Source: Alcanivorax sp. S71-1-4
GTDB taxonomy: Bacteria; Pseudomonadota; Gammaproteobacteria; Pseudomonadales; Alcanivoracaceae
Assembly: GCF_009846755.1 (NCBI RefSeq)
Contig: NZ_AQOR01000016.1
Coordinates: 1-64,000 of the forward strand
Reading direction: 5' to 3'
Length of the DNA: 64,000 nucleotides
Under the pieces are notes generated by a model. It saw only the letters and a list, made by a program, of their open reading frames with translations. It made no database searches and was not told the origin of the DNA. The translations under genes and the position numbers were made by a program. This document shows positions 1 to 64,000 of this stretch, piece by piece. The first letter of the stretch is position 1. Each line of letters begins with the position of its first letter.

Positions 1-544
1 CGGCGGCGGCGGGTTCCGGTGCGGGCGCGCCAAAGCTCATCTGCTCGGCGCTGACAAAGGTGAGCGGGAAGCGCGAGGTCTGCGGCGGATAGCAGAGCGT
101 GTCCTCGATACAGCCCTGGTAATTCACCTCCAGCACGGTGTCGGTCAGCGGGACGGCCTCCAGTGGCAGGCGCAGCGCGAGCTGGCCGTAGTAGACCTGT
201 ACCTCGCCGAACAGCTCGTCGTGCTTGAGCTTGCCATCGGGGACGGTGAAGTCGCTGAAGTCGTCCAGCAGATTGCCGTGGGTGTCGGTGAGCCGGAAGC
301 TGAAGGCGTGCTGGTAGAGATAGACCTGATCGATCATCTCGAAAATCAGGTCAATTGCCCCGGCGTCGACATTGGTCAGGGCATCGACATGGATCGCCTG
401 CTCGGGCGTCGGCAGTTCGTGCTGATTGCCGCCGAACAGGGACGCGTTGCTGTTTTCCCCGAACAGGGCCAGGGCCGGTGTGGCGCACACCAGCAGAAGA
501 GGCAGCACCAGGCTGCGGAAAAGAGATCGCTGAAGTATTGTCAT
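1..544 (-). CDS. dsbD: Thiol:disulfide interchange protein DsbD, N-terminal part (cut by window edge)
   Basis: The reverse strand from ATG at 544 reads a signal peptide (MTILQRSLFRSLVLPLLL...ATPALA) followed by a periplasmic domain. Near residue 145 it has the motif NYQGCIEDTLCYPP, which matches the GC-x5-CYPP signature of the DsbD alpha domain. DsbD carries electrons from cytoplasmic thioredoxin to periplasmic DsbC/DsbG and similar proteins; this domain hands them on. About 181 residues are visible, ending in a Pro/Ala-rich linker, and the transmembrane and gamma domains lie beyond the window. The two conserved cysteines are present. Identification rests on the motif and domain layout. Confidence 0.85.
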   Translation of the reverse strand, partial: MTILQRSLFRSLVLPLLLVCATPALALFGENSNASLFGGNQHELPTPEQAIHVDALTNVDAGAIDLIFEMIDQVYLYQHAFSFRLTDTHGNLLDDFSDFTVPDGKLKHDELFGEVQVYYGQLALRLPLEAVPLTDTVLEVNYQGCIEDTLCYPPQTSRFPLTFVSAEQMSFGAPAPEPAAA

Positions 545-737
545 GGTCACGCTTGGAATCGGGCCGGCCGGAAAAGTTCGGCAAGCATAGCAGAGCCGGT
601 GCCGGCCTGCCGGGGATGGACTGCATCAACGGTGCGTGGCGATGGTATATTCGGTGCCAAACGATACGGGCACAGTGCCATCTATATTGTACGGCCGGCC
701 AGGCTGCCGGCATTCATCGCAGCAGAGGGATTTCATC

Positions 738-1724
738 ATGGACACTTCCACCGCGCCGCCGGGCACGTCAGCACCGCAACGCAAACGCCGCTGGAGCGCC
801 ACGCGCTGGGTGGGGGTGGTGCTGGCGGCCCTGTTGCTGATCAACTTGGTGCTGGGCTGGTACTGGAGCCGCGAGCCGGCGGCCTTTGCCGTCATCGCGC
901 CACCGCAGGCGGTGCCGGGGCAGGTGATGACCGGCACCCTGATCCAGGTGGTGAACACCCTGCTGGACAAGCCTGGCGGCTACCTTTCCAACGACATCCT
1001 GCCGCACCGGCTGTGGCTGGATAACATGCCGGCGTGGGAGTTCGGCGTGCTGGTGCAGGTGCGCGACATGGCCCGGGTGTTGCGCCGTGACATGAGCCGC
1101 TCGCAGACCCAGAGCCGTGAAGACCCGGACCTGGCCGTGGCTGAGCCACAGTTCAATTTTGATCACAAGAGCTGGGCCATCCCGGCCACCGAAAGCGAAT
1201 ACCGCCGCGGTGTGGACGCGCTGGAGCGCTATCTCGGCCGGCTGATGGACCCGGCGAACGACAATGCCCGCTTCTACGCCCGGGCAGACAACCTCAACTA
1301 CTGGCTGAGTGAAGTGCAGAACCGTCTCGGCAGCCTGTCGTTGCGGCTGTCCAACAGCGTTGGCCGTGCGCACCTGGATGTGGACCTGGACGATGGTGAC
1401 GGCAGTGGTCGCATCGACCGGACGCCCTGGCTGAAGATCGACGATGTGTTCTTTGAGGCGCGCGGTGCCTGCTGGGCGCTGATCCAGTTGATGCAGGCGG
1501 CGGAAATCGATTTCGATGAAGTGCTGCGGCGCAAGAACGCGCAGGTGAGCATGCGGCAGATGATCCGCGAACTGGAAGCGACCCAGGAAGCCGTCTGGAG
1601 CCCGATGATCCTGAACGGTTCCGGGTTCGGTGTGCTGGCCAACCATTCGCTGGTGATGGCGAACTATATTTCCCGTGCCAATGCACAACTGATCGACCTA
1701 CGGGCGTTGTTGTCGCAGGGCTGA
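738..1724 (+). CDS. DUF2333 family inner-membrane protein
   Basis: A 328-residue protein with one transmembrane helix near residues 18-40 (VGVVLAALLLINLVLGWYW) and a long soluble, probably periplasmic part. The sequence resembles DUF2333 proteins of gammaproteobacteria, whose function is unknown. The ATG at 738 is preferred over an upstream in-frame start at 636, because the extra residues are not protein-like and an AGAGGG sits just before 738. The gene is divergent from dsbD across a 193 bp gap with no clear regulatory site. It converges with the acetyltransferase downstream. Confidence 0.75.
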   Translation: MDTSTAPPGTSAPQRKRRWSATRWVGVVLAALLLINLVLGWYWSREPAAFAVIAPPQAVPGQVMTGTLIQVVNTLLDKPGGYLSNDILPHRLWLDNMPAWEFGVLVQVRDMARVLRRDMSRSQTQSREDPDLAVAEPQFNFDHKSWAIPATESEYRRGVDALERYLGRLMDPANDNARFYARADNLNYWLSEVQNRLGSLSLRLSNSVGRAHLDVDLDDGDGSGRIDRTPWLKIDDVFFEARGACWALIQLMQAAEIDFDEVLRRKNAQVSMRQMIRELEATQEAVWSPMILNGSGFGVLANHSLVMANYISRANAQLIDLRALLSQG

Positions 1725-1748
1725 GTGTTTTCTCTGCGCAAACAGAAT

Positions 1749-1793
1749 CGGCGGGGTGAGGCAGTGTGAACACGAAACCTGCCACCGCCGCCG
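1749..1793. terminator. Long imperfect hairpin between convergent genes
   Basis: A GC-rich inverted repeat pairs CGGCGG..GGTG..GGCAG with CTGCC..CCGCCGCCG, about 14 bp with one bulge per arm. It sits in the 78 bp between two converging genes, so it could end transcription in both directions. There is no good T-run, so the call is tentative. Confidence 0.3.
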
Positions 1794-1802
1794 GATTTCA
1801 GT

Positions 1803-2300
1803 TCAGGCCGTCGCCTCAAACGCGCGGTGATAAGAAACGTCGCCTTGGGGCCGATCATCTGTAAAGCCGAGCGCCTGAAAGTATGCCGGCGGTACGCCGG
1901 GCAGGGTCAGGCCGGGTTGCGGGCGGAAACCGAAGCGGGCGTAGTAACCGGGATCACCCAGCAGCACACAACCGGCAGCGCCGTGCTGGCGCAGGGCCGC
2001 GAGGGCGGCGTGCATCAGTGCCGAGCCGATGCCCCGCCCCTGGTGCGCTGGCCAGACGGAGATCGGTCCCAGGCCGTACCAGCCGGTGACGCCGGACGAT
2101 ATCGTGACCGGAGAAAGCGCCACATGGCCGACGACCTGCTCACCCTCAAGCGCCACCAGCGAGAAAGTCAATTGCCCCGCATCGCGCAGCGCGTTGACGA
2201 TGAACTGCTCGGTATGGCTGCTGTGTTCCGCGTGCAGGAATGCCGCCTGTGTCAGCCGGGCAATGGTGTCGATATCGTCAAGCTGCTCGGCACGCACCAT
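1803..2300 (-). CDS. GNAT family N-acetyltransferase (YhbS-like)
   Basis: A 165-residue GNAT protein. The N-terminus MVRAEQLDDIDTIARLTQAA is typical, and the acetyl-CoA binding motif A appears as VWPAHQGRGIGSALM. A later stretch, VLLGDPGYYARFGF, is typical of YhbS-type acetyltransferases. The substrate cannot be told from sequence. The reading frame stays open to 2363, but that extension is encoded by the repeat element at 2324-2490, so I place the start at ATG 2300. Confidence 0.8.
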   Translation of the reverse strand: MVRAEQLDDIDTIARLTQAAFLHAEHSSHTEQFIVNALRDAGQLTFSLVALEGEQVVGHVALSPVTISSGVTGWYGLGPISVWPAHQGRGIGSALMHAALAALRQHGAAGCVLLGDPGYYARFGFRPQPGLTLPGVPPAYFQALGFTDDRPQGDVSYHRAFEATA

Positions 2301-2323
2301 GATACTCAAAACACATTTCTCCC

Positions 2324-2490
2324 GTAGGGTGGGTAGAGCGAATGCGAAACCCACCGTGTCCATGCCTGTTAATCACTCCCGCAAAATCATCGAAACTACC
2401 CTGCTTCGGAGGTAGGCAGTTTCGATGGTTTTGTGCGAGCAGTGCGTTACATGGACATGGTGGGTTTCGCATTCGCTCTACCCACCCTAC
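2324..2490 (+). repeat. Palindromic TIR element, copy 1 (GCGAATGCG end variant)
   Basis: A 167 bp element whose ends are about 42 bp inverted repeats (GTAGGGTGGGTAGAGCGAAT... and its complement). Inside is a second inverted repeat (CATCGAAACTACC / GGCAGTTTCGATG), so the whole unit could fold into one long hairpin. The core polarity (TTAATCACTCCCGCAAAA at left, GTGCGAGCAGTG at right) is taken as plus. It lies between the acetyltransferase start and the ppa terminator. It carries no gene. Confidence 0.9.
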
Positions 2491-2514
2491 TCCAAACCTG
2501 AATGATATCCCCAA

Positions 2515-2546
2515 CAAAAAACGACCGGCAAAGCCGGCCGTTTTTT
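2515..2546. terminator. Intrinsic terminator after ppa
   Basis: Arms AAAAAACGACCGGC and GCCGGCCGTTTTTT flank a 3-4 base loop, with one mismatch in the stem and a run of T on either strand. It starts 16 bases past the ppa stop codon and is a standard rho-independent terminator, potentially bidirectional. Confidence 0.85.
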
Positions 2547-2561
2547 CAACACCAACAGTGC

Positions 2562-3092
2562 TCAGTCGTTCTTGTAGGCCTCGATCGATTTCAGCACTTC
2601 CTTGCGGGCGGCATCAGCATTGTCCCAGCCATCCACTTTCACCCACTTGCCGGGTTCGAGATCCTTGTAATTCTCGAAGAAATGCTCGATCTGCTGGATC
2701 AGCAGGGCCGGCAGGTCAGTGTATTCCTGCACATCCTTGTACAGCGCCGACAGTTTGTCGTGCGGGACCGCGATCAGTTTGGTGTCCTTGCCGGATTCGT
2801 CGCTCATGTTGAGCATGCCCACCGGGCGGCAGCGGATCACGCTGCCCGGGATGACCGGGTACGGGGTAACGACCAGCACGTCCAGCGGATCACCATCCTC
2901 GGACAGGGTGTTCGGGATGTAACCGTAGTTGGCCGGGTAGAACATCGGCGTGGCCATGAAACGGTCGACGAAGATGGCGTTGGTGTCCTTGTCCACTTCG
3001 TACTTGATCGGGTCGGCGTTGGCGGGGATCTCGATCACGACGTAGAGGTCGTTCGGAACATCCTTGCCGGCGGGAATCTTGGCAAAATCCAT
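2562..3092 (-). CDS. ppa: Inorganic pyrophosphatase, family I
   Basis: A 176-residue soluble enzyme that hydrolyses PPi to two phosphates and so drives biosynthetic reactions forward. The family I signature DGDPLDVLV, with its metal-binding aspartates, is present, as are [12 protein letters not shown] and the substrate-contacting KYEVDKDT and RPVGML segments. The length is normal for bacterial hexameric pyrophosphatase. It is a single-gene unit with its own terminator. A PPi-type phosphofructokinase is encoded 4 kb away. Confidence 0.97.
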
Positions 3093-3204
3093 GGGGTATC
3101 AATCCGTTGGCTGTGCGGGATGGCGGCGGATTATAGCAACCGCGAGTGTGCCGTGGCCACTCGCCGGCCTGATACTTCCGTCTCGGCGGGGGATAGCGCC
3201 AAAT

Positions 3205-3229
3205 GGAATAAGCACAAAATTATTTATTC
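3205..3229. promoter_or_regulatory. AT-rich inverted repeat upstream of SLC13 permease (possible CysB-type site)
   Basis: GGAATAAG at 3205 and TTATTC at 3224 form a 6 bp inverted repeat (GAATAA/TTATTC) with a 12 bp spacer. It lies about 95-118 bases before the permease start, in an unusually AT-rich patch. The same GGAATAA/TTATTCC half-sites occur upstream of oscA. Control by a LysR-type sulfur regulator is an inference. Confidence 0.35.
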
Positions 3230-3322
3230 TTTCTTGCCCTTGCAGGGGGCCGGGTACCCTGCCGGCAGCCTCGGGCCGTGCGCCTGTCCTGTTATCCGCC
3301 ACCCTGCGCAGGGAGCTGACCG

Positions 3323-5125
3323 TTGATTGCCGAATCCTTCCAGCCCCTGGTCGTGGGCCTGATCCTGATTGCCCTGTTCGCCGCCTTCGTGCGCGAATGG
3401 TTCAAGCCGGATGTGGCCGTGATGCTGGCGGTGGCGGCGCTGCTGGTGCTCGGGCTGCTGGACAGCTCGCAGGTGCTCAGCGTGTTCAGCAACAGCGCCC
3501 CGGTGACCATTGCCTGCCTGTTCGTGATCAGCGCCGCGCTGGAAAAGACCGGCTGCGTGGACCGCCTCGGGGACTGGATCGGCCAGGCGGCCGGCGGGCA
3601 GGAGCGGCGCCTGCTGGTGGGGCTGCTGCTGGCCGGCCTGCTGGTGTCGCCGTTCATCAACAACACCCCGGTGGTGATGGTGCTGATGCCGGCGGTGCTC
3701 TCGATGGCGGCCCGCTACCGCATCGCACCCTCCCGGCTGCTGATTCCGTTGTCCTACGCCACCATCCTCGGCGGCATCATCACCATGGTCGGCACGTCCA
3801 CCAATATCCTGGTGGATGGCGTGGCCCGTGACATGGGCCTGGCGCCGTTCAGCATGTTCGAGATTTCCGCCCCGGCGATGCTGATCGCGCTGGTCGGCTG
3901 CGTGTTCATGTACTTCGCCGCGCCGCGCTTTCTGCCGATACGGGAGACCCTGACCCAGCAGTTCACCGGCAGCGGCGACCGCACTTTCATGACCGAGCTG
4001 TTCGTGCCGCAGGGCTCGCGGCTGGCCGGGCGGACGCTGCATGAGGCACGGCTGACCAACGGCACCGTGTCGGTGCTGAAGCTGTTTCGTGATGATGAAG
4101 AATTCTCCGCGCCAAAGCCGGGTATGCGGCTGGAGGTGGGCGACAAGCTGGTGGTGCACAGCCGGTCCAGCGACATGGTCGACCTGCGCAGCACCGATCT
4201 GGTCGGCCTGCAGGCGGCCAGGGTCGATGACAGCCAGGATCTGGAGACCCTGCGGCGCCAGGACGTGGTGATCGTCGAGGCCATCGTCGGTTCGTCATCC
4301 CGCTATGTCCAGCGGCCGATCCGCGACCTTGACCTGCTGGCGCGTTACGGCATTCACCTGGTGGCGGTACACCGCAAGGATGCCTCAATCCAGGACATCG
4401 TTGACGACTTCCAACTGCAGTTTGGCGACGTGCTGCTGGTGGAAGGCACCCGCGCGCAGATCAAGCGTTTCTGCGACAACGGTGACCTGTTCGCAATCAC
4501 CGACGGCAAGGCGCCGACCAACCGCCAGCACAAGGCGCCGATCGCGCTGGCGACCATTGCCGGCGTGATGCTGCTGGCGGCGCTGAACGTGATGCCGATC
4601 GAAGGGCTGGCCATCATCGGCGCGGCGGTGGTGGTGGCCACCGGCTGCGTGCGGCCGGACGAAACCTACAAGACTATCGAATGGCCGATCATCATCCTGA
4701 TCTTCGGCATGCTGGCGATCAGCATTGCCATGCGTGAATCCGGCCTGGCAGCGATGCTGGCCTCGGCGCTGGTGACGCTGGGCGAGGGTTGGAGCCCCTG
4801 GGCCATGCTGGCGCTGACCATCCTGCTCGTCTCTATCGCCACCGAGCTGATCAGCAACAATGCGGTGGCGGTGCTGTTCACCCCGATTGTCATTGGCGTG
4901 GCCCAGCACCTGGGCGTGGACCCGCGGCCGTTCGTGGTCGGCGTGATGTTTGCCGCCAGCGCCAGCTTCGCCACACCCATCGGCTACCAGACCAACACGC
5001 TGGTCTACAGCGCCGGCAACTATCGCTTCACCGACTTCGCCCGCTTGGGTATCCCGCTGAACCTGATCGTGTGGCTGAGCTGCGTGATCCTGATCCCGCT
5101 GTTCTGGCCTTTGACGCCGCTCTGA
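3323..5125 (+). CDS. SLC13-family permease with two TrkA-C (RCK_C) domains
   Basis: A 600-residue membrane transporter. Residues 1-200 and about 395-600 are hydrophobic helices of the citrate/ArsB-NhaD superfamily, with the repeated signatures SPFINNTPVVMVLMP and ATELISNNAVAVLFTP. Between them are two TrkA-C type regulatory domains, recognisable by GRTLHEARL...GDKLVVHS and QRPIRDLDL...GDVLLVEG. Members move divalent anions such as sulfate or dicarboxylates with Na+, but the substrate is not fixed by sequence. The start is TTG at 3323 after GGGAG. An AT-rich inverted repeat upstream hints at sulfur control. Confidence 0.85.
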   Translation: MIAESFQPLVVGLILIALFAAFVREWFKPDVAVMLAVAALLVLGLLDSSQVLSVFSNSAPVTIACLFVISAALEKTGCVDRLGDWIGQAAGGQERRLLVGLLLAGLLVSPFINNTPVVMVLMPAVLSMAARYRIAPSRLLIPLSYATILGGIITMVGTSTNILVDGVARDMGLAPFSMFEISAPAMLIALVGCVFMYFAAPRFLPIRETLTQQFTGSGDRTFMTELFVPQGSRLAGRTLHEARLTNGTVSVLKLFRDDEEFSAPKPGMRLEVGDKLVVHSRSSDMVDLRSTDLVGLQAARVDDSQDLETLRRQDVVIVEAIVGSSSRYVQRPIRDLDLLARYGIHLVAVHRKDASIQDIVDDFQLQFGDVLLVEGTRAQIKRFCDNGDLFAITDGKAPTNRQHKAPIALATIAGVMLLAALNVMPIEGLAIIGAAVVVATGCVRPDETYKTIEWPIIILIFGMLAISIAMRESGLAAMLASALVTLGEGWSPWAMLALTILLVSIATELISNNAVAVLFTPIVIGVAQHLGVDPRPFVVGVMFAASASFATPIGYQTNTLVYSAGNYRFTDFARLGIPLNLIVWLSCVILIPLFWPLTPL

Positions 5126-5182
5126 TACATCTGGCCGCGCCAAGCGGGTACACTGCGCGCATTACCGACAAGAGGTCTCTGC

Positions 5183-6529
5183 GTGTTTGCCGAACTCCCC
5201 CTGCATGAACGCCTGCTGAAAGCCCTGGCCGAACTCGGCTTCACCGAGCCGACCCCGGTCCAGGCGGCTGCCATTCCCGAGGCGCTGGCGGGCCACGACC
5301 TGCGTGTCACCGCCCAGACCGGCAGTGGCAAGACGGCGGCGTTCCTGCTGCCGATGCTGCATTACCTGATCGAGCACCCGGACCACCGTGCCGGCACCCG
5401 TTCGCTGATCCTGCTGCCGACCCGGGAGCTGGCCCGGCAGACCCTCAAGCACGTCGAGCAACTGATCGGCTTCACCTACATCAAGGCAGAACTGATCACC
5501 GGCGGCGAGGACTTCAAGGTACAGGCCGCGCGCATGCGCAAGAACCCGGACATCCTGATCGGCACGCCGGGCCGGCTGCTGGAACACCTGGAAGCCGGCA
5601 ATCTCGATTTCAGCGACCTGACCATGCTCGTGCTGGACGAAGCCGACCGCATGCTCGACATGGGCTTCAAGGACGATGTGCTGCGCCTGGCCGAAATCTG
5701 TAACCCCAAACGGCAAACGCTGCTGTTCTCCGCCACGCCCGGTGGCCAGGCACTGGCCCAGGTGGTGGCCGCCGTACTGCGCGAGCCGCGCGAACTGGTG
5801 ATCAACACCGTACGCGATGAACACGCCAACATTCGTCACCAGTTGGTCACGGTCGACGATGTCGGGCATAAGGAGCGCGTGCTGCGCTGGCTGCTCGACA
5901 ACGAAACGTTCGAGAAGACCATCATCTTTACCAACACCCGTGAACAGGCCGACCGGCTTGGCGGTGTGCTGCGCACGCATCTGGACAAGGTGTACGTGCT
6001 GCACGGCGAAAAAGACCACAAGGTCCGCAAGCAGACGCTGGACAAACTGCGCAACGGTGACATCCGCGTGCTGGTGGCCACCGACGTGGCGGCACGCGGG
6101 CTGGACATTGCCGGGCTGGAGCTGGTGATCAATTTCGACGTGCCGCGCAGCGGTGACGAATATCTGCACCGCGCCGGCCGCACCGGCCGTATCGGTCACG
6201 ACGGCCTGGCCATCACCCTGGTGGCGGCGCATGAGTGGAACCTGATGTCGAGCATCAGCCGTTATCTGCGCCTGAACATCAGCCAGCGGCTGGTGGCAGA
6301 ACATCCGGGGCATTTCAACGGCCCGAAGAAACTGAAAGCCTCCGGCAAGGCGGCCGGCAGCAAGAAGAAAAAGCTGAAGAAGAAGACTGAGGCGAAAAAG
6401 ACCGGCGCAAAGAAGGCTCCTGCAAAAAAAGCCCCTGCAAAAAAAGCCGTCGCGAAAAAGCCTGCACCCGATACCCAGGGCGGCTATGCCACCCCACGCA
6501 AAAAGCCGCGTGGTCCGGTGGAGAGCTGA
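5183..6529 (+). CDS. DEAD-box ATP-dependent RNA helicase with lysine/alanine-rich tail
   Basis: A 448-residue RNA helicase of the SrmB/RhlE type, which remodels RNA or ribosome-assembly intermediates. All core motifs are visible: AQTGSGKT (Walker A), PTRELA, TPGR, DEAD, SAT, ARGLDI and HRAGRTGR. The C-terminus from about residue 382 is a basic low-complexity tail built from KKAPAKKAPAKKAVAKK-type repeats, like histone H1 or AlgP, and probably binds nucleic acid non-specifically. The start is GTG 5183. The HAD gene starts 4 bases after its stop, so the two may be co-transcribed. Confidence 0.93.
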   Translation: MFAELPLHERLLKALAELGFTEPTPVQAAAIPEALAGHDLRVTAQTGSGKTAAFLLPMLHYLIEHPDHRAGTRSLILLPTRELARQTLKHVEQLIGFTYIKAELITGGEDFKVQAARMRKNPDILIGTPGRLLEHLEAGNLDFSDLTMLVLDEADRMLDMGFKDDVLRLAEICNPKRQTLLFSATPGGQALAQVVAAVLREPRELVINTVRDEHANIRHQLVTVDDVGHKERVLRWLLDNETFEKTIIFTNTREQADRLGGVLRTHLDKVYVLHGEKDHKVRKQTLDKLRNGDIRVLVATDVAARGLDIAGLELVINFDVPRSGDEYLHRAGRTGRIGHDGLAITLVAAHEWNLMSSISRYLRLNISQRLVAEHPGHFNGPKKLKASGKAAGSKKKKLKKKTEAKKTGAKKAPAKKAPAKKAVAKKPAPDTQGGYATPRKKPRGPVES

Positions 6530-6532
6530 CCG

Positions 6533-7096
6533 GTGTCACCGCGCGGTGTGATCTTTGATCTCGACGGCACGCTGGTGGATTCGAGACTGGATTTTGCGGC
6601 CATCCGTGCCGCCACCGGCTGCCCGGACGGCGTGGGCCTGATCGAATACGCCGAGGGGTTGGCGCAGGACGACGCCGCGCGCGTGCACCGCATCATTCAC
6701 GAGCACGAAATGGCGGGCGCCCGGGCGGCGACCTGGATACCCGGGGCCGATACCTGGCTCGCGGCCCTGCGCAGCCAGGGCCTGCCCACCGGTATTCTGA
6801 CGCGCAACGCCCGCGTGCCCACGGCGCTGACCCTGTCCCGCCTGGGCATTGATGTGGATGTGGTGCTCACCCGCGAAGACTGCCTGCCGAAACCGGACCC
6901 GGACGGCCTGTTGCGCATTGCCCGGCAGTGGGGCCTGCCCTGCGAGGCGCTGGTGTACGTTGGGGATTTCCGTTACGACATTGAAGCGGCACGGCGTGCC
7001 GGCATGCAGGCATGGTTCTATGACACCGGCCGGCATTCGCACTTTGGTGACGACGCCGACCGGGTGTTCAGGAGTTTCCTGGAACTGGTCCAGTAG
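6533..7096 (+). CDS. HAD-superfamily phosphatase (phosphoglycolate phosphatase-like)
   Basis: A 187-residue HAD hydrolase. Motif I is FDLDGTLVDS with the nucleophile Asp, motif II is ILTRN, motif III is KPDPDGLL and motif IV is VGDFRYDIEAA. The small alpha-helical cap indicates a phosphate-monoester substrate, which is not known. The GTG start lies 4 bases after the helicase stop. The stop codon TAG at 7094-7096 is formed by the first bases of repeat copy 2, so the original C-terminus may have been altered by that insertion. Confidence 0.85.
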   Translation: MSPRGVIFDLDGTLVDSRLDFAAIRAATGCPDGVGLIEYAEGLAQDDAARVHRIIHEHEMAGARAATWIPGADTWLAALRSQGLPTGILTRNARVPTALTLSRLGIDVDVVLTREDCLPKPDPDGLLRIARQWGLPCEALVYVGDFRYDIEAARRAGMQAWFYDTGRHSHFGDDADRVFRSFLELVQ

Positions 7097-7283
7097 GGTG
7101 GGTAGAGCCAAAGGCGAACCCCCCCGGGTCCATGCAGCACACTGCTCGCACAAAAATAGCGAAGCTACCCTCCTCGGCAGAGGGTAGCTTCGATCCTCCG
7201 AAGAGGGCGGTTTCGATATCTTTGCGGGAGTGAATAACCGGCATGGACATGGTGGGTTTCGCCTTTGGCTCTACCCACCCTAC
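7093..7283 (-). repeat. Palindromic TIR element, copy 2 (CCAAAGGCG end variant, inverted core)
   Basis: A 191 bp copy with the core in the opposite orientation to copy 1 (GTGCGAGCAGTG complement at left, GCGGGAGTGAATAA at right). It fills the gap between the converging HAD and phosphofructokinase genes. Its left TAG is the HAD stop codon, and its right end is 4 bases from the phosphofructokinase stop. It carries an extra internal hairpin (GAAGCTACCCTC / GAGGGTAGCTTC) not found in the 167-169 bp copies. Confidence 0.9.
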
Positions 7284-7287
7284 GGCG

Positions 7288-8547
7288 TCAAAGTACGAAT
7301 TTTCCTTTGAGTTTTTTGGCTACTGGCGCCAGTTTCAGGCGGGCGTGCACCGGCATGCCATTCTTGAACGGCATCTCCGCCTCACCCTGGATCAGCGGCA
7401 GCAAGTACGCGCGGGCTTCATCGGTAATCCCGAAGCCGTCCTTACTGATGAAATTGCGCGGCATTTTCTTTTCCACGTTGGCAACATTGGCCAGCGGGGC
7501 TTCACCAATGCTCCAGCTGTATTTTTTACCCTGGCCACGCACGATGGCCGGCATCACGGCGTTCTTGCCCTGCTCGGCAAAGCTGACGGCGGCACGGCCG
7601 ACGGCATACGCCTGCTCCAGGTCGGTGGCTGATGCGAGATGGCGGCCGGAGCGCTGCAGATAATCGGGCACGGCCCAGTGGTATTTATGGCCCAGCTCGT
7701 TTTTCACCAGTTGCGCCAGCACCGGCGCCACGCCGCCGAGCTGTTTGTGGCCGAAGGCATCGGTGCTGCCGGCGTCGGCCAGGAAGGTGCCGTCTTTATA
7801 GCGCGCACCTTCGGACACAGCGATCACACAGTAGCCGTATTTCTTCACCGCCTGCTGTACTTTCTTCAGGAACTTCGCCGGGTCAAAGGCGATTTCCGGG
7901 AACACGATGATGTGCGGGGCGTCGCCTTCCTGTTCCTGCGCCAGGCCGGCCGCCGCGGCAATCCAGCCGGCGTGGCGGCCCATCACTTCCATCACGAACA
8001 CCTTGGTCGAGGTGGCGCACATGGAGACCACGTCCAGGGCCGCTTCGCGGATCGACACGGCGGTGTATTTCGCCACAGAGCCGAAGCCCGGTGAGCAGTC
8101 TGTGATCGGCAGGTCGTTGTCGACGGTTTTCGGTACGTGGATGGCCTGGATCGGGTAGCCCAGGGTCTCGGCCAGTTGCGAGACTTTCAGGCAGGTGTCC
8201 GCAGAGTCGCCACCGCCGTTATAGAAGAAGTAGCCGATGTCATGGGCGCGGAACACGTCGATCAGGCGCTCATACTCGCGGCGGTTGCTCTCCAGGCTCT
8301 TGAGCTTGTAGCGGCAGGAGCCGAAGGCGCCGCCGGGGGTGTGTTTCAGCGCGGCGATGGCGGTTTTCGATTCCTTGCTGGTGTCGATCAGGTCTTCCGT
8401 CAGGGCGCCGATGATGCCGTTACGGCCGGCGTAGACCTTGCCGATCACTTTGCTGTCGCGGGCGGCTTCGATGACACCGGCGGCGGAGGCGTTGATGACG
8501 GCGGTGACACCACCGGACTGGGCGTAAAAAGCATTCTTGCGGGCCAT
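7288..8547 (-). CDS. pfp: 6-phosphofructokinase, pyrophosphate-dependent type
   Basis: A 419-residue cytoplasmic enzyme that phosphorylates fructose 6-phosphate; PPi-using forms work reversibly. It contains PKTVDNDLP, where Lys replaces the Gly of ATP-dependent PFK (PGTIDND); that Lys is a hallmark of PPi-PFK. The nucleotide/PPi loop reads NGGGDSADT instead of GGDGS (ATP) or GGDDS (many PPi forms). The catalytic Asp pair in TVDNDL and the MEVMGRHAGW segment are intact. Donor choice is inferred from these residues. The gene converges with the HAD gene across repeat copy 2. Confidence 0.85.
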   Translation of the reverse strand: MARKNAFYAQSGGVTAVINASAAGVIEAARDSKVIGKVYAGRNGIIGALTEDLIDTSKESKTAIAALKHTPGGAFGSCRYKLKSLESNRREYERLIDVFRAHDIGYFFYNGGGDSADTCLKVSQLAETLGYPIQAIHVPKTVDNDLPITDCSPGFGSVAKYTAVSIREAALDVVSMCATSTKVFVMEVMGRHAGWIAAAAGLAQEQEGDAPHIIVFPEIAFDPAKFLKKVQQAVKKYGYCVIAVSEGARYKDGTFLADAGSTDAFGHKQLGGVAPVLAQLVKNELGHKYHWAVPDYLQRSGRHLASATDLEQAYAVGRAAVSFAEQGKNAVMPAIVRGQGKKYSWSIGEAPLANVANVEKKMPRNFISKDGFGITDEARAYLLPLIQGEAEMPFKNGMPVHARLKLAPVAKKLKGKFVL

Positions 8548-8703
8548 GCGGCTTCCCTGAGCTAGCTGGAAAGGGCGCCATGATAATGGTCTGGGGCGGC
8601 GCAGGCCATGGGGAATACCGGGTCGGATGTCGGCCGTCTGACGTCTGACGCAAAAACAGAGGGTGAGGTGTCGGGTGTGAAGCGTCCGGTGTCAGCCCCC
8701 TTT

Positions 8704-9612
8704 TCACGTCTGCGTCAGGTGGCTGATGGCCATGGCCGCCGCCGAGGTCCGGTTCTCCACCCCCAGCTTGCGGAATATCTGCTCCAGGTGCTTGTTCACG
8801 GTGCGCGGGCTGAGCGAGAGGATCTCGCCGATCTCGCGATTGGTCTTGCCCTGGGCGATCCACAGCAGCACCTGCGCCTCACGTTGCGTCAGGTGCAGGG
8901 TTTCGCGCAGCAGCGCCAGCTCGGCCTCGCCGTCGCGTTGCAGCAGCCGGAACAGGTATTCGCCCGGCGCGGGCGTACCAAGAAAACGCAGCCGCAGGCC
9001 GGCGTCACCGAGGGCGCGTTGCTGGCCCCGTTCTGGCGGTTCGCCCAGCCAGTGGCGCAGGTGCTGGGTCATGAAACCGGGATTGAACACCTGCGCCTGC
9101 AGCAGTTGCTCTGCCTGGGGGGTGGCCCAGCGCAGCGCGCCGTGCGCGTCGGTGGCGAACATCAGTTGCCCGGCGCGGTCCAGCGCCGTGCGTGCACTCT
9201 GGGTCAGGCGCGCATTGGCCAGGTGCACGCGGATGCGCGCCACCAGTTCATCCGGGTGCACCGGTTTGGTCAGGTAATCGACGCCGCCGGCGTCAAAGCC
9301 ACGCAGGATGTCGTCGGTGTCCGACAGCCCGGTCATGAAGATCACCGGGATCGGATGCAGCGCCGGTTGCAGTTTTAATTGCCGACAGGTTTCAAAGCCG
9401 TCCATCTCCGGCATCACGGCATCCATCAGGATGATGTCCGGCACCATCTTGTCGGCGATCGACAGCGCCTGGCGGCCTTCCAGCGCCAGCAGGGCGGTCA
9501 GGCCGGCGTTGTCCAGTGCGTGGTGGATCATGCCCAGGGTGTCGGGGGAATCGTCCACCACCAGCACCAGGTCCCGGCGGGCCACGGGATGATCAGACAG
9601 AGGCGGTGTCAT
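8704..9612 (-). CDS. LuxR/NarL-type response regulator with long linker
   Basis: A 302-residue response regulator. The receiver domain spans residues 15-130 with phospho-acceptor Asp64 (ILMDAVMPEMDG) and conserved Lys (YLTKPVHP). A roughly 90-residue linker resembling a PAS-like segment (LMFATDAHGALRWATPQAEQLL) follows, then a LuxR-type helix-turn-helix (LTQREAQVLLWIAQGKTNREI...SPRTVNKHLEQIFRKLGV). Its start lies 20 bp inside the end of the sensor-kinase gene, so the two are translationally coupled. The neighbouring amide/urea operon is its likely target (inference). Confidence 0.9.
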   Translation of the reverse strand: MTPPLSDHPVARRDLVLVVDDSPDTLGMIHHALDNAGLTALLALEGRQALSIADKMVPDIILMDAVMPEMDGFETCRQLKLQPALHPIPVIFMTGLSDTDDILRGFDAGGVDYLTKPVHPDELVARIRVHLANARLTQSARTALDRAGQLMFATDAHGALRWATPQAEQLLQAQVFNPGFMTQHLRHWLGEPPERGQQRALGDAGLRLRFLGTPAPGEYLFRLLQRDGEAELALLRETLHLTQREAQVLLWIAQGKTNREIGEILSLSPRTVNKHLEQIFRKLGVENRTSAAAMAISHLTQT

Positions 9613-12600
9613 GGGGTTGCTCCATTAGCTGGATGATACGGGCGAAATCACAGCGCCCGAGGGCGTCGGCCAGAGCCTGCGACAGGGGCGCGGGGATCAG
9701 CGCCGTGTGCCGTGCCATGGCCTGGCGCAGCGCGGCCAGATGGCCGATCTCGGCCAGCGCCACGAGTTCATCGCGGACGGGCGGCGGTAGCGTGGTGCTG
9801 TCGACACGGGGCGTTGGGGCGTGGGTGTCGTCGTAGCGCCAGTTCAGGGTCAGGTGCCGGTCGAGCAGGGCGCGCAGGGCGCTGAGCCGGTACGGTTTCA
9901 CCAGATAATCGTCGTGCGCACTCTGGCTGCCGGGCAGGGCGTGGCCGCCGGCGTTGGCGGAGACCATGATCACCGGGCCACGGTAACCCCCTTCGCGCAG
10001 CGCCGCCGCCACCTGCCAGCCGTCCATGCCGGGCATGGCGATGTCCAGCAGCACCAGGTGCGGCTGGCTTTGCCGTGCCATGGCCAGGCCGGCGGGGCCG
10101 TCCGGGGCTTCCAGAATGGTGAAGCCGAGCGGCGTCAGCATGTCACTGATCAGGCCGCGATGGGTCGGATCGTCGTCGATCACCAGCAGCGTGCGCGGTG
10201 CACCGTGATAGCCCACCGGGGCCAGGGCCACGGTGGGGCTGGCGCGGTAGGGCAGGCTGGACAACATCAGCGATAACCGGAACTCGCTGCCCTGGCCCGG
10301 TGTGCTCTGTACGCTCAGGTCGCCACCCATGATCTCCGTCAGCAGTCGGGTGATGGTCAGGCCCAGCCCGGTGCCGTGGGTGGCCGGGGTGCCCGCCTTG
10401 CGCACGCGCTCGAACGGCAGAAAGATACGTTCGATGTCTTCCTGTGCGATGCCAACGCCGGTGTCGCGGATGGTGAATTCCGCCACCTGATTGCGATAGC
10501 GGAAATGCAGCGCCACTTCGCCCTGGCGGGTGAACTTGATCGCGTTGCTGAGCAGGTTGATCAGGATCTGGCGCAGCCGTTTTTCGTCGGCGGTGACCAG
10601 CTCCGGCACCGGCGTGGTGCAGACAAACCGAAAGCCGATGCCCTTCTCGCTGGCCTGTAGCCGGAACATGCTGACCAGTTCGTCAATCAATGCGTGGATG
10701 CGCACCTGATTGCGGTCCAGCTCCAGCCGGCCAGCCTCGATCTTGGAAATTTCCAGCAGCCCTTCGATCAGGTCAGCGAGATGGCTGGTGGAGCGGCGGA
10801 TCGCCGCCACGGCATCGTGCAGGTGCGCCGGCACGGCCGGGTCGTGCTCCAGTAATTGGGCATAGCCGAACGCGGCATTCAGCGGCGAGCGCAGTTCGTG
10901 GCTGAGGCCGGTGAGGTAGCGGCTCTTGGCCTGGTTGGCCGCTTCGGCCTGTTCCTTGGCTTTTTGCAGCGCGCGGTCGGTTTTTTCGTGAGCGGCGATT
11001 TCGTCCATCAGCATCGCTGTCTGCCGGCGGGATTCTTCCTGTGCCACCACGCGGCTTTCGTGGGCGAGCACGAACAGCCAGGCGATCACGCCGCTGATGA
11101 TCAGCAACACGGCAAACACTTTCGCCAGTGTCGTCGCCATCAGCGCGCGAACCTGCGCGTCGGCGTCGGGCAACTGGTAATAGATCAGGGTGAGAATCAC
11201 GGCCATCAGTGCCGTGATCAGCACCAGCAGCCCGATAAAATGCCCCATGCGTGAGCGCAGCATGGCCACGCCGCGCTCCGGCAGCCAGCGCGACAGCAGG
11301 GCGACGATCTGTTCCTGCGCGCGCGAGCCGGTTTTGCAACTGTCATTGCAGCGCGCATCCAGCGAACAGCACAGCGAACAGATATGGCCGTTGTAGGCCG
11401 GGCAGAACGCCATGTCCTCCCGGTCAAAGGTGTGTTCGCAGATGCAGCAGCCGGCGCGCAGCGGGATGCTGGCCGGTTGCCGGGCGATGTAATAGCGGCC
11501 ACGCGTGGCGATGGCGATCAGAGGCGCCGCCAGAAACGCCGTGAGCAAGGCAATGAAGGGTGCCAATGCTTTCGCCAGCTCGCCGAACAGACCGCTACTG
11601 GCGAGGATGCCGGTCAGTGACGCCAGTACCATGGCGCCCACGCCGACCGGATTGATGTCGTACAGGTGCGCGCGACGAAACTCGATATGTTTTGGCGACA
11701 GGCCAAGCGGCTTGTTCACCACCAGATCACCCACCAGCGCGCCGATCCAGGCCACCGCCACCAGCGCGTAGGTGCCGAGAATATCCTCGAACACCAGATA
11801 GATGCCGATCTCCATCAGCAGCAGGGCAATCAGCACGTTGAACACCAGCCAGACCACGCGGCCGGGATGGCTGTGCGTCAGCCGCGAGAAAAAATTCGAC
11901 CAGGCGATGGAGCCGGCGTAGGCATTGGTGACGTTGATCTTGAGCTGGCAGAGGATCACGAAGATGCCGGCCAGCGCCAGACTCGCGGCGGGGTTCAGGT
12001 GCAGGTGGTTGAAGGCGACGATATACATGTGCGTCGGGTCGGCGGCGTCCGCGGGCGTCAACCCGTAGCGCAGCGCCAGCACGGCCAGAAAAGAGCCGGC
12101 CGCGATTTTCAGCCCGCCCACCACCGCCCAGCCGGGGCCACCGGCCAGCAGCGCACCCCACCAGCGCAGCCGTTTGCCCGGCGTTTGCTCCGGCAGAAAA
12201 CGCAGAAAATCCACCTGCTCGCCAATCTGGCCGACCAGCGCAAACAGCACCGCGCAGGCCGCACCGAACAGCAGGATATTGAACTGACCGTCGCCGTGGC
12301 CGGGAAAACCGGTCCACTGCGACATGCTGTCCGGTTGCTGGAACAGGATGAACACGAACGGCACCAGTTGCAGCAACAGCCACAGGGGTTGCGTCCATAC
12401 CTGGAAACGGCTGATGAAGGTGATGCCGTGCGTCACCAGCGGAATCACCATCAGTGAACTGACCAGATACCCGATCGACACCGGCAGCCCGAACAGGATT
12501 TGCAGCGCCATCGCCATGATGGCCGCTTCCAGCGCGAAAAAGATAAAGGTGAAGGAGGCGTAGATCAGTGAGGTGAGGGTGGAGCCGAGATAGCCGAAAC

Positions 12601-12925
12601 CGGCGCCACGGGTGAGCAGGTCCACGTCCACACCGAAACGTGCGGCGTAGTAACTGATCGGCAGTGCCAGCATGAAGATCAGCGCACAGACTGTGACCGT
12701 GGCGGCCATGGCGTTGGTAAAGCCATAGCTCAGCGTGATGGCCGCGCCGATGGCTTCCAGCGCCAGAAACGAGATCGCGCCGAGCGCGGTCTGCGACACG
12801 CGCGCGGCGGACCAGCGCCGGGCCTGTTTGGCGGTAAAGCGCAGCGCATAGTCTTCCAGGGTCTGGTTGGCGACCCACTTATTGTAGTTGCGCCGCACCC
12901 GCATGATGCGCTGCTGGGCTGACAT
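9593..12925 (-). CDS. NCS1 transporter-like hybrid sensor histidine kinase
   Basis: A 1110-residue fusion. Residues 1 to about 485 form a multi-helix domain resembling NCS1 cytosine/allantoin permeases (starting RVRRNYNKWVANQTLEDYALRF). A cysteine cluster follows at 493-533 (CCICE...FCPAYNGHICSLCCSL...C...C), probably metal-binding, then two more membrane helices and a coiled coil. The HisKA domain has His676 (GLSHELRSPLN). An HATPase domain (NLLSNAIKF, DTGVGIAQEDIERIF, GTGLGLTI) and a receiver with Asp961 (LLDIAMPGMDGW) complete it. The start is ATG 12925; 13045 is also open. It is divergent from the amide/urea ABC operon, so it probably senses a related nitrogen compound (inference). Confidence 0.88.
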   Translation of the reverse strand: MSAQQRIMRVRRNYNKWVANQTLEDYALRFTAKQARRWSAARVSQTALGAISFLALEAIGAAITLSYGFTNAMAATVTVCALIFMLALPISYYAARFGVDVDLLTRGAGFGYLGSTLTSLIYASFTFIFFALEAAIMAMALQILFGLPVSIGYLVSSLMVIPLVTHGITFISRFQVWTQPLWLLLQLVPFVFILFQQPDSMSQWTGFPGHGDGQFNILLFGAACAVLFALVGQIGEQVDFLRFLPEQTPGKRLRWWGALLAGGPGWAVVGGLKIAAGSFLAVLALRYGLTPADAADPTHMYIVAFNHLHLNPAASLALAGIFVILCQLKINVTNAYAGSIAWSNFFSRLTHSHPGRVVWLVFNVLIALLLMEIGIYLVFEDILGTYALVAVAWIGALVGDLVVNKPLGLSPKHIEFRRAHLYDINPVGVGAMVLASLTGILASSGLFGELAKALAPFIALLTAFLAAPLIAIATRGRYYIARQPASIPLRAGCCICEHTFDREDMAFCPAYNGHICSLCCSLDARCNDSCKTGSRAQEQIVALLSRWLPERGVAMLRSRMGHFIGLLVLITALMAVILTLIYYQLPDADAQVRALMATTLAKVFAVLLIISGVIAWLFVLAHESRVVAQEESRRQTAMLMDEIAAHEKTDRALQKAKEQAEAANQAKSRYLTGLSHELRSPLNAAFGYAQLLEHDPAVPAHLHDAVAAIRRSTSHLADLIEGLLEISKIEAGRLELDRNQVRIHALIDELVSMFRLQASEKGIGFRFVCTTPVPELVTADEKRLRQILINLLSNAIKFTRQGEVALHFRYRNQVAEFTIRDTGVGIAQEDIERIFLPFERVRKAGTPATHGTGLGLTITRLLTEIMGGDLSVQSTPGQGSEFRLSLMLSSLPYRASPTVALAPVGYHGAPRTLLVIDDDPTHRGLISDMLTPLGFTILEAPDGPAGLAMARQSQPHLVLLDIAMPGMDGWQVAAALREGGYRGPVIMVSANAGGHALPGSQSAHDDYLVKPYRLSALRALLDRHLTLNWRYDDTHAPTPRVDSTTLPPPVRDELVALAEIGHLAALRQAMARHTALIPAPLSQALADALGRCDFARIIQLMEQPHDTASV

Positions 12926-13206
12926 GGTGGCTGACCCCGTGTGATGCCGGTCCGTTCGGTCTGGATGGTCCTGGTGCTGCATGGCGCGATCTGCGTTCGA
13001 GTGTGCAGGTTCCTTAAGCAGTTTTCGTGCCGGCATTTCCCCCAAGGCAGGCTAGTCGCGGGCTGGCGGGGCGGGTATGCGTCAAATGACGTAGTCCCCT
13101 GGTGTGTTTCCCGAATGGGGTGGCGGTGCGGGTGTCCGGATACTGACCCTCGAGTATCCCGGAGCAGATGCCGGGGATCGGCCACCGCATGTATGAGGGA
13201 AACGAG
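12926..13206. promoter_or_regulatory. Divergent control region between sensor kinase and urtA-like gene
   Basis: This 281 bp gap must hold promoters for both the two-component pair and the transport operon. The clearest dyad is CGTCA-AA-TGACG at 13080-13091, followed by GTAGTCCCC, which is a candidate site for the LuxR-type regulator. No convincing sigma-70 or sigma-54 boxes stand out. The assignment is inference. Confidence 0.35.
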
Positions 13207-14442
13207 ATGAGCATCACGCAGAATACGCCGCGTCGCTGGGGACGCTGGCTGGCATTACCGGCCCTGGCCCTGGCCAGCACACTGAGCCATGCCGCCGTAC
13301 CGCCGACGTCGGAGGTCAATACCACCGGGCTGGCGGTGACCGACACCACCGTGAAAGTGGGCATCCTGCATTCCATCACCGGCACCATGGCGATCAGCGA
13401 AACCGGTTCCGTGCAGGCAGAGAAACTGGCCATTGAACAGATCAACGCCGCCGGCGGCGTGCTCGGCCGGCAGATCGAATACATCCAGGAAGATGGCGCC
13501 AGTGACTGGCCAACCTTTGCCGAGAAATCGCGCAAGCTGCTGATCAACGACAAGGTGGCGGCGGTGTTCGGCTGCTGGACCTCGGCCTCGCGCAAGGCGG
13601 TGCTGCCGATCTTTGAACAGTACAACGGCATGCTGTACTACCCGACCTTCTATGAAGGCCTGGAGCAGTCACCGAACGTGATCTACACCGGCCAGGAAGC
13701 GACCCAGCAGATCATTGCCGGCATCGACTGGGTCGTGCGCGAGAAAGGCGCCGAGAGCTTCTATCTGCTCGGTTCGGACTACATCTGGCCGCGCACCTCG
13801 AACAAGATCGCCCGCGCGCACATCGAGAGCCTGGGCCTGGAAGTGGTAGGCGAGGATTATTACCCGCTTGGCCATACCCAGTTCAACTCGGTCATCAACC
13901 GTATCCGCCTGAAAAAGCCGGACGTGATCTACGCCATCGTGGTGGGCGGTTCCAACGTGGCGTTTTACCGCCAGTTGCAGGCGGCCGGCTTTGACCTGAC
14001 CCAGGAAAGCCCGCTGCTGCTGACCATCTCCGTGACCGAGGATGAAATTCTCGGCATCGGTGGCCAGAACATCGAAGGCGCCTACGCGGCGATGAAATAT
14101 TTCCAGAGCCTGGACAACCCGAACAACGAGGCGTTCGTTGAAGCGTTCAAAGAGCGCTGGGGCGATGACATCGTGATCGGTGACGTGACCCAGGCGGCGT
14201 ACCTCGGCCCGTGGTTGTGGAAAGCCGCAGTCGAAAAAGCCGGGTCATTCGATATCGACAAGATCCGCGAAGCGTCACCGGGCATTGAGCTGACGACGGC
14301 GCCGGAAGGGTATGTCCGCATCCATGAAAACCATCACCTCTGGTCGAAAACCCGCGTCGGCCGTGCCATGGACAACGGCCAGTACGAAGTGGTGTTCGAA
14401 ACCGACGAACTGATGGAGCCGGACCCGTTCCCGGAGATGTAA
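13207..14442 (+). CDS. urtA: Urea/short-chain amide ABC transporter, periplasmic binding protein
   Basis: A 411-residue type I periplasmic binding protein with a signal peptide (WLALPALALASTLSHA). The mature part reads VKVGILHSITGTMAISE...AIEQINAAGGVLGRQIEY and FGCWTSASRKAVLPIFEQ, as in UrtA/FmdD proteins that capture urea or amides. The start is ATG 13207 after GAGGGAAACGAG; the longer frame from 13168 lacks a secretory N-terminus. It leads an operon of permeases, ATPases and formamidase, so formamide or short amides are at least as likely as urea to be the ligand. Confidence 0.88.
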   Translation: MSITQNTPRRWGRWLALPALALASTLSHAAVPPTSEVNTTGLAVTDTTVKVGILHSITGTMAISETGSVQAEKLAIEQINAAGGVLGRQIEYIQEDGASDWPTFAEKSRKLLINDKVAAVFGCWTSASRKAVLPIFEQYNGMLYYPTFYEGLEQSPNVIYTGQEATQQIIAGIDWVVREKGAESFYLLGSDYIWPRTSNKIARAHIESLGLEVVGEDYYPLGHTQFNSVINRIRLKKPDVIYAIVVGGSNVAFYRQLQAAGFDLTQESPLLLTISVTEDEILGIGGQNIEGAYAAMKYFQSLDNPNNEAFVEAFKERWGDDIVIGDVTQAAYLGPWLWKAAVEKAGSFDIDKIREASPGIELTTAPEGYVRIHENHHLWSKTRVGRAMDNGQYEVVFETDELMEPDPFPEM

Positions 14443-14509
14443 CGCACACCCTCGGGGCTGGTGGCCGCACGCGGCCACCAGCGGGATCGCAGTTGTTGGG
14501 AGCAGGCCA

Positions 14510-15436
14510 ATGTTTGCAGACTATTCCGCCGCAGAACTGACATCGATCTTTGCGATGCAGGGTTTCGCCGGGCTGTCGCTGTTTTCCGTTTTCGTACTGA
14601 TGGCGCTGGGGCTGGCCATCATCTTCGGCCAGATGGGCGTGATCAACATGGCTCACGGCGAGTTCATGATTCTCGGTGCCTACGTCACCTGGCTGACATC
14701 CGGGTTTTTCAGCAGCCACTTGCCGGGGCTGTTTGCCGCGTATTTCCCGGTGGCCATCCTGCTCGCCTTTCTTGCCTCGGCGTTGCTGGGCGGGGCGGTG
14801 GAGTGGTTATTGATCCGGCACCTCTACAAACGCCCGCTGGACACGTTGCTGGCCACCTGGGGCCTGAGCCTGATCCTGCAACAGGCCTACCGTTCGATTT
14901 TCGGTGCGCGGGAAGTGGGTGTGCGCATGCCGGACTGGATGATGGGCTCCTACGCGATCACCGACATGATCGAAGTGCCGATCAACGGCCTGTTCGTGAT
15001 GGGGATTTCACTGCTCACTGCGCTTGGCGTGTACCTGCTGATGTACCGCTCCACCTGGGGGCGCAAAGTGCGCGCGGTGGTGCAGAACCGGCCGATGGCG
15101 GGGGCGGTGGGGATCAATACTCAGCAGGTGGACCGCGTGACCTTTGCGCTCGGTTGCGGCATTGCCGGTATTGCCGGCAGCGCCTTCACCATGATCGGTT
15201 CCACCGGCCCGACGGCGGGGCAGCTCTACATCGTCGATACCTTCCTGGTGGTGGTATTCGGCGGTGCACAGAGCCTGCTGGGCACCATCGCCTCCGCTTT
15301 CACCATTTCGCAGGCGCAATCGACCATGGAATTTTTCCTCAGCGGGTCGATGGCCAAGGTGTACACCTTGCTGGTGGTGGTCGGCATCCTGATGGTGCGT
15401 CCGCAGGGGCTGTTCGCCAGCCGCATCCGGCACTGA
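14510..15436 (+). CDS. urtB: Amide/urea ABC transporter permease, UrtB-like (short form)
   Basis: A 308-residue inner-membrane permease of the LivH/UrtB family, with about eight hydrophobic helices and the LivH-type motifs GLAIIFGQMGVINMAHGEF and GVGINT-like AGAVGINTQQ. Many UrtB proteins carry a long N-terminal extension of some 200 residues; this one has only the permease core. It follows urtA by 67 bp and precedes urtC by 12 bp. It would form the transmembrane channel with UrtC. Confidence 0.9.
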   Translation: MFADYSAAELTSIFAMQGFAGLSLFSVFVLMALGLAIIFGQMGVINMAHGEFMILGAYVTWLTSGFFSSHLPGLFAAYFPVAILLAFLASALLGGAVEWLLIRHLYKRPLDTLLATWGLSLILQQAYRSIFGAREVGVRMPDWMMGSYAITDMIEVPINGLFVMGISLLTALGVYLLMYRSTWGRKVRAVVQNRPMAGAVGINTQQVDRVTFALGCGIAGIAGSAFTMIGSTGPTAGQLYIVDTFLVVVFGGAQSLLGTIASAFTISQAQSTMEFFLSGSMAKVYTLLVVVGILMVRPQGLFASRIRH

Positions 15437-15448
15437 GCGGGGGGCTGA

Positions 15449-16581
15449 ATGATGACAGCATTGCGTAATCTGTTCTCCGGCCGCGAGGTGCTTTATTTCC
15501 TGCTGCTGGCGGTACTGTTGGTGGTGGTTTTGCCGCTGGCACTGGATGCCTTCCGGCTGAACCTGACCGGCAAATACCTGACCTTTGCGTTCGTCGCCCT
15601 CGGGCTGGTGCTGTGCTGGGGCTATGGCGGCGTACTCAGCCTGGGGCAGGGGGTGTTCTTCGGCCTGGGCGGCTACTGCATGGCGATGTTCCTGAAACTG
15701 GAAGCCTCGGACATGGCCAGCACCGCACGCCAGACCACACCGGGCATTCCGGATTTCATGGACTGGAATCAGGTCACCGAACTGCCCTGGTTCTGGGAAC
15801 CCTTCCACAGCCTGACGTTTACTTTGCTGGCGGTGCTGGTGGTGCCGGCGGTGTTCGCCTTCGTGATCGGTTTTGCGATGTTCAAGCGCCGCGTTGGCGG
15901 CGTGTACTTCGCGATCATCACCCAGGCCATCGCCACCATCCTCACCATCCTGATCATCGGCCAGCAAGGCTATACCGGTGGTGCCAACGGCATGACCGAT
16001 CTGCGCACGCTGCTGGGCTGGGATATCCGCACGGATGACGCCAAGCAGATTCTGTACTTCCTGTGCGTGTTCCTGTTGTTGCTGTGCCTGGTGCTGGCGC
16101 ACCTGATCCTGCGCAGCAAATTTGGCCGCATCCTGGTGGCCATGCGTGACCGGGAAGACCGGGTGCGTTTTTCCGGTTATGACGTGTCCGGCTTCAAGAT
16201 TTTCGTGTTCTGCCTGGCCGGTGTGTTTTCGGCCATCGGCGGCGCGATGTTCACGCTCCAGGTCGGTTTCATGTCGCCCTCGTTTGTCGGCATCGTGCCG
16301 TCCATCGAGATGGTGATCTTCTGCGCGGTGGGCGGTCGCCTGTCACTGCTTGGTGCGGTCTATGGCGCGTTGATCGTCAATCTGGCCAAGACCAGTTTCT
16401 CGGAATCCTTTCCGGAGCTGTGGCTGTACGCCATGGGCGCGCTGTTCATCGCCGTGGTGCTGGCGTTCCCGAACGGGCTGGCCGGGCTGTACAGCCGTTA
16501 TCTCGAGCCACTGCTGGACAGGGGCTGGGCGAATGTGCGCAGCCGTGCTGTGGCGGTGCCCCCCGCACAGGAGAAAACCTC

Positions 16582-16585
<4 letters not shown>
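15449..16585 (+). CDS. urtC: Amide/urea ABC transporter permease, UrtC-like
   Basis: A 378-residue LivM/UrtC-type permease. It has about nine hydrophobic helices and the family segments WGYGGVLSLGQGVFFGLGGY and SKFGRILVAMRDREDRVRFSGYD. A second ATG three bases on is an equally possible start. The stop overlaps the next start (ATGA at 16582), which indicates translational coupling to the ATPase gene. Confidence 0.9.
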
Positions 16586-17350
<765 letters not shown>

Positions 17351-17358
<8 letters not shown>

Positions 17359-18040
17359 TATCTCCGGGCTGTGCGTGAGTTACGGCGAAAGCCGCATCAT
17401 CAACGACCTGAACATGCGCATTGGCGAGAACGAGATCGTGGCAATTGTCGGTCGCAACGGCATGGGCAAGACCACGCTGATGAAATCGCTGGTCGGCATG
17501 CACCCGTCCAGTGCCGGCAGTATCCGCCTCGACGAGCGCGACCTGGCGCCGTTGCAGAGTTACCAGCGCGTGCGCGCCGGTATCGGCTTTGTGCCGCAGG
17601 GGCGGATGATCTTTTCCACCATGACAGTGCGCGAGAATATCGAAACCGGCCTCTCCGCCAGTGGTGAAAAACGCATCCCCGAACACCTGTACGAACTGTT
17701 CCCGGTATTGAAGGACATGCGCAGCCGGCGCGGAGGCAACCTCTCCGGCGGCCAGCAACAGCAACTGGCCATAGCCCGCGCGCTCGCCGGGCGGCCGAAA
17801 GTGCTGCTGCTGGACGAGCCCACCGAAGGTATCCAGCCCTCCATCATCCATGAGCTGGCGCGCACGCTGCGCCGTATCCGGGATGAGCACGGCCTCTCCA
17901 TCATCGTCTCCGAGCAGGTGCTCAGCTTCGTGCTGGATGTGGCGGACCGTGTGCTGGTGATGGAGAAAGGCGTACTGGTGCACGAGGCCGAACGTGCGGC
18001 CATCGATGAACAGGTCATTGCCGGCTTCCTGTCGGTATGA
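17351..18040 (+). CDS. urtE: Amide/urea ABC transporter ATP-binding protein, UrtE-like
   Basis: A 229-residue LivF/UrtE-type ATPase. Walker A is GRNGMGKTT, the signature is LSGGQQQQLAIARAL, Walker B is VLLLDEPTEGIQPS, and the segment GIGFVPQGRMIFSTMTVRENI is characteristic. The chosen start, ATG 17351, lies inside the end of urtD (8 bp overlap). It pairs with UrtD to power uptake. Confidence 0.93.
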
Positions 18041-18072
18041 CCCTTTTCTTTTAAAGCGGAAGGAGAACCCTC

Positions 18073-19305
18073 ATGGCGGAAACACTGATCAAGGTCGACC
18101 TGAACAAATCCCCGTACGACAACGACGGCGTGCACAATCGCTGGCACCCGGATATTCCCATGGCAGTGATGGTCAAGCCGGGCGACGACTTTATTCTCGA
18201 ATGCCACGACTGGACCGGCGGCCAGATCAGGAACGATGACAGCGCCGAGGACGTCCGCGATGTGGACCTGTCGCAAGTGCATTTCCTGACCGGGCCCGTG
18301 GGCGTGGAAGGCGCCGAGCCGGGCGATCTGCTGGTGGTGGATATCCTGGATATCGGTGCCTTCGACGAAAGCCAGTGGGGTTTCAACGGCTTTTTCTCGA
18401 AGCAGAACGGTGGCGGCTTTCTCACCGATCATTTCCCGGAAGCGCAGAAATCCATCTGGGATTTCAATGGCATGTTCACCAAGTCGCGGCATATTCCCGG
18501 CGTGGAGTTTGCCGGCCTGATCCACCCCGGCCTGATCGGCTGCCTGCCGTCCAAGGGCATGCTGGACGAATGGAACACCCGTGAAAAAGAACTCTACGAC
18601 ACCGAGCCGGATCGCGTGCCCGGCCTGGCCAACCTGCCGTATGCCGACACCGCACACCTGGGCAAGATGAGCAAGGACAAGGTGCCGACCGCCGCTGCCG
18701 AGGCGGCGCGCACCGTGCCGCCGCGTGAGCATGGCGGCAACTGCGACATCAAGGATCTGTCGCGTGGCTCGCAGGTCTATTTCCCGGTCTACGTCAAAGA
18801 CGCCGGCCTGTCGGTAGGGGATCTGCACTTCAGCCAGGGCGACGGCGAAATCACCTTCTGTGGCGCCATCGAGATGGCCGGCTGGATTCACCTGCGCGTG
18901 AACCTGATCAAGGGCGGCATGCAGAAATACGGCATCAAGAACCCGATTTTCAAACCGAGCAAGATGGCGCCGAAGTACGATGATTATCTGATCTTCGAAG
19001 GCATCTCGGTGGATGAAGACGGCAAGCAGCACTACCTGGATGTGCACATCGCCTACCGCCAGGCGTGCCTGAACGCGATCGAGTACCTGACCAAATTCGG
19101 CTACACCCGTGCCCAGGCCTATTCTCTGCTCGGCTGTGCGCCGGTACAGGGGCATATCAGCGGTGTTGTGGATGTCCCCAATGCCTGCGCCACCCTGTGG
19201 CTGCCCACCGATATTTTCGAATTCGATATCAAGCCGAATGCCGATGGTCCGGTGAAACACGTCAAGGGCGGGGTGGACCTGCCGCTGGCGCCGGACAAAA
19301 AATAA
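18073..19305 (+). CDS. fmdA: Formamidase
   Basis: A 410-residue member of the acetamidase/formamidase family, which hydrolyses formamide to formate and ammonia. Family segments include HNRWHPDIP, GDDFILECHDWTGGQI, GPVGVEGAEPGDLLVV and GYTRAQAYSLLGCAP. The strong ribosome site AAGGAGAAC lies 32 bp after urtE, so the enzyme is made with the transporter: the operon imports an amide and cleaves it for nitrogen. Length and sequence fit FmdA of methylotrophs closely. Confidence 0.95.
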   Translation: MAETLIKVDLNKSPYDNDGVHNRWHPDIPMAVMVKPGDDFILECHDWTGGQIRNDDSAEDVRDVDLSQVHFLTGPVGVEGAEPGDLLVVDILDIGAFDESQWGFNGFFSKQNGGGFLTDHFPEAQKSIWDFNGMFTKSRHIPGVEFAGLIHPGLIGCLPSKGMLDEWNTREKELYDTEPDRVPGLANLPYADTAHLGKMSKDKVPTAAAEAARTVPPREHGGNCDIKDLSRGSQVYFPVYVKDAGLSVGDLHFSQGDGEITFCGAIEMAGWIHLRVNLIKGGMQKYGIKNPIFKPSKMAPKYDDYLIFEGISVDEDGKQHYLDVHIAYRQACLNAIEYLTKFGYTRAQAYSLLGCAPVQGHISGVVDVPNACATLWLPTDIFEFDIKPNADGPVKHVKGGVDLPLAPDKK

Positions 19306-19317
19306 GGGAGCCCCACC

Positions 19318-19650
19318 ATGCCACTGTATGACTACAAATGCCCGCAACACGGCCTGTTCCATGAACTGGTGGCCATGGACTGCGCTGGCGACAGCCATGC
19401 CTGCCCGCACTGCGGCACGCTGTCGCCGCGTGTGCTGCTGGTGGCGCCGACCCTGCTGGACATGTCGCCGGTGAAACGCCAGGCGATTGAACGCAACGAG
19501 CGGGCGCGGCATGAGCCGCGGCATGGCAACCAGGTTTCCGAGCATGAACAGGGTTGCTGCCACCATGCCCGGCACAAGCCGAAAGTGTTCTACACCGCCG
19601 AAGGCAACAAGATGTTCCCCTCCGCACGCCCCTGGATGATCAGTCACTGA
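19318..19650 (+). CDS. fmdB: FmdB family zinc-ribbon protein
   Basis: A 110-residue protein beginning MPLYDYKCPQHG, with a second pair CPHCG about 20 residues later: the FmdB zinc ribbon. A further Cys/His-rich segment (HEQGCCHHARH) lies near the C-terminus. FmdB is described as a regulator of formamidase in Methylophilus; whether that holds here is unknown. It is the last gene of the operon and is followed directly by a terminator. Confidence 0.9.
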   Translation: MPLYDYKCPQHGLFHELVAMDCAGDSHACPHCGTLSPRVLLVAPTLLDMSPVKRQAIERNERARHEPRHGNQVSEHEQGCCHHARHKPKVFYTAEGNKMFPSARPWMISH

Positions 19651-19656
19651 GGCGGC

Positions 19657-19692
19657 CCCGGCCCTTTCCCCGAGGGGCCGGGTTTTCTTTTC
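19657..19692 (+). terminator. Terminator of the amide operon
   Basis: CCCGGCCC and GGGCCGGG form an 8 bp stem with a 10-base loop, followed by TTTTCTTTTCTT. It lies 7 bases after the fmdB stop and is a good rho-independent terminator. Confidence 0.85.
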
Positions 19693-19856
19693 TTCCCGTG
19701 CCCTGTGTGAGCGGTTTGCGCCGGTTCACGCTTTCTGTCTGTTGAGACGCATTGCCAACTTGCTGAGACAGTTTGCCTAACAGGCTGTCGGCCGGGCATC
19801 CCACACTGTTGCGTTTGTGAGCGTGGCCTTTATTTCGGGAAAAGGGGAAAACGGCG

Positions 19857-20969
19857 ATGGCGAATCTGCGACCTGTAGGGATACTGCTGGCGGGCATGGT
19901 ACTGAGTGCCTGTGGCGGTGATGGCGGCAGCCGGGGCGGTGGCGATCCAGGCCCGGGGCCTGAAACGCTGGCACTGACACTGCGGGTGTCCGACGGCCAG
20001 TCACCGGCTGAACGGCCACTGACCGTACGTGACCTGGCCTCCGGGGCCAGCTATGCGCTGACCACCGACGCACAGGGCGAGGTGCTGTTCGAGCAGGCGG
20101 TCACCGGGCCGCTGGTGATTGACGTGGCGGCCTTTGAAGGCCGTGCGCCGATCACCGGGTTTGTCACGCACCCGGACCGGGTGGCCGGCTGGGTGATTTC
20201 GGTGTCGCCGCTGGCGGAAGCCATTCATCTGGCCGCCATCGGGCAGATGCTGGACAACGCCCTGCTGGTGGACGCGCTGGCATTGCCGGGCGAGGCGCTG
20301 CCGGAAATGAGCGCGCAATGGTGGCTGTCTGCGGAAGCCGGTGCCGACGCCGCGCCGGCACTGTTGCTGGATGCGCTGGCGCCGGTGCTGGGCCGCACGG
20401 CCGCCCGCGCCTGCCAGACGCTGGAAACCGCCGATTGCCGCAACCCGCTGGCGGGGCCGGACAGCGAAGACTATCGCAGCGGTCTGGACCTGCTGATGGC
20501 ACCGCTGGATCTGGCCGGCGGCTACACGCTGGATGACGAAGGCGTGGCGCAATTCGGCGCCGTGCCGCTGCCATTGTGGAGCGGTGACTATGCACTGGTT
20601 GCCGGGGCCATGCGCGACACCGCGCCGCTGGTGCAGTGGGCGCTGCCGGCCTACTGGCACTGGACGCTGCTCAATGAAGCCGACACCAGTGCCTATATCC
20701 CGACGGACCTGTCGGGGGGCCTGCCGGTGCTGGGCGATTATCCTGAGAACATGCCGCAACTGAATGGTGACGCATTGCGCTCGCCGCAGCAGGCCGGCGC
20801 CTTGCTGGCCTTGCTGCTGGCGCAATATGGCATCGAGGCGGACCCGGCCAGTGCGACCGTGACGCTGGACTGGCAAGGCCTCGGCCTGACAGGAACGCGA
20901 CTGGCCGCAGAGATCAACACCTCCCTGTCTTTATGGGGGGGGACCCGGTGGCGGGCACCTCGTCGCTGA
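19857..20969 (+). CDS. Lipoprotein of unknown function, first part (frame broken at G8 tract)
   Basis: A 370-residue frame with a lipoprotein signal (GILLAGMVLSACGG, lipobox LSAC) and a Gly-rich linker, then a beta-rich domain (RVSDGQSPAERPLTVRD...TTDAQGEVLFEQAVTGPLVIDV). The frame runs into eight G at 20935-20942 and ends soon after in the unrelated tail TRWRAPRR. Coding continues in the -1 frame from 20933, so this and the next entry are very probably one roughly 720-residue protein. The domain resembles a similar domain in the second part. No known function recognised. Confidence 0.7.
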   Translation: MANLRPVGILLAGMVLSACGGDGGSRGGGDPGPGPETLALTLRVSDGQSPAERPLTVRDLASGASYALTTDAQGEVLFEQAVTGPLVIDVAAFEGRAPITGFVTHPDRVAGWVISVSPLAEAIHLAAIGQMLDNALLVDALALPGEALPEMSAQWWLSAEAGADAAPALLLDALAPVLGRTAARACQTLETADCRNPLAGPDSEDYRSGLDLLMAPLDLAGGYTLDDEGVAQFGAVPLPLWSGDYALVAGAMRDTAPLVQWALPAYWHWTLLNEADTSAYIPTDLSGGLPVLGDYPENMPQLNGDALRSPQQAGALLALLLAQYGIEADPASATVTLDWQGLGLTGTRLAAEINTSLSLWGGTRWRAPRR

Positions 20970-22018
20970 CGCTGGAAGCGGTCGACGTGCCGGTGCAGCC
21001 GCGCGTGCTGTCGGGCCGGGTCTGGTTTGCCGAGGGGGCCGGCCCCTCGGATGTCGACGTGCTGAGCACCTTGCTGGAAGCGACGGCGATCCGCACCGAT
21101 GACCAGGGCCTGTTTTCCCTGACCGTCAGTGGCCAGCCGCTGCTGGTGCGGGCACGCCGCAACGGCGAGACGCTGTATGCGCTGGTCGGTGCCAGTGAAT
21201 TCGACAGCTGGGTGAATATTTCGCCACTGACCGATGCGGCCGCGCGCTCACTGGCCGCCGTGCACGGTGGGGGCACCTTGCCGGAGAGCTGGCTGACCGC
21301 GTTGCCGTCGCTGGTGGCCGGTTACTACGAGGACATCGGCCCCCTGGCACGCCGGGTGACGGCGCAGGCTCATGCCGTGCTGGCCGGCACCGGGGTTGCC
21401 GATGATGTGCCGGCGCTGAGCACCACCAACCCGTTCTATGCGCAGCAGGGCACCTGCCCCGGCGAGACGGCGGATCAGTATTGCCAGCAGCAGATCCTGT
21501 CGGCGCTTGGCGCCTGTGCCGCACTGACCGGCGAGCAGGCCGGCATGGATTGCGAGGGCGGTGTCATCAGCCTGGCAGACGACGTGGCCTATGACGCCGG
21601 GGCCTATATGGCCCAGACCCAGGCGATGCAGATCATCACCCGTGCCTGGCAGCCTTACACGGTGGTGGCCTATACCTTCCCCGACCAGCCACAGGACCTG
21701 CCGTTGAGCAGTGTCGGCAGCACCGTGCGCGTGCCCTTGTCGCGCCAGGCACTGATCGACACCGCGTTGGCCGCCATGGTGCAGATGAGCAGCTTCCAGT
21801 CCGATCCGCTGAGCCCCACCGACAGCCTGCGGCTGGACAATCCGTCGGCGTTCCGCAGTGACATGCAGGGCTTCGGTGATGATGCCTGGGTGGACCTGAT
21901 GGTGTCGTCGGACGACGGCGGCGAAGACCTGACCGGCCGTGTGCTCAACCAGAACACGGTGGAGTACGGCAGCTTCACGGCCACCTCGCTGTTCCTGGCC
22001 GCACCCCCGGCGTTCTGA
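20933..22018 (+). CDS. Lipoprotein of unknown function, second part after frameshift
   Basis: A 361-residue frame starting at an ATG that abuts the G8 tract. Its opening domain (RVWFAEGAGPSDVDVL...RTDDQGLFSLTVSGQPLLVRA...VNISPLTDAAA) parallels the first part (TTDAQGEVLFEQAVTGPLVIDV...VISVSPLAEAI), so the gene looks internally duplicated. There is no signal peptide of its own and no good ribosome site, as expected for a continuation of the upstream frame. Cysteines pair up as CPGETADQYC and CAALTGEQAGMDC. Function unknown. Confidence 0.65.
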   Translation: MGGDPVAGTSSLTLEAVDVPVQPRVLSGRVWFAEGAGPSDVDVLSTLLEATAIRTDDQGLFSLTVSGQPLLVRARRNGETLYALVGASEFDSWVNISPLTDAAARSLAAVHGGGTLPESWLTALPSLVAGYYEDIGPLARRVTAQAHAVLAGTGVADDVPALSTTNPFYAQQGTCPGETADQYCQQQILSALGACAALTGEQAGMDCEGGVISLADDVAYDAGAYMAQTQAMQIITRAWQPYTVVAYTFPDQPQDLPLSSVGSTVRVPLSRQALIDTALAAMVQMSSFQSDPLSPTDSLRLDNPSAFRSDMQGFGDDAWVDLMVSSDDGGEDLTGRVLNQNTVEYGSFTATSLFLAAPPAF

Positions 22019-22023
22019 CCGGT

Positions 22024-22048
22024 GCCGCGCGCCGCGACAGCGCGCGGC
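22024..22048. terminator. Perfect 9 bp hairpin between lipoprotein gene and mpl
   Basis: GCCGCGCGC and GCGCGCGGC flank a 7-base loop, 6 bases after the lipoprotein stop and 53 bases before mpl. There is no T-run, so it may stabilise the 3' end or attenuate rather than terminate. Confidence 0.4.
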
Positions 22049-22100
22049 CGCTCTGCGACAATGCCCCGCAGTGACTGACCACTGACGGGGCGTTTTCGTA

Positions 22101-23471
22101 ATGCATATCCACGTGCTTGGTATCTGCGGCACCTTTATGGGCAGCCTGGCGCAACTGGCCCGCGCACAGGGCCACCGGGTGACCGGCTCGGACCAGAACG
22201 TCTACCCGCCGATGTCCGACCAGCTTGCCGCCGCCGGTATCGATGTGCAGGAAGGCTACGACCCGGCGCATCTGGACCCGGCGCCGGACCTGGTGGTGAT
22301 CGGCAACGCCATGAGCCGTGGCAACCCGGCGGTGGAATACGTGCTCGACCGTGGCCTGCGCTACACCTCTGGCCCACAGTGGCTGGCCGATGAACTGTTG
22401 CAGGGGCGCTGGGTGATCGGCGTCGCCGGCACCCACGGCAAGACCACCACCAGCAGCATGGTGGCCTGGATTCTCGAACATGCCGGGTTGAACCCCGGTT
22501 TCCTGATCGGCGGTGTGCCCGGTAATTTCGGCGTCTCCGCACGGCTGGGCGAGGCCCCGTTTTTTGTCGTCGAGGCAGATGAATACGACACCGCGTTTTT
22601 CGACAAGCGTTCCAAGTTTGTGCATTACCGTCCGCGCACGGCCATTCTCAATAATCTCGAATTCGACCACGCCGATATTTTCCCTGATCTCGCCGCGATA
22701 CAGACCCAGTTTCATCACCTGCTGCGTACCGTGCCCGCCTCCGGGCGCGTGATTCTGCCGGACGGCGTGCCGGCGCTGGAGCAGGTGCTGGAACGTGGCT
22801 GCTGGGCGGATGTGGAGCGCTTTGGTCCCGGGGCGACAGCGGTAAATGTGGAGTTGCTGGCGGAAGACGGCTCCGCGTTTCGCGTGACGCCGTTCGGTTA
22901 CCCGCCAGTGGAGGTGCACTGGTCGCTGACCGGCCTGCACAACGTCTATAACGGCGTCGCTGCACTGCTGGCGGCTCGGCATTGCGGCGTCACGCCGGTG
23001 GACGGTGCCCGCGCGCTGGCGGAATTCCAGGGCGTCAAGCGGCGCATGGAGCTGGTCGGGAGCATCCGCGGCGTGCAGGTGTTCGATGATTTTGCCCATC
23101 ACCCCACGGCCATTGCCACCACGCTGGACGGTTTGCGCCGCCGTGTCGGCAAAGAAAAAATCATTGCCGTGATCGAACCGCGTTCCAACACCATGCGCCT
23201 GGGCGCGCACCGTGCGCGCCTGCCGGAATGTGTCGCGGCGGCGGACGAGGTGATCTGGTACCAGCCGGCGGGCATCGACTGGTCATTGCAGGATGTCGTG
23301 GCCGCCAGCCCCGTGCCGGCGCGCACGCTCGGCAGCATTGATGCGGTCATCGCGCAACTGGTGGCAGAGTATGGCCAGGGAAATGCGCCGGCGCATATTG
23401 TGATCATGAGCAACGGCGGCTTCGGCGGTATCCACCGCAAGCTGGTGCAGGCGTTGCAGGACAACGCCTGA
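22101..23471 (+). CDS. mpl: UDP-N-acetylmuramate:L-alanyl-gamma-D-glutamyl-meso-diaminopimelate ligase
   Basis: A 456-residue cytoplasmic Mur-ligase family enzyme that joins recycled tripeptide to UDP-MurNAc for re-use in peptidoglycan synthesis. The N-terminus MHIHVLGICGTFMGSLAQLAR is diagnostic of Mpl. The ATP loop GTHGKTTTSSMVAW, the EADEYDTAFFDKRSKFVHY segment and the late DDFAHHPTA and EPRSNTMR motifs are all present. The length is normal. Confidence 0.96.
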   Translation: MHIHVLGICGTFMGSLAQLARAQGHRVTGSDQNVYPPMSDQLAAAGIDVQEGYDPAHLDPAPDLVVIGNAMSRGNPAVEYVLDRGLRYTSGPQWLADELLQGRWVIGVAGTHGKTTTSSMVAWILEHAGLNPGFLIGGVPGNFGVSARLGEAPFFVVEADEYDTAFFDKRSKFVHYRPRTAILNNLEFDHADIFPDLAAIQTQFHHLLRTVPASGRVILPDGVPALEQVLERGCWADVERFGPGATAVNVELLAEDGSAFRVTPFGYPPVEVHWSLTGLHNVYNGVAALLAARHCGVTPVDGARALAEFQGVKRRMELVGSIRGVQVFDDFAHHPTAIATTLDGLRRRVGKEKIIAVIEPRSNTMRLGAHRARLPECVAAADEVIWYQPAGIDWSLQDVVAASPVPARTLGSIDAVIAQLVAEYGQGNAPAHIVIMSNGGFGGIHRKLVQALQDNA

Positions 23472-23498
23472 ACACGGGCAGACACAGGGAGACACAAT

Positions 23499-23942
23499 AT
23501 GATCATTGCCGCACTGATTGCCGGCCTGCATTACCTGGGCATCATGACACTGGCCGCGACGCTGCTGCTGGAGATGGTCACCCTGCGCGGCCAGATCACC
23601 CGTGACGCGATTGAACGGCTGGCGCGCACCGACCTTATGTATGGCATGGCAGCAATCCTGGTGCTGGCCACCGGCCTGCTGCGCCTGACCGAAGCCTATG
23701 GCCGTGGCCCGGCGTTTTATATGCAGAACGGCGTGTTCCATCTGAAAGTCACGTTGTTCGTGCTGGTGGGCATCATTTCCATCGCACCGACCATGCGCTT
23801 TCTGCGCTGGCGCCGGGCCGTGCTGAAAGACAACACGCTGCCGGACGCCGCCGCGGTGGCCGGGACACGCAAGCTGGTCATGGCCGAACTGCATATCCTG
23901 TTTCTGATTCCGTTCCTGGCTGCGCTGATGGTCAGAATCTGA
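23499..23942 (+). CDS. DUF2214 family membrane protein
   Basis: A 147-residue inner-membrane protein with four hydrophobic helices ([61 protein letters not shown]). The pattern HYLG...RTDLMYG...VFHLKVTLF fits DUF2214, whose role is unknown. It lies 27 bp after mpl and just before ubiX, so all three may share a transcript. Confidence 0.75.
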
Positions 23943-23953
23943 TGGAGCCTGGC

Positions 23954-24574
23954 ATGAGCTTTCCGCATCGCGTCACCCTGGCGTTTACGGGCGCTTCCGG
24001 CGCGCAATACGGGCTGCGTTTATTGCAGTGCCTGCTGGCCGCCAATGCGGAAGTGTTCGTGATCCTGTCGAAAGCCGCACGGGTGGTGATCGGCACTGAG
24101 ACAGACCTGCGCCTGCCTGCCGGTACCGGCGCGGCGGAAACCGCCTTGCGCGAATATGCCGCGGTGAAAACGGGGCGGTTGGTGGTGTGCGGGCTGGAAC
24201 AGTGGACCGCACCGGTGGCCTCCGGCTCCGGTGCGCCGGCATCGATGGTGGTGTGCCCCTGCTCCACCGGCACGCTGTCGGCGATTGCCTGCGGTGCCAG
24301 CAATAACCTGATCGAACGCGCGGCGGATGTCGCCATCAAGGAAAAACGGCAACTGATCCTGGTGCCGCGCGAGGCGCCGTTCTCCGCCATTCACCTGGAG
24401 AACATGCTGAAACTCGCGCGCCTGGGTGTGACCATCATGCCGGCGGCGCCGGGTTTTTATCACCAGCCGAAAAGCGTTGATGACCTGGTGGACTTCATCG
24501 TGGCGCGGCTGCTCGACCACCTGGGTATCCCGCAGACGCTGTTACCGCGCTGGGGTGAATCGCCCGGCGACTGA
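23954..24574 (+). CDS. ubiX: Flavin prenyltransferase UbiX
   Basis: A 206-residue flavoprotein that attaches a prenyl group to FMN, making the cofactor used by the UbiD decarboxylase in ubiquinone synthesis. Diagnostic segments are [16 protein letters not shown]-like ([17 protein letters not shown]), [45 protein letters not shown] and [14 protein letters not shown] 23954 is chosen because GGAG sits 6 bases ahead; ATG 23942, overlapping the previous stop, is possible. Confidence 0.95.
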
Positions 24575-25115
24575 TCCAGTCGTGCCACAGCGCGCGGCCG
24601 GCTTCCCACTGATGATGCCCTGACGCGACATTGATATGTCCCGCGCGGCCGGCATTGACGAAATCCGCCTGCCAGGCATTCGCCAGAAAGCGCGCCCGTT
24701 GCAGTGACGCGGCGCGGTCATTTTCCGACCCCACCATCAGCGCCGGGAACGGCAGGGCATCCAGTGGTATGGGTGCAAAGGCCTGCAGTGCAGGCGGTGC
24801 GTCGGGGCGTTCCACGTCTGCGGGTGCGACCAGCATGGCGCCAATCACTTTATGGGTGTCGTGCTGCTGCGCCCAGTGCGCCACGGTGATGCAGCCGAGG
24901 CTGTGCGCCACCAGCACGATCGGTCCGGGTGTGCCCTGCACGGCATCGTCGAGCCGTTTTACCCAGTCGCGGCGGCGCGGGGTGAGCCAGTCATCCTGTT
25001 CCAGCAATTGACTGCCGGCAGCGCTGCGCCACCAATGCTGTTGCCAATGGTCCGGGCCGGACCCGTGCCAGCCGGGGATCAGTATCTGTGTTGCGTGCGT
25101 ATGATTCAGTGGCAT
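24495..25115 (-). CDS. Serine hydrolase of the RBBP9/YdeN family
   Basis: A 206-residue alpha/beta hydrolase. The family N-terminus [18 protein letters not shown], the nucleophile elbow LVAHSLGC, the acid in SENDRAAS and the catalytic His in [12 protein letters not shown] are all visible. The substrate is unknown. ATG 25115 follows the strong site GGAGGTG; the longer frame to 25202 runs into repeat copy 3. The 3' end overlaps the end of convergent ubiX by 80 bp, so its C-terminal tail is encoded antisense to ubiX. Confidence 0.85.
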
Positions 25116-25148
25116 GTCACACCTCCAGTCGTACATCGGCACAGGGTG

Positions 25149-25385
25149 GTAGGGTGGGTAGAGCCAAAGGCGAAACCCACCGGGTCCATGTCTGTTAATC
25201 ACTCCCGCAAAGGCATCGAAACTGCCTTTTGATCACTCCCGCAAAAACACCGAAACCGCCTTTTAATCTCTCCCGCAAAACCATCGAAACTGCCTGATTT
25301 GGGTGGCAGGTAGTTCCGCTGTTTCTGTGCGAGCAGTGTGCTGCATGGTCCCGGTGGGTTTCGCCTTTGGCTCTACCCCCCCTAC
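25149..25385 (+). repeat. Palindromic TIR element, copy 3, with a 34 bp tandem triplication
   Basis: The longest copy (237 bp), with the CCAAAGGCG end variant and plus-oriented core. The inner left arm is present three times with a 34 bp period (CTCCCGCAAA starting at 25202, 25236 and 25270), which explains the extra length. Its right-end TAG is the stop codon of the EAL gene on the minus strand. No protein is encoded. Confidence 0.9.
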
Positions 25386-26227
25386 CGCCCCACGGCGTGG
25401 TTGTTTGCGGCCAGCGCATCCGTGGTGCGGATCAATTGCGGCGCTGCCGGCGCCAGCACATCGCCCTGCAGATAATGGACGCCGAGATCGGCCAGCGCGC
25501 GGCTGGCGCTGCACGGCATGCCCACGGCGACCACGCCGGTGCCGATATCGCCGAGTTCACGCAGCAGGTGTTGCAGCGCCGGGTGTGGGGGCAGCGGTGC
25601 GCTGCGGTAGTCGAGTTTGATGAAATCCGGTTGCAGCTTCAGCAGCAGCGGCAATGGCGCCTGGTTCACCGGCACGTTGTCCACGGCGATGCGATAACCC
25701 CGGCGGCGATAGTTCTGGATCGCCATCGGCAGGTGCGGCACCTGCAACAGCGCGGCGATGCCGATTTCCAGTACCACGCGGCGCGGTGACAGGCCGCACT
25801 GTTGCAGGATGGATTCAAACACCAGGCCGTGTTCGCTGAGCACACCGGTGAGATGGCGCGGGTGCACGTTCAGCGCCAGCCAGCCGTCGTCGTCGCGGGA
25901 TTGCAGCAGAAAGTTCAGTGCGTGCAGGGTGCGGCACAGGCGGTCCAGGTAGACCACTTCGTCGGCATCGGTCGGCAGCAGGAACACGCTGGCCGGCGAC
26001 AGCGGCTGTTGCTGGCGGACCGGACGCAGCAGGGCCTCGAAGCCGGCCGGGCGCAGCGAATCGGCGTGAAAGACCGGCTGGAAGGCGCTGCCCAGGGTGA
26101 TGTCCGCGAAGCGTCCGGCGACACCGGCTTCGCCCAGCGAGACCAGTGGCGCGACGTCGCCGCGCAGGGCGCCGTAGCGTTTCAGGTTTTCGCGGTTGAA
26201 GTAGTCGGTCAGTTCGCGCAGTGGCAT
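25382..26227 (-). CDS. Divergent EAL-domain protein (c-di-GMP related)
   Basis: A 281-residue protein consisting mostly of an EAL domain. The EAL motif is present (GFEALLRP), as are ALNVHPRH, VLEIGIAALL and DFIKLDYR. The usual active-site motif DDFGTG is replaced by VDNVPVNQ, so one metal-binding Asp is Asn and the loop is rebuilt. It may therefore bind c-di-GMP, or another ligand, without cleaving it. The stop codon TAG is supplied by the end of repeat copy 3. An AT-rich stretch upstream (26265-26325) with two AATTGAAT direct repeats probably contains its promoter. Confidence 0.82.
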   Translation of the reverse strand: MPLRELTDYFNRENLKRYGALRGDVAPLVSLGEAGVAGRFADITLGSAFQPVFHADSLRPAGFEALLRPVRQQQPLSPASVFLLPTDADEVVYLDRLCRTLHALNFLLQSRDDDGWLALNVHPRHLTGVLSEHGLVFESILQQCGLSPRRVVLEIGIAALLQVPHLPMAIQNYRRRGYRIAVDNVPVNQAPLPLLLKLQPDFIKLDYRSAPLPPHPALQHLLRELGDIGTGVVAVGMPCSASRALADLGVHYLQGDVLAPAAPQLIRTTDALAANNHAVGR

Positions 26228-26367
26228 GAGGGCCTCCGGTTAACGAAAGGCCATCATGCAGGGAGATCTATTATGCTGTAAAAGAATTGAATTAAATTTT
26301 TATATTTCTAAATTGAATATATGGTTTGCAGCGGCACTGCTTCACGCCGTCGTGTGACGGTGGAATA

Positions 26368-26387
26368 CCCGGGCCGGCTGGCCCGGG
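26368..26387 (-). terminator. Hairpin after porin gene
   Basis: CCCGGGCC and GGCCCGGG form an 8 bp perfect stem around GGCT, 8 bases past the porin stop codon on the minus strand. It lacks a T-run, so termination is plausible but not certain. Confidence 0.45.
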
Positions 26388-26395
26388 CAGGTGGC

Positions 26396-27448
26396 TCAGA
26401 AGCTGAAGATTGTGCCCAGGGAGAAACCGCTCGGCGAGTTGCCCGCCAGGCTGGTTGGGTCGGCGGTGCGGGCCTGGCTGTAGGGGCGCAGGTTGCTCAG
26501 GGTGTCGTTGTCCAGCACGGCGTAGTTGGCATAGAAGGTCAGGTTGGGGGCCACCTGATAGTCGGCACCGACGGCGTACAGGTCGGCATCGCTGTCATCG
26601 GCGTCGGCGTCCAGATGGTAGTACTGGGTCTTCAGCGCCACTTTCTCGGTCAGGCGGTAGCGCACGCCGGCGCCCCAGGCGGCGTCATCGGGGTCTTCGG
26701 CTTTCTGGTACAGGGCGCTGAGGCGGAAGTCGCCGATGTCGTAGAGGGCGGCGACGCGGGTGGCCTGGCGCTCGTAGTCCGGCAGCACGTCGTCCGTGTA
26801 GGTCTGGTTTTCATGCGCCACCGCGATCCAGAAGGTATCCAGGCGCCATTCCACGGAGGCGCTCCAGGAACCGGCGTCAGCGTCATTGCTGCTGGCGCTG
26901 TTGAGCGAGGTGGAATACTGGGCGTTGGCGGTCAGGCCGGCCACGGTCGGGGTGCGGTAGTGGATGCTGTTGCGGAAGCGTTCGTCCCAGCCGATCTGGC
27001 CGCTGGCCAGGCCGGCGGGCGCGGCGATGCGGTTGCGGGTGATGTTGCGGGCATCGCCGACCTGGTTCGGGAAAATGTCGGTGCGGTTGCGCAGCACTTT
27101 CATCGGCGTGTCGAACTTGCCGACGCGCAGCAGGCCCCAGTCACCGGTGAGGCCAAGGAAAGTATCACGGTCGATCAGGTCGCCGCCCTGGCTGTCCACG
27201 CGCAGGGTGGTTTCCGCCTGCCAGACCACGGTGAGTTGTTCCTGCACTTCATATTTGCCCCGGAAGCCGAGCCGGCTGGCATTGCTGGACAGGTTCAGGG
27301 CGCTGCCACGGGAATCGGTGTCCAGGTAGTCGGCGGACACATGCAGCTGGCCATAGATCTGGGCGCCCGTGACCTGCGCCTGGCCGATGGCCGGCAACAA
27401 CGTGGCGCCCAGACCGGCGCCAATCAGCAGCGGCAATACTCTGTTCAT
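26396..27448 (-). CDS. Gram-negative outer-membrane porin (OmpC-like superfamily)
   Basis: A 350-residue beta-barrel. The signal peptide (MNRVLPLLIGAGLGATLLPAIGQA) is followed by VTGAQIYGQLHVSADY, SNASRLGFRGKYEVQEQLTVVWQAE and the constriction-loop type sequence FLGLTGDWGLLRVGKFDTPMK. The protein ends in Phe, as outer-membrane proteins do. It is divergent from oscA and shares its AT-rich control region, so it may be induced with the sulfate system (inference); the solute is unknown. Confidence 0.9.
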   Translation of the reverse strand: MNRVLPLLIGAGLGATLLPAIGQAQVTGAQIYGQLHVSADYLDTDSRGSALNLSSNASRLGFRGKYEVQEQLTVVWQAETTLRVDSQGGDLIDRDTFLGLTGDWGLLRVGKFDTPMKVLRNRTDIFPNQVGDARNITRNRIAAPAGLASGQIGWDERFRNSIHYRTPTVAGLTANAQYSTSLNSASSNDADAGSWSASVEWRLDTFWIAVAHENQTYTDDVLPDYERQATRVAALYDIGDFRLSALYQKAEDPDDAAWGAGVRYRLTEKVALKTQYYHLDADADDSDADLYAVGADYQVAPNLTFYANYAVLDNDTLSNLRPYSQARTADPTSLAGNSPSGFSLGTIFSF

Positions 27449-27756
27449 GCGGTGAATCTCCTTGTTGTATCGATGCGGTAGGGTCTGTCGGTCGCGCGAC
27501 TTCCGCAGGTGTGGTCAGTGCTGACGATCCCCCGGCGAAGCCGGAAGCGCTTACGGTAGGAGTTCGTGACGGAAATATGAAAGTATAAAAAGAGATTTAC
27601 TTATTCCTTTTCGGCATCCTGTGAGCGGCTCTTATATTTCAAAAACGAATATATGTAGAAAAATAATGTATTTATCGGAATAAGAGACTCCCTCCTAGAC
27701 TCTGCCTCGTTGCCGGCCCGAAGGCCGGTGGAGCACAAGTCCGACAGGAGTAGCCC
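27449..27756. promoter_or_regulatory. AT-rich divergent control region between porin and oscA
   Basis: This 308 bp gap has no gene. From about 27570 to 27685 it is far more AT-rich than the rest of the window. TTATTCC at 27601 and GGAATAA at 27677 form a widely spaced inverted pair, and the same half-sites occur before the SLC13 permease. Sulfur-starvation control by a CysB-like regulator is plausible but inferred. AGGAG at 27747 is the oscA ribosome site. Confidence 0.4.
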
Positions 27757-27942
27757 ATGAGTCGACCGACGCCGGCGGATGCCGACAGCCTGGTGGCCCG
27801 GCGCATCGAAGACGCGCTGGCCGGGCTGCGTTTCGGTGCGGTGGAAATCACCGTGCATGACGGGCGTATCGTGCAGATCGAGCGCCGTGAAAAATTCCGT
27901 TTTGAAAGTACTGTTGTGAAGACCGCCGCTGAGCGGTCGTGA
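27757..27942 (+). CDS. oscA: OscA-like small protein (DUF2292/YezD family)
   Basis: A 61-residue protein with the family core EDALAGLRFGAVEITVHDGRIVQIERREKFRF. OscA of Pseudomonas corrugata is needed for use of organosulfur compounds and lies before the sulfate-transport genes, as here. No catalytic residues are visible, and its molecular action is unknown. ACAGGAGTAGCCC precedes ATG 27757. It leads the sbp-cysTWA run. Confidence 0.85.
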   Translation: MSRPTPADADSLVARRIEDALAGLRFGAVEITVHDGRIVQIERREKFRFESTVVKTAAERS

Positions 27943-28010
27943 TGATCTGACCCCAGGCTGACCGGACCACCGGAAGTCTCCGAATGCTGTGATTGACGGA
28001 GGCTTGCCCC

Positions 28011-29027
28011 ATGAACATCCGCTCCATTCTGATTGCCGCCGGCCTGAGTGCCGCCCTGGTTGCGCCGGCCCAGGCGCGTGAACTGCTGAACGTGTCCTAC
28101 GACCCCACCCGCGAGCTGTACCGCGAATACAACCAGTTGTTCGTCAAACACTGGGCACAGGAAACCGGCGAGAAAATCACCATCCGCCAGTCCCATGGTG
28201 GTGCCGGTTCCCAGGCGCGCGCCGTCATCGACGGCCTGGAGGCGGACGTGGTGACGCTGGCGCTGGCCTACGACATCGACGCCATCAGCGAGCGCACACA
28301 GCTGTTCCCGGAAAACTGGCAGAGCCGCCTGCCGCTGAACAGTGCGCCCTACACCTCGACCATCGTGTTGCTGGTGCGCAAGGGCAACCCGAAAAACATC
28401 CGCGACTGGGATGATCTGGTTCGCCCCGGCGTGGAAGTAATTACCCCGAACCCGAAAACCTCTGGTGGTGCGCGCTGGAACTATCTCGCCGCCTGGGGTT
28501 ATGCGCTGAACCGGCACGACAACGACGAGGACAAGGCCTACGACTTCGTGCGCCGTCTGTACGCCAACGTGCCGGTGCTGGATTCCGGTGCCCGTGGTGC
28601 CACCAACACCTTTGTGCAGCGTCGTCTGGGCGATGTGTTCATCGCCTGGGAAAACGAGGCCATCCTGGCCATCGAGGAACTGGGCAAGGGCGAGTACGAC
28701 ATCGTTGTGCCGAGCATCAGCATCCTGGCCGAGCCGCCGGTGACGGTGGTGGATGGCAACGCGGAACGCAAGAGCAACCTGGACCTGGCGAAAGCGTATC
28801 TGGAATACCTGTATTCACCGGCAGCGCAGGACGTGATCGGCCGTCATTACTACCGCCCCTCCGGCGACGCCGCGAAAGCAAAATACGCAGACCAGTATCC
28901 GGACGTGGACCTGTTCACCATCGACGAGGTGTTCGGTGGCTGGCAGGCAGCGCAGAACACTCACTTCAACGATGGCGGCGTGTTCGACCGCATCCTGGAA
29001 GACAACCTCACGCGACAGCGGAAATAA
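28011..29027 (+). CDS. sbp: Periplasmic sulfate-binding protein
   Basis: A 338-residue type II periplasmic binding protein with signal peptide [22 protein letters not shown]. The mature start [20 protein letters not shown] and the segments [25 protein letters not shown] and [21 protein letters not shown] are characteristic of Sbp/CysP. ATG 28011 follows ACGGAGG, and the upstream extension is rejected. It delivers sulfate (or thiosulfate) to CysTWA. Confidence 0.95.
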
Positions 29028-29086
29028 CCTGACCACGGGACCGGGGCGGGCACGGTGTGCCTGCCCCGTGAGGGAGTACGCGCCGC

Positions 29087-29923
29087 ATGGCCTTTCGATT
29101 CCGACAACACAGTGTGCTACCCGGCTTCGGGCTGACACTGGGCTTCACGGTTTTCTACCTTTCGCTGTTACTGCTGTTGCCGGTGGCGGCATTGCTGTTC
29201 TACACCCTGCAAATGCCCTGGGTGGATTTCTGGGCCACGGTGAGCCATCCGCAGGTGGTGGAATCCTACAAGCTGTCCTTTGGTGCTTCGTTGATTGGCG
29301 CGCTGATCAATCTGGTGTTCGGCGCGCTGGTGGCCTGGGTGTTGGTGCGCTACGAGTTTCCCGGCCGGCGCGTGGTGGATGCGCTGGTGGACCTGCCGTT
29401 TGCCATGCCGACGGCGGTGGCCGGTATTGCGCTGGTGACCTTGTACGCCAGCACCGGCTGGATCGGCCAGTACATCGATGCATTCGGCGTGCGCATCGCC
29501 TACACGCAACTGGGTGTGATCGTGGCGCTGACCTATATCGGCCTGCCGTTTGTGGTGCGCACCGTGCAGCCGGTGCTGCGCGATATGGCACCGGAGCTGG
29601 AAGAAGCATCGGCGATCATGGGCGCCAGCCGTTTCACGACGCTGCGGCGGGTGGTGTTGCCGACGCTGCTGCCGGCACTGCTGACCGGTTTTGCCATGGC
29701 GTTTGCGCGTGCCGTGGGTGAGTACGGTTCGGTGGTGTTCATCTCCGGCAATATTCCCTACACCACCGAAATCACGCCACTGCTGATCGTCGCCAAGGCG
29801 GAGCAGTATGACTATCGCGGTGCGGCAGCCATCGGCACCGTGATGCTGGTGGCGGCCTTCGCGCTGTTGCTGATGATCAATGCGTTGCAGTGGTGGAGCA
29901 CGCGCCGCCATACACAGCGCTGA
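29087..29923 (+). CDS. cysT: Sulfate ABC transporter permease CysT
   Basis: A 278-residue inner-membrane permease with six hydrophobic helices. The cytoplasmic coupling segment EEASAIMGASRFTTLRRVVLPTLLPAL is the EAA loop. LPFAMPTAVAGIALVTLY and SVVFISGNIPYTTEI are CysT hallmarks. GAGGGAG lies before ATG 29087. It is between sbp and cysW in a complete sulfate uptake operon. Confidence 0.95.
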   Translation: MAFRFRQHSVLPGFGLTLGFTVFYLSLLLLLPVAALLFYTLQMPWVDFWATVSHPQVVESYKLSFGASLIGALINLVFGALVAWVLVRYEFPGRRVVDALVDLPFAMPTAVAGIALVTLYASTGWIGQYIDAFGVRIAYTQLGVIVALTYIGLPFVVRTVQPVLRDMAPELEEASAIMGASRFTTLRRVVLPTLLPALLTGFAMAFARAVGEYGSVVFISGNIPYTTEITPLLIVAKAEQYDYRGAAAIGTVMLVAAFALLLMINALQWWSTRRHTQR

Positions 29924-29935
29924 GGGGAGTGAGTG

Positions 29936-30826
29936 ATGAACACGGTTTCCACAACGCATGTTGCCGCGCCGGTGCGTCGCTGGCAGGCGGCCACTGAGGA
30001 ATCGGCCTGGGTGCGCCGCAGTCTGATCGGCGTGGCGCTGATTTTTCTGGCGCTGTTTCTGATGTTGCCGCTGGCGGTGGTGCTGTATGGCGCTTTCGAG
30101 CAGGGGCTGGCGGTGTGGCTGGCGGCCATTGTCGAGCCGGACGCGGCGGCGGCGATCCGGCTGACGCTACTGGTGGTGCTGATCGCCGTGCCGGTGAACC
30201 TGATCTTCGGGCTGGCGGCCGCCTGGGCGGTGGCCAAGTTTGAATTTCCCGGCAAGTCGATACTGGTCACGCTGATCGACATGCCGTTTGCCATTTCGCC
30301 GGTAGTAGTGGGCCTGATGTTCGTGATCCTGCTCGGCAATCACGGCCCGCTGGGCCAGTGGCTGATTGAGCACGGCTACCGGGTGATCTTTTCGGTGCCG
30401 GGCATCGTATTGGTGATCGTGTTCGGCACCATGCCGTTTGTGGCGCGCGAACTGATCCCGTTGATGCAGGAGCAGGGCAGCGAAGAGGAAGAGTCGTCGC
30501 TCACGCTCGGTGCCAGCGGCTGGCGCACCTTCTGGCACGTCACGCTGCCGAACGTGAAATGGGGCGTGATCTACGGCGTGATCCTGTGTAACGCGCGGGC
30601 GATGGGCGAGTTCGGTGCGGTGGCGGTGGTGTCCGGCCGTATCCGTGGCGAAACCAACACCGTGCCGCTGCATATCGAAGTGCTTTACAACGAATACCAG
30701 TTCACGGCGGCGTTCGCGGTGGCGTCGCTGCTGGCGGCACTGGCGGTGGTCACCATCGTGGTGAAAAGCCTGATCGAATGGCGGGATGAACAACGGCGCC
30801 TGGCGGCCGTGGAAGGAGAGCAGTGA
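29936..30826 (+). CDS. cysW: Sulfate ABC transporter permease CysW
   Basis: A 296-residue permease with six helices after a hydrophilic N-terminal arm. The CysW segments [37 protein letters not shown] (EAA loop) and [19 protein letters not shown] are present. ATG 29936 is preferred over GTG 29933 by spacing from AGGGGAG. The stop TGA overlaps the cysA ATG by one base. Confidence 0.95.
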
Positions 30827-31887
30827 TGAGTATTGAAATCGACAATGTCAGCCGGCGTTTCGGTGACTTTGCCGCAGTGGACAATGTGTCGCTGTCGCTG
30901 CCGCAGGGTGAGTTGACGGCGCTGCTGGGGCCGTCCGGTTCCGGCAAGACGACACTGCTGCGCATCATCGCCGGGCTGGAGAGACCGGATCACGGCACGG
31001 TGAAATTTCATGGTGAGGACACCACCGATGTGCACGTCAGTGACCGGGGTGTCGGCTTTGTGTTTCAGCACTATGCATTGTTCAAGCATATGACGGTGTT
31101 TGAAAACGTGGCCTATGGCCTGAAGGTCAAGCCACGCCGGGTGCGCCCGAACCAGGCAGAGATTCATCGCCGGGTGAAAAAACTGCTGGAACTGGTGCAA
31201 CTCGACTGGACCGCGCACCGCTACCCGTCGCAGTTGTCCGGCGGCCAGCGCCAGCGTATTGCGCTGGCCCGGGCGCTGGCGGTGGAGCCGAAAGTGCTGC
31301 TGCTGGATGAACCGTTTGGCGCACTGGACGCAAAAGTCCGCGCCGAACTGCGCCGCTGGCTGCGTCGCTTGCACGATGAAATCCATGTCACCAGCGTGTT
31401 CGTGACCCATGATCAGGAAGAGGCGCTGGAAGTCTCGGACCGGGTGGTGGTCATGAATCATGGGCGCGTGGAGCAGGAAGGCTCGCCGAGGGAAGTCTAT
31501 GACCACCCGGCAAACCCGTTCGTGTACGGCTTTCTCGGCCAGGTGAATCTGTTTCGTGGCCGCGTCAGCGGCGGCTGGGCGGAAATCGGCGGCGTGCGCC
31601 TGCCGGCACCAGAGCACCGTGATGTCAGCGACGCCGGCGCGGTGGCCTACATCCGGCCGCACGATATCGAACTGGTCGAGGAAGAAATCACCGGCGAGGG
31701 CGTGATCCGCGCCGTGGTGGAAACCGTCAGCATTGCCGGTGCCGTGTTGCGGGTGGAATTGCGCCACGGCCTGGGTGACGACTTGCTGCATGTCGAAGTG
31801 CCGCGCGACCAGCCGGTGGCGCAAACATTGCAAGCCGGACAGGTGGTGTACGCGCGGCCGAAACAGTCGCGCGTGTTTTTGCAGTAA
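30826..31887 (+). CDS. cysA: Sulfate/thiosulfate ABC transporter ATP-binding protein CysA
   Basis: A 353-residue ATPase. Walker A is GPSGSGKTT, the signature [15 protein letters not shown], Walker [13 protein letters not shown], and the H-loop [15 protein letters not shown]. The C-terminal 120 residues are the TOBE-like regulatory domain ([12 protein letters not shown]). One-base overlap with cysW supports coupled translation. Repeat copy 4 lies 33 bp after its stop. Confidence 0.96.
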
Positions 31888-31920
31888 TGGACAGCGCCCG
31901 CAAAAATGCGCTGGGGGGCG

Positions 31921-32089
31921 GTAGGGTGGGTAGAGCCAAAGGCGAAACCCACCGGGTCCATGCCCGTTAATCACTCCCGCAAAATCATCGAAACTGCATC
32001 TCTGCGAAGGTGGGTAGTTTCGCTGTTTCTGTGCGAGCAGTGCGCGACATGGTCGCGGTGGGTTTCGCCTTTGGCTCTACCCACCCTAC
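31921..32089 (+). repeat. Palindromic TIR element, copy 4 (CCAAAGGCG end variant)
   Basis: A 169 bp copy, plus-oriented core, between the convergent cysA and serine-hydrolase genes. Its right-end TAG, read on the minus strand, is the stop codon of the serine hydrolase (32086-32088). Left and right ends are near-perfect inverted repeats of about 42 bp, broken mainly in the innermost bases. Confidence 0.9.
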
Positions 32090-33273
32090 GGCCCCCCTAT
32101 CTCTGTGCTGACGGCTCGCAGGAACGAGATTGCTTCGGCCATGTGCTGCTGGAAGTCCGGGTCGACACTGGTTTTCACGATCACCACGTTGTGTTTCTCC
32201 GATATCCAGACGTGCTGGCCCCAGACGCCGTTGGCGAAGTATTCCTGGTCCGGGTCTTTCGGCACCCAGATGTGGTAGCCATAGCCGCGCTCGGGGTAGC
32301 CGTTGCCGGCTGCGAGCCACGGTTCGGGCCGGCGCGTTGCCTCGTGCACCCAGCCTGCCGGGAGCAGTTGCCGGCCTTGCCACTGGCCCTGTTGCAGGTA
32401 GAGCTGGCCGAGTTTGGCGTAGTCGCGCACGCTGATGTTCAGGCAGCAGAACGCGAGCTCGGTGCCGTCGTTGTCCAGGTTCCAGAAGCCATCGTCCTGC
32501 ATGCCGAGCGGTTGCCACAGCGCGCGGTGCGCGTACTGGCTGACCGGTTCGCCGACGGCACCGGCCAGCACCCAGGCAAGAATCTGCGTGGTCGGGCTGA
32601 TGTAGTGGAAGCGCTCGCCTTGCGGGCCTTCGGCGGGCAGGTCGCTGATCACGTCGTGCACCGGGGTGCCGATCAGGAATACGCGATAGAACAGCAGCTT
32701 GATGTCGGAGAAGGGCTTGTCATACAGCTCTTCGAACTGGATGCCGGTGGCCATGCGCAACAGGTTGCGCACGGTGACCTCGCCCCACGCCTTGCCGTCC
32801 AGTGCCGGCACATAGGTTTTCGCCGGGTCGTCCAGTGAGCGGATATGGCCTTCACCGTGGGCGATGGCCACCAGCGTGGCGACCACGGTCTTGGCGATCG
32901 ACCAGGACGTGAAGCGGGACGTTTCGCTGGCGCCCTGAAAATACTCTTCCGCCCGGATCACACCATCCTTGAGGACCATCAGCCCGGTGGTGTCACTGCG
33001 TTGCAGGAATTCCTGCACGGACACGGTGCGGCCGTCGTGCTCGAAGGTGGCCGGCAACGGGCCCGGTGCCCGCGGGAAGCTCACCGGCTGGTCGCTGGCC
33101 GGCATCGGCACGGACGGAAAGATGCGGTCCATGTGGCGGAAGTTTTCCACCCGGGTATCCGGGTGCATCAGGTTGTTCAGGTTGTGCGGGGAGAAACTCG
33201 TCCAGGGACGAAACCACCAGAGCAGAGCGGCGCAGACCAGCGCGGCCAGCAGGATCAGATATCGCAGGCGCAT
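32086..33273 (-). CDS. Serine hydrolase of the class C beta-lactamase fold
   Basis: A 395-residue protein with an N-terminal membrane anchor or signal (LRYLILLAALVCAALLWWF). The catalytic SxxK is S125-I-A-K128 (SWSIAKT), and a YxS-like motif occurs as YISPTT. Layout and sequence (LNISVRDYAKLGQLYLQQGQW, GYGYHIWVP) resemble 6-aminohexanoate-oligomer hydrolases and related esterases rather than true beta-lactamases. The substrate is unknown. Its stop codon is provided by repeat copy 4, so the present C-terminus EIGGP may not be ancestral. Confidence 0.85.
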   Translation of the reverse strand: MRLRYLILLAALVCAALLWWFRPWTSFSPHNLNNLMHPDTRVENFRHMDRIFPSVPMPASDQPVSFPRAPGPLPATFEHDGRTVSVQEFLQRSDTTGLMVLKDGVIRAEEYFQGASETSRFTSWSIAKTVVATLVAIAHGEGHIRSLDDPAKTYVPALDGKAWGEVTVRNLLRMATGIQFEELYDKPFSDIKLLFYRVFLIGTPVHDVISDLPAEGPQGERFHYISPTTQILAWVLAGAVGEPVSQYAHRALWQPLGMQDDGFWNLDNDGTELAFCCLNISVRDYAKLGQLYLQQGQWQGRQLLPAGWVHEATRRPEPWLAAGNGYPERGYGYHIWVPKDPDQEYFANGVWGQHVWISEKHNVVIVKTSVDPDFQQHMAEAISFLRAVSTEIGGP

Positions 33274-33344
33274 GGTTTATTGTCGTTGTTGTGATCGGGG
33301 CGGACAGTGTGCCACACCTGCCGGGGCGGTGCTGGGCCACCGCC

Positions 33345-34106
33345 TCAGTCGAGGCGGTAGGCGATGGGCACCTGCAGGTCAAACCGGCTCAGGGTCAGGA
33401 TTTCCGCAGGCGGTGGCGGCAGCCGCAGGCGGCGCAGCATGCGTTCGGCGGACATGTCCAGCAGCCGGCTGCCGGAGCTTTCGACGATTTTTACCTCGTT
33501 GATGCGGCCCTGGTCGTCGAGCTGGAACCAGACTTCCACCGTGCCTTCCAGGCCGCGCATGCGCGCCTGGGCCGGGTATTCCTTGTGCCGCTCGATCAGG
33601 TTCTGGATCACGCCCAGGTAGCGATTGTAGGCGTTGTCGCGCTGGCCGGTGGCGTTGGCACCGTCGGCAATCGGCCCGGCGCGGCCCTTCTGTTCAACGG
33701 CACCGGCGGCGGTGGAGGCCAGTTGCTCGGACTGTGCCCCCTCAAGCTGTTGCTCGGCCGGCTGGGCAGCGGGCGGTGTCGGTTCCGGCGGCGGCTCCGG
33801 GCGTGGCTCGGGCTTCGGTTCGGGCTTGGGCACTGGCCGGGGTTCGGGTTTTGGCTCCGGCTTTGGTTCCGGTTTCGGCTCCGGTCTGGGCTCGGGCGGC
33901 TGCGGGGGCTCCGGGGCAGGGGGTTGCGGCGCCACCACTTCCGCGGGGGCTTCCTGGGTCACGCTGGCCAGTGACAGGCTGACGGACCGGGCGGAGGCGG
34001 TGATGCCCGCGCGGCCGCTGGCCAGGCCCTCGTCACGGGGTGCCCACAGCAGCGCGGCGTGCAGCAGCACGGAAATCACCACCCAGAAGCCGGGACGCGA
34101 CAGCAT
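33345..34106 (-). CDS. tonB: Energy transducer TonB
   Basis: A 253-residue TonB. One N-terminal membrane helix (FWVVISVLLHAALLW, with the conserved SxxxH-type pattern) is followed by a long Pro-Glu/Pro-Lys rich spacer (about residues 58-110) that spans the periplasm. The C-terminal domain reads YPAQARMRGLEGTVEVWFQLDDQG...SRLLDMSAERMLRRL. It couples the ExbBD proton channel to outer-membrane receptors. ATG 34106 overlaps the upstream exbD stop by one base (TGATG). Confidence 0.93.
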   Translation of the reverse strand: MLSRPGFWVVISVLLHAALLWAPRDEGLASGRAGITASARSVSLSLASVTQEAPAEVVAPQPPAPEPPQPPEPRPEPKPEPKPEPKPEPRPVPKPEPKPEPRPEPPPEPTPPAAQPAEQQLEGAQSEQLASTAAGAVEQKGRAGPIADGANATGQRDNAYNRYLGVIQNLIERHKEYPAQARMRGLEGTVEVWFQLDDQGRINEVKIVESSGSRLLDMSAERMLRRLRLPPPPAEILTLSRFDLQVPIAYRLD

Positions 34107-34510
34107 CAACGGGCCTCCCGGGTCACCAGGCGGACTTCTTCCACGCCGGCCTGTTGCAGCGCCTTGAGTACCGGGCGCATGGCGTGCAGGCGGGTGCCGG
34201 CATCGGCCAGCAGACGCACTGGTTTGGGAGTGTCGTCCTCCGTGGCCGGCAGCAGCGCGGCGATGTTTTCCAGTGCCACCGGCTCGCCCGCATGGGTGAG
34301 CTGGCCCTGCTGGTCCAGGGTGAGCATCAGGCCGTCGCTTTCCTCGGCCAGCTCGCTGCTGCTGCGCGGGGCTTCCACGGTGACTTTGTCGCGGGAAATC
34401 TGCCCGGCGACCATGAAAAACACCAGCAGCAGGAACACCACGTTGATCAGTGGCAGGGCCGGTTCCATGGCAGGGCGGCGCGGGGGTTGCTGCGACAGCA
34501 TGCCGTTCAT
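34106..34510 (-). CDS. exbD: ExbD/TolR family protein (second copy)
   Basis: A 134-residue protein with one N-terminal transmembrane helix (ALPLINVVFLLLVFFMVAG). The usual proton-conducting Asp (PLIDVVF) is Asn here (PLINVVF), unlike the first copy. The periplasmic part follows the ExbD pattern. It overlaps the previous gene by 4 bp (ATGA). ExbB-ExbD-ExbD-TonB arrangements occur in other proteobacteria; the altered Asp suggests this copy does not carry protons itself. Confidence 0.88.
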   Translation of the reverse strand: MNGMLSQQPPRRPAMEPALPLINVVFLLLVFFMVAGQISRDKVTVEAPRSSSELAEESDGLMLTLDQQGQLTHAGEPVALENIAALLPATEDDTPKPVRLLADAGTRLHAMRPVLKALQQAGVEEVRLVTREAR

Positions 34511-34896
34511 TCGATCAACTCCAGGGCGGCGTCCTGCAGGCCGGCGGCCTGGAGGATGTCGACCACGGACAGCAGGGCCTGTACCGGGGCGTCGTCGCTG
34601 GCGGTGACGCGGGTCTCGCGATGCGGGCTGTTCTGCAACTGCTGCGCCAGTTCGGCCAGTGACAGGCGCTCGTCGTTGAGCAGCACGTCGCCACCGGGCA
34701 GCACCTCGATGTGACGGCCTTCGTCGTCACTGTCCACCGCTTCGGTCTGTTCGGTGGCGGTGACCGACATGGGCAGGTCCTGCCAGGCGCCGAAGCGGGT
34801 CGCCAGCATGAAAAAGATCAGCAGGATGAACACCACATCGATCAGCGGCGTCAGGCCGATGGTCGGTGTGCGGTGGCTGTGCTCATTAATATGCAT
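34507..34896 (-). CDS. exbD: ExbD/TolR family protein (first copy)
   Basis: A 129-residue protein with the canonical segment LTPLIDVVFILLIFFMLATRF, including the Asp needed for proton flow. The periplasmic domain (HIEVLPGGDVLLNDERLSLAEL...VVDILQAAGL) is normal for ExbD. It overlaps exbB by 11 bp and the next exbD by 4 bp. Confidence 0.92.
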   Translation of the reverse strand: MHINEHSHRTPTIGLTPLIDVVFILLIFFMLATRFGAWQDLPMSVTATEQTEAVDSDDEGRHIEVLPGGDVLLNDERLSLAELAQQLQNSPHRETRVTASDDAPVQALLSVVDILQAAGLQDAALELIE

Positions 34897-35584
34897 GGGC
34901 CGGGTCGGCTTCGGTTTCCTGATGGGCTTCGCTGGCGCTGGCGAAGCGGCCGTTGAGCTGCACGCGCAGGCGCGCCAGGCGGTCTTCCATGATGTGGCGC
35001 CCCTGTTCGATGGTGCGGTCGCACCAGTGGAACGCGGCCAGGGCCGGGATTGCCACGACCAGGCCGGCGGCGGTGGTCACCAGGGCTTCCCAGATACCGC
35101 CGGAGAGCAGTGCCGGGTCGACCTGGCTGCCGGCGGCCTGCATGGCCTGGAACGCGTTGATCATGCCGAACACGGTGCCGAGCAGGCCGATCAGCGGGGC
35201 CAGGGTGCCGGTGACTTCCAGCAGCCGCAGGCCGCCACGCAGGGCTTCCAGCTCGGCGCGGGCCACGCGCAGCACTTCTTCCTGCCAGCCGGCGGCGGAG
35301 ACACCGGGGCGGGCCAGGTCCAGGGCGCGGGCGATGACCCGGTCGGTCGGGGTGGCGGCGGTGCTCAGGGCCGCTTCGGCGTCAGAGCGGTTGCCCTGGG
35401 CCAGTGCGGCGAGGGCGCGGTCAGCGGCCGGTGTCGAACCCGGGCGGCTACGCAGGAACTGCACCGCTTTCGCCAGCAGTGTTGCCAGCGACAGCACAGA
35501 CAGCAGTGCCAGCAGCCACATGGCCGGGCCGCCGGCCTGGAACCATTGCGGCATGAAAGAGGAATCAACCGGGAGGGTGGACAT
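34886..35584 (-). CDS. exbB: ExbB (MotA/TolQ/ExbB proton-channel family)
   Basis: A 232-residue inner-membrane protein with three transmembrane helices: near residues 20-42, and the paired helices in TLAPLIGLLGTVFGMINAF and GGIWEALVTTAAGLVVAIPALAAF, which hold the conserved channel residues. ATG 35584 is chosen because GTGGAG stands 6 bases ahead; GTG 35596 is the alternative. It is the first gene of the exbB-exbD-exbD-tonB operon, below a probable Fur box. Confidence 0.92.
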   Translation of the reverse strand: MSTLPVDSSFMPQWFQAGGPAMWLLALLSVLSLATLLAKAVQFLRSRPGSTPAADRALAALAQGNRSDAEAALSTAATPTDRVIARALDLARPGVSAAGWQEEVLRVARAELEALRGGLRLLEVTGTLAPLIGLLGTVFGMINAFQAMQAAGSQVDPALLSGGIWEALVTTAAGLVVAIPALAAFHWCDRTIEQGRHIMEDRLARLRVQLNGRFASASEAHQETEADPAHAY

Positions 35585-35740
35585 GACCGTCTCCACAAAC
35601 TGTTGGGTGTGTCCGGGGAGGTGACCGGGCGGGTCGCTACAGGCCTGGCTGGCCTGAGCATCAGGCCGTTGGTACTAAAGACGTAGGCGACTGCCGGACA
35701 CCCTCTGAAGGCGCGCACAGGGTAGCGCTGACATCATATG

Positions 35741-35760
35741 AATGCAAGTCATTATCATTT
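35741..35760. promoter_or_regulatory. Probable Fur box upstream of exbB-tonB operon
   Basis: AATGCAAGTCATTATCATTT contains TCATTATC, a full match to the right half of the Fur consensus, with partial agreement on the left (about 13 of 19). It lies 157 bases upstream of exbB, in an AT-rich patch. Iron control of a TonB system is well established, which supports the call. Confidence 0.55.
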
Positions 35761-35800
35761 GGCGAAAAAAGGTGCGGCAGCCCGTGCCGGGCGGGGTATG

Positions 35801-36232
35801 TCAGGAGCGTGTGCGCTCCAGTATCAGATTGTAGGGCGACCAGAATTCGCGGCCGTTTTCATCCAGCAATTTGATGTGGTCCTCATCCAGGCGGAGAAAA
35901 TTACGGGTGCTTGCCGGCCGGTCATAATCCAGCTGGTAGACCACCGCGTCAGGGTTTTCATCGGTGCCGTGCACCAGTTGCCACAGGCCGGTGTTGAGCT
36001 GTGGCGCGGCGTCGGTATCGCCGAGGCGTTCTTCGCGGGTGCGGTACTGATAGGTGTCGCGATCCAGCAGCAACAGGACACGCAGGCCGTCGCAGTCGGG
36101 GCAGTGCAATACACCGGTGAAGGCGAGCGGGTCCGGTGCGGGGGGCGCGGGAAGCGGTGCGGGTGGCCGTGCGGCGCAGGCGGTCAGCAGAAGGCTGCCA
36201 AGCAGCAGGCTGGTGCGTAATGTGATGCTCAT
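35801..36232 (-). CDS. NlpE-like lipoprotein
   Basis: A 143-residue lipoprotein. The signal ends in the lipobox LTAC (SLLLGSLLLTACAARPP), followed by a Pro-rich linker. The body has the NlpE N-terminal domain pattern FTGVLHCPDCDGLRVLLLL, including the CxxC pair, then DTYQYRTREERLGD and FLRLDEDHIKLLDENGREF. NlpE proteins signal envelope or copper stress through Cpx in enterics; this short form has only the N-terminal domain. ATG 36232 follows AGGGGAC. Confidence 0.75.
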   Translation of the reverse strand: MSITLRTSLLLGSLLLTACAARPPAPLPAPPAPDPLAFTGVLHCPDCDGLRVLLLLDRDTYQYRTREERLGDTDAAPQLNTGLWQLVHGTDENPDAVVYQLDYDRPASTRNFLRLDEDHIKLLDENGREFWSPYNLILERTRS

Positions 36233-36356
36233 GTGCGTCCCCTGTCCTGTCCGCTGTTGCCGGCCCCTTGATGGCTGATCGTTGGCTGATTCTCCGTCAG
36301 CTGCCCTGATGACGATAAAGACACCGGCCCGAAAGGCAAGCCTGGTGGGCCAGGTG

Positions 36357-36809
36357 TCAGCGGTGCACCTGCCGATTGTGACGTTCGGCACGTTCGCGCA
36401 GGGCCTGGTTCATGCGCTCGAAGCCGGCCCGGGTGTCCCGTTCCAGGCTGCGCCGCAGCAGCGGCACCAGCAGGCCGCGGAACTGCTCGCTGTGGCTGAG
36501 GCGCACACTGCCGTCTTCCAGCGGTGACAGGGTAAAGCAATGCTCGCCATCGAGCAGACCGGGCACCAGCAGCCGGCCGCGCCAGACCAGCTTGTCGCTG
36601 GCGCGGGCGTGCAGCACTTTCGCCCTGAAGCGCATCATGCGGCCCGGTTTGACGGCCAGGGTCAGGCTCAGCGGCTGGCCGGGGCGGGCGATGCCGGTGG
36701 CGGCGACGATGAAGGGGTTCCATTCGCAGTAGTGTGCGAAGTCGGTGAGGATGGCCCAGATGCGGGCGGGGCTCGCCTGGATATCGGTCTGTGTCTGGAT
36801 CTCGAGCAT
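36357..36809 (-). CDS. SRPBCC-family (START-like) protein
   Basis: A 150-residue single-domain protein. It opens IQTQTDIQASPARIWAILTDFAHYCEWNPF, the usual start of the polyketide-cyclase/Bet v1-like fold, and ends with a helix (RSLERDTRAGFERMNQALRERAE). Such domains bind hydrophobic ligands in a deep cavity; no ligand can be named. ATG 36809 follows AAAGGAC. It lies 31 bp downstream of ygiD on the same strand. Confidence 0.78.
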   Translation of the reverse strand: MLEIQTQTDIQASPARIWAILTDFAHYCEWNPFIVAATGIARPGQPLSLTLAVKPGRMMRFRAKVLHARASDKLVWRGRLLVPGLLDGEHCFTLSPLEDGSVRLSHSEQFRGLLVPLLRRSLERDTRAGFERMNQALRERAERHNRQVHR

Positions 36810-36840
36810 GTGCGTCCTTTCGTGAGCAGTGGCGTCCGTG

Positions 36841-37647
36841 TCAGGGGTGTGGCGCGTCCAGCCGTACCGAGCGCATCGACAGCGATCCCAGTGCCATGCC
36901 CTCGGTGGGGAACGACACGCGATGTCGCGGGCCGGCGGCGCCGAGTACATACAATAACGGCAGGAAATGTTCAGCACTGTTGACGGACTGTTGCGCAGCG
37001 TCGCCCTGGCGTGCGTAGTGCACCACGGCATCGTGATCGGCGCGCAGGATGGCGCTGGCAATGTACTGGTCGAACTGGTCTGCCCAGGGGTAGCTGCCGT
37101 GGCGGGTCATCAGGCGCAGATTGTGCACGATATTGCCGCTGCCCAGGATCAGTACGCCGCGCTCGCGCAGCGGTGCCAGTTGCTGTCCCAGCCGATAATG
37201 GCCGGCGCTGTCCAGCTGCCGGTCCAGGCTCAATTGCAGTACGGGAATGTCAGCCTGCGGGTACAGGCGGCACAGCACTGACCAGGTGCCGTGATCCAGC
37301 CCCCAGTGCAGGTCTTCCTGTGCGCCCAGGTGGGCGGCCAACCACCCGGCGACGGCCGGTGCACCGGGCGCCTTGTACTGCATGGCGTAAAGGGCGTCGG
37401 GAAAACCATGGAAGTCATGAATGGTCTGCGGCCAGGGCTGCGCGGTAGCGGCCACGCCGTCGGTTTCCCAGTGCGCGGACACGCACAGGATGGCGGCCGG
37501 CCGGGGCAGTTCCGTCGCCAGTTTTTCCCAGCTCCGGGTGAAGACATTGTCTTCCAGGGTGTTCATCGGGCTGCCATGGCCGATGAACAACACCGGCATG
37601 GGCGGCGTGCGGGGCAGCAGGTCGATGTCGATCAGTGGCGTATTCAT
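36841..37647 (-). CDS. ygiD: 4,5-DOPA dioxygenase extradiol family protein (YgiD)
   Basis: A 268-residue LigB-type extradiol ring-cleaving dioxygenase. Metal-binding histidines occur in VLFIGHGSPMN, CVSAHWETDG and GSGNIVHNLR, and the segment HDFHGFPDALYAMQY is diagnostic for YgiD. The native substrate is uncertain; catechols such as L-DOPA are cleaved by relatives. ATG 37647 overlaps the stop of the upstream exchanger gene (ATGA), so the two are coupled. Confidence 0.9.
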   Translation of the reverse strand: MNTPLIDIDLLPRTPPMPVLFIGHGSPMNTLEDNVFTRSWEKLATELPRPAAILCVSAHWETDGVAATAQPWPQTIHDFHGFPDALYAMQYKAPGAPAVAGWLAAHLGAQEDLHWGLDHGTWSVLCRLYPQADIPVLQLSLDRQLDSAGHYRLGQQLAPLRERGVLILGSGNIVHNLRLMTRHGSYPWADQFDQYIASAILRADHDAVVHYARQGDAAQQSVNSAEHFLPLLYVLGAAGPRHRVSFPTEGMALGSLSMRSVRLDAPHP

Positions 37648-38711
37648 GCGGGGCCGGCCCGCCGGTGCATGACACGCCACAGGCTCACCAGCAGGGTGAG
37701 CACCGTCAGTGGCACGACGAAATACAGCATGGCCCGGCTGTAGAGCGGCAGCGCGGCATGGCCGCTGGCATCAAGCACCAGATAGGCCACGTAGGCAATG
37801 TAGTAGCCGAAAAACACCGTGCCTTCCCAGCGGTCGATACGGTAACCGGTAAAGAAGATCGGCAGGCAGGCCACGGCTACCGCCAGCATGACCGGCCCGT
37901 CGAAGGCGATGATCGAGGCCGGCGCGGCAATGCCGTGCGGTGCAATCAGCGAGGCGCCGCCGAGCACGGCGAGAATATTGAACAGGTTGCTGCCAACGAT
38001 GTTGCCGACCGCGATATCGCGCTCATTGCGCAGTGTGGCCATGACCGAGGCGGCGACTTCCGGCAGTGACGTGCCCGCCGCGACGATGGTCAGGCCGATG
38101 ATGGTCTCGCTCAGGCCGAGCAGTTCCGCCACGGCCACCGCGCCGCTGACCAGCCAGTGTGCGCCCAGCACCAGCAGCACCAGCCCGCCCAGGATGCTGA
38201 GGAGCTGGCGCCAGAGCGGGCCGTGTTCATCGGCCGGGGCATCCTGGCTGATGCTGGCCTTGCGGGCCTGGGTCAGCGTGAACCAGATATACAGCAGCAG
38301 CGCCGCAAACAGGATGGCGCCTTCCAGGCGCGAGTAGACCCCGTCGCGGCCAAACCACAGGGCGACCGCCGAGGCGACAATCATCAGCGGGATTTCCACC
38401 CGCACCATGGAGATGTTGACCACCAGCGGCGCCAGCATGGCGCACACGCCGAGGATCAGCAGGACGTTGAAGATATTGCTGCCCACCACGTTGCCCAGCG
38501 CCAGGTTGGCGGCGTCGCCGCCTTCCCAGGCCGCGCTGAGTGTGACCATCAGTTCCGGCGCACTGGTGCCGAACGCCACCACCGTTAGGCCGATCACCAG
38601 CGCCGGGACTCCAAACCGGGCGGCCAGCCTGGCCGCGCCCGACACCAGCCATTCACCGCCCACGGTCAGCAGCACGAGGCCACCCACAAGTGACAGCAAT
38701 ACCATCCACAT
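37644..38711 (-). CDS. Calcium/sodium antiporter (YrbG-like CaCA family)
   Basis: A 355-residue membrane protein with two inverted halves of about five helices each. The alpha repeats are GLTVVAFGTSAPELMVTLSA with GNVVGSNIFNVLLILG, and GLTIVAAGTSLPEVAASVMA with GNIVGSNLFNILAVLG. These motifs bind Ca2+ and Na+. It exports calcium from the cytoplasm in exchange for sodium. It starts the unit that continues into ygiD. Confidence 0.93.
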   Translation of the reverse strand: MWMVLLSLVGGLVLLTVGGEWLVSGAARLAARFGVPALVIGLTVVAFGTSAPELMVTLSAAWEGGDAANLALGNVVGSNIFNVLLILGVCAMLAPLVVNISMVRVEIPLMIVASAVALWFGRDGVYSRLEGAILFAALLLYIWFTLTQARKASISQDAPADEHGPLWRQLLSILGGLVLLVLGAHWLVSGAVAVAELLGLSETIIGLTIVAAGTSLPEVAASVMATLRNERDIAVGNIVGSNLFNILAVLGGASLIAPHGIAAPASIIAFDGPVMLAVAVACLPIFFTGYRIDRWEGTVFFGYYIAYVAYLVLDASGHAALPLYSRAMLYFVVPLTVLTLLVSLWRVMHRRAGPA

Positions 38712-38750
38712 GACGCAGGGTTCTCCGGAAATTGAGGGGCGCGGCCGTGA

Positions 38751-39170
38751 TCAGCCGGCGGGGTCTACTTTGCCACGCAGGGCCTTGGTCTGGCCACGCC
38801 GGGACTTGCTGTCCATGCGTTTTTTTCGGGCGGTGAGCGTGGGGCGGGTTTTGATGCGGCTCCGGCGCGTCACGGTCGCCGACAGGATCAATTCGCGCAG
38901 GCGTGCCAGGGCGTCGTAGCGGTTTTTTATCTGGCTGCGAAACTGCTGTGCCTTGATCACCACCACGCCGTCATCGGTGATGCGCTGATCCTTCAGGGAC
39001 AGCAGGCGCTGTTTGTAATGGTCCGGCAGGCTCGAAGCGTGAATATCGAAACGCAGGTGCACGGCGCTGGAGACCTTGTTGACGTTCTGGCCGCCGGCCC
39101 CCTGGGCGCGGATGGCCTCGATCTGGATTTCATCGTCCGGCAGCGACAGGGTTTCGTTGATGACAAACAT
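38751..39170 (-). CDS. arfB: Alternative ribosome-rescue factor ArfB (peptidyl-tRNA hydrolase YaeJ)
   Basis: A 139-residue protein with the release-factor motif GAGGQNVNKVSSAVHLRFD, whose GGQ hydrolyses peptidyl-tRNA on stalled ribosomes. The basic C-terminal tail (TARKKRMDSKSRRGQTKALRGK) matches the ArfB tail that enters the empty mRNA channel. Length and layout are those of E. coli YaeJ. Confidence 0.94.
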   Translation of the reverse strand: MFVINETLSLPDDEIQIEAIRAQGAGGQNVNKVSSAVHLRFDIHASSLPDHYKQRLLSLKDQRITDDGVVVIKAQQFRSQIKNRYDALARLRELILSATVTRRSRIKTRPTLTARKKRMDSKSRRGQTKALRGKVDPAG

Positions 39171-39285
39171 GGTGCGTTCACGGGTGGGGAAACTGTCCGC
39201 ACCTTGTCATGGGGTGCCGGTGTCATGCAAGGGTCAGAAACCGCTTTTAGCCTGAAACTTCCCTTTTCTTTCCAGGCAGTCTGCG

Positions 39286-40338
39286 ATGGAACGCGTGCTG
39301 ATTCTGTTTCCCGGCAATCACCTGGGCAATCTGCTGATTGCGTTGCCCCATATTCAGGCCATGCTGGACCGGTATCCGGGCGCGCTGCTGGTCGCCAATG
39401 CGCTGTACCGTGATGTGGTGCTGGCGGCCCTCGGGCAAGGTGCATCGGTGCTGTATTACCCGGCCCCGGCGCTGGCGCCCTCGCGCCCGTTGTGGCAGCG
39501 GTTTCTTGTCTGGCTGGCGTTTGTGCGCGCCTTGCGGGCGTTTCGCGCCGAGCGCTGCATTGATCTCGAAGGCGAACAGAAGTCCGCCACGCTGGCGTGG
39601 CTCAGCGGTGCACCGCAGCGCGACGGGCCACGCCGCCGCCGGGGGCGCTGGTTCTACACGCGACAGCATTCCGGCGCCCTGCCCGGGCAACACCGCTGGC
39701 ACGGCTACGCGGCGCTGAGTGATCCGCCGGCCGCGCGCGCCGGGCAGGGCGTGTCGCTCACCTGCCCGGCTGGCGCCGTGCCGGCCCTGCAAGAGCATCT
39801 GGCGCGCTGGGGCGTGCACAGTGGCATGCCCTGCGTGGTGATTCATCCTGGCGCGAGCAAGCTCTACAAGATGTGGCCCGCGCAGCGTTTTGCCTCGCTG
39901 TGCGTGCAATTGCGTGACCTCGGGCTGATCCCGGTGCTGATCGGTGCGGGTGGTCGCGACCGGGTACAGATAGAGCGGATTCGCGCGCACATGGCGCAGC
40001 CGGTGGTGAGCCTGTGTGACCAGATATCCCTGGCGGAATTGATGGTATTGCTGTCGCACTGTCGCGGATTCATCGGCAACGACAGCGGGCCGATGCATCT
40101 GGCGGCGGCGTGCGGCGCGCCGGTGGTGGCGCTGTTTGGCCCCACGGACGAACGGCTCTGGCGTCCGCTGTCGCAGCAGGCGTGCGTGTTGCGCCACCGG
40201 GCCTGTGACGCACGATGTGGACGGCATGCCTGTGCGGCGCCGGATTATCCGTGCTTGCGGGGCATTACACCGGATCAGGTGCTGGCGGCGCTGGCCGGGC
40301 TGGGGGTGATCCGGCCGCCGGTGGCCAGTGGCTATTGA
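39286..40338 (+). CDS. Glycosyltransferase family 9 (heptosyltransferase-like)
   Basis: A 350-residue GT9 enzyme that would add heptose or a related sugar to the lipopolysaccharide core at the inner membrane. The N-terminus VLILFPGNHLGNLLIALPHIQAML and the C-terminal segments VIHPGASKLYKMWPAQRFASL, IGNDSGPMHLAAACGAPVVALFGPT are family signatures. It stands alone on the plus strand among minus-strand genes, so its exact acceptor cannot be inferred from neighbours. It overlaps the next, convergent gene by 7 bp. Confidence 0.88.
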   Translation: MERVLILFPGNHLGNLLIALPHIQAMLDRYPGALLVANALYRDVVLAALGQGASVLYYPAPALAPSRPLWQRFLVWLAFVRALRAFRAERCIDLEGEQKSATLAWLSGAPQRDGPRRRRGRWFYTRQHSGALPGQHRWHGYAALSDPPAARAGQGVSLTCPAGAVPALQEHLARWGVHSGMPCVVIHPGASKLYKMWPAQRFASLCVQLRDLGLIPVLIGAGGRDRVQIERIRAHMAQPVVSLCDQISLAELMVLLSHCRGFIGNDSGPMHLAAACGAPVVALFGPTDERLWRPLSQQACVLRHRACDARCGRHACAAPDYPCLRGITPDQVLAALAGLGVIRPPVASGY

Positions 40339-40895
40339 TCCGCGAACGCGTCGCGCAGGGTCTCGGTCAGCCGCTGCGGGGCGCCGCCGTCACGTCGCGG
40401 AAACAAAAAATCCTCGATCAGATAACCCTGCGGGGTATGGCGCAGCACCAGTTCGTCCTGCCATTGCTGGCCGCTGTCTTCGTGGCGCAGGCGCACCCGC
40501 ACCAGCGCCCAGGTGCTGCCGCCGTCGCCGCTGAAACGCCGTTCGCTGATGATCTCGAAATGATCGGGAAAACGGGTGTTGCTGCTGAACAGCGGGCCAT
40601 CCGCCAGCGGCGGTAACGCCTCCGGGTAATCGTTGATGAAATCGTCCTGCAGATACAGGGTGTCCTGCAGCAGTTCATTCAGTGTCGGGCTGAAGAACGG
40701 GCTGAGCAGGCTTTGCGACGTTTTGCCGGGCAGGCCGAAGGGTTTCATCGGAATGTAGCGGCCGTAGAACTGGCAGACCATAAAGGCAGCGGCGGTGATG
40801 TCGGCGCAGGGAGAAGGCGGTTCGACGTCCTGCGGTGGTTGTGTCACGCAACCGCCGAGCAGCAAGCCGATCAGTCCCAGGGCCGGCAGGCGCAT
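40332..40895 (-). CDS. Lipoprotein, DUF3828-like
   Basis: A 187-residue lipoprotein with lipobox LGGC (LIGLLLGGCVTQPPQD). The body (AAAFMVCQFYGRYIPMKPFG...LSPFFSPTLNELLQ...DFINDYPEALPPL...RVRLRHEDSGQQWQDELVLRHTPQGYLIEDFLFP) resembles the YbjP/DUF3828 type, secreted proteins of unknown role. It ends the minus-strand run that starts at proA. Family assignment is moderate. Confidence 0.65.
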   Translation of the reverse strand: MRLPALGLIGLLLGGCVTQPPQDVEPPSPCADITAAAFMVCQFYGRYIPMKPFGLPGKTSQSLLSPFFSPTLNELLQDTLYLQDDFINDYPEALPPLADGPLFSSNTRFPDHFEIISERRFSGDGGSTWALVRVRLRHEDSGQQWQDELVLRHTPQGYLIEDFLFPRRDGGAPQRLTETLRDAFADQ

Positions 40896-40899
40896 GCGT

Positions 40900-41229
40900 T
40901 CACCTCACAAGCAGAAACAGGCACAGGCCCAGCGCGGCCAGCGACACCAGCAGTGCACCGCCGGCCAGCAGTTGCGCGCGTACCAGGGCGCGCTGGCTGG
41001 CCTCGGCACCGGCTTCGATGGCCGTGACGGTTTGCTGCATCTGTTCGGCCAGCAGTTTTACCGATTCGGCGTTGCCGGCGGCGGCCTGTTGCAGTTCGCC
41101 GATCTGCTGGGTGATCAGTTCCAGGGATTTTTCGCTGTCGCCGCGTTGCGTGAAAGCGGGAATGGCGGTGCTGGCCACCGAGGCGATATAGGGCAGGGCC
41201 ATTTTCAGCACGGGCAGCCAGGCAGGCAT
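40900..41229 (-). CDS. Small membrane protein with coiled-coil, unknown function
   Basis: A 109-residue protein. A weak N-terminal hydrophobic stretch (LKMALPYIASVASTAIPAF) is followed by a heptad-rich helix (EKSLELITQQIGELQQ...LLAEQMQQTVTAIEA) and a C-terminal transmembrane helix (LLAGGALLVSLAALGLCLFLLV). It is packed 1 base after the GFA gene and 4 bases before the lipoprotein gene, so it is probably translated with them. No known family recognised. Confidence 0.65.
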   Translation of the reverse strand: MPAWLPVLKMALPYIASVASTAIPAFTQRGDSEKSLELITQQIGELQQAAAGNAESVKLLAEQMQQTVTAIEAGAEASQRALVRAQLLAGGALLVSLAALGLCLFLLVR

Positions 41230-41230
41230 G

Positions 41231-41659
41231 TTATTGCTCCGTCTGCGGCGCGTGTGCGCTGCCGGGATACTGCGGCAACTCGTCGTTGATCGGCCACCAG
41301 TTGCACGCATCCACGGTATAGATATGCACGGCCGGTGCGGCCTGCACGTCCCCTTCCAGGGAGCCGGCGCGGATGCGCAGCACGTCGGGCATGGTGTCGC
41401 GTTCACTGTACAACGGGCTGCCGCAGTGACGGCAGAACACGCGTGTCTTGCCCGGCGAGGATTCATACCGTTGCAGCAGGTCTTCGCCGCTGAGGAGGGT
41501 GAATGCGCTGCGTGCCACCGGCATGTTGGTGACGAACGGCGTGCCCTGCGCGCGCCGGCACTGGCCGCAGTGGCAGAGCTGGATGCCGGGCAGCGGGCCG
41601 GTGACCTGATAGCGTACGCCGCCGCAGAGGCAACTGCCGGTGTGTCGGATATCACTCAT
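41231..41659 (-). CDS. GFA/CENP-V family zinc protein
   Basis: A 142-residue protein of the glutathione-dependent formaldehyde-activating (GFA) fold. Zinc ligands appear as GSCLCGGVRY, CHCGQCRRAQGTPF and FCRHCGSPLY. GFA members bind glutathione-formaldehyde adducts or act as lyases; the substrate here is unknown. It lies 3 bases after lipA on the same strand. Confidence 0.88.
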   Translation of the reverse strand: MSDIRHTGSCLCGGVRYQVTGPLPGIQLCHCGQCRRAQGTPFVTNMPVARSAFTLLSGEDLLQRYESSPGKTRVFCRHCGSPLYSERDTMPDVLRIRAGSLEGDVQAAPAVHIYTVDACNWWPINDELPQYPGSAHAPQTEQ

Positions 41660-41662
41660 GGT

Positions 41663-42661
41663 TCAGGCCTGTTTGATCGGCAGGCCGACATCCACGCCCT
41701 GATGCTGGAGGTCGGCGTGATAGGAACTGCGCACCATCGGGCCGGAGGCCACGGAGGTGAAGCCGAGTTCTTCGGCCACGCGCGCATACTCGCGAAACTC
41801 GTCCGGGTGCACGAAACGTTCCACCGGCGCGTGATGTTTGCTCGGTTGCAGGTACTGGCCGATGGTCAGCATGTCGATATCGTGGGCACGCAGATCGTGC
41901 AGGGTTTCAATCACCTGCTCGAAGGTTTCGCCGAGGCCGACCATGATGCCGGACTTGGTCGGTACCGCCGGGTTGCGGGCACCGAAATCCTGCAGCAGTT
42001 TCAGCGAGTGATCATAGCGGGCACCGGGGCGCACGCGTTTGTACAGGTGCGGCACGGTTTCGATGTTGTGGTTGAACACGTCCGGCGGCGTGGCGCTGAG
42101 AATGTCGATCGCTTCGTCCAGGCAGCCGCGGAAATCCGGGGTCAGGATTTCGATGCGGGTGTGCGGCGTCATGCCGCGGACTGTGCTGATGCATTCGGCA
42201 AAATGCGCGGCGCCGCCGTCTTTCAGGTCGTCGCGGTCCACGGAGGTAACGACGACGTATTTCAGCCCCATGTCGCGCACACTTTCGGCCAGGTGCAGTG
42301 GCTCGTCCGGGTCCAGGGCATTCGGGCGGCCAAAGCCGACATCGCAGAACGCGCAGCGGCGGGTGCAGATGTCGCCCATGATCATGAAGGTGGCGGTGCC
42401 GCTGCCGAAGCACTCGGGCAGGTTCGGGCAGGCGGCCTCTTCGCATACGGTATGCAGCTTCTGCTTGCGCAGCATGTCCTTCACTTGCTGGATGCGGCCG
42501 GAGGACGGCACGCGCACGCGAATCCAGTCCGGCTTGCGAGCGTGGGTCTGCGGCAGGTCGCCGGATTCGTCCACCACCGGGATGATGGTGCGTACCTTGC
42601 GATCTCCGCGCAGTTTTTCTCCCTGTGCCACTTTCTGGCGTGCCGGACGCGGCGTGCTCAT
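41663..42661 (-). CDS. lipA: Lipoyl synthase
   Basis: A 332-residue radical-SAM enzyme that inserts two sulfurs into protein-bound octanoyl groups. The auxiliary cluster cysteines are in [13 protein letters not shown] and the radical-SAM cysteines in [30 protein letters not shown] and the C-terminal [11 protein letters not shown] are also standard. ATG 42661 overlaps the lipB stop by 4 bp (ATGA). Confidence 0.97.
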
Positions 42662-43368
42662 GAGTGCTCCTCGAGGGTGTGCTGTTCGCTGTGCAGTGTA
42701 GCAGGTGGTGTCGGCAGCGCCGACAGGCGTTGCTGCGCCGCCGGCAGGTCCAGGCGCGCGCGCAGGGCCTCCAGAAGCGCGGTCTCGGTACGGGCGCGGT
42801 CGCTGTCTGCGCCGCGCAGGGCGAGGCTGGTCATGGGCTGGCCGATATAGCCGCACGGGTTGATGCGCTGGAAAGCGGCCATGTCCATGTCGCGGTTGAG
42901 TGACAGGCCATGGTAGCTGCGACCCTGCCGGATGCGCAGGCCGAGCGAGGCGATCTTGGCCCCGTCCACGTACACGCCCGGCGCATCCGGTTTGCTGGCG
43001 GCATCAATGCCGCAGCCGGCCAGCATGTCGACGATGGCCTGCTCGATACCGGTGACCAGCGCGCGTGCGCCGATGCCCAGCCGGGCGATGTCGATCAGCA
43101 GGTAGATCACCGTCTGGCCCGGCCCGTGGTAGGTCACCTGGCCGCCCCGGTCGGTCTGTACCAGCGGAATGTCGCCGGGGTTGAGCACATGTTCGGGTTT
43201 GCCGGCCTGGCCGAGGGTGAATACCGGCGGGTGTTCCAGCACCCAGAGTTCATCCGGGGTGTCGGGGCCGCGGGCGTCGGTAAAGGCTTTCATCGCCTGC
43301 CAGCAGGGGGCGTAGTCGATGGTGTCGAACTGGCGGACGATCAGGGGCGTGTCGGTCATGGCGGCCAT
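42658..43368 (-). CDS. lipB: Octanoyl-ACP:protein N-octanoyltransferase
   Basis: A 236-residue enzyme that moves octanoate from acyl carrier protein to lipoyl domains. Motifs include [39 protein letters not shown] and [21 protein letters not shown], with the catalytic Lys; the catalytic Cys is in INPCGY. ATG 43368 lies after GGGGAGGATA; ATG 43359 is the alternative. Confidence 0.97.
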
Positions 43369-43425
43369 TATCCTCCCCGGTTGCCGGCAGGGTAAAGGCG
43401 CGCTCTGCAACCGGGTGTGTCGGGG

Positions 43426-43695
43426 TCAGAACACCACTTTCACATGCGGGGACGCATTCAGTGCGGCATAGATGGCCTCCACCTGTGCGCGGTGCTGCAT
43501 CACCACTTTGGCGTTCACTGAAACGAAATTGCCTTTGCTGCTGGGCGTGACGTGGACATCGCTGGCCGGGTCGAATTCCGGGGCGTGCTCGGTCAGTACC
43601 GCGACCACCACGTCGCGGATCGGGCTGTCGGTGGCGCCCATGACTTTCAGGGTCATGGCGTGCGGGAATTCCCACAGGTGTTCGTTGATGCTCAT
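43426..43695 (-). CDS. ybeD: YbeD/DUF493 family protein
   Basis: An 89-residue protein (EFPHAMTLKVMGATDSPIRDVVVAVL...SSKGNFVSVNAKVVMQHRAQVEAIYAALNASPHVKVVF) matching the DUF493 family, an ACT-like fold that commonly sits before lipB. Its role is not established. It lies 12 bp after dat and 57 bp before lipB. Confidence 0.93.
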   Translation of the reverse strand: MSINEHLWEFPHAMTLKVMGATDSPIRDVVVAVLTEHAPEFDPASDVHVTPSSKGNFVSVNAKVVMQHRAQVEAIYAALNASPHVKVVF

Positions 43696-43707
43696 TGTTT
43701 TCTCCCG

Positions 43708-44571
43708 TCAGAGGCCACACAGGCGCCGTTTGAAATCCACGTACAGTCGTGCCACCCGGTGCCATACCGGGCCGGGGCGGCCATCGCCAAGGGGCTGGCC
43801 GTCCAGTGTGACCACCGGCACGATTTCCCGGGTGGAACTGGTGATCCATATCTCGTCCGCGCCACGCAGGGCAGCTTCGCTCACGGGGCCCTCCTGGTGC
43901 GGCACATTGTGTTCCGCGCACAACTCCAGCACCAGATCGCGGGTGATGCCGCCCAGTATCCACTGGTCTTTCGGCGGTGTGATGACGGTGCCGTGCTGCA
44001 CAATAAACAGATTGCTGGCGGCGCCTTCGCTGGCGTGGCCATCACGCAGCATGATCGCCTCCGCAGCACCGGCGCCGACCGCCTGCTGGCGCATCAGGAT
44101 ATTCGGCAGCAGCGAGACGGACTTGATGTCGCAGCGCAGCCAGCGGATGTCCTGCACGGTGATGGCCGCCACACCGGGCGTTGTGTCGGGGCTGTCTGCC
44201 GCGGGCGCAGACATCGGGCTGACCATGGCAAAGACCGTTGGCGGTGTGCCCGGCGGCGGGAACGCGTGATCGCGCACGGCGGCAGTGCCGCGGGTGATCT
44301 GCAGATACAGGCTCAGGTTGCCGCCGCCGTTTTTGCTGATCAGGGTGTCGATCAGTGCCGGCCAGTCGGCGCGGGCCAGCGGGGCGGGCAATTGAATCTC
44401 CGCCAGCGACCGTTCCAGCCGCGTCAGGTGTTCGTCGAGCCGGAACGGTGTGCCGCTGTAGACCGGAATGACCTCGTAGATGCCGTCGGCAAACAGGAAG
44501 CCGCGGTCCATCGGCGAAATGCGTGCCTCGGCCAGCGGCAGGAAGGTGCCATTGAGGTACGCGACGGACAT
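43708..44571 (-). CDS. dat: D-alanine aminotransferase-like class IV aminotransferase
   Basis: A 287-residue PLP enzyme of fold type IV. It opens VAYLNGTFLPLAEARISPMDRGFLFADGIYEVI, carries SVSLLPNILMRQQAVGAGAAEAIML (the Lys in DIKSVSLLPN binds PLP) and ends with the GGITRDLVLELC and ADEIWITSSTREIVPV segments of D-amino acid transaminases. It would make D-alanine or D-glutamate for the cell wall, fitting its place next to dacA. ATG 44571 follows GTGGAG. Confidence 0.9.
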   Translation of the reverse strand: MSVAYLNGTFLPLAEARISPMDRGFLFADGIYEVIPVYSGTPFRLDEHLTRLERSLAEIQLPAPLARADWPALIDTLISKNGGGNLSLYLQITRGTAAVRDHAFPPPGTPPTVFAMVSPMSAPAADSPDTTPGVAAITVQDIRWLRCDIKSVSLLPNILMRQQAVGAGAAEAIMLRDGHASEGAASNLFIVQHGTVITPPKDQWILGGITRDLVLELCAEHNVPHQEGPVSEAALRGADEIWITSSTREIVPVVTLDGQPLGDGRPGPVWHRVARLYVDFKRRLCGL

Positions 44572-44618
44572 GCTTGGCTCCACAGCAGGCGGCGGGCGTG
44601 GGGCCCGCCGCCGCAACG

Positions 44619-45791
44619 TCAGAACAGGTTGCTGAAAAACAGCACCACATGGTGCCAGAGGCGCTTGAAGAAGCCGGCCTCTTCCACCGATGTGAGGGCG
44701 ATCAGCGGTTTTTCCAGTAGTACTTCGCCGTTCTGGCTGATGGTCAGGGTGCCCAGTTGCTGGCCCTGTTGAATCGGGGCGCGCACGTCGTTGTTGACGG
44801 TCATTTCGGCATTGAGCTGTTCGTGGCTGCCGCGCGGTATGGTCATCATCAGGCGGTCATCCAGGCCCAGCGCCACCTCGCTGTCGGTGCCCATCCAGAC
44901 GCGTGTAGTGGTCAGCGTTTCGCCAGCGCCGTAAGCCTGGTAGCTCTCGAAGAAACGGAAACCGTAATTGAGCAGTTTCTGGCTTTCGCGGGCACGGGCC
45001 TGTTCGGAATCGGTGCCCATCACCACCGAGATCAGGCGCATGCCTTCGCGTTCGGCAGAGGCGACCAGGCAGAAGCCGGCGGCGTCGGTGTGGCCGGTCT
45101 TCATGCCGTCCACGCTCGGGTCACGCCACAGCAGCAGGTTGCGGTTCTGCTGGGTGATGTTGTTGTAGGTGAAGGATTTCTCGCGGTACAGCGCGTAATT
45201 CTCCGGGAAATCACGGATCAGGGCGCGGGCCAGCACGGCCATGTCGTAGGCGGTGGTGACCTGGCGTTCGTCCGGCCAGCCGGTGGCGTTGACGAAGTAG
45301 GAATTTTTCAGGCCCAGCTTCTGCGCCTGCTGGTTCATCATTTCGGCGAAGGCGTCTTCACCGCCGGCGATGTGTTCCGCCAGGGCCACGGTGGCGTCAT
45401 TGCCGGACTGGATCACCAGGCCGCGCAGCAGGTCTTCGACGTCCACCTGGGTGCCTTCGCGGATGAACATTTTCGATCCGCCCATGCGCCAGGCGTTCAC
45501 GCTCACGGTGACCTTGTCGTCCAGCGCCAGGTTTCCCTGGTCCAGTTCACGGGCGACGATGTAATCGGTCATGATCTTGGTCAGGCTGGCCGGGGGCAGC
45601 GGTTCGTGCGCGTTGTGTTCCACCAGGATCTGTCCGCTGGCGGCGTCCATCAGGATATAGCCGCGCGCTTCCACTTGCGGGGCGCTGGGGATCATCTGGG
45701 CACTGGCGGTGGTCGAGAGCAAAGTCAGCATGACGCCGAGCAGGGCGACGAAAGGGGCGTGCCTGAAGGTCAGCATCTGTGGTGTTTTCAT
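44619..45791 (-). CDS. dacA: D-alanyl-D-alanine carboxypeptidase (PBP5/6 type)
   Basis: A 390-residue periplasmic enzyme that trims the terminal D-Ala from peptidoglycan side chains. After a signal peptide (ending STTASA) the active-site motifs are SLTK (PPASLTKIMTDY), SGN (VIQSGNDATVAL) and KTG (GMKTGHTDAAG). The C-terminus EEAGFFKRLWHHVVLFFSNLF is the amphipathic membrane-anchoring helix. The length is normal. Confidence 0.96.
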   Translation of the reverse strand: MKTPQMLTFRHAPFVALLGVMLTLLSTTASAQMIPSAPQVEARGYILMDAASGQILVEHNAHEPLPPASLTKIMTDYIVARELDQGNLALDDKVTVSVNAWRMGGSKMFIREGTQVDVEDLLRGLVIQSGNDATVALAEHIAGGEDAFAEMMNQQAQKLGLKNSYFVNATGWPDERQVTTAYDMAVLARALIRDFPENYALYREKSFTYNNITQQNRNLLLWRDPSVDGMKTGHTDAAGFCLVASAEREGMRLISVVMGTDSEQARARESQKLLNYGFRFFESYQAYGAGETLTTTRVWMGTDSEVALGLDDRLMMTIPRGSHEQLNAEMTVNNDVRAPIQQGQQLGTLTISQNGEVLLEKPLIALTSVEEAGFFKRLWHHVVLFFSNLF

Positions 45792-45969
45792 GGTTCCTCA
45801 CATTCCATGTTGCGGCGGGGCCGGCCGCAGGGTTCGGGTAGGGACGCTCGGGTTATGCCCGCCATCGCTGGGCGGTGGTGCATGGCCCTGCGATCGTGAT
45901 GGCAGGGCAGTGACGGGCACAGGTTTGACACAATCGCGCGGATAAATTCCGTTGTTGTGCAGTGATTTT

Positions 45970-45991
45970 GCGCACACGTTGGCGTGTGCGC
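45970..45991. other. 9 bp inverted repeat upstream of dacA
   Basis: GCGCACACG and CGTGTGCGC flank TTGG in the 270 bp gap between rlpA and dacA. Further GCGTGTG repeats follow to 46026. There is no T-run on the minus strand. It could be an operator or RNA hairpin in the dacA leader. Nothing else is evident in the gap. Confidence 0.35.
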
Positions 45992-46061
45992 GTGTCAGTG
46001 ATGTTGCATTTTAGCGTGTGCGTGTGCGGATGCCATACGAGGAACGGGCTATGACGCCGGT

Positions 46062-46970
46062 TCAGGGCATCACGCGCACCGGTTCGCCGTAGCCGGCGCC
46101 GGAAATATCGTTGTGTGCGCTTTCCCGGCCCTGCTCGGTGGTGAACGGTCCGATCCAGACACGGTACAGCGCCTCGCCCTGCGTGTTGCCGGGACGGATG
46201 GCGACCGGGTAACTGAACTGGGCCAGCAGCCGGTTGACCAGTTGTTGCGCGGAATCTGCCTGCCGGAACGCACCGACCTGCAGATACAGTTCCGCCGGTG
46301 GCGGCGGGCTGTCGGCGGCGGCCCGGATCATGCTGCTGTGTGAGGACACCTGTGTGTTGTGCGCCGGGCGGGTTTGCTGGCCATCCGGGGTAATGACTTC
46401 CACGCGCACGCGGCCGGTGCCGCGCTGTTCGATGCCGAGGCGGTGTGCGGCAGCCCAGGACAGATCGATTTCCCGGTCCGGGTGGAACGGGCCACGGTCG
46501 TTGATGCGGACGATCACCGATTTGCCGTTCTCCAGGCTGGTGACGCGGGCAAAGGTGGGCAGCGGCAGGCTGCGGTGCGCGGCGGTGAACTGGTACATGT
46601 CATACGGTTCGCCGCTCGAGGTCCGGTGACCGTGGAATTTGGTGCCGTACCAGGAGGCGATGCCCTCGGCCACGTAACCTTCGGCACTGGGCAACACGGT
46701 GTAGGTCTTGCCGAACACGGTGTAGGGCGAGTGGTTGCCGTAGCGGCTCGGCAACTCGGCGCGCACTTCCGGCTCCGGCAGGGTTTCCACGTCCGGGCGG
46801 TGGCTCGGGCCGGCATCGTGTTTCTGCGTGTAGCGTTCGCTGCCGGGATTGACCGGCGGGGTGCTCTGCGCTGGCGCCTCGCCGCTGGCGCCGGTAACCG
46901 GCGCACGGCTGGCACAGCCACCCAGCAGGGCGGCGATCATCAACAGGGCAAACAGGGCACGGGTGTGCAT
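46062..46970 (-). CDS. rlpA: Septal-ring lytic transglycosylase RlpA family lipoprotein
   Basis: A 302-residue lipoprotein (lipobox LGGC). The double-psi beta-barrel domain (EGIASWYGTKFHGHRTSSGEPYDMYQFTAAH...VRINDRGPFHPDREIDLSWAAAHRLGI) cleaves peptide-free glycan strands. The C-terminal SPOR domain (YLQVGAFRQADSAQQLVNRLL...VWIGPFTTEQGRE) targets it to the division septum. ATG 46970 overlaps the mltB stop by one base. Confidence 0.94.
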   Translation of the reverse strand: MHTRALFALLMIAALLGGCASRAPVTGASGEAPAQSTPPVNPGSERYTQKHDAGPSHRPDVETLPEPEVRAELPSRYGNHSPYTVFGKTYTVLPSAEGYVAEGIASWYGTKFHGHRTSSGEPYDMYQFTAAHRSLPLPTFARVTSLENGKSVIVRINDRGPFHPDREIDLSWAAAHRLGIEQRGTGRVRVEVITPDGQQTRPAHNTQVSSHSSMIRAAADSPPPPAELYLQVGAFRQADSAQQLVNRLLAQFSYPVAIRPGNTQGEALYRVWIGPFTTEQGRESAHNDISGAGYGEPVRVMP

Positions 46971-47995
46971 CAATCCTCCATCCGGTCCGCGATCTCGCGG
47001 CTGAGTTGCAGCACGGCCATGGCGTACAGGCGGCTGCGGTTGTACCGGGTGATGACGTAGAAGTTGTCGGTGGTCAGCCAGAATTCGCTGCCGTGTTCGC
47101 CGTCCAGCTCAAGTGCCGCGACGCGGGTATTGGCCGGCAGATCATAGCAGTAGCGGTAGGCGTTGTCGTCGCAGGAAAGCGGTGTGGCGCCCTTGGCGCC
47201 GGCTTCGCCCAGCGTCAGCGAGGGTTCGTAACTGGTGCTGAAAATGCTCTGGTAGGCAGTGCCTTCCACCTGGGCGCGGGCGGCCACCGGCAGGCCGGTC
47301 TGCCAGCGATGGGCGCGGAAATAGTGAGCCACACTGCCGATCACATCGGCGACGTCGTTGATCAGGTCAATCTTGCCGTCGTCGTTGAAATCCACGGCGT
47401 AGGCGCGGTAACTCGACGGAATGAACTGCGGCATGCCCAATGCGCCGGCGTAGGAACCGACCACTTCACCGGCGTCAATGCCGGCTTCACGTTCAAGCAG
47501 CAGCAGTTCTTTCAGTTCGCGGCGGAAGAAATCCGCCCGCGGCGGATAGTCAAACCCCAGCGTGGCCAATGCATCCACTGCCCGCCAGGTGCCCTTGTGG
47601 CGACCATAACGGGTTTCCACGCCGACAATGGCGACAATGATTTCTGCGGGCACACCGTATTCTTTCTCGGCGCGCTCCAGCAGGGCGCGGTGTTCACGCC
47701 AGAACGCCAGGCCCTGTTCGATGCGGCTGTCCTGAATGAATATCTTGCGGTACTCGCCCCAGGTCAGGGTGCGCTCGGCGGGTTTGGCAATCGCCTCGAG
47801 AATCTTGTCCTGGCGGGTGGCGCTGTCGAGCAACTGGCGCACATGCTGTTCATCCAGCCCTTCAGCGACCAGTTCGCGGATCAGTGCCTGGCCCTCGGGG
47901 CGGCTGCTGTAGTCGTTGGCGGTAGCGTGGCTGGCGGTGAAGCCCAGGCCCAGCAGGCACGCGGTGACGGAAAAACGAACAACGCCCTGTCGCAT
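46970..47995 (-). CDS. mltB: Membrane-bound lytic murein transglycosylase B
   Basis: A 341-residue lytic transglycosylase with a signal peptide (TACLLGLGFTASHATA). The catalytic Glu is in AIVGVETRYGRHKGTWRA, and SYAGALGMPQFIPSSY and DFNDDGKIDL are family signatures. It has no lipobox Cys, so it is a soluble (SltB-like) form. It lies 14 bp after rodA. Confidence 0.92.
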   Translation of the reverse strand: MRQGVVRFSVTACLLGLGFTASHATANDYSSRPEGQALIRELVAEGLDEQHVRQLLDSATRQDKILEAIAKPAERTLTWGEYRKIFIQDSRIEQGLAFWREHRALLERAEKEYGVPAEIIVAIVGVETRYGRHKGTWRAVDALATLGFDYPPRADFFRRELKELLLLEREAGIDAGEVVGSYAGALGMPQFIPSSYRAYAVDFNDDGKIDLINDVADVIGSVAHYFRAHRWQTGLPVAARAQVEGTAYQSIFSTSYEPSLTLGEAGAKGATPLSCDDNAYRYCYDLPANTRVAALELDGEHGSEFWLTTDNFYVITRYNRSRLYAMAVLQLSREIADRMED

Positions 47996-48009
47996 TGAAA
48001 CTCCTGAAA

Positions 48010-49149
48010 TCAGTGACCAAGCAGTTTGCGGTGTGTATGGATCGACATCAAGATGCCGAAGCCGCTCAGCAAAGTGACCGCCGAGGTGCCGCCAAAACTC
48101 ACCAGTGGCAAAGGTACGCCCACGACCGGCAGCAGGCCGGAGACCATACCGATGTTTACAAAGACATAAATAAAGAAAGTTAGTGCCAGAGACGCGGCAA
48201 GAAGACGGCTGAAATTGTCCTGCGCCTGCCAGCTGATCAACAGCCCGCGGCCGACAATGAACAGGTAGGTGGCCAGCAGCAGCAGGATGCCGATCAGGCC
48301 GATTTCCTCGCCGAGCACGGCGAGAATGAAATCGGTGGAGGACTCTGGCAGGAAGTCGAGCCGTGACTGGGTGCCGTTGAGCCAGCCCTTGCCGGTAATG
48401 CCGCCGGAGCCGATCGCGGTTTTTGACTGGATGATGTTCCAGCCGGCACCGAGCGGATCGGCCTCGGGGTTGAGGAAAGTGTCCACGCGTCGCCGCTGAT
48501 AGCCGTGCAGCACGAAAAAATACATCAGCGGTGCGGCGATGGAGAGTGCTGCCAGGGCGACCGCGATCAGCCGCCAGGACAGCCCGGCCACGAACAGGAT
48601 CAACAGGCCGGCGGCGGCCACCAGCAGGGCGGTGCCGAGGTCCGGCTGGCGGGCGATCAGTGCGGCCGGAATCAGGGTGATGGCCAGCACGATCAAGACG
48701 TCGCGCAGGCGTGCCGGCAGTGCCCGTTCACTGAAATACCAGGCGACCATGGCCGGGACGGCCAGTTTCATGATCTCTGACGGCTGGAAGCGGCCGATAC
48801 CGGGAATCGTCAACCAGCGCTGGGCGCCCATGGCGTGGGTCCCCATCACCAGCACCAGCACCAGCAGGATCAGCCCGACGCCGTAGAACGCCGGTGCCCA
48901 GAAGCGATAGCTGCGCGGCGGAATCTGCGCCATGACAAACAGAATGCCGAAGCCCAGACCAAAGCGCAGGCTCTGGCGCATCACCATTTCCATGTTGCTG
49001 TCGCCGGCACTGTAAAGCACCAGCAGGCCGCCCAGGCAGAGAGTGATCAGGGCGGCCAGCAGCGGGGCATCCAGATGCAGGCGCCAGGCCAGACTGTGGG
49101 CGCTACCCACCGGCTGTATCGACATCTGGCGCAGGAAATCACGGCGCAT
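48010..49149 (-). CDS. rodA: Rod-shape peptidoglycan polymerase RodA
   Basis: A 379-residue SEDS glycosyltransferase with about ten membrane helices. Motifs include AQRWLTIPGIGRFQPSEIMKLA, ARQPDLGTALLV, GAGWNIIQSKTAIGSGGITGKG and LPLVSFGGTSAVTLLSGFG. It polymerises lipid II for side-wall growth with PBP2. ATG 49149 lies 11 bp inside the end of mrdA; the longer frame to 49257 is a shadow of mrdA. Confidence 0.96.
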   Translation of the reverse strand: MRRDFLRQMSIQPVGSAHSLAWRLHLDAPLLAALITLCLGGLLVLYSAGDSNMEMVMRQSLRFGLGFGILFVMAQIPPRSYRFWAPAFYGVGLILLVLVLVMGTHAMGAQRWLTIPGIGRFQPSEIMKLAVPAMVAWYFSERALPARLRDVLIVLAITLIPAALIARQPDLGTALLVAAAGLLILFVAGLSWRLIAVALAALSIAAPLMYFFVLHGYQRRRVDTFLNPEADPLGAGWNIIQSKTAIGSGGITGKGWLNGTQSRLDFLPESSTDFILAVLGEEIGLIGILLLLATYLFIVGRGLLISWQAQDNFSRLLAASLALTFFIYVFVNIGMVSGLLPVVGVPLPLVSFGGTSAVTLLSGFGILMSIHTHRKLLGH

Positions 49150-51079
49150 CGGGTGTCTCCGGATTGAACAGGGCGGCCTCGGTGGGCACCGGGCCGCCGA
49201 GGGTGGCCGGTACGGTCTCGGGCAGGCCGACCGGTGGGACCGCCAGTTCGCCGGCATCGTTCAGCAGCCAGGCGTCCAGGGTGGCGCGTGCCACCGGGCC
49301 GGCGGCCGAGCCGCCGCCACCGCCGTTTTCCACCAGCACGGCCACGGCAATGGCCGGGTTCTCGGCGGGCGCGAAGGCGACGAACAGGGCGTGGTCACGT
49401 AGCCGCTCGGCGATTTCCTCGGCGTTGTATTCCTCGTCATTGGCGAGCGAGAACACCTGGGCAGTGCCGCTTTTGCCGGCGATCTGGTACTGCACGCCGC
49501 GACTGAGCAGGCGCGCGGTGCCGGCGCTGCCATGTATCACGTCGACCATGGCCTGGGTCATGCGCTGCCAGTGGCTGGGGGTGTTCATGACGGCCGGTTC
49601 GGTGGTCGGGGCTGGCGGCGCCAGTTGCGCCACGCGGGGCACCACCGGTATCCCCTGGCGGGCCAGGATGGCGGTGGAGAGTGCCAGTTGCAGCGGGGTG
49701 GTCAGCATGTAGCCCTGGCCGATGCTGGTGTTGATGGTGTCGCCATGGAACCAGGCCTGGCCCCGGGTGCCCCGTTTCCATTCCCGTGACGGCATGATGC
49801 CGCGCGCCTCGCTGGGCAGGTCGATGCCGGTGCGCAGGCCGATGCTGAAACGGGCCAGGAAATCGGCCATGCGGTCGATGCCGAGGCGGAACCCCATGTC
49901 GTAGAAGTAAGTGTCGCAGGACTGCATCACGGCCTTGTGCATGTCGACCCAGCCGTGCCCCTGCCGGCGCCAGTCGCGGAACACGCGCTGTTCGCCCTCG
50001 ATACGGTAGAAGCCGGGATCCCAGATGGTGCGCTGCCAGTCGGTGACGCCCGCCTGCAGGCCGGCCAGGCCGATGATCGGCTTGACGGTGGAGCCGGGCG
50101 GGTACTGCCCCTGCAGGGCGCGGTTGAACAGCGGCTGGTCATGGTCGTCCCGGTAGCCGGCATAGTCGAGGTGGGAAATGCCGGTGACAAACAGGTTGGG
50201 GTCGAAGCCGGGCCGGCTGACGAATGCGAGCACACCGCCGTCGCGCGGATCGATGGCGACCACGGCGCCACGTCGTTCGCCGAGGGCGTCCCAGGCCGCC
50301 TGCTGGACGCGGATGTCCAGTTGCAGGCGGAGATCCTGGCCGGGCTGGGGCGGGATTTCCTCCAGCACGCGCAGGATGCGGCCCCGGGCGTTGGTTTCCA
50401 CCTTGCGGTAGCCGGCCTGGCCATGCAGCAGACGTTCGTAGTGGCGTTCCACGCCGATGCGGCCGGCATAGTGGGTGCCGGAGTAGTTGGCCTGTTCGTC
50501 CGCGTCCATCTGCTCGATGTCTTCGGCGCTGATGCGGTTGACGTAGCCGAGCACGTGCGAGAGCAAGACGCCGTAGGGATAGTGGCGGATCGGATCGGCG
50601 TCGATGCGCACGCCGGGCATGGCGTGCTGCGTGACGGCGATGCGGGCAATCTCGGTTTCGGTCAGGCGCGCGCGCAGGGGCACCGGTTCCCACGGCCGGC
50701 GCGGGCTTTGCAGGCGGCGCCGGAAACGATCGATGTCGCCGCTCTCCAGGCTGACGATGCTGGCCAGTTCAGCCAGGGTGGCGTCCAGGTCCGGAATCTG
50801 CTCGGGGATCAGCGCCAGCGAGAAGTCGGGCTGGTTATCCGCCAGCAGCACGCCATGGCGGTCGTAGATCAGCCCGCGCGGCGGGGCGATGGCCTGCGTC
50901 TGCACGCGGTTCTTGTTCGAGAGGGTGGTGTAGCGATCGTGCTGGATGCCCTGCAGCCAGATCATGCGGGCGACCAGAGTCAGTGACAGCACCACCACGA
51001 TGACCACGGACCAGATCAGACGCACGGCAAAGATGCGGCCTTCCCGGTGATGGTCCTTGAAGGTCATCGGTGAGCGCAT
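49139..51079 (-). CDS. mrdA: Penicillin-binding protein 2
   Basis: A 646-residue class B PBP that cross-links peptidoglycan in the elongasome. An N-terminal membrane helix precedes the dimerisation domain (PPRGLIYDRHGVLLADNQPDFSL). Transpeptidase motifs are STVK (YPPGSTVKPIIG), SCD (VMQSCDTYFYDMG) and KSGT (IAGKSGTAQVFS). A Cys-free Pro-rich tail ends the protein. It is coupled to rodA by an 11 bp overlap. Confidence 0.96.
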   Translation of the reverse strand: MRSPMTFKDHHREGRIFAVRLIWSVVIVVVLSLTLVARMIWLQGIQHDRYTTLSNKNRVQTQAIAPPRGLIYDRHGVLLADNQPDFSLALIPEQIPDLDATLAELASIVSLESGDIDRFRRRLQSPRRPWEPVPLRARLTETEIARIAVTQHAMPGVRIDADPIRHYPYGVLLSHVLGYVNRISAEDIEQMDADEQANYSGTHYAGRIGVERHYERLLHGQAGYRKVETNARGRILRVLEEIPPQPGQDLRLQLDIRVQQAAWDALGERRGAVVAIDPRDGGVLAFVSRPGFDPNLFVTGISHLDYAGYRDDHDQPLFNRALQGQYPPGSTVKPIIGLAGLQAGVTDWQRTIWDPGFYRIEGEQRVFRDWRRQGHGWVDMHKAVMQSCDTYFYDMGFRLGIDRMADFLARFSIGLRTGIDLPSEARGIMPSREWKRGTRGQAWFHGDTINTSIGQGYMLTTPLQLALSTAILARQGIPVVPRVAQLAPPAPTTEPAVMNTPSHWQRMTQAMVDVIHGSAGTARLLSRGVQYQIAGKSGTAQVFSLANDEEYNAEEIAERLRDHALFVAFAPAENPAIAVAVLVENGGGGGSAAGPVARATLDAWLLNDAGELAVPPVGLPETVPATLGGPVPTEAALFNPETPDAP

Positions 51080-51176
51080 GATGGGAAATCAGATCCTCGG
51101 GTAGGGCGTGTCAGGCGCAAAGGGTAGTGTGATACAGCGGCCGAAGCCAGACACCTGGCCCCTCACGTCAGCGCTG

Positions 51177-51650
51177 TCAGCGGTGGTAGGGGTGGCCCGT
51201 GAGCAATGTCCAGCCGCGATACACCTGCTCGGCCACCAGAATCCGCACCAGTGGATGCGGCAGGGTGAGGTCGGACAGCGACCACTGCTGGCGGCATTCG
51301 GCGGACAACGTGGGGCACAGGCCATCGGGGCCGCCGACCAGAATGCACAGATCCTGGCCAAGATCGCGCAGGGTGCCGAGTTCGGTGGCGAGCTTTTCCG
51401 TGGTCAGGCGGCGGCCTTTGACTTCCAGGGCCACGGTCATCGCGCCGGGGTATTTCGCCAGTCGCTTGCGCAGCGCCTCGGCTTCGCGAGTGATCAGTGC
51501 GCCGGTATCGGCATTGTGACCGCGCTTCGGCAGGCTGATTTCCTCGATTTCAAGGCGGATGTCGCCGGACAGGCGGCGGGCGTACTCCGCCGTGCCGGCC
51601 TCGACCCAGGCGGGCATACGGGTGCCCAGTGCCAGCAGCCGGACGCGCAA
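51177..51650 (-). CDS. rlmH: 23S rRNA (pseudouridine1915-N3)-methyltransferase RlmH
   Basis: A 157-residue SPOUT methyltransferase. The C-terminal knot reads LCILVGGPDGLCPTL...LTLPHPLVRILVAEQVYRGWTLLTGHPYHR, which is diagnostic. The start is a rare TTG at 51650; the first residues (xRVRLLALGTRMPAWV) align with the known RlmH N-terminus, and no ATG is available. It starts 1 base after the rsfS stop. Confidence 0.95.
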   Translation of the reverse strand: MRVRLLALGTRMPAWVEAGTAEYARRLSGDIRLEIEEISLPKRGHNADTGALITREAEALRKRLAKYPGAMTVALEVKGRRLTTEKLATELGTLRDLGQDLCILVGGPDGLCPTLSAECRQQWSLSDLTLPHPLVRILVAEQVYRGWTLLTGHPYHR

Positions 51651-51651
51651 A

Positions 51652-52035
51652 TCAGGCGTCCTGTTCTTTACTGCCGTTGTCGGCGGCGCCGCGGTCCGGG
51701 TGCTGGTGCGGGTCGCGCCAGAGGCGTTCCAGATCGTAGAACTCGCGGGTGGCGGGCAGCATCACGTGCACGATGACATCGCCCAGATCGACCAGGATCC
51801 ATTCGGCATTCTGCTGGCCTTCCACGCCCACAGGCGGGAAGCCGCTGGCCTTGGCCTGTTCGACGACGTTGTCCGCAAGCGCCTTGACGTGGCGGCTGGA
51901 GGTGCCGGTGGCGATCACCATATTGTCGGCGATGCTGGTCAGTTTGCGGACATCAATGCTGCTGACGTTGCGGGCCTTGAGTTCATCCAGAGCGGCCAGG
52001 GTGATGTCGAGCAGGTCGGTTGTGCGGTCTGTCAT
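51652..52035 (-). CDS. rsfS: Ribosome silencing factor RsfS
   Basis: A 127-residue protein that binds L14 and blocks subunit joining when nutrients are scarce. The core ALDELKARNVSSIDVRKLTSIADNMVIATGTSSRHVKAL and EWILVDLGDVIVHVMLPATREFYDLERLW is unmistakable. ATG 52035 is chosen; the longer frame overlaps nadD and is not protein-like. Confidence 0.96.
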   Translation of the reverse strand: MTDRTTDLLDITLAALDELKARNVSSIDVRKLTSIADNMVIATGTSSRHVKALADNVVEQAKASGFPPVGVEGQQNAEWILVDLGDVIVHVMLPATREFYDLERLWRDPHQHPDRGAADNGSKEQDA

Positions 52036-52060
52036 GCGTTTCCTGATTCGGTGTGGGGGC

Positions 52061-52699
52061 TCAATGCGAGCGGTTCGGGACATTATACAGACCCTGCTCG
52101 TGGATATAGCTTTCCACGGCGGGGGGCAGGGCGTCGCTGTGGCCATCGCGGGCCAGGGCGTCGCGAATGCCGGTGGCGGAGAAATCCAGCCAGGGGGCGT
52201 CGAGCATCAGCCGGCGGCCGGCCGGGGCCTGCTGCAGGTCGCGGGCCTCGCCGGGCACAAAGGCTGCCCGGACGTCGAGATCCGCCTCGCTGGCGCCGGG
52301 ACGCGGCAGCACCGCGAGGTGACACAGTGCCGGGTAATCCTGCCAGCGGTGCCACTGGTGCAGGCTAGCGAAACTGTCGGCACCGATCACCAGTACCAGC
52401 GGCCGGTGCGGGCCGAGCGTGGCGCGAAAATGCCGCAGGGTGTTCAGGCTCCAGGACGGGCCGCGCTGGCGCAGCTCCCAGTCATCCGGGACCAGCCCCG
52501 GCTCGCCGTCGCAGGCCCGTTGCAGCATGGCCAGCCGCTGCGCGCCGCTGGCCGGGCGGTGCGGCGGCACGGCGTTGGGCAACAGGTGCACGGGGCAACC
52601 GAGCACGTCGGCGACGGTACGCGCCCCGCGCAGGTGTGCCATGTGAACCGGGTCGAAGGTGCCTCCGAACAGGGCCAGGGCGGAACCAGTGGCGGTCAT
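52061..52699 (-). CDS. nadD: Nicotinate-mononucleotide adenylyltransferase
   Basis: A 212-residue nucleotidyltransferase of NAD synthesis. The signatures [15 protein letters not shown] (HxGH-like HMAH) and the late SATGIRDAL (in place of SSTxIR) are present, as are [10 protein letters not shown] and [21 protein letters not shown] 52699 overlaps the proA stop (ATGA). Confidence 0.96.
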
Positions 52700-53976
52700 T
52701 CCCTGACCTGGCCGTCGCCCAGCACGACCCATTTGCGGCTGGTCAGGCCTTCCAGGCCGACCGGGCCGCGGGCGTGGAACTTGTCGGTGGAAATACCGAT
52801 TTCCGCGCCCAGGCCATACTCGAAGCCGTCGGCGAAGCGGGTCGAGGCATTGACCATCACCGAACTGGAGTCCACTTCGGTGAGGAAGCGGCGTGCGCGG
52901 GTGTAGTTTTCCGTGACGATGGCTTCGGTGTGCTGCGAGCTGTAGTGGTTGATGTGCTCGATGGCCTCGTCCAGCCCGCTGACGACCTTCACCGCCAGAA
53001 TCGGCGCCAGGTACTCCTCGAACCAGTCTGCTTCCGTGGCGGCGGTCAGCCCGGCCACCTTGCCGTCGAGCAGCGCGAGGGTGCGCTCGCAGCCGCGCAG
53101 TGCCACGCCGGCCTCGCTGAGCGCGCGCGCGATGCCAGGCAGCAAGGCCTCGGCGACGGCTTCGGCCACCAGCAGCGTCTCGGCAGTGTTGCAGGTGCCG
53201 TAGCGGTGGGTCTTGGCATTCAGGGTAATGCGCAGGGCCTTGTCCGGGTCGGCCTGCTCGTCGATATAGACGTGGCAGTTGCCGTCCAGGTGCTTGATGA
53301 CCGGCACGCGGGCATCGCGGCTGATGCGCTCGATCAGGCCCTTGCCGCCACGGGGCACGATAACGTCCACATATTCGGGCTGGGTAATCAGCGCGCCGAC
53401 CGCCACGCGGTCAGTGGTTTCCACCACCTGCACGGCATCTTCCGGCAGGCCGGCGGCGGCCAGGCCGGTGCGGATGCAGGCGGCGATCGCCTGGTTGGCA
53501 CGGATCGCCTCGGAGCCGCCGCGCAATATGGCGGCATTGCCGGATTTCAGGCACAGGGCCGCAGCGTCGATGGTCACATTCGGCCGCGACTCGTAGATGA
53601 TGCCGATCACGCCCAGCGGTACGCACATGTGACCGACCTGGATGCCGGTGGGGCGGTACTTCAGGCCGGTGATTTCGCCGATCGGGTCGGGCAGGGCCAT
53701 CACCTGCTCCAGGCCTTCGAGCATGCCGTCAAAGCGTGCCGGCGTCAGTTCCAGACGGTCGAGCATGGCGTCTTCCAGCCCGTTTTCACGGCCGGCAGCC
53801 ATGTCCTCACGGTTGGCGCTGAGGATGGTCTCGCGGGCGGCGCGCAGCGCGTCGGCAATGCCTGCCAGGGCTGCGTTCTTTTGTGCTGTGGACGCCCGTG
53901 CCATCTGCCGGGAGGCGGCGCGGGCGCGCACGCCCAGGTCCTGCATGTACTTCTCGATGTCCATGGTGCTCAACAT
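52696..53976 (-). CDS. proA: Gamma-glutamyl phosphate reductase
   Basis: A 426-residue enzyme of proline synthesis that reduces glutamyl-5-phosphate. [26 protein letters not shown]-type sequence, [26 protein letters not shown] and the catalytic Cys in [14 protein letters not shown] are present. A second ATG at 53964 is also a possible start. It begins the long minus-strand run toward lipA. Confidence 0.97.
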
Positions 53977-54235
53977 ATGTCCGGGTAAAGGGGGCCATTA
54001 TAGCGATATGCGGCGGTTTACGCGCTCCCGGAAATACCACAGAATGCCAGAGCGGTGTCTACCGGGCAGGCATTCTGGAATCACGCCAGTCTGGCTGGCG
54101 GGTACCGGTGCTTTCGCGCCACATCGCTATCAGGAAATCAAAAAAACGACACGCCCCGCGCAGGCGCCGCATGACGGCCCGTGATGGAGGCGGCGCAACA
54201 ATAACAACAGGCCAGTACCGGAGGCCGTGATAACT

Positions 54236-55528
54236 ATGCGTATCAATTATCAGGAATACAGCCGGGGCGCCATCAAGGCAGAACCGGAGAGTTTCTGGGT
54301 GGGACAGTGGCGCATCGACTACATTGCCTTCGGTGCACCCGAAAACCGTCACAAGCCACCGCTGGTAGTGATTGGCGGGGCCTTCCAGAATTTCACCTCC
54401 TACAAATACTGTGTCGAGCACATCTACACCGATTTCCCGGTGGTGCTGGTGGACCTGCCGTCGCTGGGCAATAACGACCAGGTGTCGCCGGACCTCGGCA
54501 TGGAAGACCTGGCCGACCTGCTGCATGAATTCGTCGTGCACATGGGCCTGCCGACCGTCCATCTGATGGGCCTCTCGCTCGGCTCGGCCATTGCCAGCAC
54601 CTTCGCCTACAAATATCCGCAGCTGACCGGCAAGATGATCGTCGCCGGCATCGTCGTGCGGCCGCGCAAGAGCTGGCGCATGCTGGTGGAAGAGTCGGTG
54701 CGTGTGCTGGATGAAGGCCGCATGGACGAATTTTCCCAGGCCGTGGTCCTGTACCTGGTCAATTATCATCGCCTGAAAGAAACCGGCATCACGCCCACCG
54801 CGCGGCGGCTGTTCTATCGGCAGATGAAAGCGCTCAGCGACAACGAGCGCGAGCGCTACAAGATCAACGGTCGCCGGCTGCTGTCGGTGGAAGGGCTGCT
54901 CGGCTACCCCGAATGTGAAACGCTGGTCACCACCGGCGAGTTCGACAGCTTTACGCTGCCGTGGGAAAACGCGGCGTTTGCCGCCCGCTGCCCGAACGCG
55001 CAGTTCGCGCTGATCAAGGGGGCGGACCACCTGCCGCAACTGGAAAAGCGCGAGGTGTCCCTGGAATTGTTCCTGACGTTTCTGCGGGGTGCGCCGCTGT
55101 CACAGGTGGACGGCATCACACTGTTCCCGCGCGGCAGCTACGAGCAACTGGAGCGTCGGCGCAGTGAGCGATTGCTGCCCTGCAATACCCGGGGCCACGT
55201 GACCAGCGAATCCCGCATTGGTGATCAGTTCCGTTTTGACCAGCGCGTGAAGGTCGTCGATATCAATTTCTTCGGCTGCCTGCTGAAACTGGAAAACCCC
55301 GGTTTCTCGACGGCAGAGCATGCCCGTGACTGCACGCTGCACATGAGTTCGCCGGAGCTGAAACTGGAACTGCTGGTGTTCCAGTATGAGGAGACCGGCT
55401 ACCTGCGCTGCCTGTTCAAGCACGGCAATATTCGCGAAGCGGAACGCTTTGCCGAACTGCTGAATGACCGCCAGTATTTTCTCGAGCCACGAGCCAGCAC
55501 CGGGAATGTACACAAGATTTACGGCTAA
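54236..55528 (+). CDS. Alpha/beta hydrolase fused to a PilZ-like C-terminal domain
   Basis: A 430-residue protein. Residues 1 to about 285 are an alpha/beta hydrolase: oxyanion region VVIGGAFQNFTSY, nucleophile elbow LMGLSLGSAIAS, acid near TTGEFDSFTLPWE and His in IKGADHLPQLEKRE. The C-terminal roughly 110 residues look like a PilZ domain: RRRSERLLP (RxxxR) and VVDINFFGCLLKLE (D-x-N-x-x-G in place of D-x-S-x-x-G). That would allow control by c-di-GMP. ATG 54236 is chosen over GTG 54227 by spacing from GGAGG. Substrate unknown. Confidence 0.78.
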   Translation: MRINYQEYSRGAIKAEPESFWVGQWRIDYIAFGAPENRHKPPLVVIGGAFQNFTSYKYCVEHIYTDFPVVLVDLPSLGNNDQVSPDLGMEDLADLLHEFVVHMGLPTVHLMGLSLGSAIASTFAYKYPQLTGKMIVAGIVVRPRKSWRMLVEESVRVLDEGRMDEFSQAVVLYLVNYHRLKETGITPTARRLFYRQMKALSDNERERYKINGRRLLSVEGLLGYPECETLVTTGEFDSFTLPWENAAFAARCPNAQFALIKGADHLPQLEKREVSLELFLTFLRGAPLSQVDGITLFPRGSYEQLERRRSERLLPCNTRGHVTSESRIGDQFRFDQRVKVVDINFFGCLLKLENPGFSTAEHARDCTLHMSSPELKLELLVFQYEETGYLRCLFKHGNIREAERFAELLNDRQYFLEPRASTGNVHKIYG

Positions 55529-55537
55529 AAGGGGACC

Positions 55538-55706
55538 GTAGGGTGGGTAGAGCCAAAGGCGAAACCCACCGTGTCCATGCTCGTTAATCACTCCCGCAAA
55601 AACATCGGAACCGTCATCTTCGGGTAGTAGGTAGTTTCGATGATTTTGTGCGAGCAGTGCGTTACATGGACCCGGTGGGTTTCGCCTTTGGCTCTACCCA
55701 CCCTAC
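55538..55706 (+). repeat. Palindromic TIR element, copy 5 (CCAAAGGCG end variant)
   Basis: A 169 bp plus-oriented copy between the convergent hydrolase and methyltransferase genes. It begins 9 bases after one stop codon and ends 8 bases before the other, without supplying either. Its ends and core match copy 4 closely. Confidence 0.9.
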
Positions 55707-55714
55707 CAACCAAG

Positions 55715-56572
55715 TCAGGCTCTGCCTTCAATCACCCGCACAAACGGCATGCCCCGTGAACGTGGCATGGGCAGCAGGCGATAAAAATCCCGCGGATTAT
55801 GCACTGTCACCTGGCCATAGCCGAGCGAGGTGAAATGTTGCTGCGCTTCGTGGTCACTCCCGAAATGAAAACTCACCCGGCTGCGTGACACCGTGCCGAG
55901 CAGGCCACGCAGGGTCTGCATGGTGCGGTGGAACGGGTGGTCATCCAGCAGTGGATAATTGTCGGTGAGATAAATGCCGGTGGGGTGGGCCGCCAGTACA
56001 TGCTGCAGGCGCCGCCAGAAACCATCGATGGTGGGCAGGTCGAAATAATTCACCAGGCCTTCTGTAATCACCAGCAGTGGCTTACTCTGGTCAAAATGAT
56101 CGCGCACCACGTTTTCCAGTGCATCGTCGGTATCGCGGGCAAACACGTTCAGCGGTACGGCCTGGTGCTGGGCGCTCAATGAGCCGGTGCGTGCCAGCAA
56201 TTGCTGTTTGCGGTCTGCCATGTCCGGCAAGTCCGCTTCCACATACGTCAGTTGCGGATAACGCTGGCAGAAACGGTAGCCGCGTGGTGACAGGCCGCAG
56301 GCGATTTCCAGAATCTGTGTGACGCCTTCTTCCTCAATGGCCTTTTCCACCAGGTGATCGATCAGGTGGTGGCGCTGCAGCAGGAAGGTGCGGATATTGC
56401 CGCCCACCAGTTTGCCGCCGACCAGTTCGAACGGGGCCAGCGCGTGGTAGAAGACACTGCCCATGCGGGTGCGAAAGGCGGGTGCGGACAGACCGTTGGC
56501 GGTCCAGACGTGGCCCGTGTACAGCGCAGTGAAGCTGATGGACGAGGTATCCAGACGATCTTTTTTCAACAT
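55715..56572 (-). CDS. Class I SAM-dependent methyltransferase (LCMT-like)
   Basis: A 285-residue methyltransferase. The SAM-binding motif is VTQILEIACGLSPRGYRF, followed by the acidic YVEADLPDMADRK and the post-motif LLVITEGLVNYFDL. The order resembles leucine-carboxyl-methyltransferase/O-methyltransferase-like proteins common in bacteria, whose substrates are unknown. ATG 56572 is preferred; a TTG at 56614 would add 14 residues. Confidence 0.82.
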   Translation of the reverse strand: MLKKDRLDTSSISFTALYTGHVWTANGLSAPAFRTRMGSVFYHALAPFELVGGKLVGGNIRTFLLQRHHLIDHLVEKAIEEEGVTQILEIACGLSPRGYRFCQRYPQLTYVEADLPDMADRKQQLLARTGSLSAQHQAVPLNVFARDTDDALENVVRDHFDQSKPLLVITEGLVNYFDLPTIDGFWRRLQHVLAAHPTGIYLTDNYPLLDDHPFHRTMQTLRGLLGTVSRSRVSFHFGSDHEAQQHFTSLGYGQVTVHNPRDFYRLLPMPRSRGMPFVRVIEGRA

Positions 56573-56663
56573 GGCGGGTGTATTGTTTTTCTGAAGGAGT
56601 GCCGAGGTTAACAAGACGGCCGGAGGGCTGCACGGTCGAACGGGTCAATCTTTCCGGACGCTG

Positions 56664-57668
56664 TCAGCCGGCTTCCATCACCGCAGGCAGCGGGCGCCCG
56701 CACAGGCGCATCAGGATGGACGCCAGATGTTGCCAGGGGTCACCGCTGGCCATGCCCTTGATGGCCTGGTCGGCGCGGGCGCACAGCGCCTGTGCACTGG
56801 CCAGGCCGCGCGGCCCGAGTTTGCGTGCCAGGGGTTCGAGCTGCCGCAGCCGCTGCGGCGGCATGCGGCCGGGGTCCTGGCCGGCCACCATGGCGCTCAG
56901 GCTGCGCACATCCCGGGCCAGTGCCCAGAGCACCACCGGCGCTTCCACGCCTTCGCTGTGCAGGTTGTCGAGAATGCGCAGCGCGCGCGGCAGGTCGCCG
57001 GCGGTCACGGCATCGCCGAGATCGAACGGGCTGAACCGGCTGGTGTTGCCCACCGCTTGCTGGATATGCAGTGGGGCGATGGTTTCATTCGGGAACAGCA
57101 GGGCGAGCTTGTCGATTTCCTGCGCACAGGCCAGCAGGTTGCCTTCACTGCGTTCCACCAGCAGGGCGATGGCGTCCGGTGTGCTGTTCAGGCCGGCACG
57201 GCGCAGGCGGGCTTCGATCCAGCGGGGCAGTTGCGCGGCATTGATGGGCCACACTTCGGTCAGCGCGCCGTGCTTGTCCAGTGCCTTGACCCACTGGCTG
57301 TTCAGGTCCCGGCGCCGGTCCAGTTTCGAGGCGGTGATCAGCAGCAGCGTGTCCGGCGCAGGATTGTCCAGCAGTTGCTGCAGGATCTCGCTGGCGGCTT
57401 TGTCCGGGCGCTTTTCGCCGAAGCGGATTTCAAGAATGCGTGCCCCGCCAAACAGGCTCAAACTCTGTGCCTCACTGTACAGCGATGGCCAGTCGATGCC
57501 GGTGTCGGTGCTGAACAACTGGCGTTCGAGATAGCCTTTTTCGCGCGCGGCGCGGCGCACGGCATCGGCGCATTCGCCGAGCTGGAACGGTTCGTCACCG
57601 GCAATCAGGTAGGCCGGCAGCAGTTGCTGGGTGAGGTGGCGGCTGAGCTGTTCCGGCTTGATCTGCAT
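56664..57668 (-). CDS. holA: DNA polymerase III delta subunit
   Basis: A 334-residue clamp-loader subunit. The N-terminus QLSRHLTQQLLPAYLIAGDEPFQLGECADAVR, the middle RFGEKRPDKAASEILQQLLDNPAPDTLLLITASKLDRR and the C-terminal NTSRFSPFDLGDAVTAGDLPRALRIL are typical. It starts 1 base after the lptE stop and ends the leuS-lptE-holA operon. Confidence 0.96.
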   Translation of the reverse strand: MQIKPEQLSRHLTQQLLPAYLIAGDEPFQLGECADAVRRAAREKGYLERQLFSTDTGIDWPSLYSEAQSLSLFGGARILEIRFGEKRPDKAASEILQQLLDNPAPDTLLLITASKLDRRRDLNSQWVKALDKHGALTEVWPINAAQLPRWIEARLRRAGLNSTPDAIALLVERSEGNLLACAQEIDKLALLFPNETIAPLHIQQAVGNTSRFSPFDLGDAVTAGDLPRALRILDNLHSEGVEAPVVLWALARDVRSLSAMVAGQDPGRMPPQRLRQLEPLARKLGPRGLASAQALCARADQAIKGMASGDPWQHLASILMRLCGRPLPAVMEAG

Positions 57669-57669
57669 G

Positions 57670-61410
<3,741 letters not shown>

Positions 61411-61413
61411 CGC

Positions 61414-61580
61414 GCAGGGTGGGTAGAGCGAATGCGAAACCCACCGGGACCATGCAGCACACTGCTCGCACAAAACCAGCGAAACTACCTGCCACCCAAG
61501 CCGGGGGATTTCGATGATTTTGCGGGAGTGAATAACGGGCATGGACCCGGTGGGTTTCGCATTCGCTCTACCCACCCTAC
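61414..61580 (-). repeat. Palindromic TIR element, copy 6 (GCGAATGCG end variant, inverted core)
   Basis: A 167 bp copy in the same orientation as copy 2 (complement of GTGCGAGCAGTG at left). Its ends carry the GCGAATGCG variant of copy 1. The leftmost TA has become CA (GCAGGG). It adjoins the truncated gene at 61581-61688. Confidence 0.9.
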
Positions 61581-61688
61581 CAGACCGATCTGGATGGGTG
61601 TGTCTGGGAAGTAGAACACCGTGAACTCCGGCAGCATCACCTCCACAGCCTTTTTCCAGGGCGAATCGTAATCGTCGTGTGCGTCCAT
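61485..61688 (-). pseudogene. Remnant of an Rpn/DUF4351-like gene, truncated at repeat copy 6
   Basis: From ATG 61688 the minus strand reads MDAHDDYDSPWKKAVEVMLPEFTVFYFPDTPIQI. This matches the conserved start (DDYDSPWK..., PEF..FYFP) of a large family of roughly 300-residue proteins related to Rpn-type recombination-promoting nucleases. After about 36 residues the frame enters repeat copy 6 at 61580 and ends in element-encoded sequence, so the remaining 90% is missing. Family recognition is from memory. A non-functional fragment is most likely. Confidence 0.65.
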
Positions 61689-61799
61689 GCACGGCGCCTG
61701 TTGCGTCAGGGGCAGTGTGCGGAATGTGTGCGGCGGGGGTTTCAGGAAAAGTCGGCGGGTGCTGTCAGCGATCCCGCCGTTGTACTGCAGGAGAACGGT

Positions 61800-63311
61800 T
61801 CAGGCTTTGCGACGCACCACTGCGGTGACGCACAGCAGCAACGCTAACCCCCACACCGGCCAGCCGCCCAGCATCATGTAGGGGGTTTGCCCGCTCATGG
61901 GGACAAATTCCCCCAGCAGCACGTCGCGGGTGAACTGCGGCAGGCGCGCAGTGACCTGACCGTGCGGGTCCACGATGGCGGTGATGCCGTTGTTGGTGCT
62001 GCGCAGCAGCCAGCGTCCGGTCTCGACGGCGCGCAGGCGCGCCATCTGGAAATGCTGGTGCGGGCCGGCGGAGGTGCCGAACCAGGCGTCGTTGCTGACG
62101 GTGATCAGCACGTTACTGTTGTTGGCGCGCTCGGCCACCAGTTCCGGGTAGAGGATTTCGTAGCAGATGAAGGGCGAGACCACCATGTACATGGCCAGCA
62201 GGTTGGGCTGGTCAGGATCACCTTTGGTGAAGCTCGACATGGGCAGGTCGAAGAACGGAATCAGCCCGCGCAGCAAGGATTGCAGTGGTACGTACTCGCC
62301 GAACGGCACCAGTTTCTGTTTGTGATAGATCCCGTCGCCGCCGCTGATGACGGCGATGCTGTTGAAATAGTGCATGTCGAAACCGCGTCGTTCGCGGGTC
62401 GGAATGCCGGTGATCAGCGTGCTGTCCCGCCCGGCCAGCAGTTCGCCCTGATCAAGCAGGAATTCAGCGGCATCATCCAGAAATTCGGTCAGGGCGGATT
62501 CCGGCCAGATGACCAGATGGTGCGGCGGAATGCGTGCGGTGAGCTCGGCATATATATCGCGCGTGGCCTCACGCATGCTCAACTGCCAGCGCAGGTCCTG
62601 GGGAATGTTGCCCTGCGGTAGCGCGACGCGGGTGGGCTCGGCGGCCGGTTCGGTGAATTGCAGCGGGTCGGTGACCAGGCCGGTGCCCCAGCCGACCAGG
62701 GCCAGCACGCCGGCGGCGACGGCGGTCTTCTGGCGCAACAGGGCAGCGCCGAGCGCGCTGCCGGTGAGCACGGTGACCAGGGTCAGCAGCCAGATGCCGC
62801 CCAGCGGTGCCAGCCCCATCAGCGCGGTATCGATCATCGGGTAGCCCGCGTACAGCCAGGGGAAGCCGGTCAGCAGCCAGCCGCGCAGGGCATCCAGGAT
62901 CACCCAGGCGCCGGCGAACAGCAGCGGCGAGAGCGCCCGGTGTCTGGCGAGACGGACGGTGAATCCGCTGAGCAGTCCCGGGAACAGGGCCAGGAATGCG
63001 GCAAACAGGCCGGTCATCGGTACCGCCAGCCACAGGGGCGTGGCGCCGTAGTCGTGCATGCTCACATGCACCCAGGAGACGCCGAACCCGAACATGCCCA
63101 GCCCGTAAAGCCAGCCGCGCAACAATGCCTGGCGAGGTGTGGCGTTGTGCAGACATAACCACAGCAGGGCGATGCTGACCGGCATCAGCGGCCAGAACGC
63201 CCAGGGCGCAAACGCCAACGGATAAAGCAGGCCGGCAAGCAGGGCAACGGGCGTGGCAAAACGGTTCAGGCGGGATGTTCCGGTGGTGCGCGCGGCGGGC
63301 TGATCTGTCAC
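61800..63311 (-). CDS. lnt: Apolipoprotein N-acyltransferase
   Basis: A 503-residue inner-membrane enzyme that adds the third acyl chain to lipoproteins. About six N-terminal helices precede the nitrilase-type domain with catalytic Glu (LVIWPESALTEF), Lys (HKQKLVPFGEYVPL) and Cys (SPFICYEILYPEL). The late segments VSNDAWFGTSAGPHQHFQMARLRAVETG and RSTNNGITAIVDPHG are standard. Its position near leuS fits pseudomonad-type synteny. Confidence 0.96.
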   Translation of the reverse strand: MTDQPAARTTGTSRLNRFATPVALLAGLLYPLAFAPWAFWPLMPVSIALLWLCLHNATPRQALLRGWLYGLGMFGFGVSWVHVSMHDYGATPLWLAVPMTGLFAAFLALFPGLLSGFTVRLARHRALSPLLFAGAWVILDALRGWLLTGFPWLYAGYPMIDTALMGLAPLGGIWLLTLVTVLTGSALGAALLRQKTAVAAGVLALVGWGTGLVTDPLQFTEPAAEPTRVALPQGNIPQDLRWQLSMREATRDIYAELTARIPPHHLVIWPESALTEFLDDAAEFLLDQGELLAGRDSTLITGIPTRERRGFDMHYFNSIAVISGGDGIYHKQKLVPFGEYVPLQSLLRGLIPFFDLPMSSFTKGDPDQPNLLAMYMVVSPFICYEILYPELVAERANNSNVLITVSNDAWFGTSAGPHQHFQMARLRAVETGRWLLRSTNNGITAIVDPHGQVTARLPQFTRDVLLGEFVPMSGQTPYMMLGGWPVWGLALLLCVTAVVRRKA

Positions 63312-63374
63312 GGTCGCTCCCTGACGTATGGCGCTGATGCAAAGGGTCTGTCAGCCGTTACACTGACAGGGTTT

Positions 63375-63518
63375 TTGAAAAAGCCTCTTCGCGGTTTTTT
63401 CAAGCCGCCTTTGCGGCGCAGGTCCGCAAAGGCGGGCACGGAAAATCAATCGCTTACCGCGCTTGATTGTGCTGGCTGCTTCATCGAGCTGCCAGCACAG
63501 GCTGTTTTGCAATAGCCT
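63375..63518. repeat. Run of five adjacent inverted repeats upstream of lnt
   Basis: The 311 bp gap 63312-63622 holds a tight series of hairpins: TTGAAAAA/TTTTTCAA (63375-63403); a perfect 12 bp CCGCCTTTGCGG/CCGCAAAGGCGG (63405-63435); AATCAA.CGC/GCG.TTGATT (63444-63468); GTGCTGGC/GCCAGCAC (63469-63498); and AGGCT/AGCCT (63499-63518). No gene is evident in it. It could be a structured RNA, a BIME-like repeat cluster or an element end. Confidence 0.7.
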
Positions 63519-63622
63519 GCCAATGGTTTGATGACGGTGCCGGTGCGAGGCATCGGCGTATCGTTGGCGCCCACAGAGGCAATTATCATCACCCGGGGGC
63601 GCCAACGGCTGGGGGGATCATA

Positions 63623-64000
63623 ATGAAACAGACCTGCAAGTACCATCCGGGTACGCCGGCGCAATGGTATTGCCCGCGCGACGGCATCGCCTTCTGTGAC
63701 GACTGTGTCGGGGGTGAAGGAGACCAGGCCCGCAGCCTGCTCAGCAACAAGCCGCTTGTGCCGTTGATGCCGGCGCTTTCGCACACGCCTTTCTGGATGA
63801 TCCTGCCGTTTTTTCTGCGCTATCCGCTGGCGCCAGCCGCCGCGCTGATGCTGTTGCTGGCGGCGTTGCCGCTGGCGTTGCTCAGTGCGCATCCGGCTGG
63901 TTGGGCGATGGCGGCGTTGCTGTGGCTGGTGCCCTTGCGTTATGCCGTGCAGGCATTGCTGTCGTTGTCGCGGGGCCATTTTTCCGCGCCGCCATTGACG
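63623..64000 (+). CDS. Membrane protein with B-box-like zinc-binding N-terminus (cut by window edge)
   Basis: The first 126 residues of a protein that runs past the window. The N-terminus MKQTCKYHPGTPAQWYCPRDG followed by IAFCDDCV spaces Cys and His like a B-box or similar zinc finger. Two hydrophobic stretches follow (PAAALMLLLAALPLALL, GWAMAALLWLVPLRYAVQALL). GGGGGGATCATA precedes ATG 63623. No function can be assigned. Confidence 0.65.
   Translation, partial: MKQTCKYHPGTPAQWYCPRDGIAFCDDCVGGEGDQARSLLSNKPLVPLMPALSHTPFWMILPFFLRYPLAPAAALMLLLAALPLALLSAHPAGWAMAALLWLVPLRYAVQALLSLSRGHFSAPPLT

Follow-up and report, generated by a model that had tools for sequence, protein, structure and literature searches.

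What does a bacterial histidine kinase detect when its N-terminal part resembles a permease and its gene stands divergent from an operon for urea/amide uptake and formamidase? This question is raised by a locus in the window, the 64,000-nucleotide stretch of Alcanivorax sp. S71-1-4 DNA analysed here, which contains the following features:

8704..9612, minus strand: response regulator with a receiver and a LuxR/GerE HTH (domain match)
9593..12925, minus strand: NCS1-type hybrid sensor histidine kinase, with the ATG at 12925 as preferred start
13078..13093, no strand assigned: palindromic candidate operator TGCGTCAAATGACGTA, its centre some 121 bases ahead of the urtA start codon (ATG at 13207)
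13207..14442, plus strand: urtA, urea/amide-binding protein, passing its TIGRFAM cut-off (mechanical start 13168)
14510..15436, plus strand: urtB, over its TIGRFAM cut-off
15449..16585, plus strand: urtC, over its TIGRFAM cut-off
16420..17358, plus strand: urtD, given as the mechanical ORF, with a TIGRFAM match from residue 62, near 16603
17291..18040, plus strand: urtE, over its TIGRFAM cut-off
18073..19305, plus strand: fmdA, formamidase, over the NF045496 cut-off
19318..19650, plus strand: fmdB, zinc-ribbon protein, over the FmdB zinc ribbon cut-off

An earlier reading of the sequence alone had proposed a LuxR-type regulator coupled to the kinase and a divergent urtABCDE-fmdAB operon, and both were confirmed by ORF overlap and curated family scores. 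The regulator and kinase ORFs share 20 bases (9593-9612, stop codon included), and the two genes are also adjacent in most of the listed relatives. The kinase ORF (9593-13045, minus strand) begins with TTG, but this upstream codon at 13045 is a less likely start than the ATG at 12925; conservation across aligned relatives begins at about residue 46. With its receiver and GerE HTH, the regulator is of the NarL/FixJ type. The kinase has HisKA, HATPase_c and receiver domains with the phosphorylatable His and Asp retained, and is thus a hybrid histidine kinase. From N- to C-terminus its parts are:

11486..12913, minus strand: NCS1-fold sensory domain, residues 45-520 (AlphaFold model, PDB search, profile-profile match)
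11336..11449, minus strand: eight-cysteine module, C533, C536, C548, C556, C559, C560, C566 and C570 (alignments)
10730..10930, minus strand: HisKA with His716, residues 706-772 (domain match and alignment)
10262..10588, minus strand: HATPase_c, residues 820-928 (domain match)
9863..10186, minus strand: receiver with Asp1001, residues 954-1061 (domain match and alignment)

The permease-like shape that had been suggested for the N-terminal domain of about 480 residues was upheld by an AlphaFold model and structure search. The model (660 residues, pLDDT 89.9) was compared with PDB chains, and the best match to the sensory domain was CodB (Z 36.2, 397 residues, rmsd 3.1), with Mhp1 at Z 29.6 (4d1a, 437 residues, rmsd 4.0), 27.9 and 27.3. 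The best chain other than CodB and Mhp1 reached Z 24.8 (373 residues, rmsd 4.3), and the SLC5-type chains 5nva, 9vim and 8j74 scored 22.9-23.2, against 27.3-36.2 for the NCS1 chains. Profile-profile comparison aligned the domain with seven NCS1 permeases at a probability of 97%. By its modelled fold, the first domain belongs with CodB and Mhp1, and we rejected a simple relative of CbrA because the fold is NCS1 rather than SLC5. Pfam gave no transporter match for the domain, PF02133 being absent even at E values up to 10; a PDB search with the domain sequence alone gave no match, and its profile found no transporter either. Queried with the whole kinase, NCBIfam gave 139 matches, of which the best 25 all fall within the kinase/receiver half. 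An indirect link is provided by L033, which is 29% identical and does match PF02133. In a PDB search L033 itself gave a single weak match, to an unrelated enzyme.

The sensor is common in its phylum. Among 398 genomes of the phylum, taken to be Pseudomonadota, 52 carry a clear sensor and 54 any match, those of G246 and G288 being weak or fragmentary. The phylum set holds 57 sensor copies, 56 retrieved with their neighbourhoods and the window's own; the retrieved copies exclude a 94-residue fragment of G288, and L202 and L204 came with the set but are not sensors. Genes for urt, formamidase and/or urease lie within about 9 kb of 54 of the 56 retrieved copies (fmdA and urt at 35, urease and urt at 7, urease at 5, urt at 5, fmdA at 2), and both copies with none of these lie on short contigs. 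Conversely, FmdA scores above its curated cut-off in 33 genomes, 32 of which also carry the sensor. The sequence-only reading would have been refuted by homologues lying consistently beside other pathways. The association with amide/urea genes holds in the phylum set but is looser in a class sample, for which G000 and G075 were not retrieved a second time and where only 8/16 sensor-bearing loci have urt, fmdA or urease. Among the eight loci without these genes, L289 and L290 end within 1.6 kb on the usual urt side, whereas L276, L277, L278 and also L113 (21.5 kb) lack urt, fmdA and urease and do not fit. The same cassette is carried by Klebsiella plasmids whose part in urinary fitness is discussed in two papers; the word "kinase" is absent from the main text of both.

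Relatives without a kinase provide a second line of evidence on the ligand. Several of these stand-alone permeases are annotated as allantoin or cytosine permeases and, where measured (L261, L262, L263), they are 43-46% identical to the window's domain. At 8/10 loci examined they lie beside urease (L263, L264, L274), formamidase (L265, L266, L267, L275) or amidase (L268), and the loci of L261 and L262 have no amide or urea genes; of 18 plasmid records with such permeases, 8 were covered. They probably represent, judging by sequence and context, a bacterial urea/amide permease family hidden under its present allantoin or cytosine permease labels. A candidate member is msmeg_3402 of M. smegmatis, labelled a cytosine permease; nitrogen starvation induces both it and the formamidase msmeg_3403 (PMC4222082).

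Whether substrate-site residues are kept had been put forward as a check on the sensory domain. Three positions were located in the window:

12527..12529, minus strand: Glu173, invariant, aligned with the Mhp1 substrate residue Gln121 (alignments)
11939..11941, minus strand: Lys369, invariant, aligned with Mhp1 Ser312 (alignments)
12755..12757, minus strand: Glu97 in TM1 (alignment of sensors and stand-alone permeases)

The aligned residues are replaced, yet nearly invariant among sensors. At the position of Mhp1 Trp117, the TM3 residue that stacks on the substrate, 133/133 sensors have Phe or Leu (L043, L096, L098, L202, L203 and L204 were left out of this comparison), whereas 7/7 aligned NCS1 permeases keep the Trp. 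The TM8 Ser/Thr pair of the sodium site of NCS1 transporters, to which Mhp1 Ser312 belongs, is missing, with Lys369-Ile370 at Mhp1 Ser312-Thr313. Asn374 pairs with the TM8 Asn318 of Mhp1 in hhalign and one MAFFT mode, but not in the other MAFFT mode. At position 97 every sensor examined has Glu, whereas the stand-alone permeases examined have Phe or Gln. When formamidase- and urease-type sensors were scanned for positions that tell them apart, a single weak one emerged, which is not part of the aligned site, and the site residues were the same; specificity for urea versus formamide is therefore unreadable from sequence. A degenerate transporter without function was rejected, as the aligned site and the cysteine module rank with the best-conserved regions.

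The module that follows had been described as a cluster of nine cysteines. Nine are present in the window, but the invariant number is eight: these are kept in 102/103 aligned rows, the window among them, the exception (L098) being a 204-residue fragment without the region, while C534 varies. The eight fall into two sets of four, and the same four are jointly lost in L263, L264, L265 and L274; stand-alone permeases also bear the module, in full or reduced form. The pattern therefore fits two structural metal sites better than the metal or redox sensing that had been suggested, which is less likely. The region is predicted to form four short strands and one short helix, unlike the four-helix bundle of STAC. 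Foldseek and VIA searches with the isolated module, considered as a treble-clef, RING or FYVE-like fold, gave weak zinc-finger matches (highest Z 4.1, lowest Foldseek E 0.23), and the treble clef PF23550 matches 2/25 members (best E 1.5e-4); we claim no fold.

A possible target of the regulator lies between the divergent genes. The consensus TACGTCA-NN-TGACGTA, with 3 mismatches allowed, occurs upstream of urtA in 73/116 divergent loci, compared with 24/2320 first-order Markov shuffles and, with rougher bounds, 8/504 other segments of the same loci. These loci are partly kin, coming from related species and in some cases from the same species in two sets, and the 73 sites represent 70 distinct contexts. 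In the 4.18 Mb genome of the window, its palindrome is the sole site with at most one mismatch. The other 43/116 divergent loci have no palindrome within 3 mismatches, and the urease-type loci L105, L173, L178, L179, L184, L186 and L190 have none anywhere in the retrieved DNA. The palindrome remains linked to urtA or fmdA when the sensor is located elsewhere: in L189, L192, L194 and L198, with urtA 2-7 kb away, it is near urtA and not near the sensor, and in L283 it precedes a detached fmdA by 105 bases. In L275 it sits between the sensor and permease-fmdAB-amiE.

We propose that the locus encodes a two-component system of the transceptor type that responds to urea and/or short-chain amides (formamide, acetamide), a reading to which we assign a probability of about 0.72. 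The NCS1-fold domain, kin to the probable urea/amide permeases, would use its central site to bind the amide group and shift its conformation on binding, presumably having ceased to transport. The eight-cysteine module under the membrane and the TM/coiled-coil segment after it would relay this change to the kinase. Phosphotransfer to the LuxR-type regulator would then allow it to bind the palindrome, which lies some 120 bases upstream of urtA, and to raise urtABCDE-fmdAB transcription, so that the compound would be imported and hydrolysed to ammonia. The idea of a transporter fold that acts as sensor for the divergent operon is supported by conserved synteny and the conserved palindrome. The gene neighbours and the stand-alone relatives make urea and/or short amides the most likely ligand, rather than one of the usual NCS1 substrates.

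The sequence-only reading had raised the possibility of a ligand of the usual NCS1 type, and a fold of the CodB and Mhp1 type, together with the annotation of several stand-alone relatives, could be taken to mean that the domain senses cytosine, allantoin, hydantoin or a purine as a general organic-nitrogen cue, the amide operon being one output. This found no support and is very improbable: the annotations lack family backing (L261 and L262 have no match in Pfam, L263 and L275 none in NCBIfam), the Trp117 and Gln121 positions are replaced, and the neighbours are urease, formamidase, amidase and urt.

Formamidase and urease both yield ammonia, and the neighbours common to the loci could reflect ammonium or nitrogen status, not the substrate. 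The system would then read nitrogen limitation or ammonium, with the NCS1 domain as a flux meter or structural relic; repression of the Methylophilus fmd cluster by ammonia, described in a review (PMC10781810), agrees with this. We consider it unlikely, given that the NCS1 domain has a mean pairwise identity of 0.64 among the sensors compared, against 0.43-0.57 for linker, kinase and receiver, that its site residues are nearly invariant, and that a private operator occurring once in the genome is not expected of general nitrogen control. Urease needs nickel, and the eight invariant cysteines might themselves be the sensor, switching in response to redox state or to a metal such as zinc or nickel. 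Here, too, the chances are slim: the joint loss of four cysteines resembles removal of one structural metal site, and permeases without a kinase bear the module as well.

Among known systems, the SLC5-STAC histidine kinases (CbrA, CrbS, RpuS) likewise fuse a secondary-transporter fold to a histidine kinase (for CbrA, PMC13022988), and CrbS and RpuS are described as controlling utilisation or uptake genes, as we propose here. The window's kinase differs in its NCS1 fold, its eight-cysteine module in place of STAC and its urea/amide context. In Ks-Amt5, a nitrogen-compound transporter fold has become a kinase sensor that has lost transport and signals on binding, but it has the Amt fold and another ligand, and the available text mentions no cysteine module (PMC5764959). 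Mhp1 and CodB share with the window's sensor the fold and the FG..G and D(F/Y)xRF-type stretches, and differ from it at the TM8 and TM3 positions above and in the fused outputs. AmiC-AmiR provides amide-responsive control of an amidase operon, as proposed here, but through a soluble amide-binding regulator, and is not known to involve a transporter-fold sensor. The fmdCABDEF cluster of Methylophilus methylotrophus, induced by formamide and urea, combines formamidase, a putative regulator and binding-protein-dependent amide/urea uptake, as here, and the word "sensor" does not occur in the review (PMC10781810). Among the open-licence papers listed, judged by titles and the starts of abstracts, we found none on an NCS1-histidine kinase fusion, and a permease-shaped urea/amide kinase seems to be undescribed so far. 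Alongside the SLC5-STAC (CbrA) and Amt kinases, these proteins constitute a new family of sensors derived from transporters; if the proposal is true, they add one more transporter fold to the few known in kinase sensors, and a dedicated regulator and operator to bacterial formamidase/amide uptake operons.

A broader reading, for which we see even odds, is that an NCS1-fold urea/amide receptor and an eight-cysteine coupler form an undescribed sensory unit with several outputs (hybrid kinase, plain kinase and PAS-GGDEF-EAL), kin to misannotated, sodium-independent urea/amide permeases. Lys or Arg would replace the sodium-site Ser in the permease family, and the TM1 Glu (E97) would be a substitution through which a transporter became a receptor. 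In L275 and L267 a permease and a sensor of the same family share one locus, and the transporter-to-receptor change is therefore testable residue by residue.

The system in the window is a transporter-derived sensor kinase with a predicted operator of its own; its ligands are most likely urea and short amides, a putative class that genomic context supports. Its genes and domains are as follows:

9593-13045, minus strand: kinase reading frame, from a TTG
Kinase residues 706-772: HisKA (Pfam)
Kinase residues 820-928: HATPase_c (Pfam)
Kinase residues 954-1061: receiver (Pfam)
8704-9612: regulator adjoining the kinase, receiver plus LuxR/GerE domain (Pfam)

The kinase and regulator frames share 9593-9612. 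The ATG at 12925 is a likelier kinase start; conserved positions in the alignment begin at about residue 46. The genes divergent from the kinase score above the curated thresholds of the UrtA, B, C, D, E and FmdA families, and FmdB follows. A diphosphate-dependent phosphofructokinase gene (7288-8547) adjoins the regulator and lies likewise close to the sensor system in relatives L037, L038 and L039 (81-83% identical).

Neither Pfam transporters nor PDB sequences matched the first 480 residues of the kinase. A structure model covering residues 41-700 (68 input sequences, pLDDT 89.9, pTM 0.89) has CodB as its nearest structure (Z 36.2, rmsd 3.1, 397 aligned), with Mhp1 at Z 27.3-29.6 (rmsd 4.0, 430-437 aligned) and an amino-acid transporter chain next at Z 24.8; Foldseek placed the same NCS1 entries at the top. 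Since the model matches CodB and Mhp1, profile-profile comparison gives 97% probability against seven NCS1 permeases, and the stand-alone protein L033 (29% identical) matches PF02133, the sensory domain is assigned an NCS1 fold, although PF02133 does not detect the sensor directly. Substrate contacts in Mhp1 are Trp117, Gln121 and Asn318 (PMC4195764). In two MAFFT modes the sensor has Phe (Leu in some sensors) at the Trp117 position and Glu173 at the Gln121 position, the latter also in hhalign. Lys369-Ile370 aligns with the TM8 pair Ser312-Thr313, part of the Mhp1 sodium site, and the lysine there suggests that the sensory domain may be sodium-independent. E97, E173, K369, N371 and N374 are invariant across all 133 sensors compared, among which a single position, outside the aligned site, splits formamidase-type from urease-type loci.

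Of the 80 top-ranked relatives (GTDB genomes contain at least 587), 71 have urt, fmdA or urease in the DNA fetched around them; eight of the remaining nine start at most 1.6 kb from the upstream end of their own locus, and L113 does not. In a spread of 398 Pseudomonadota genomes, 54 had a match and 52 of these a clear sensor; counting that of the window, the sensor copies number 57. All of the other 56 were fetched: 35 have fmdA and urt, seven urease and urt, five urease, five urt only, two fmdA only and two none, both on short contigs. When a stand-alone permease was the query, 17 of 369 gammaproteobacterial genomes matched; half of the 16 fetched sensor-bearing loci have urt, fmdA or urease and the other eight have none, two of them on DNA that ends no more than 1.6 kb away on the side of urt. 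FmdA exceeded its cut-off in 33 genomes of a spread of 339, and 32 are on the phylum sensor list, G168 being the sole absentee. CN-hydrolase genes (aliphatic amidase type) occur at L037 (3784-4851), L267, L268 and L275, and their presence at several sensor or permease loci suggests acetamide as a further substrate. A Bradyrhizobium Urt-like cluster by a formamidase and an amidase was judged an amide rather than a urea carrier (PMC3098086), and formamide and acetamide support growth of P. veronii with a Urt-like formamidase/amidase cluster (PMC13209695). Kinase and LuxR genes next to urtABCDE are named in a figure legend of a genome paper, the available portion of which leaves the kinase's transporter domain unmentioned (PMC13296017).

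The palindrome TACGTCA-NN-TGACGTA is prominent among the divergent intergenic regions. With an in-frame urtA query, urtA was divergent within 1.2 kb at 116 of 155 loci; 73 of these 116 regions hold the palindrome with at most 3/14 mismatches and 43 do not; for shuffled regions the tally is 24 of 2320. The distance to the estimated urtA start is 98-164 bases for 63 of the 73 sites (121 in the window). At one mismatch or fewer the window site stands alone in the 4.18-Mb host genome, where two-mismatch sites are not commoner than those of a reversed control pattern. The palindrome tracks target genes: in L189, L192, L194 and L198, where urtA is distant, it lies close to the urtA start; in L275 it sits between the sensor and a permease-fmdA-fmdB-amiE operon; and in L283 it precedes an fmdA that stands apart. 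Several urease-type loci lack it throughout the DNA fetched. We infer that the LuxR-type regulator binds this palindrome.

Relatives of the sensory domain also occur as stand-alone permeases, annotated as allantoin permease, cytosine permease or hypothetical and 43-46% identical to it where measured (L261, L262, L263). Of the ten loci examined, 18 plasmid records supplied eight and the class sample two; those with a relevant enzyme gene adjoining are:

L263, Acinetobacter, 6950-8554: urease
L264, Klebsiella, 6941-8548: urease
L274: urease
L265, Moraxella, 6914-8557: formamidase
L266, Tsukamurella, 6947-8635: formamidase
L267, Methylovirgula: formamidase
L275: formamidase
L268, Arthrobacter, 6932-8608: aliphatic amidase

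No urease, formamidase or amidase gene lies beside the permeases at the Streptomyces L261 and Arthrobacter L262 loci; at L262 (4920-8885) the neighbours are biotin-synthesis-like genes (radical SAM-BATS, class III and class I/II aminotransferases). The 5.4-Mb L264 record, labelled a plasmid, is probably a chromosome because it carries rpoD. All ten permeases keep F169, E173 and the KIN of TM8; the E97 position is Phe or Gln in all ten and Glu in every sensor. Eight form one clade separate from the sensors (support 0.994), and those of L267 and L275 branch beside the sensors. At these two loci, which yielded no urtABCDE operon, the permease adjoins the sensor, as though taking the place of the ABC importer. 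The permeases of L263-L266, L268, L274 and L275 form a probable urea/short-amide permease family. A more distant stand-alone NCS1 permease at L202 (~9001-14829) is followed by a CN-hydrolase, a UrtA-type binding protein and an IclR regulator.

C533, C536, C548, C556, C559, C560, C566 and C570 are conserved in 102 of 103 aligned rows. A profile of this module, with at most 17 candidates scored per genome, found 57 sensor copies (52 genomes) and one weak 22-residue match across 398 genomes. The permeases of L263, L264, L265 and L274 retain C533, C536, C556 and C559 and have jointly lost the other four, those of L267 and L275 retain all eight, and those of L262, L266 and L268 one or two; the simplest reading would be two four-Cys metal sites. 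Structural comparisons of the module gave no match of sufficient strength to assign a fold. By its position it may serve in coupling, the role proposed for STAC in CbrA (PMC13022988).

The NCS1-Cys unit also joins other outputs:

L276: HisKA-HATPase
L277, 6922-10596: PAS-GGDEF-EAL
L278: PAS-PAS-HisKA-HATPase-receiver

No urt, fmd or urease neighbours were found for these three. The L277 fusion, close to a RuBisCO large-chain gene, may feed cyclic-di-GMP signalling through a transporter-shaped input. L200 and L201 carry a shorter sensor form (894-899 residues) followed by fmdA/fmdB, and neither locus yielded a LuxR regulator; L200 has a receiver-HisKA-HATPase reading frame at 6639-7985.

The sensory domain was matched in 525 plasmid records, 342 of them Klebsiella, of which at least two (H106, H107) carry the stand-alone permease. 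pKPN-307 plasmids have been described as carrying AmiF and a 'urea ABC transport system' (PMC5506382, PMC13060141), in papers whose main texts lack the word 'kinase'. One such locus, L205 (Klebsiella pneumoniae pKPN3-307 type B), has the operator with one mismatch and these genes:

12001-15381: sensor, domain 61% identical
15365-16243: regulator-like match

The L205 cassette, sensor included (12001-16243), sits on an epidemic-lineage plasmid.
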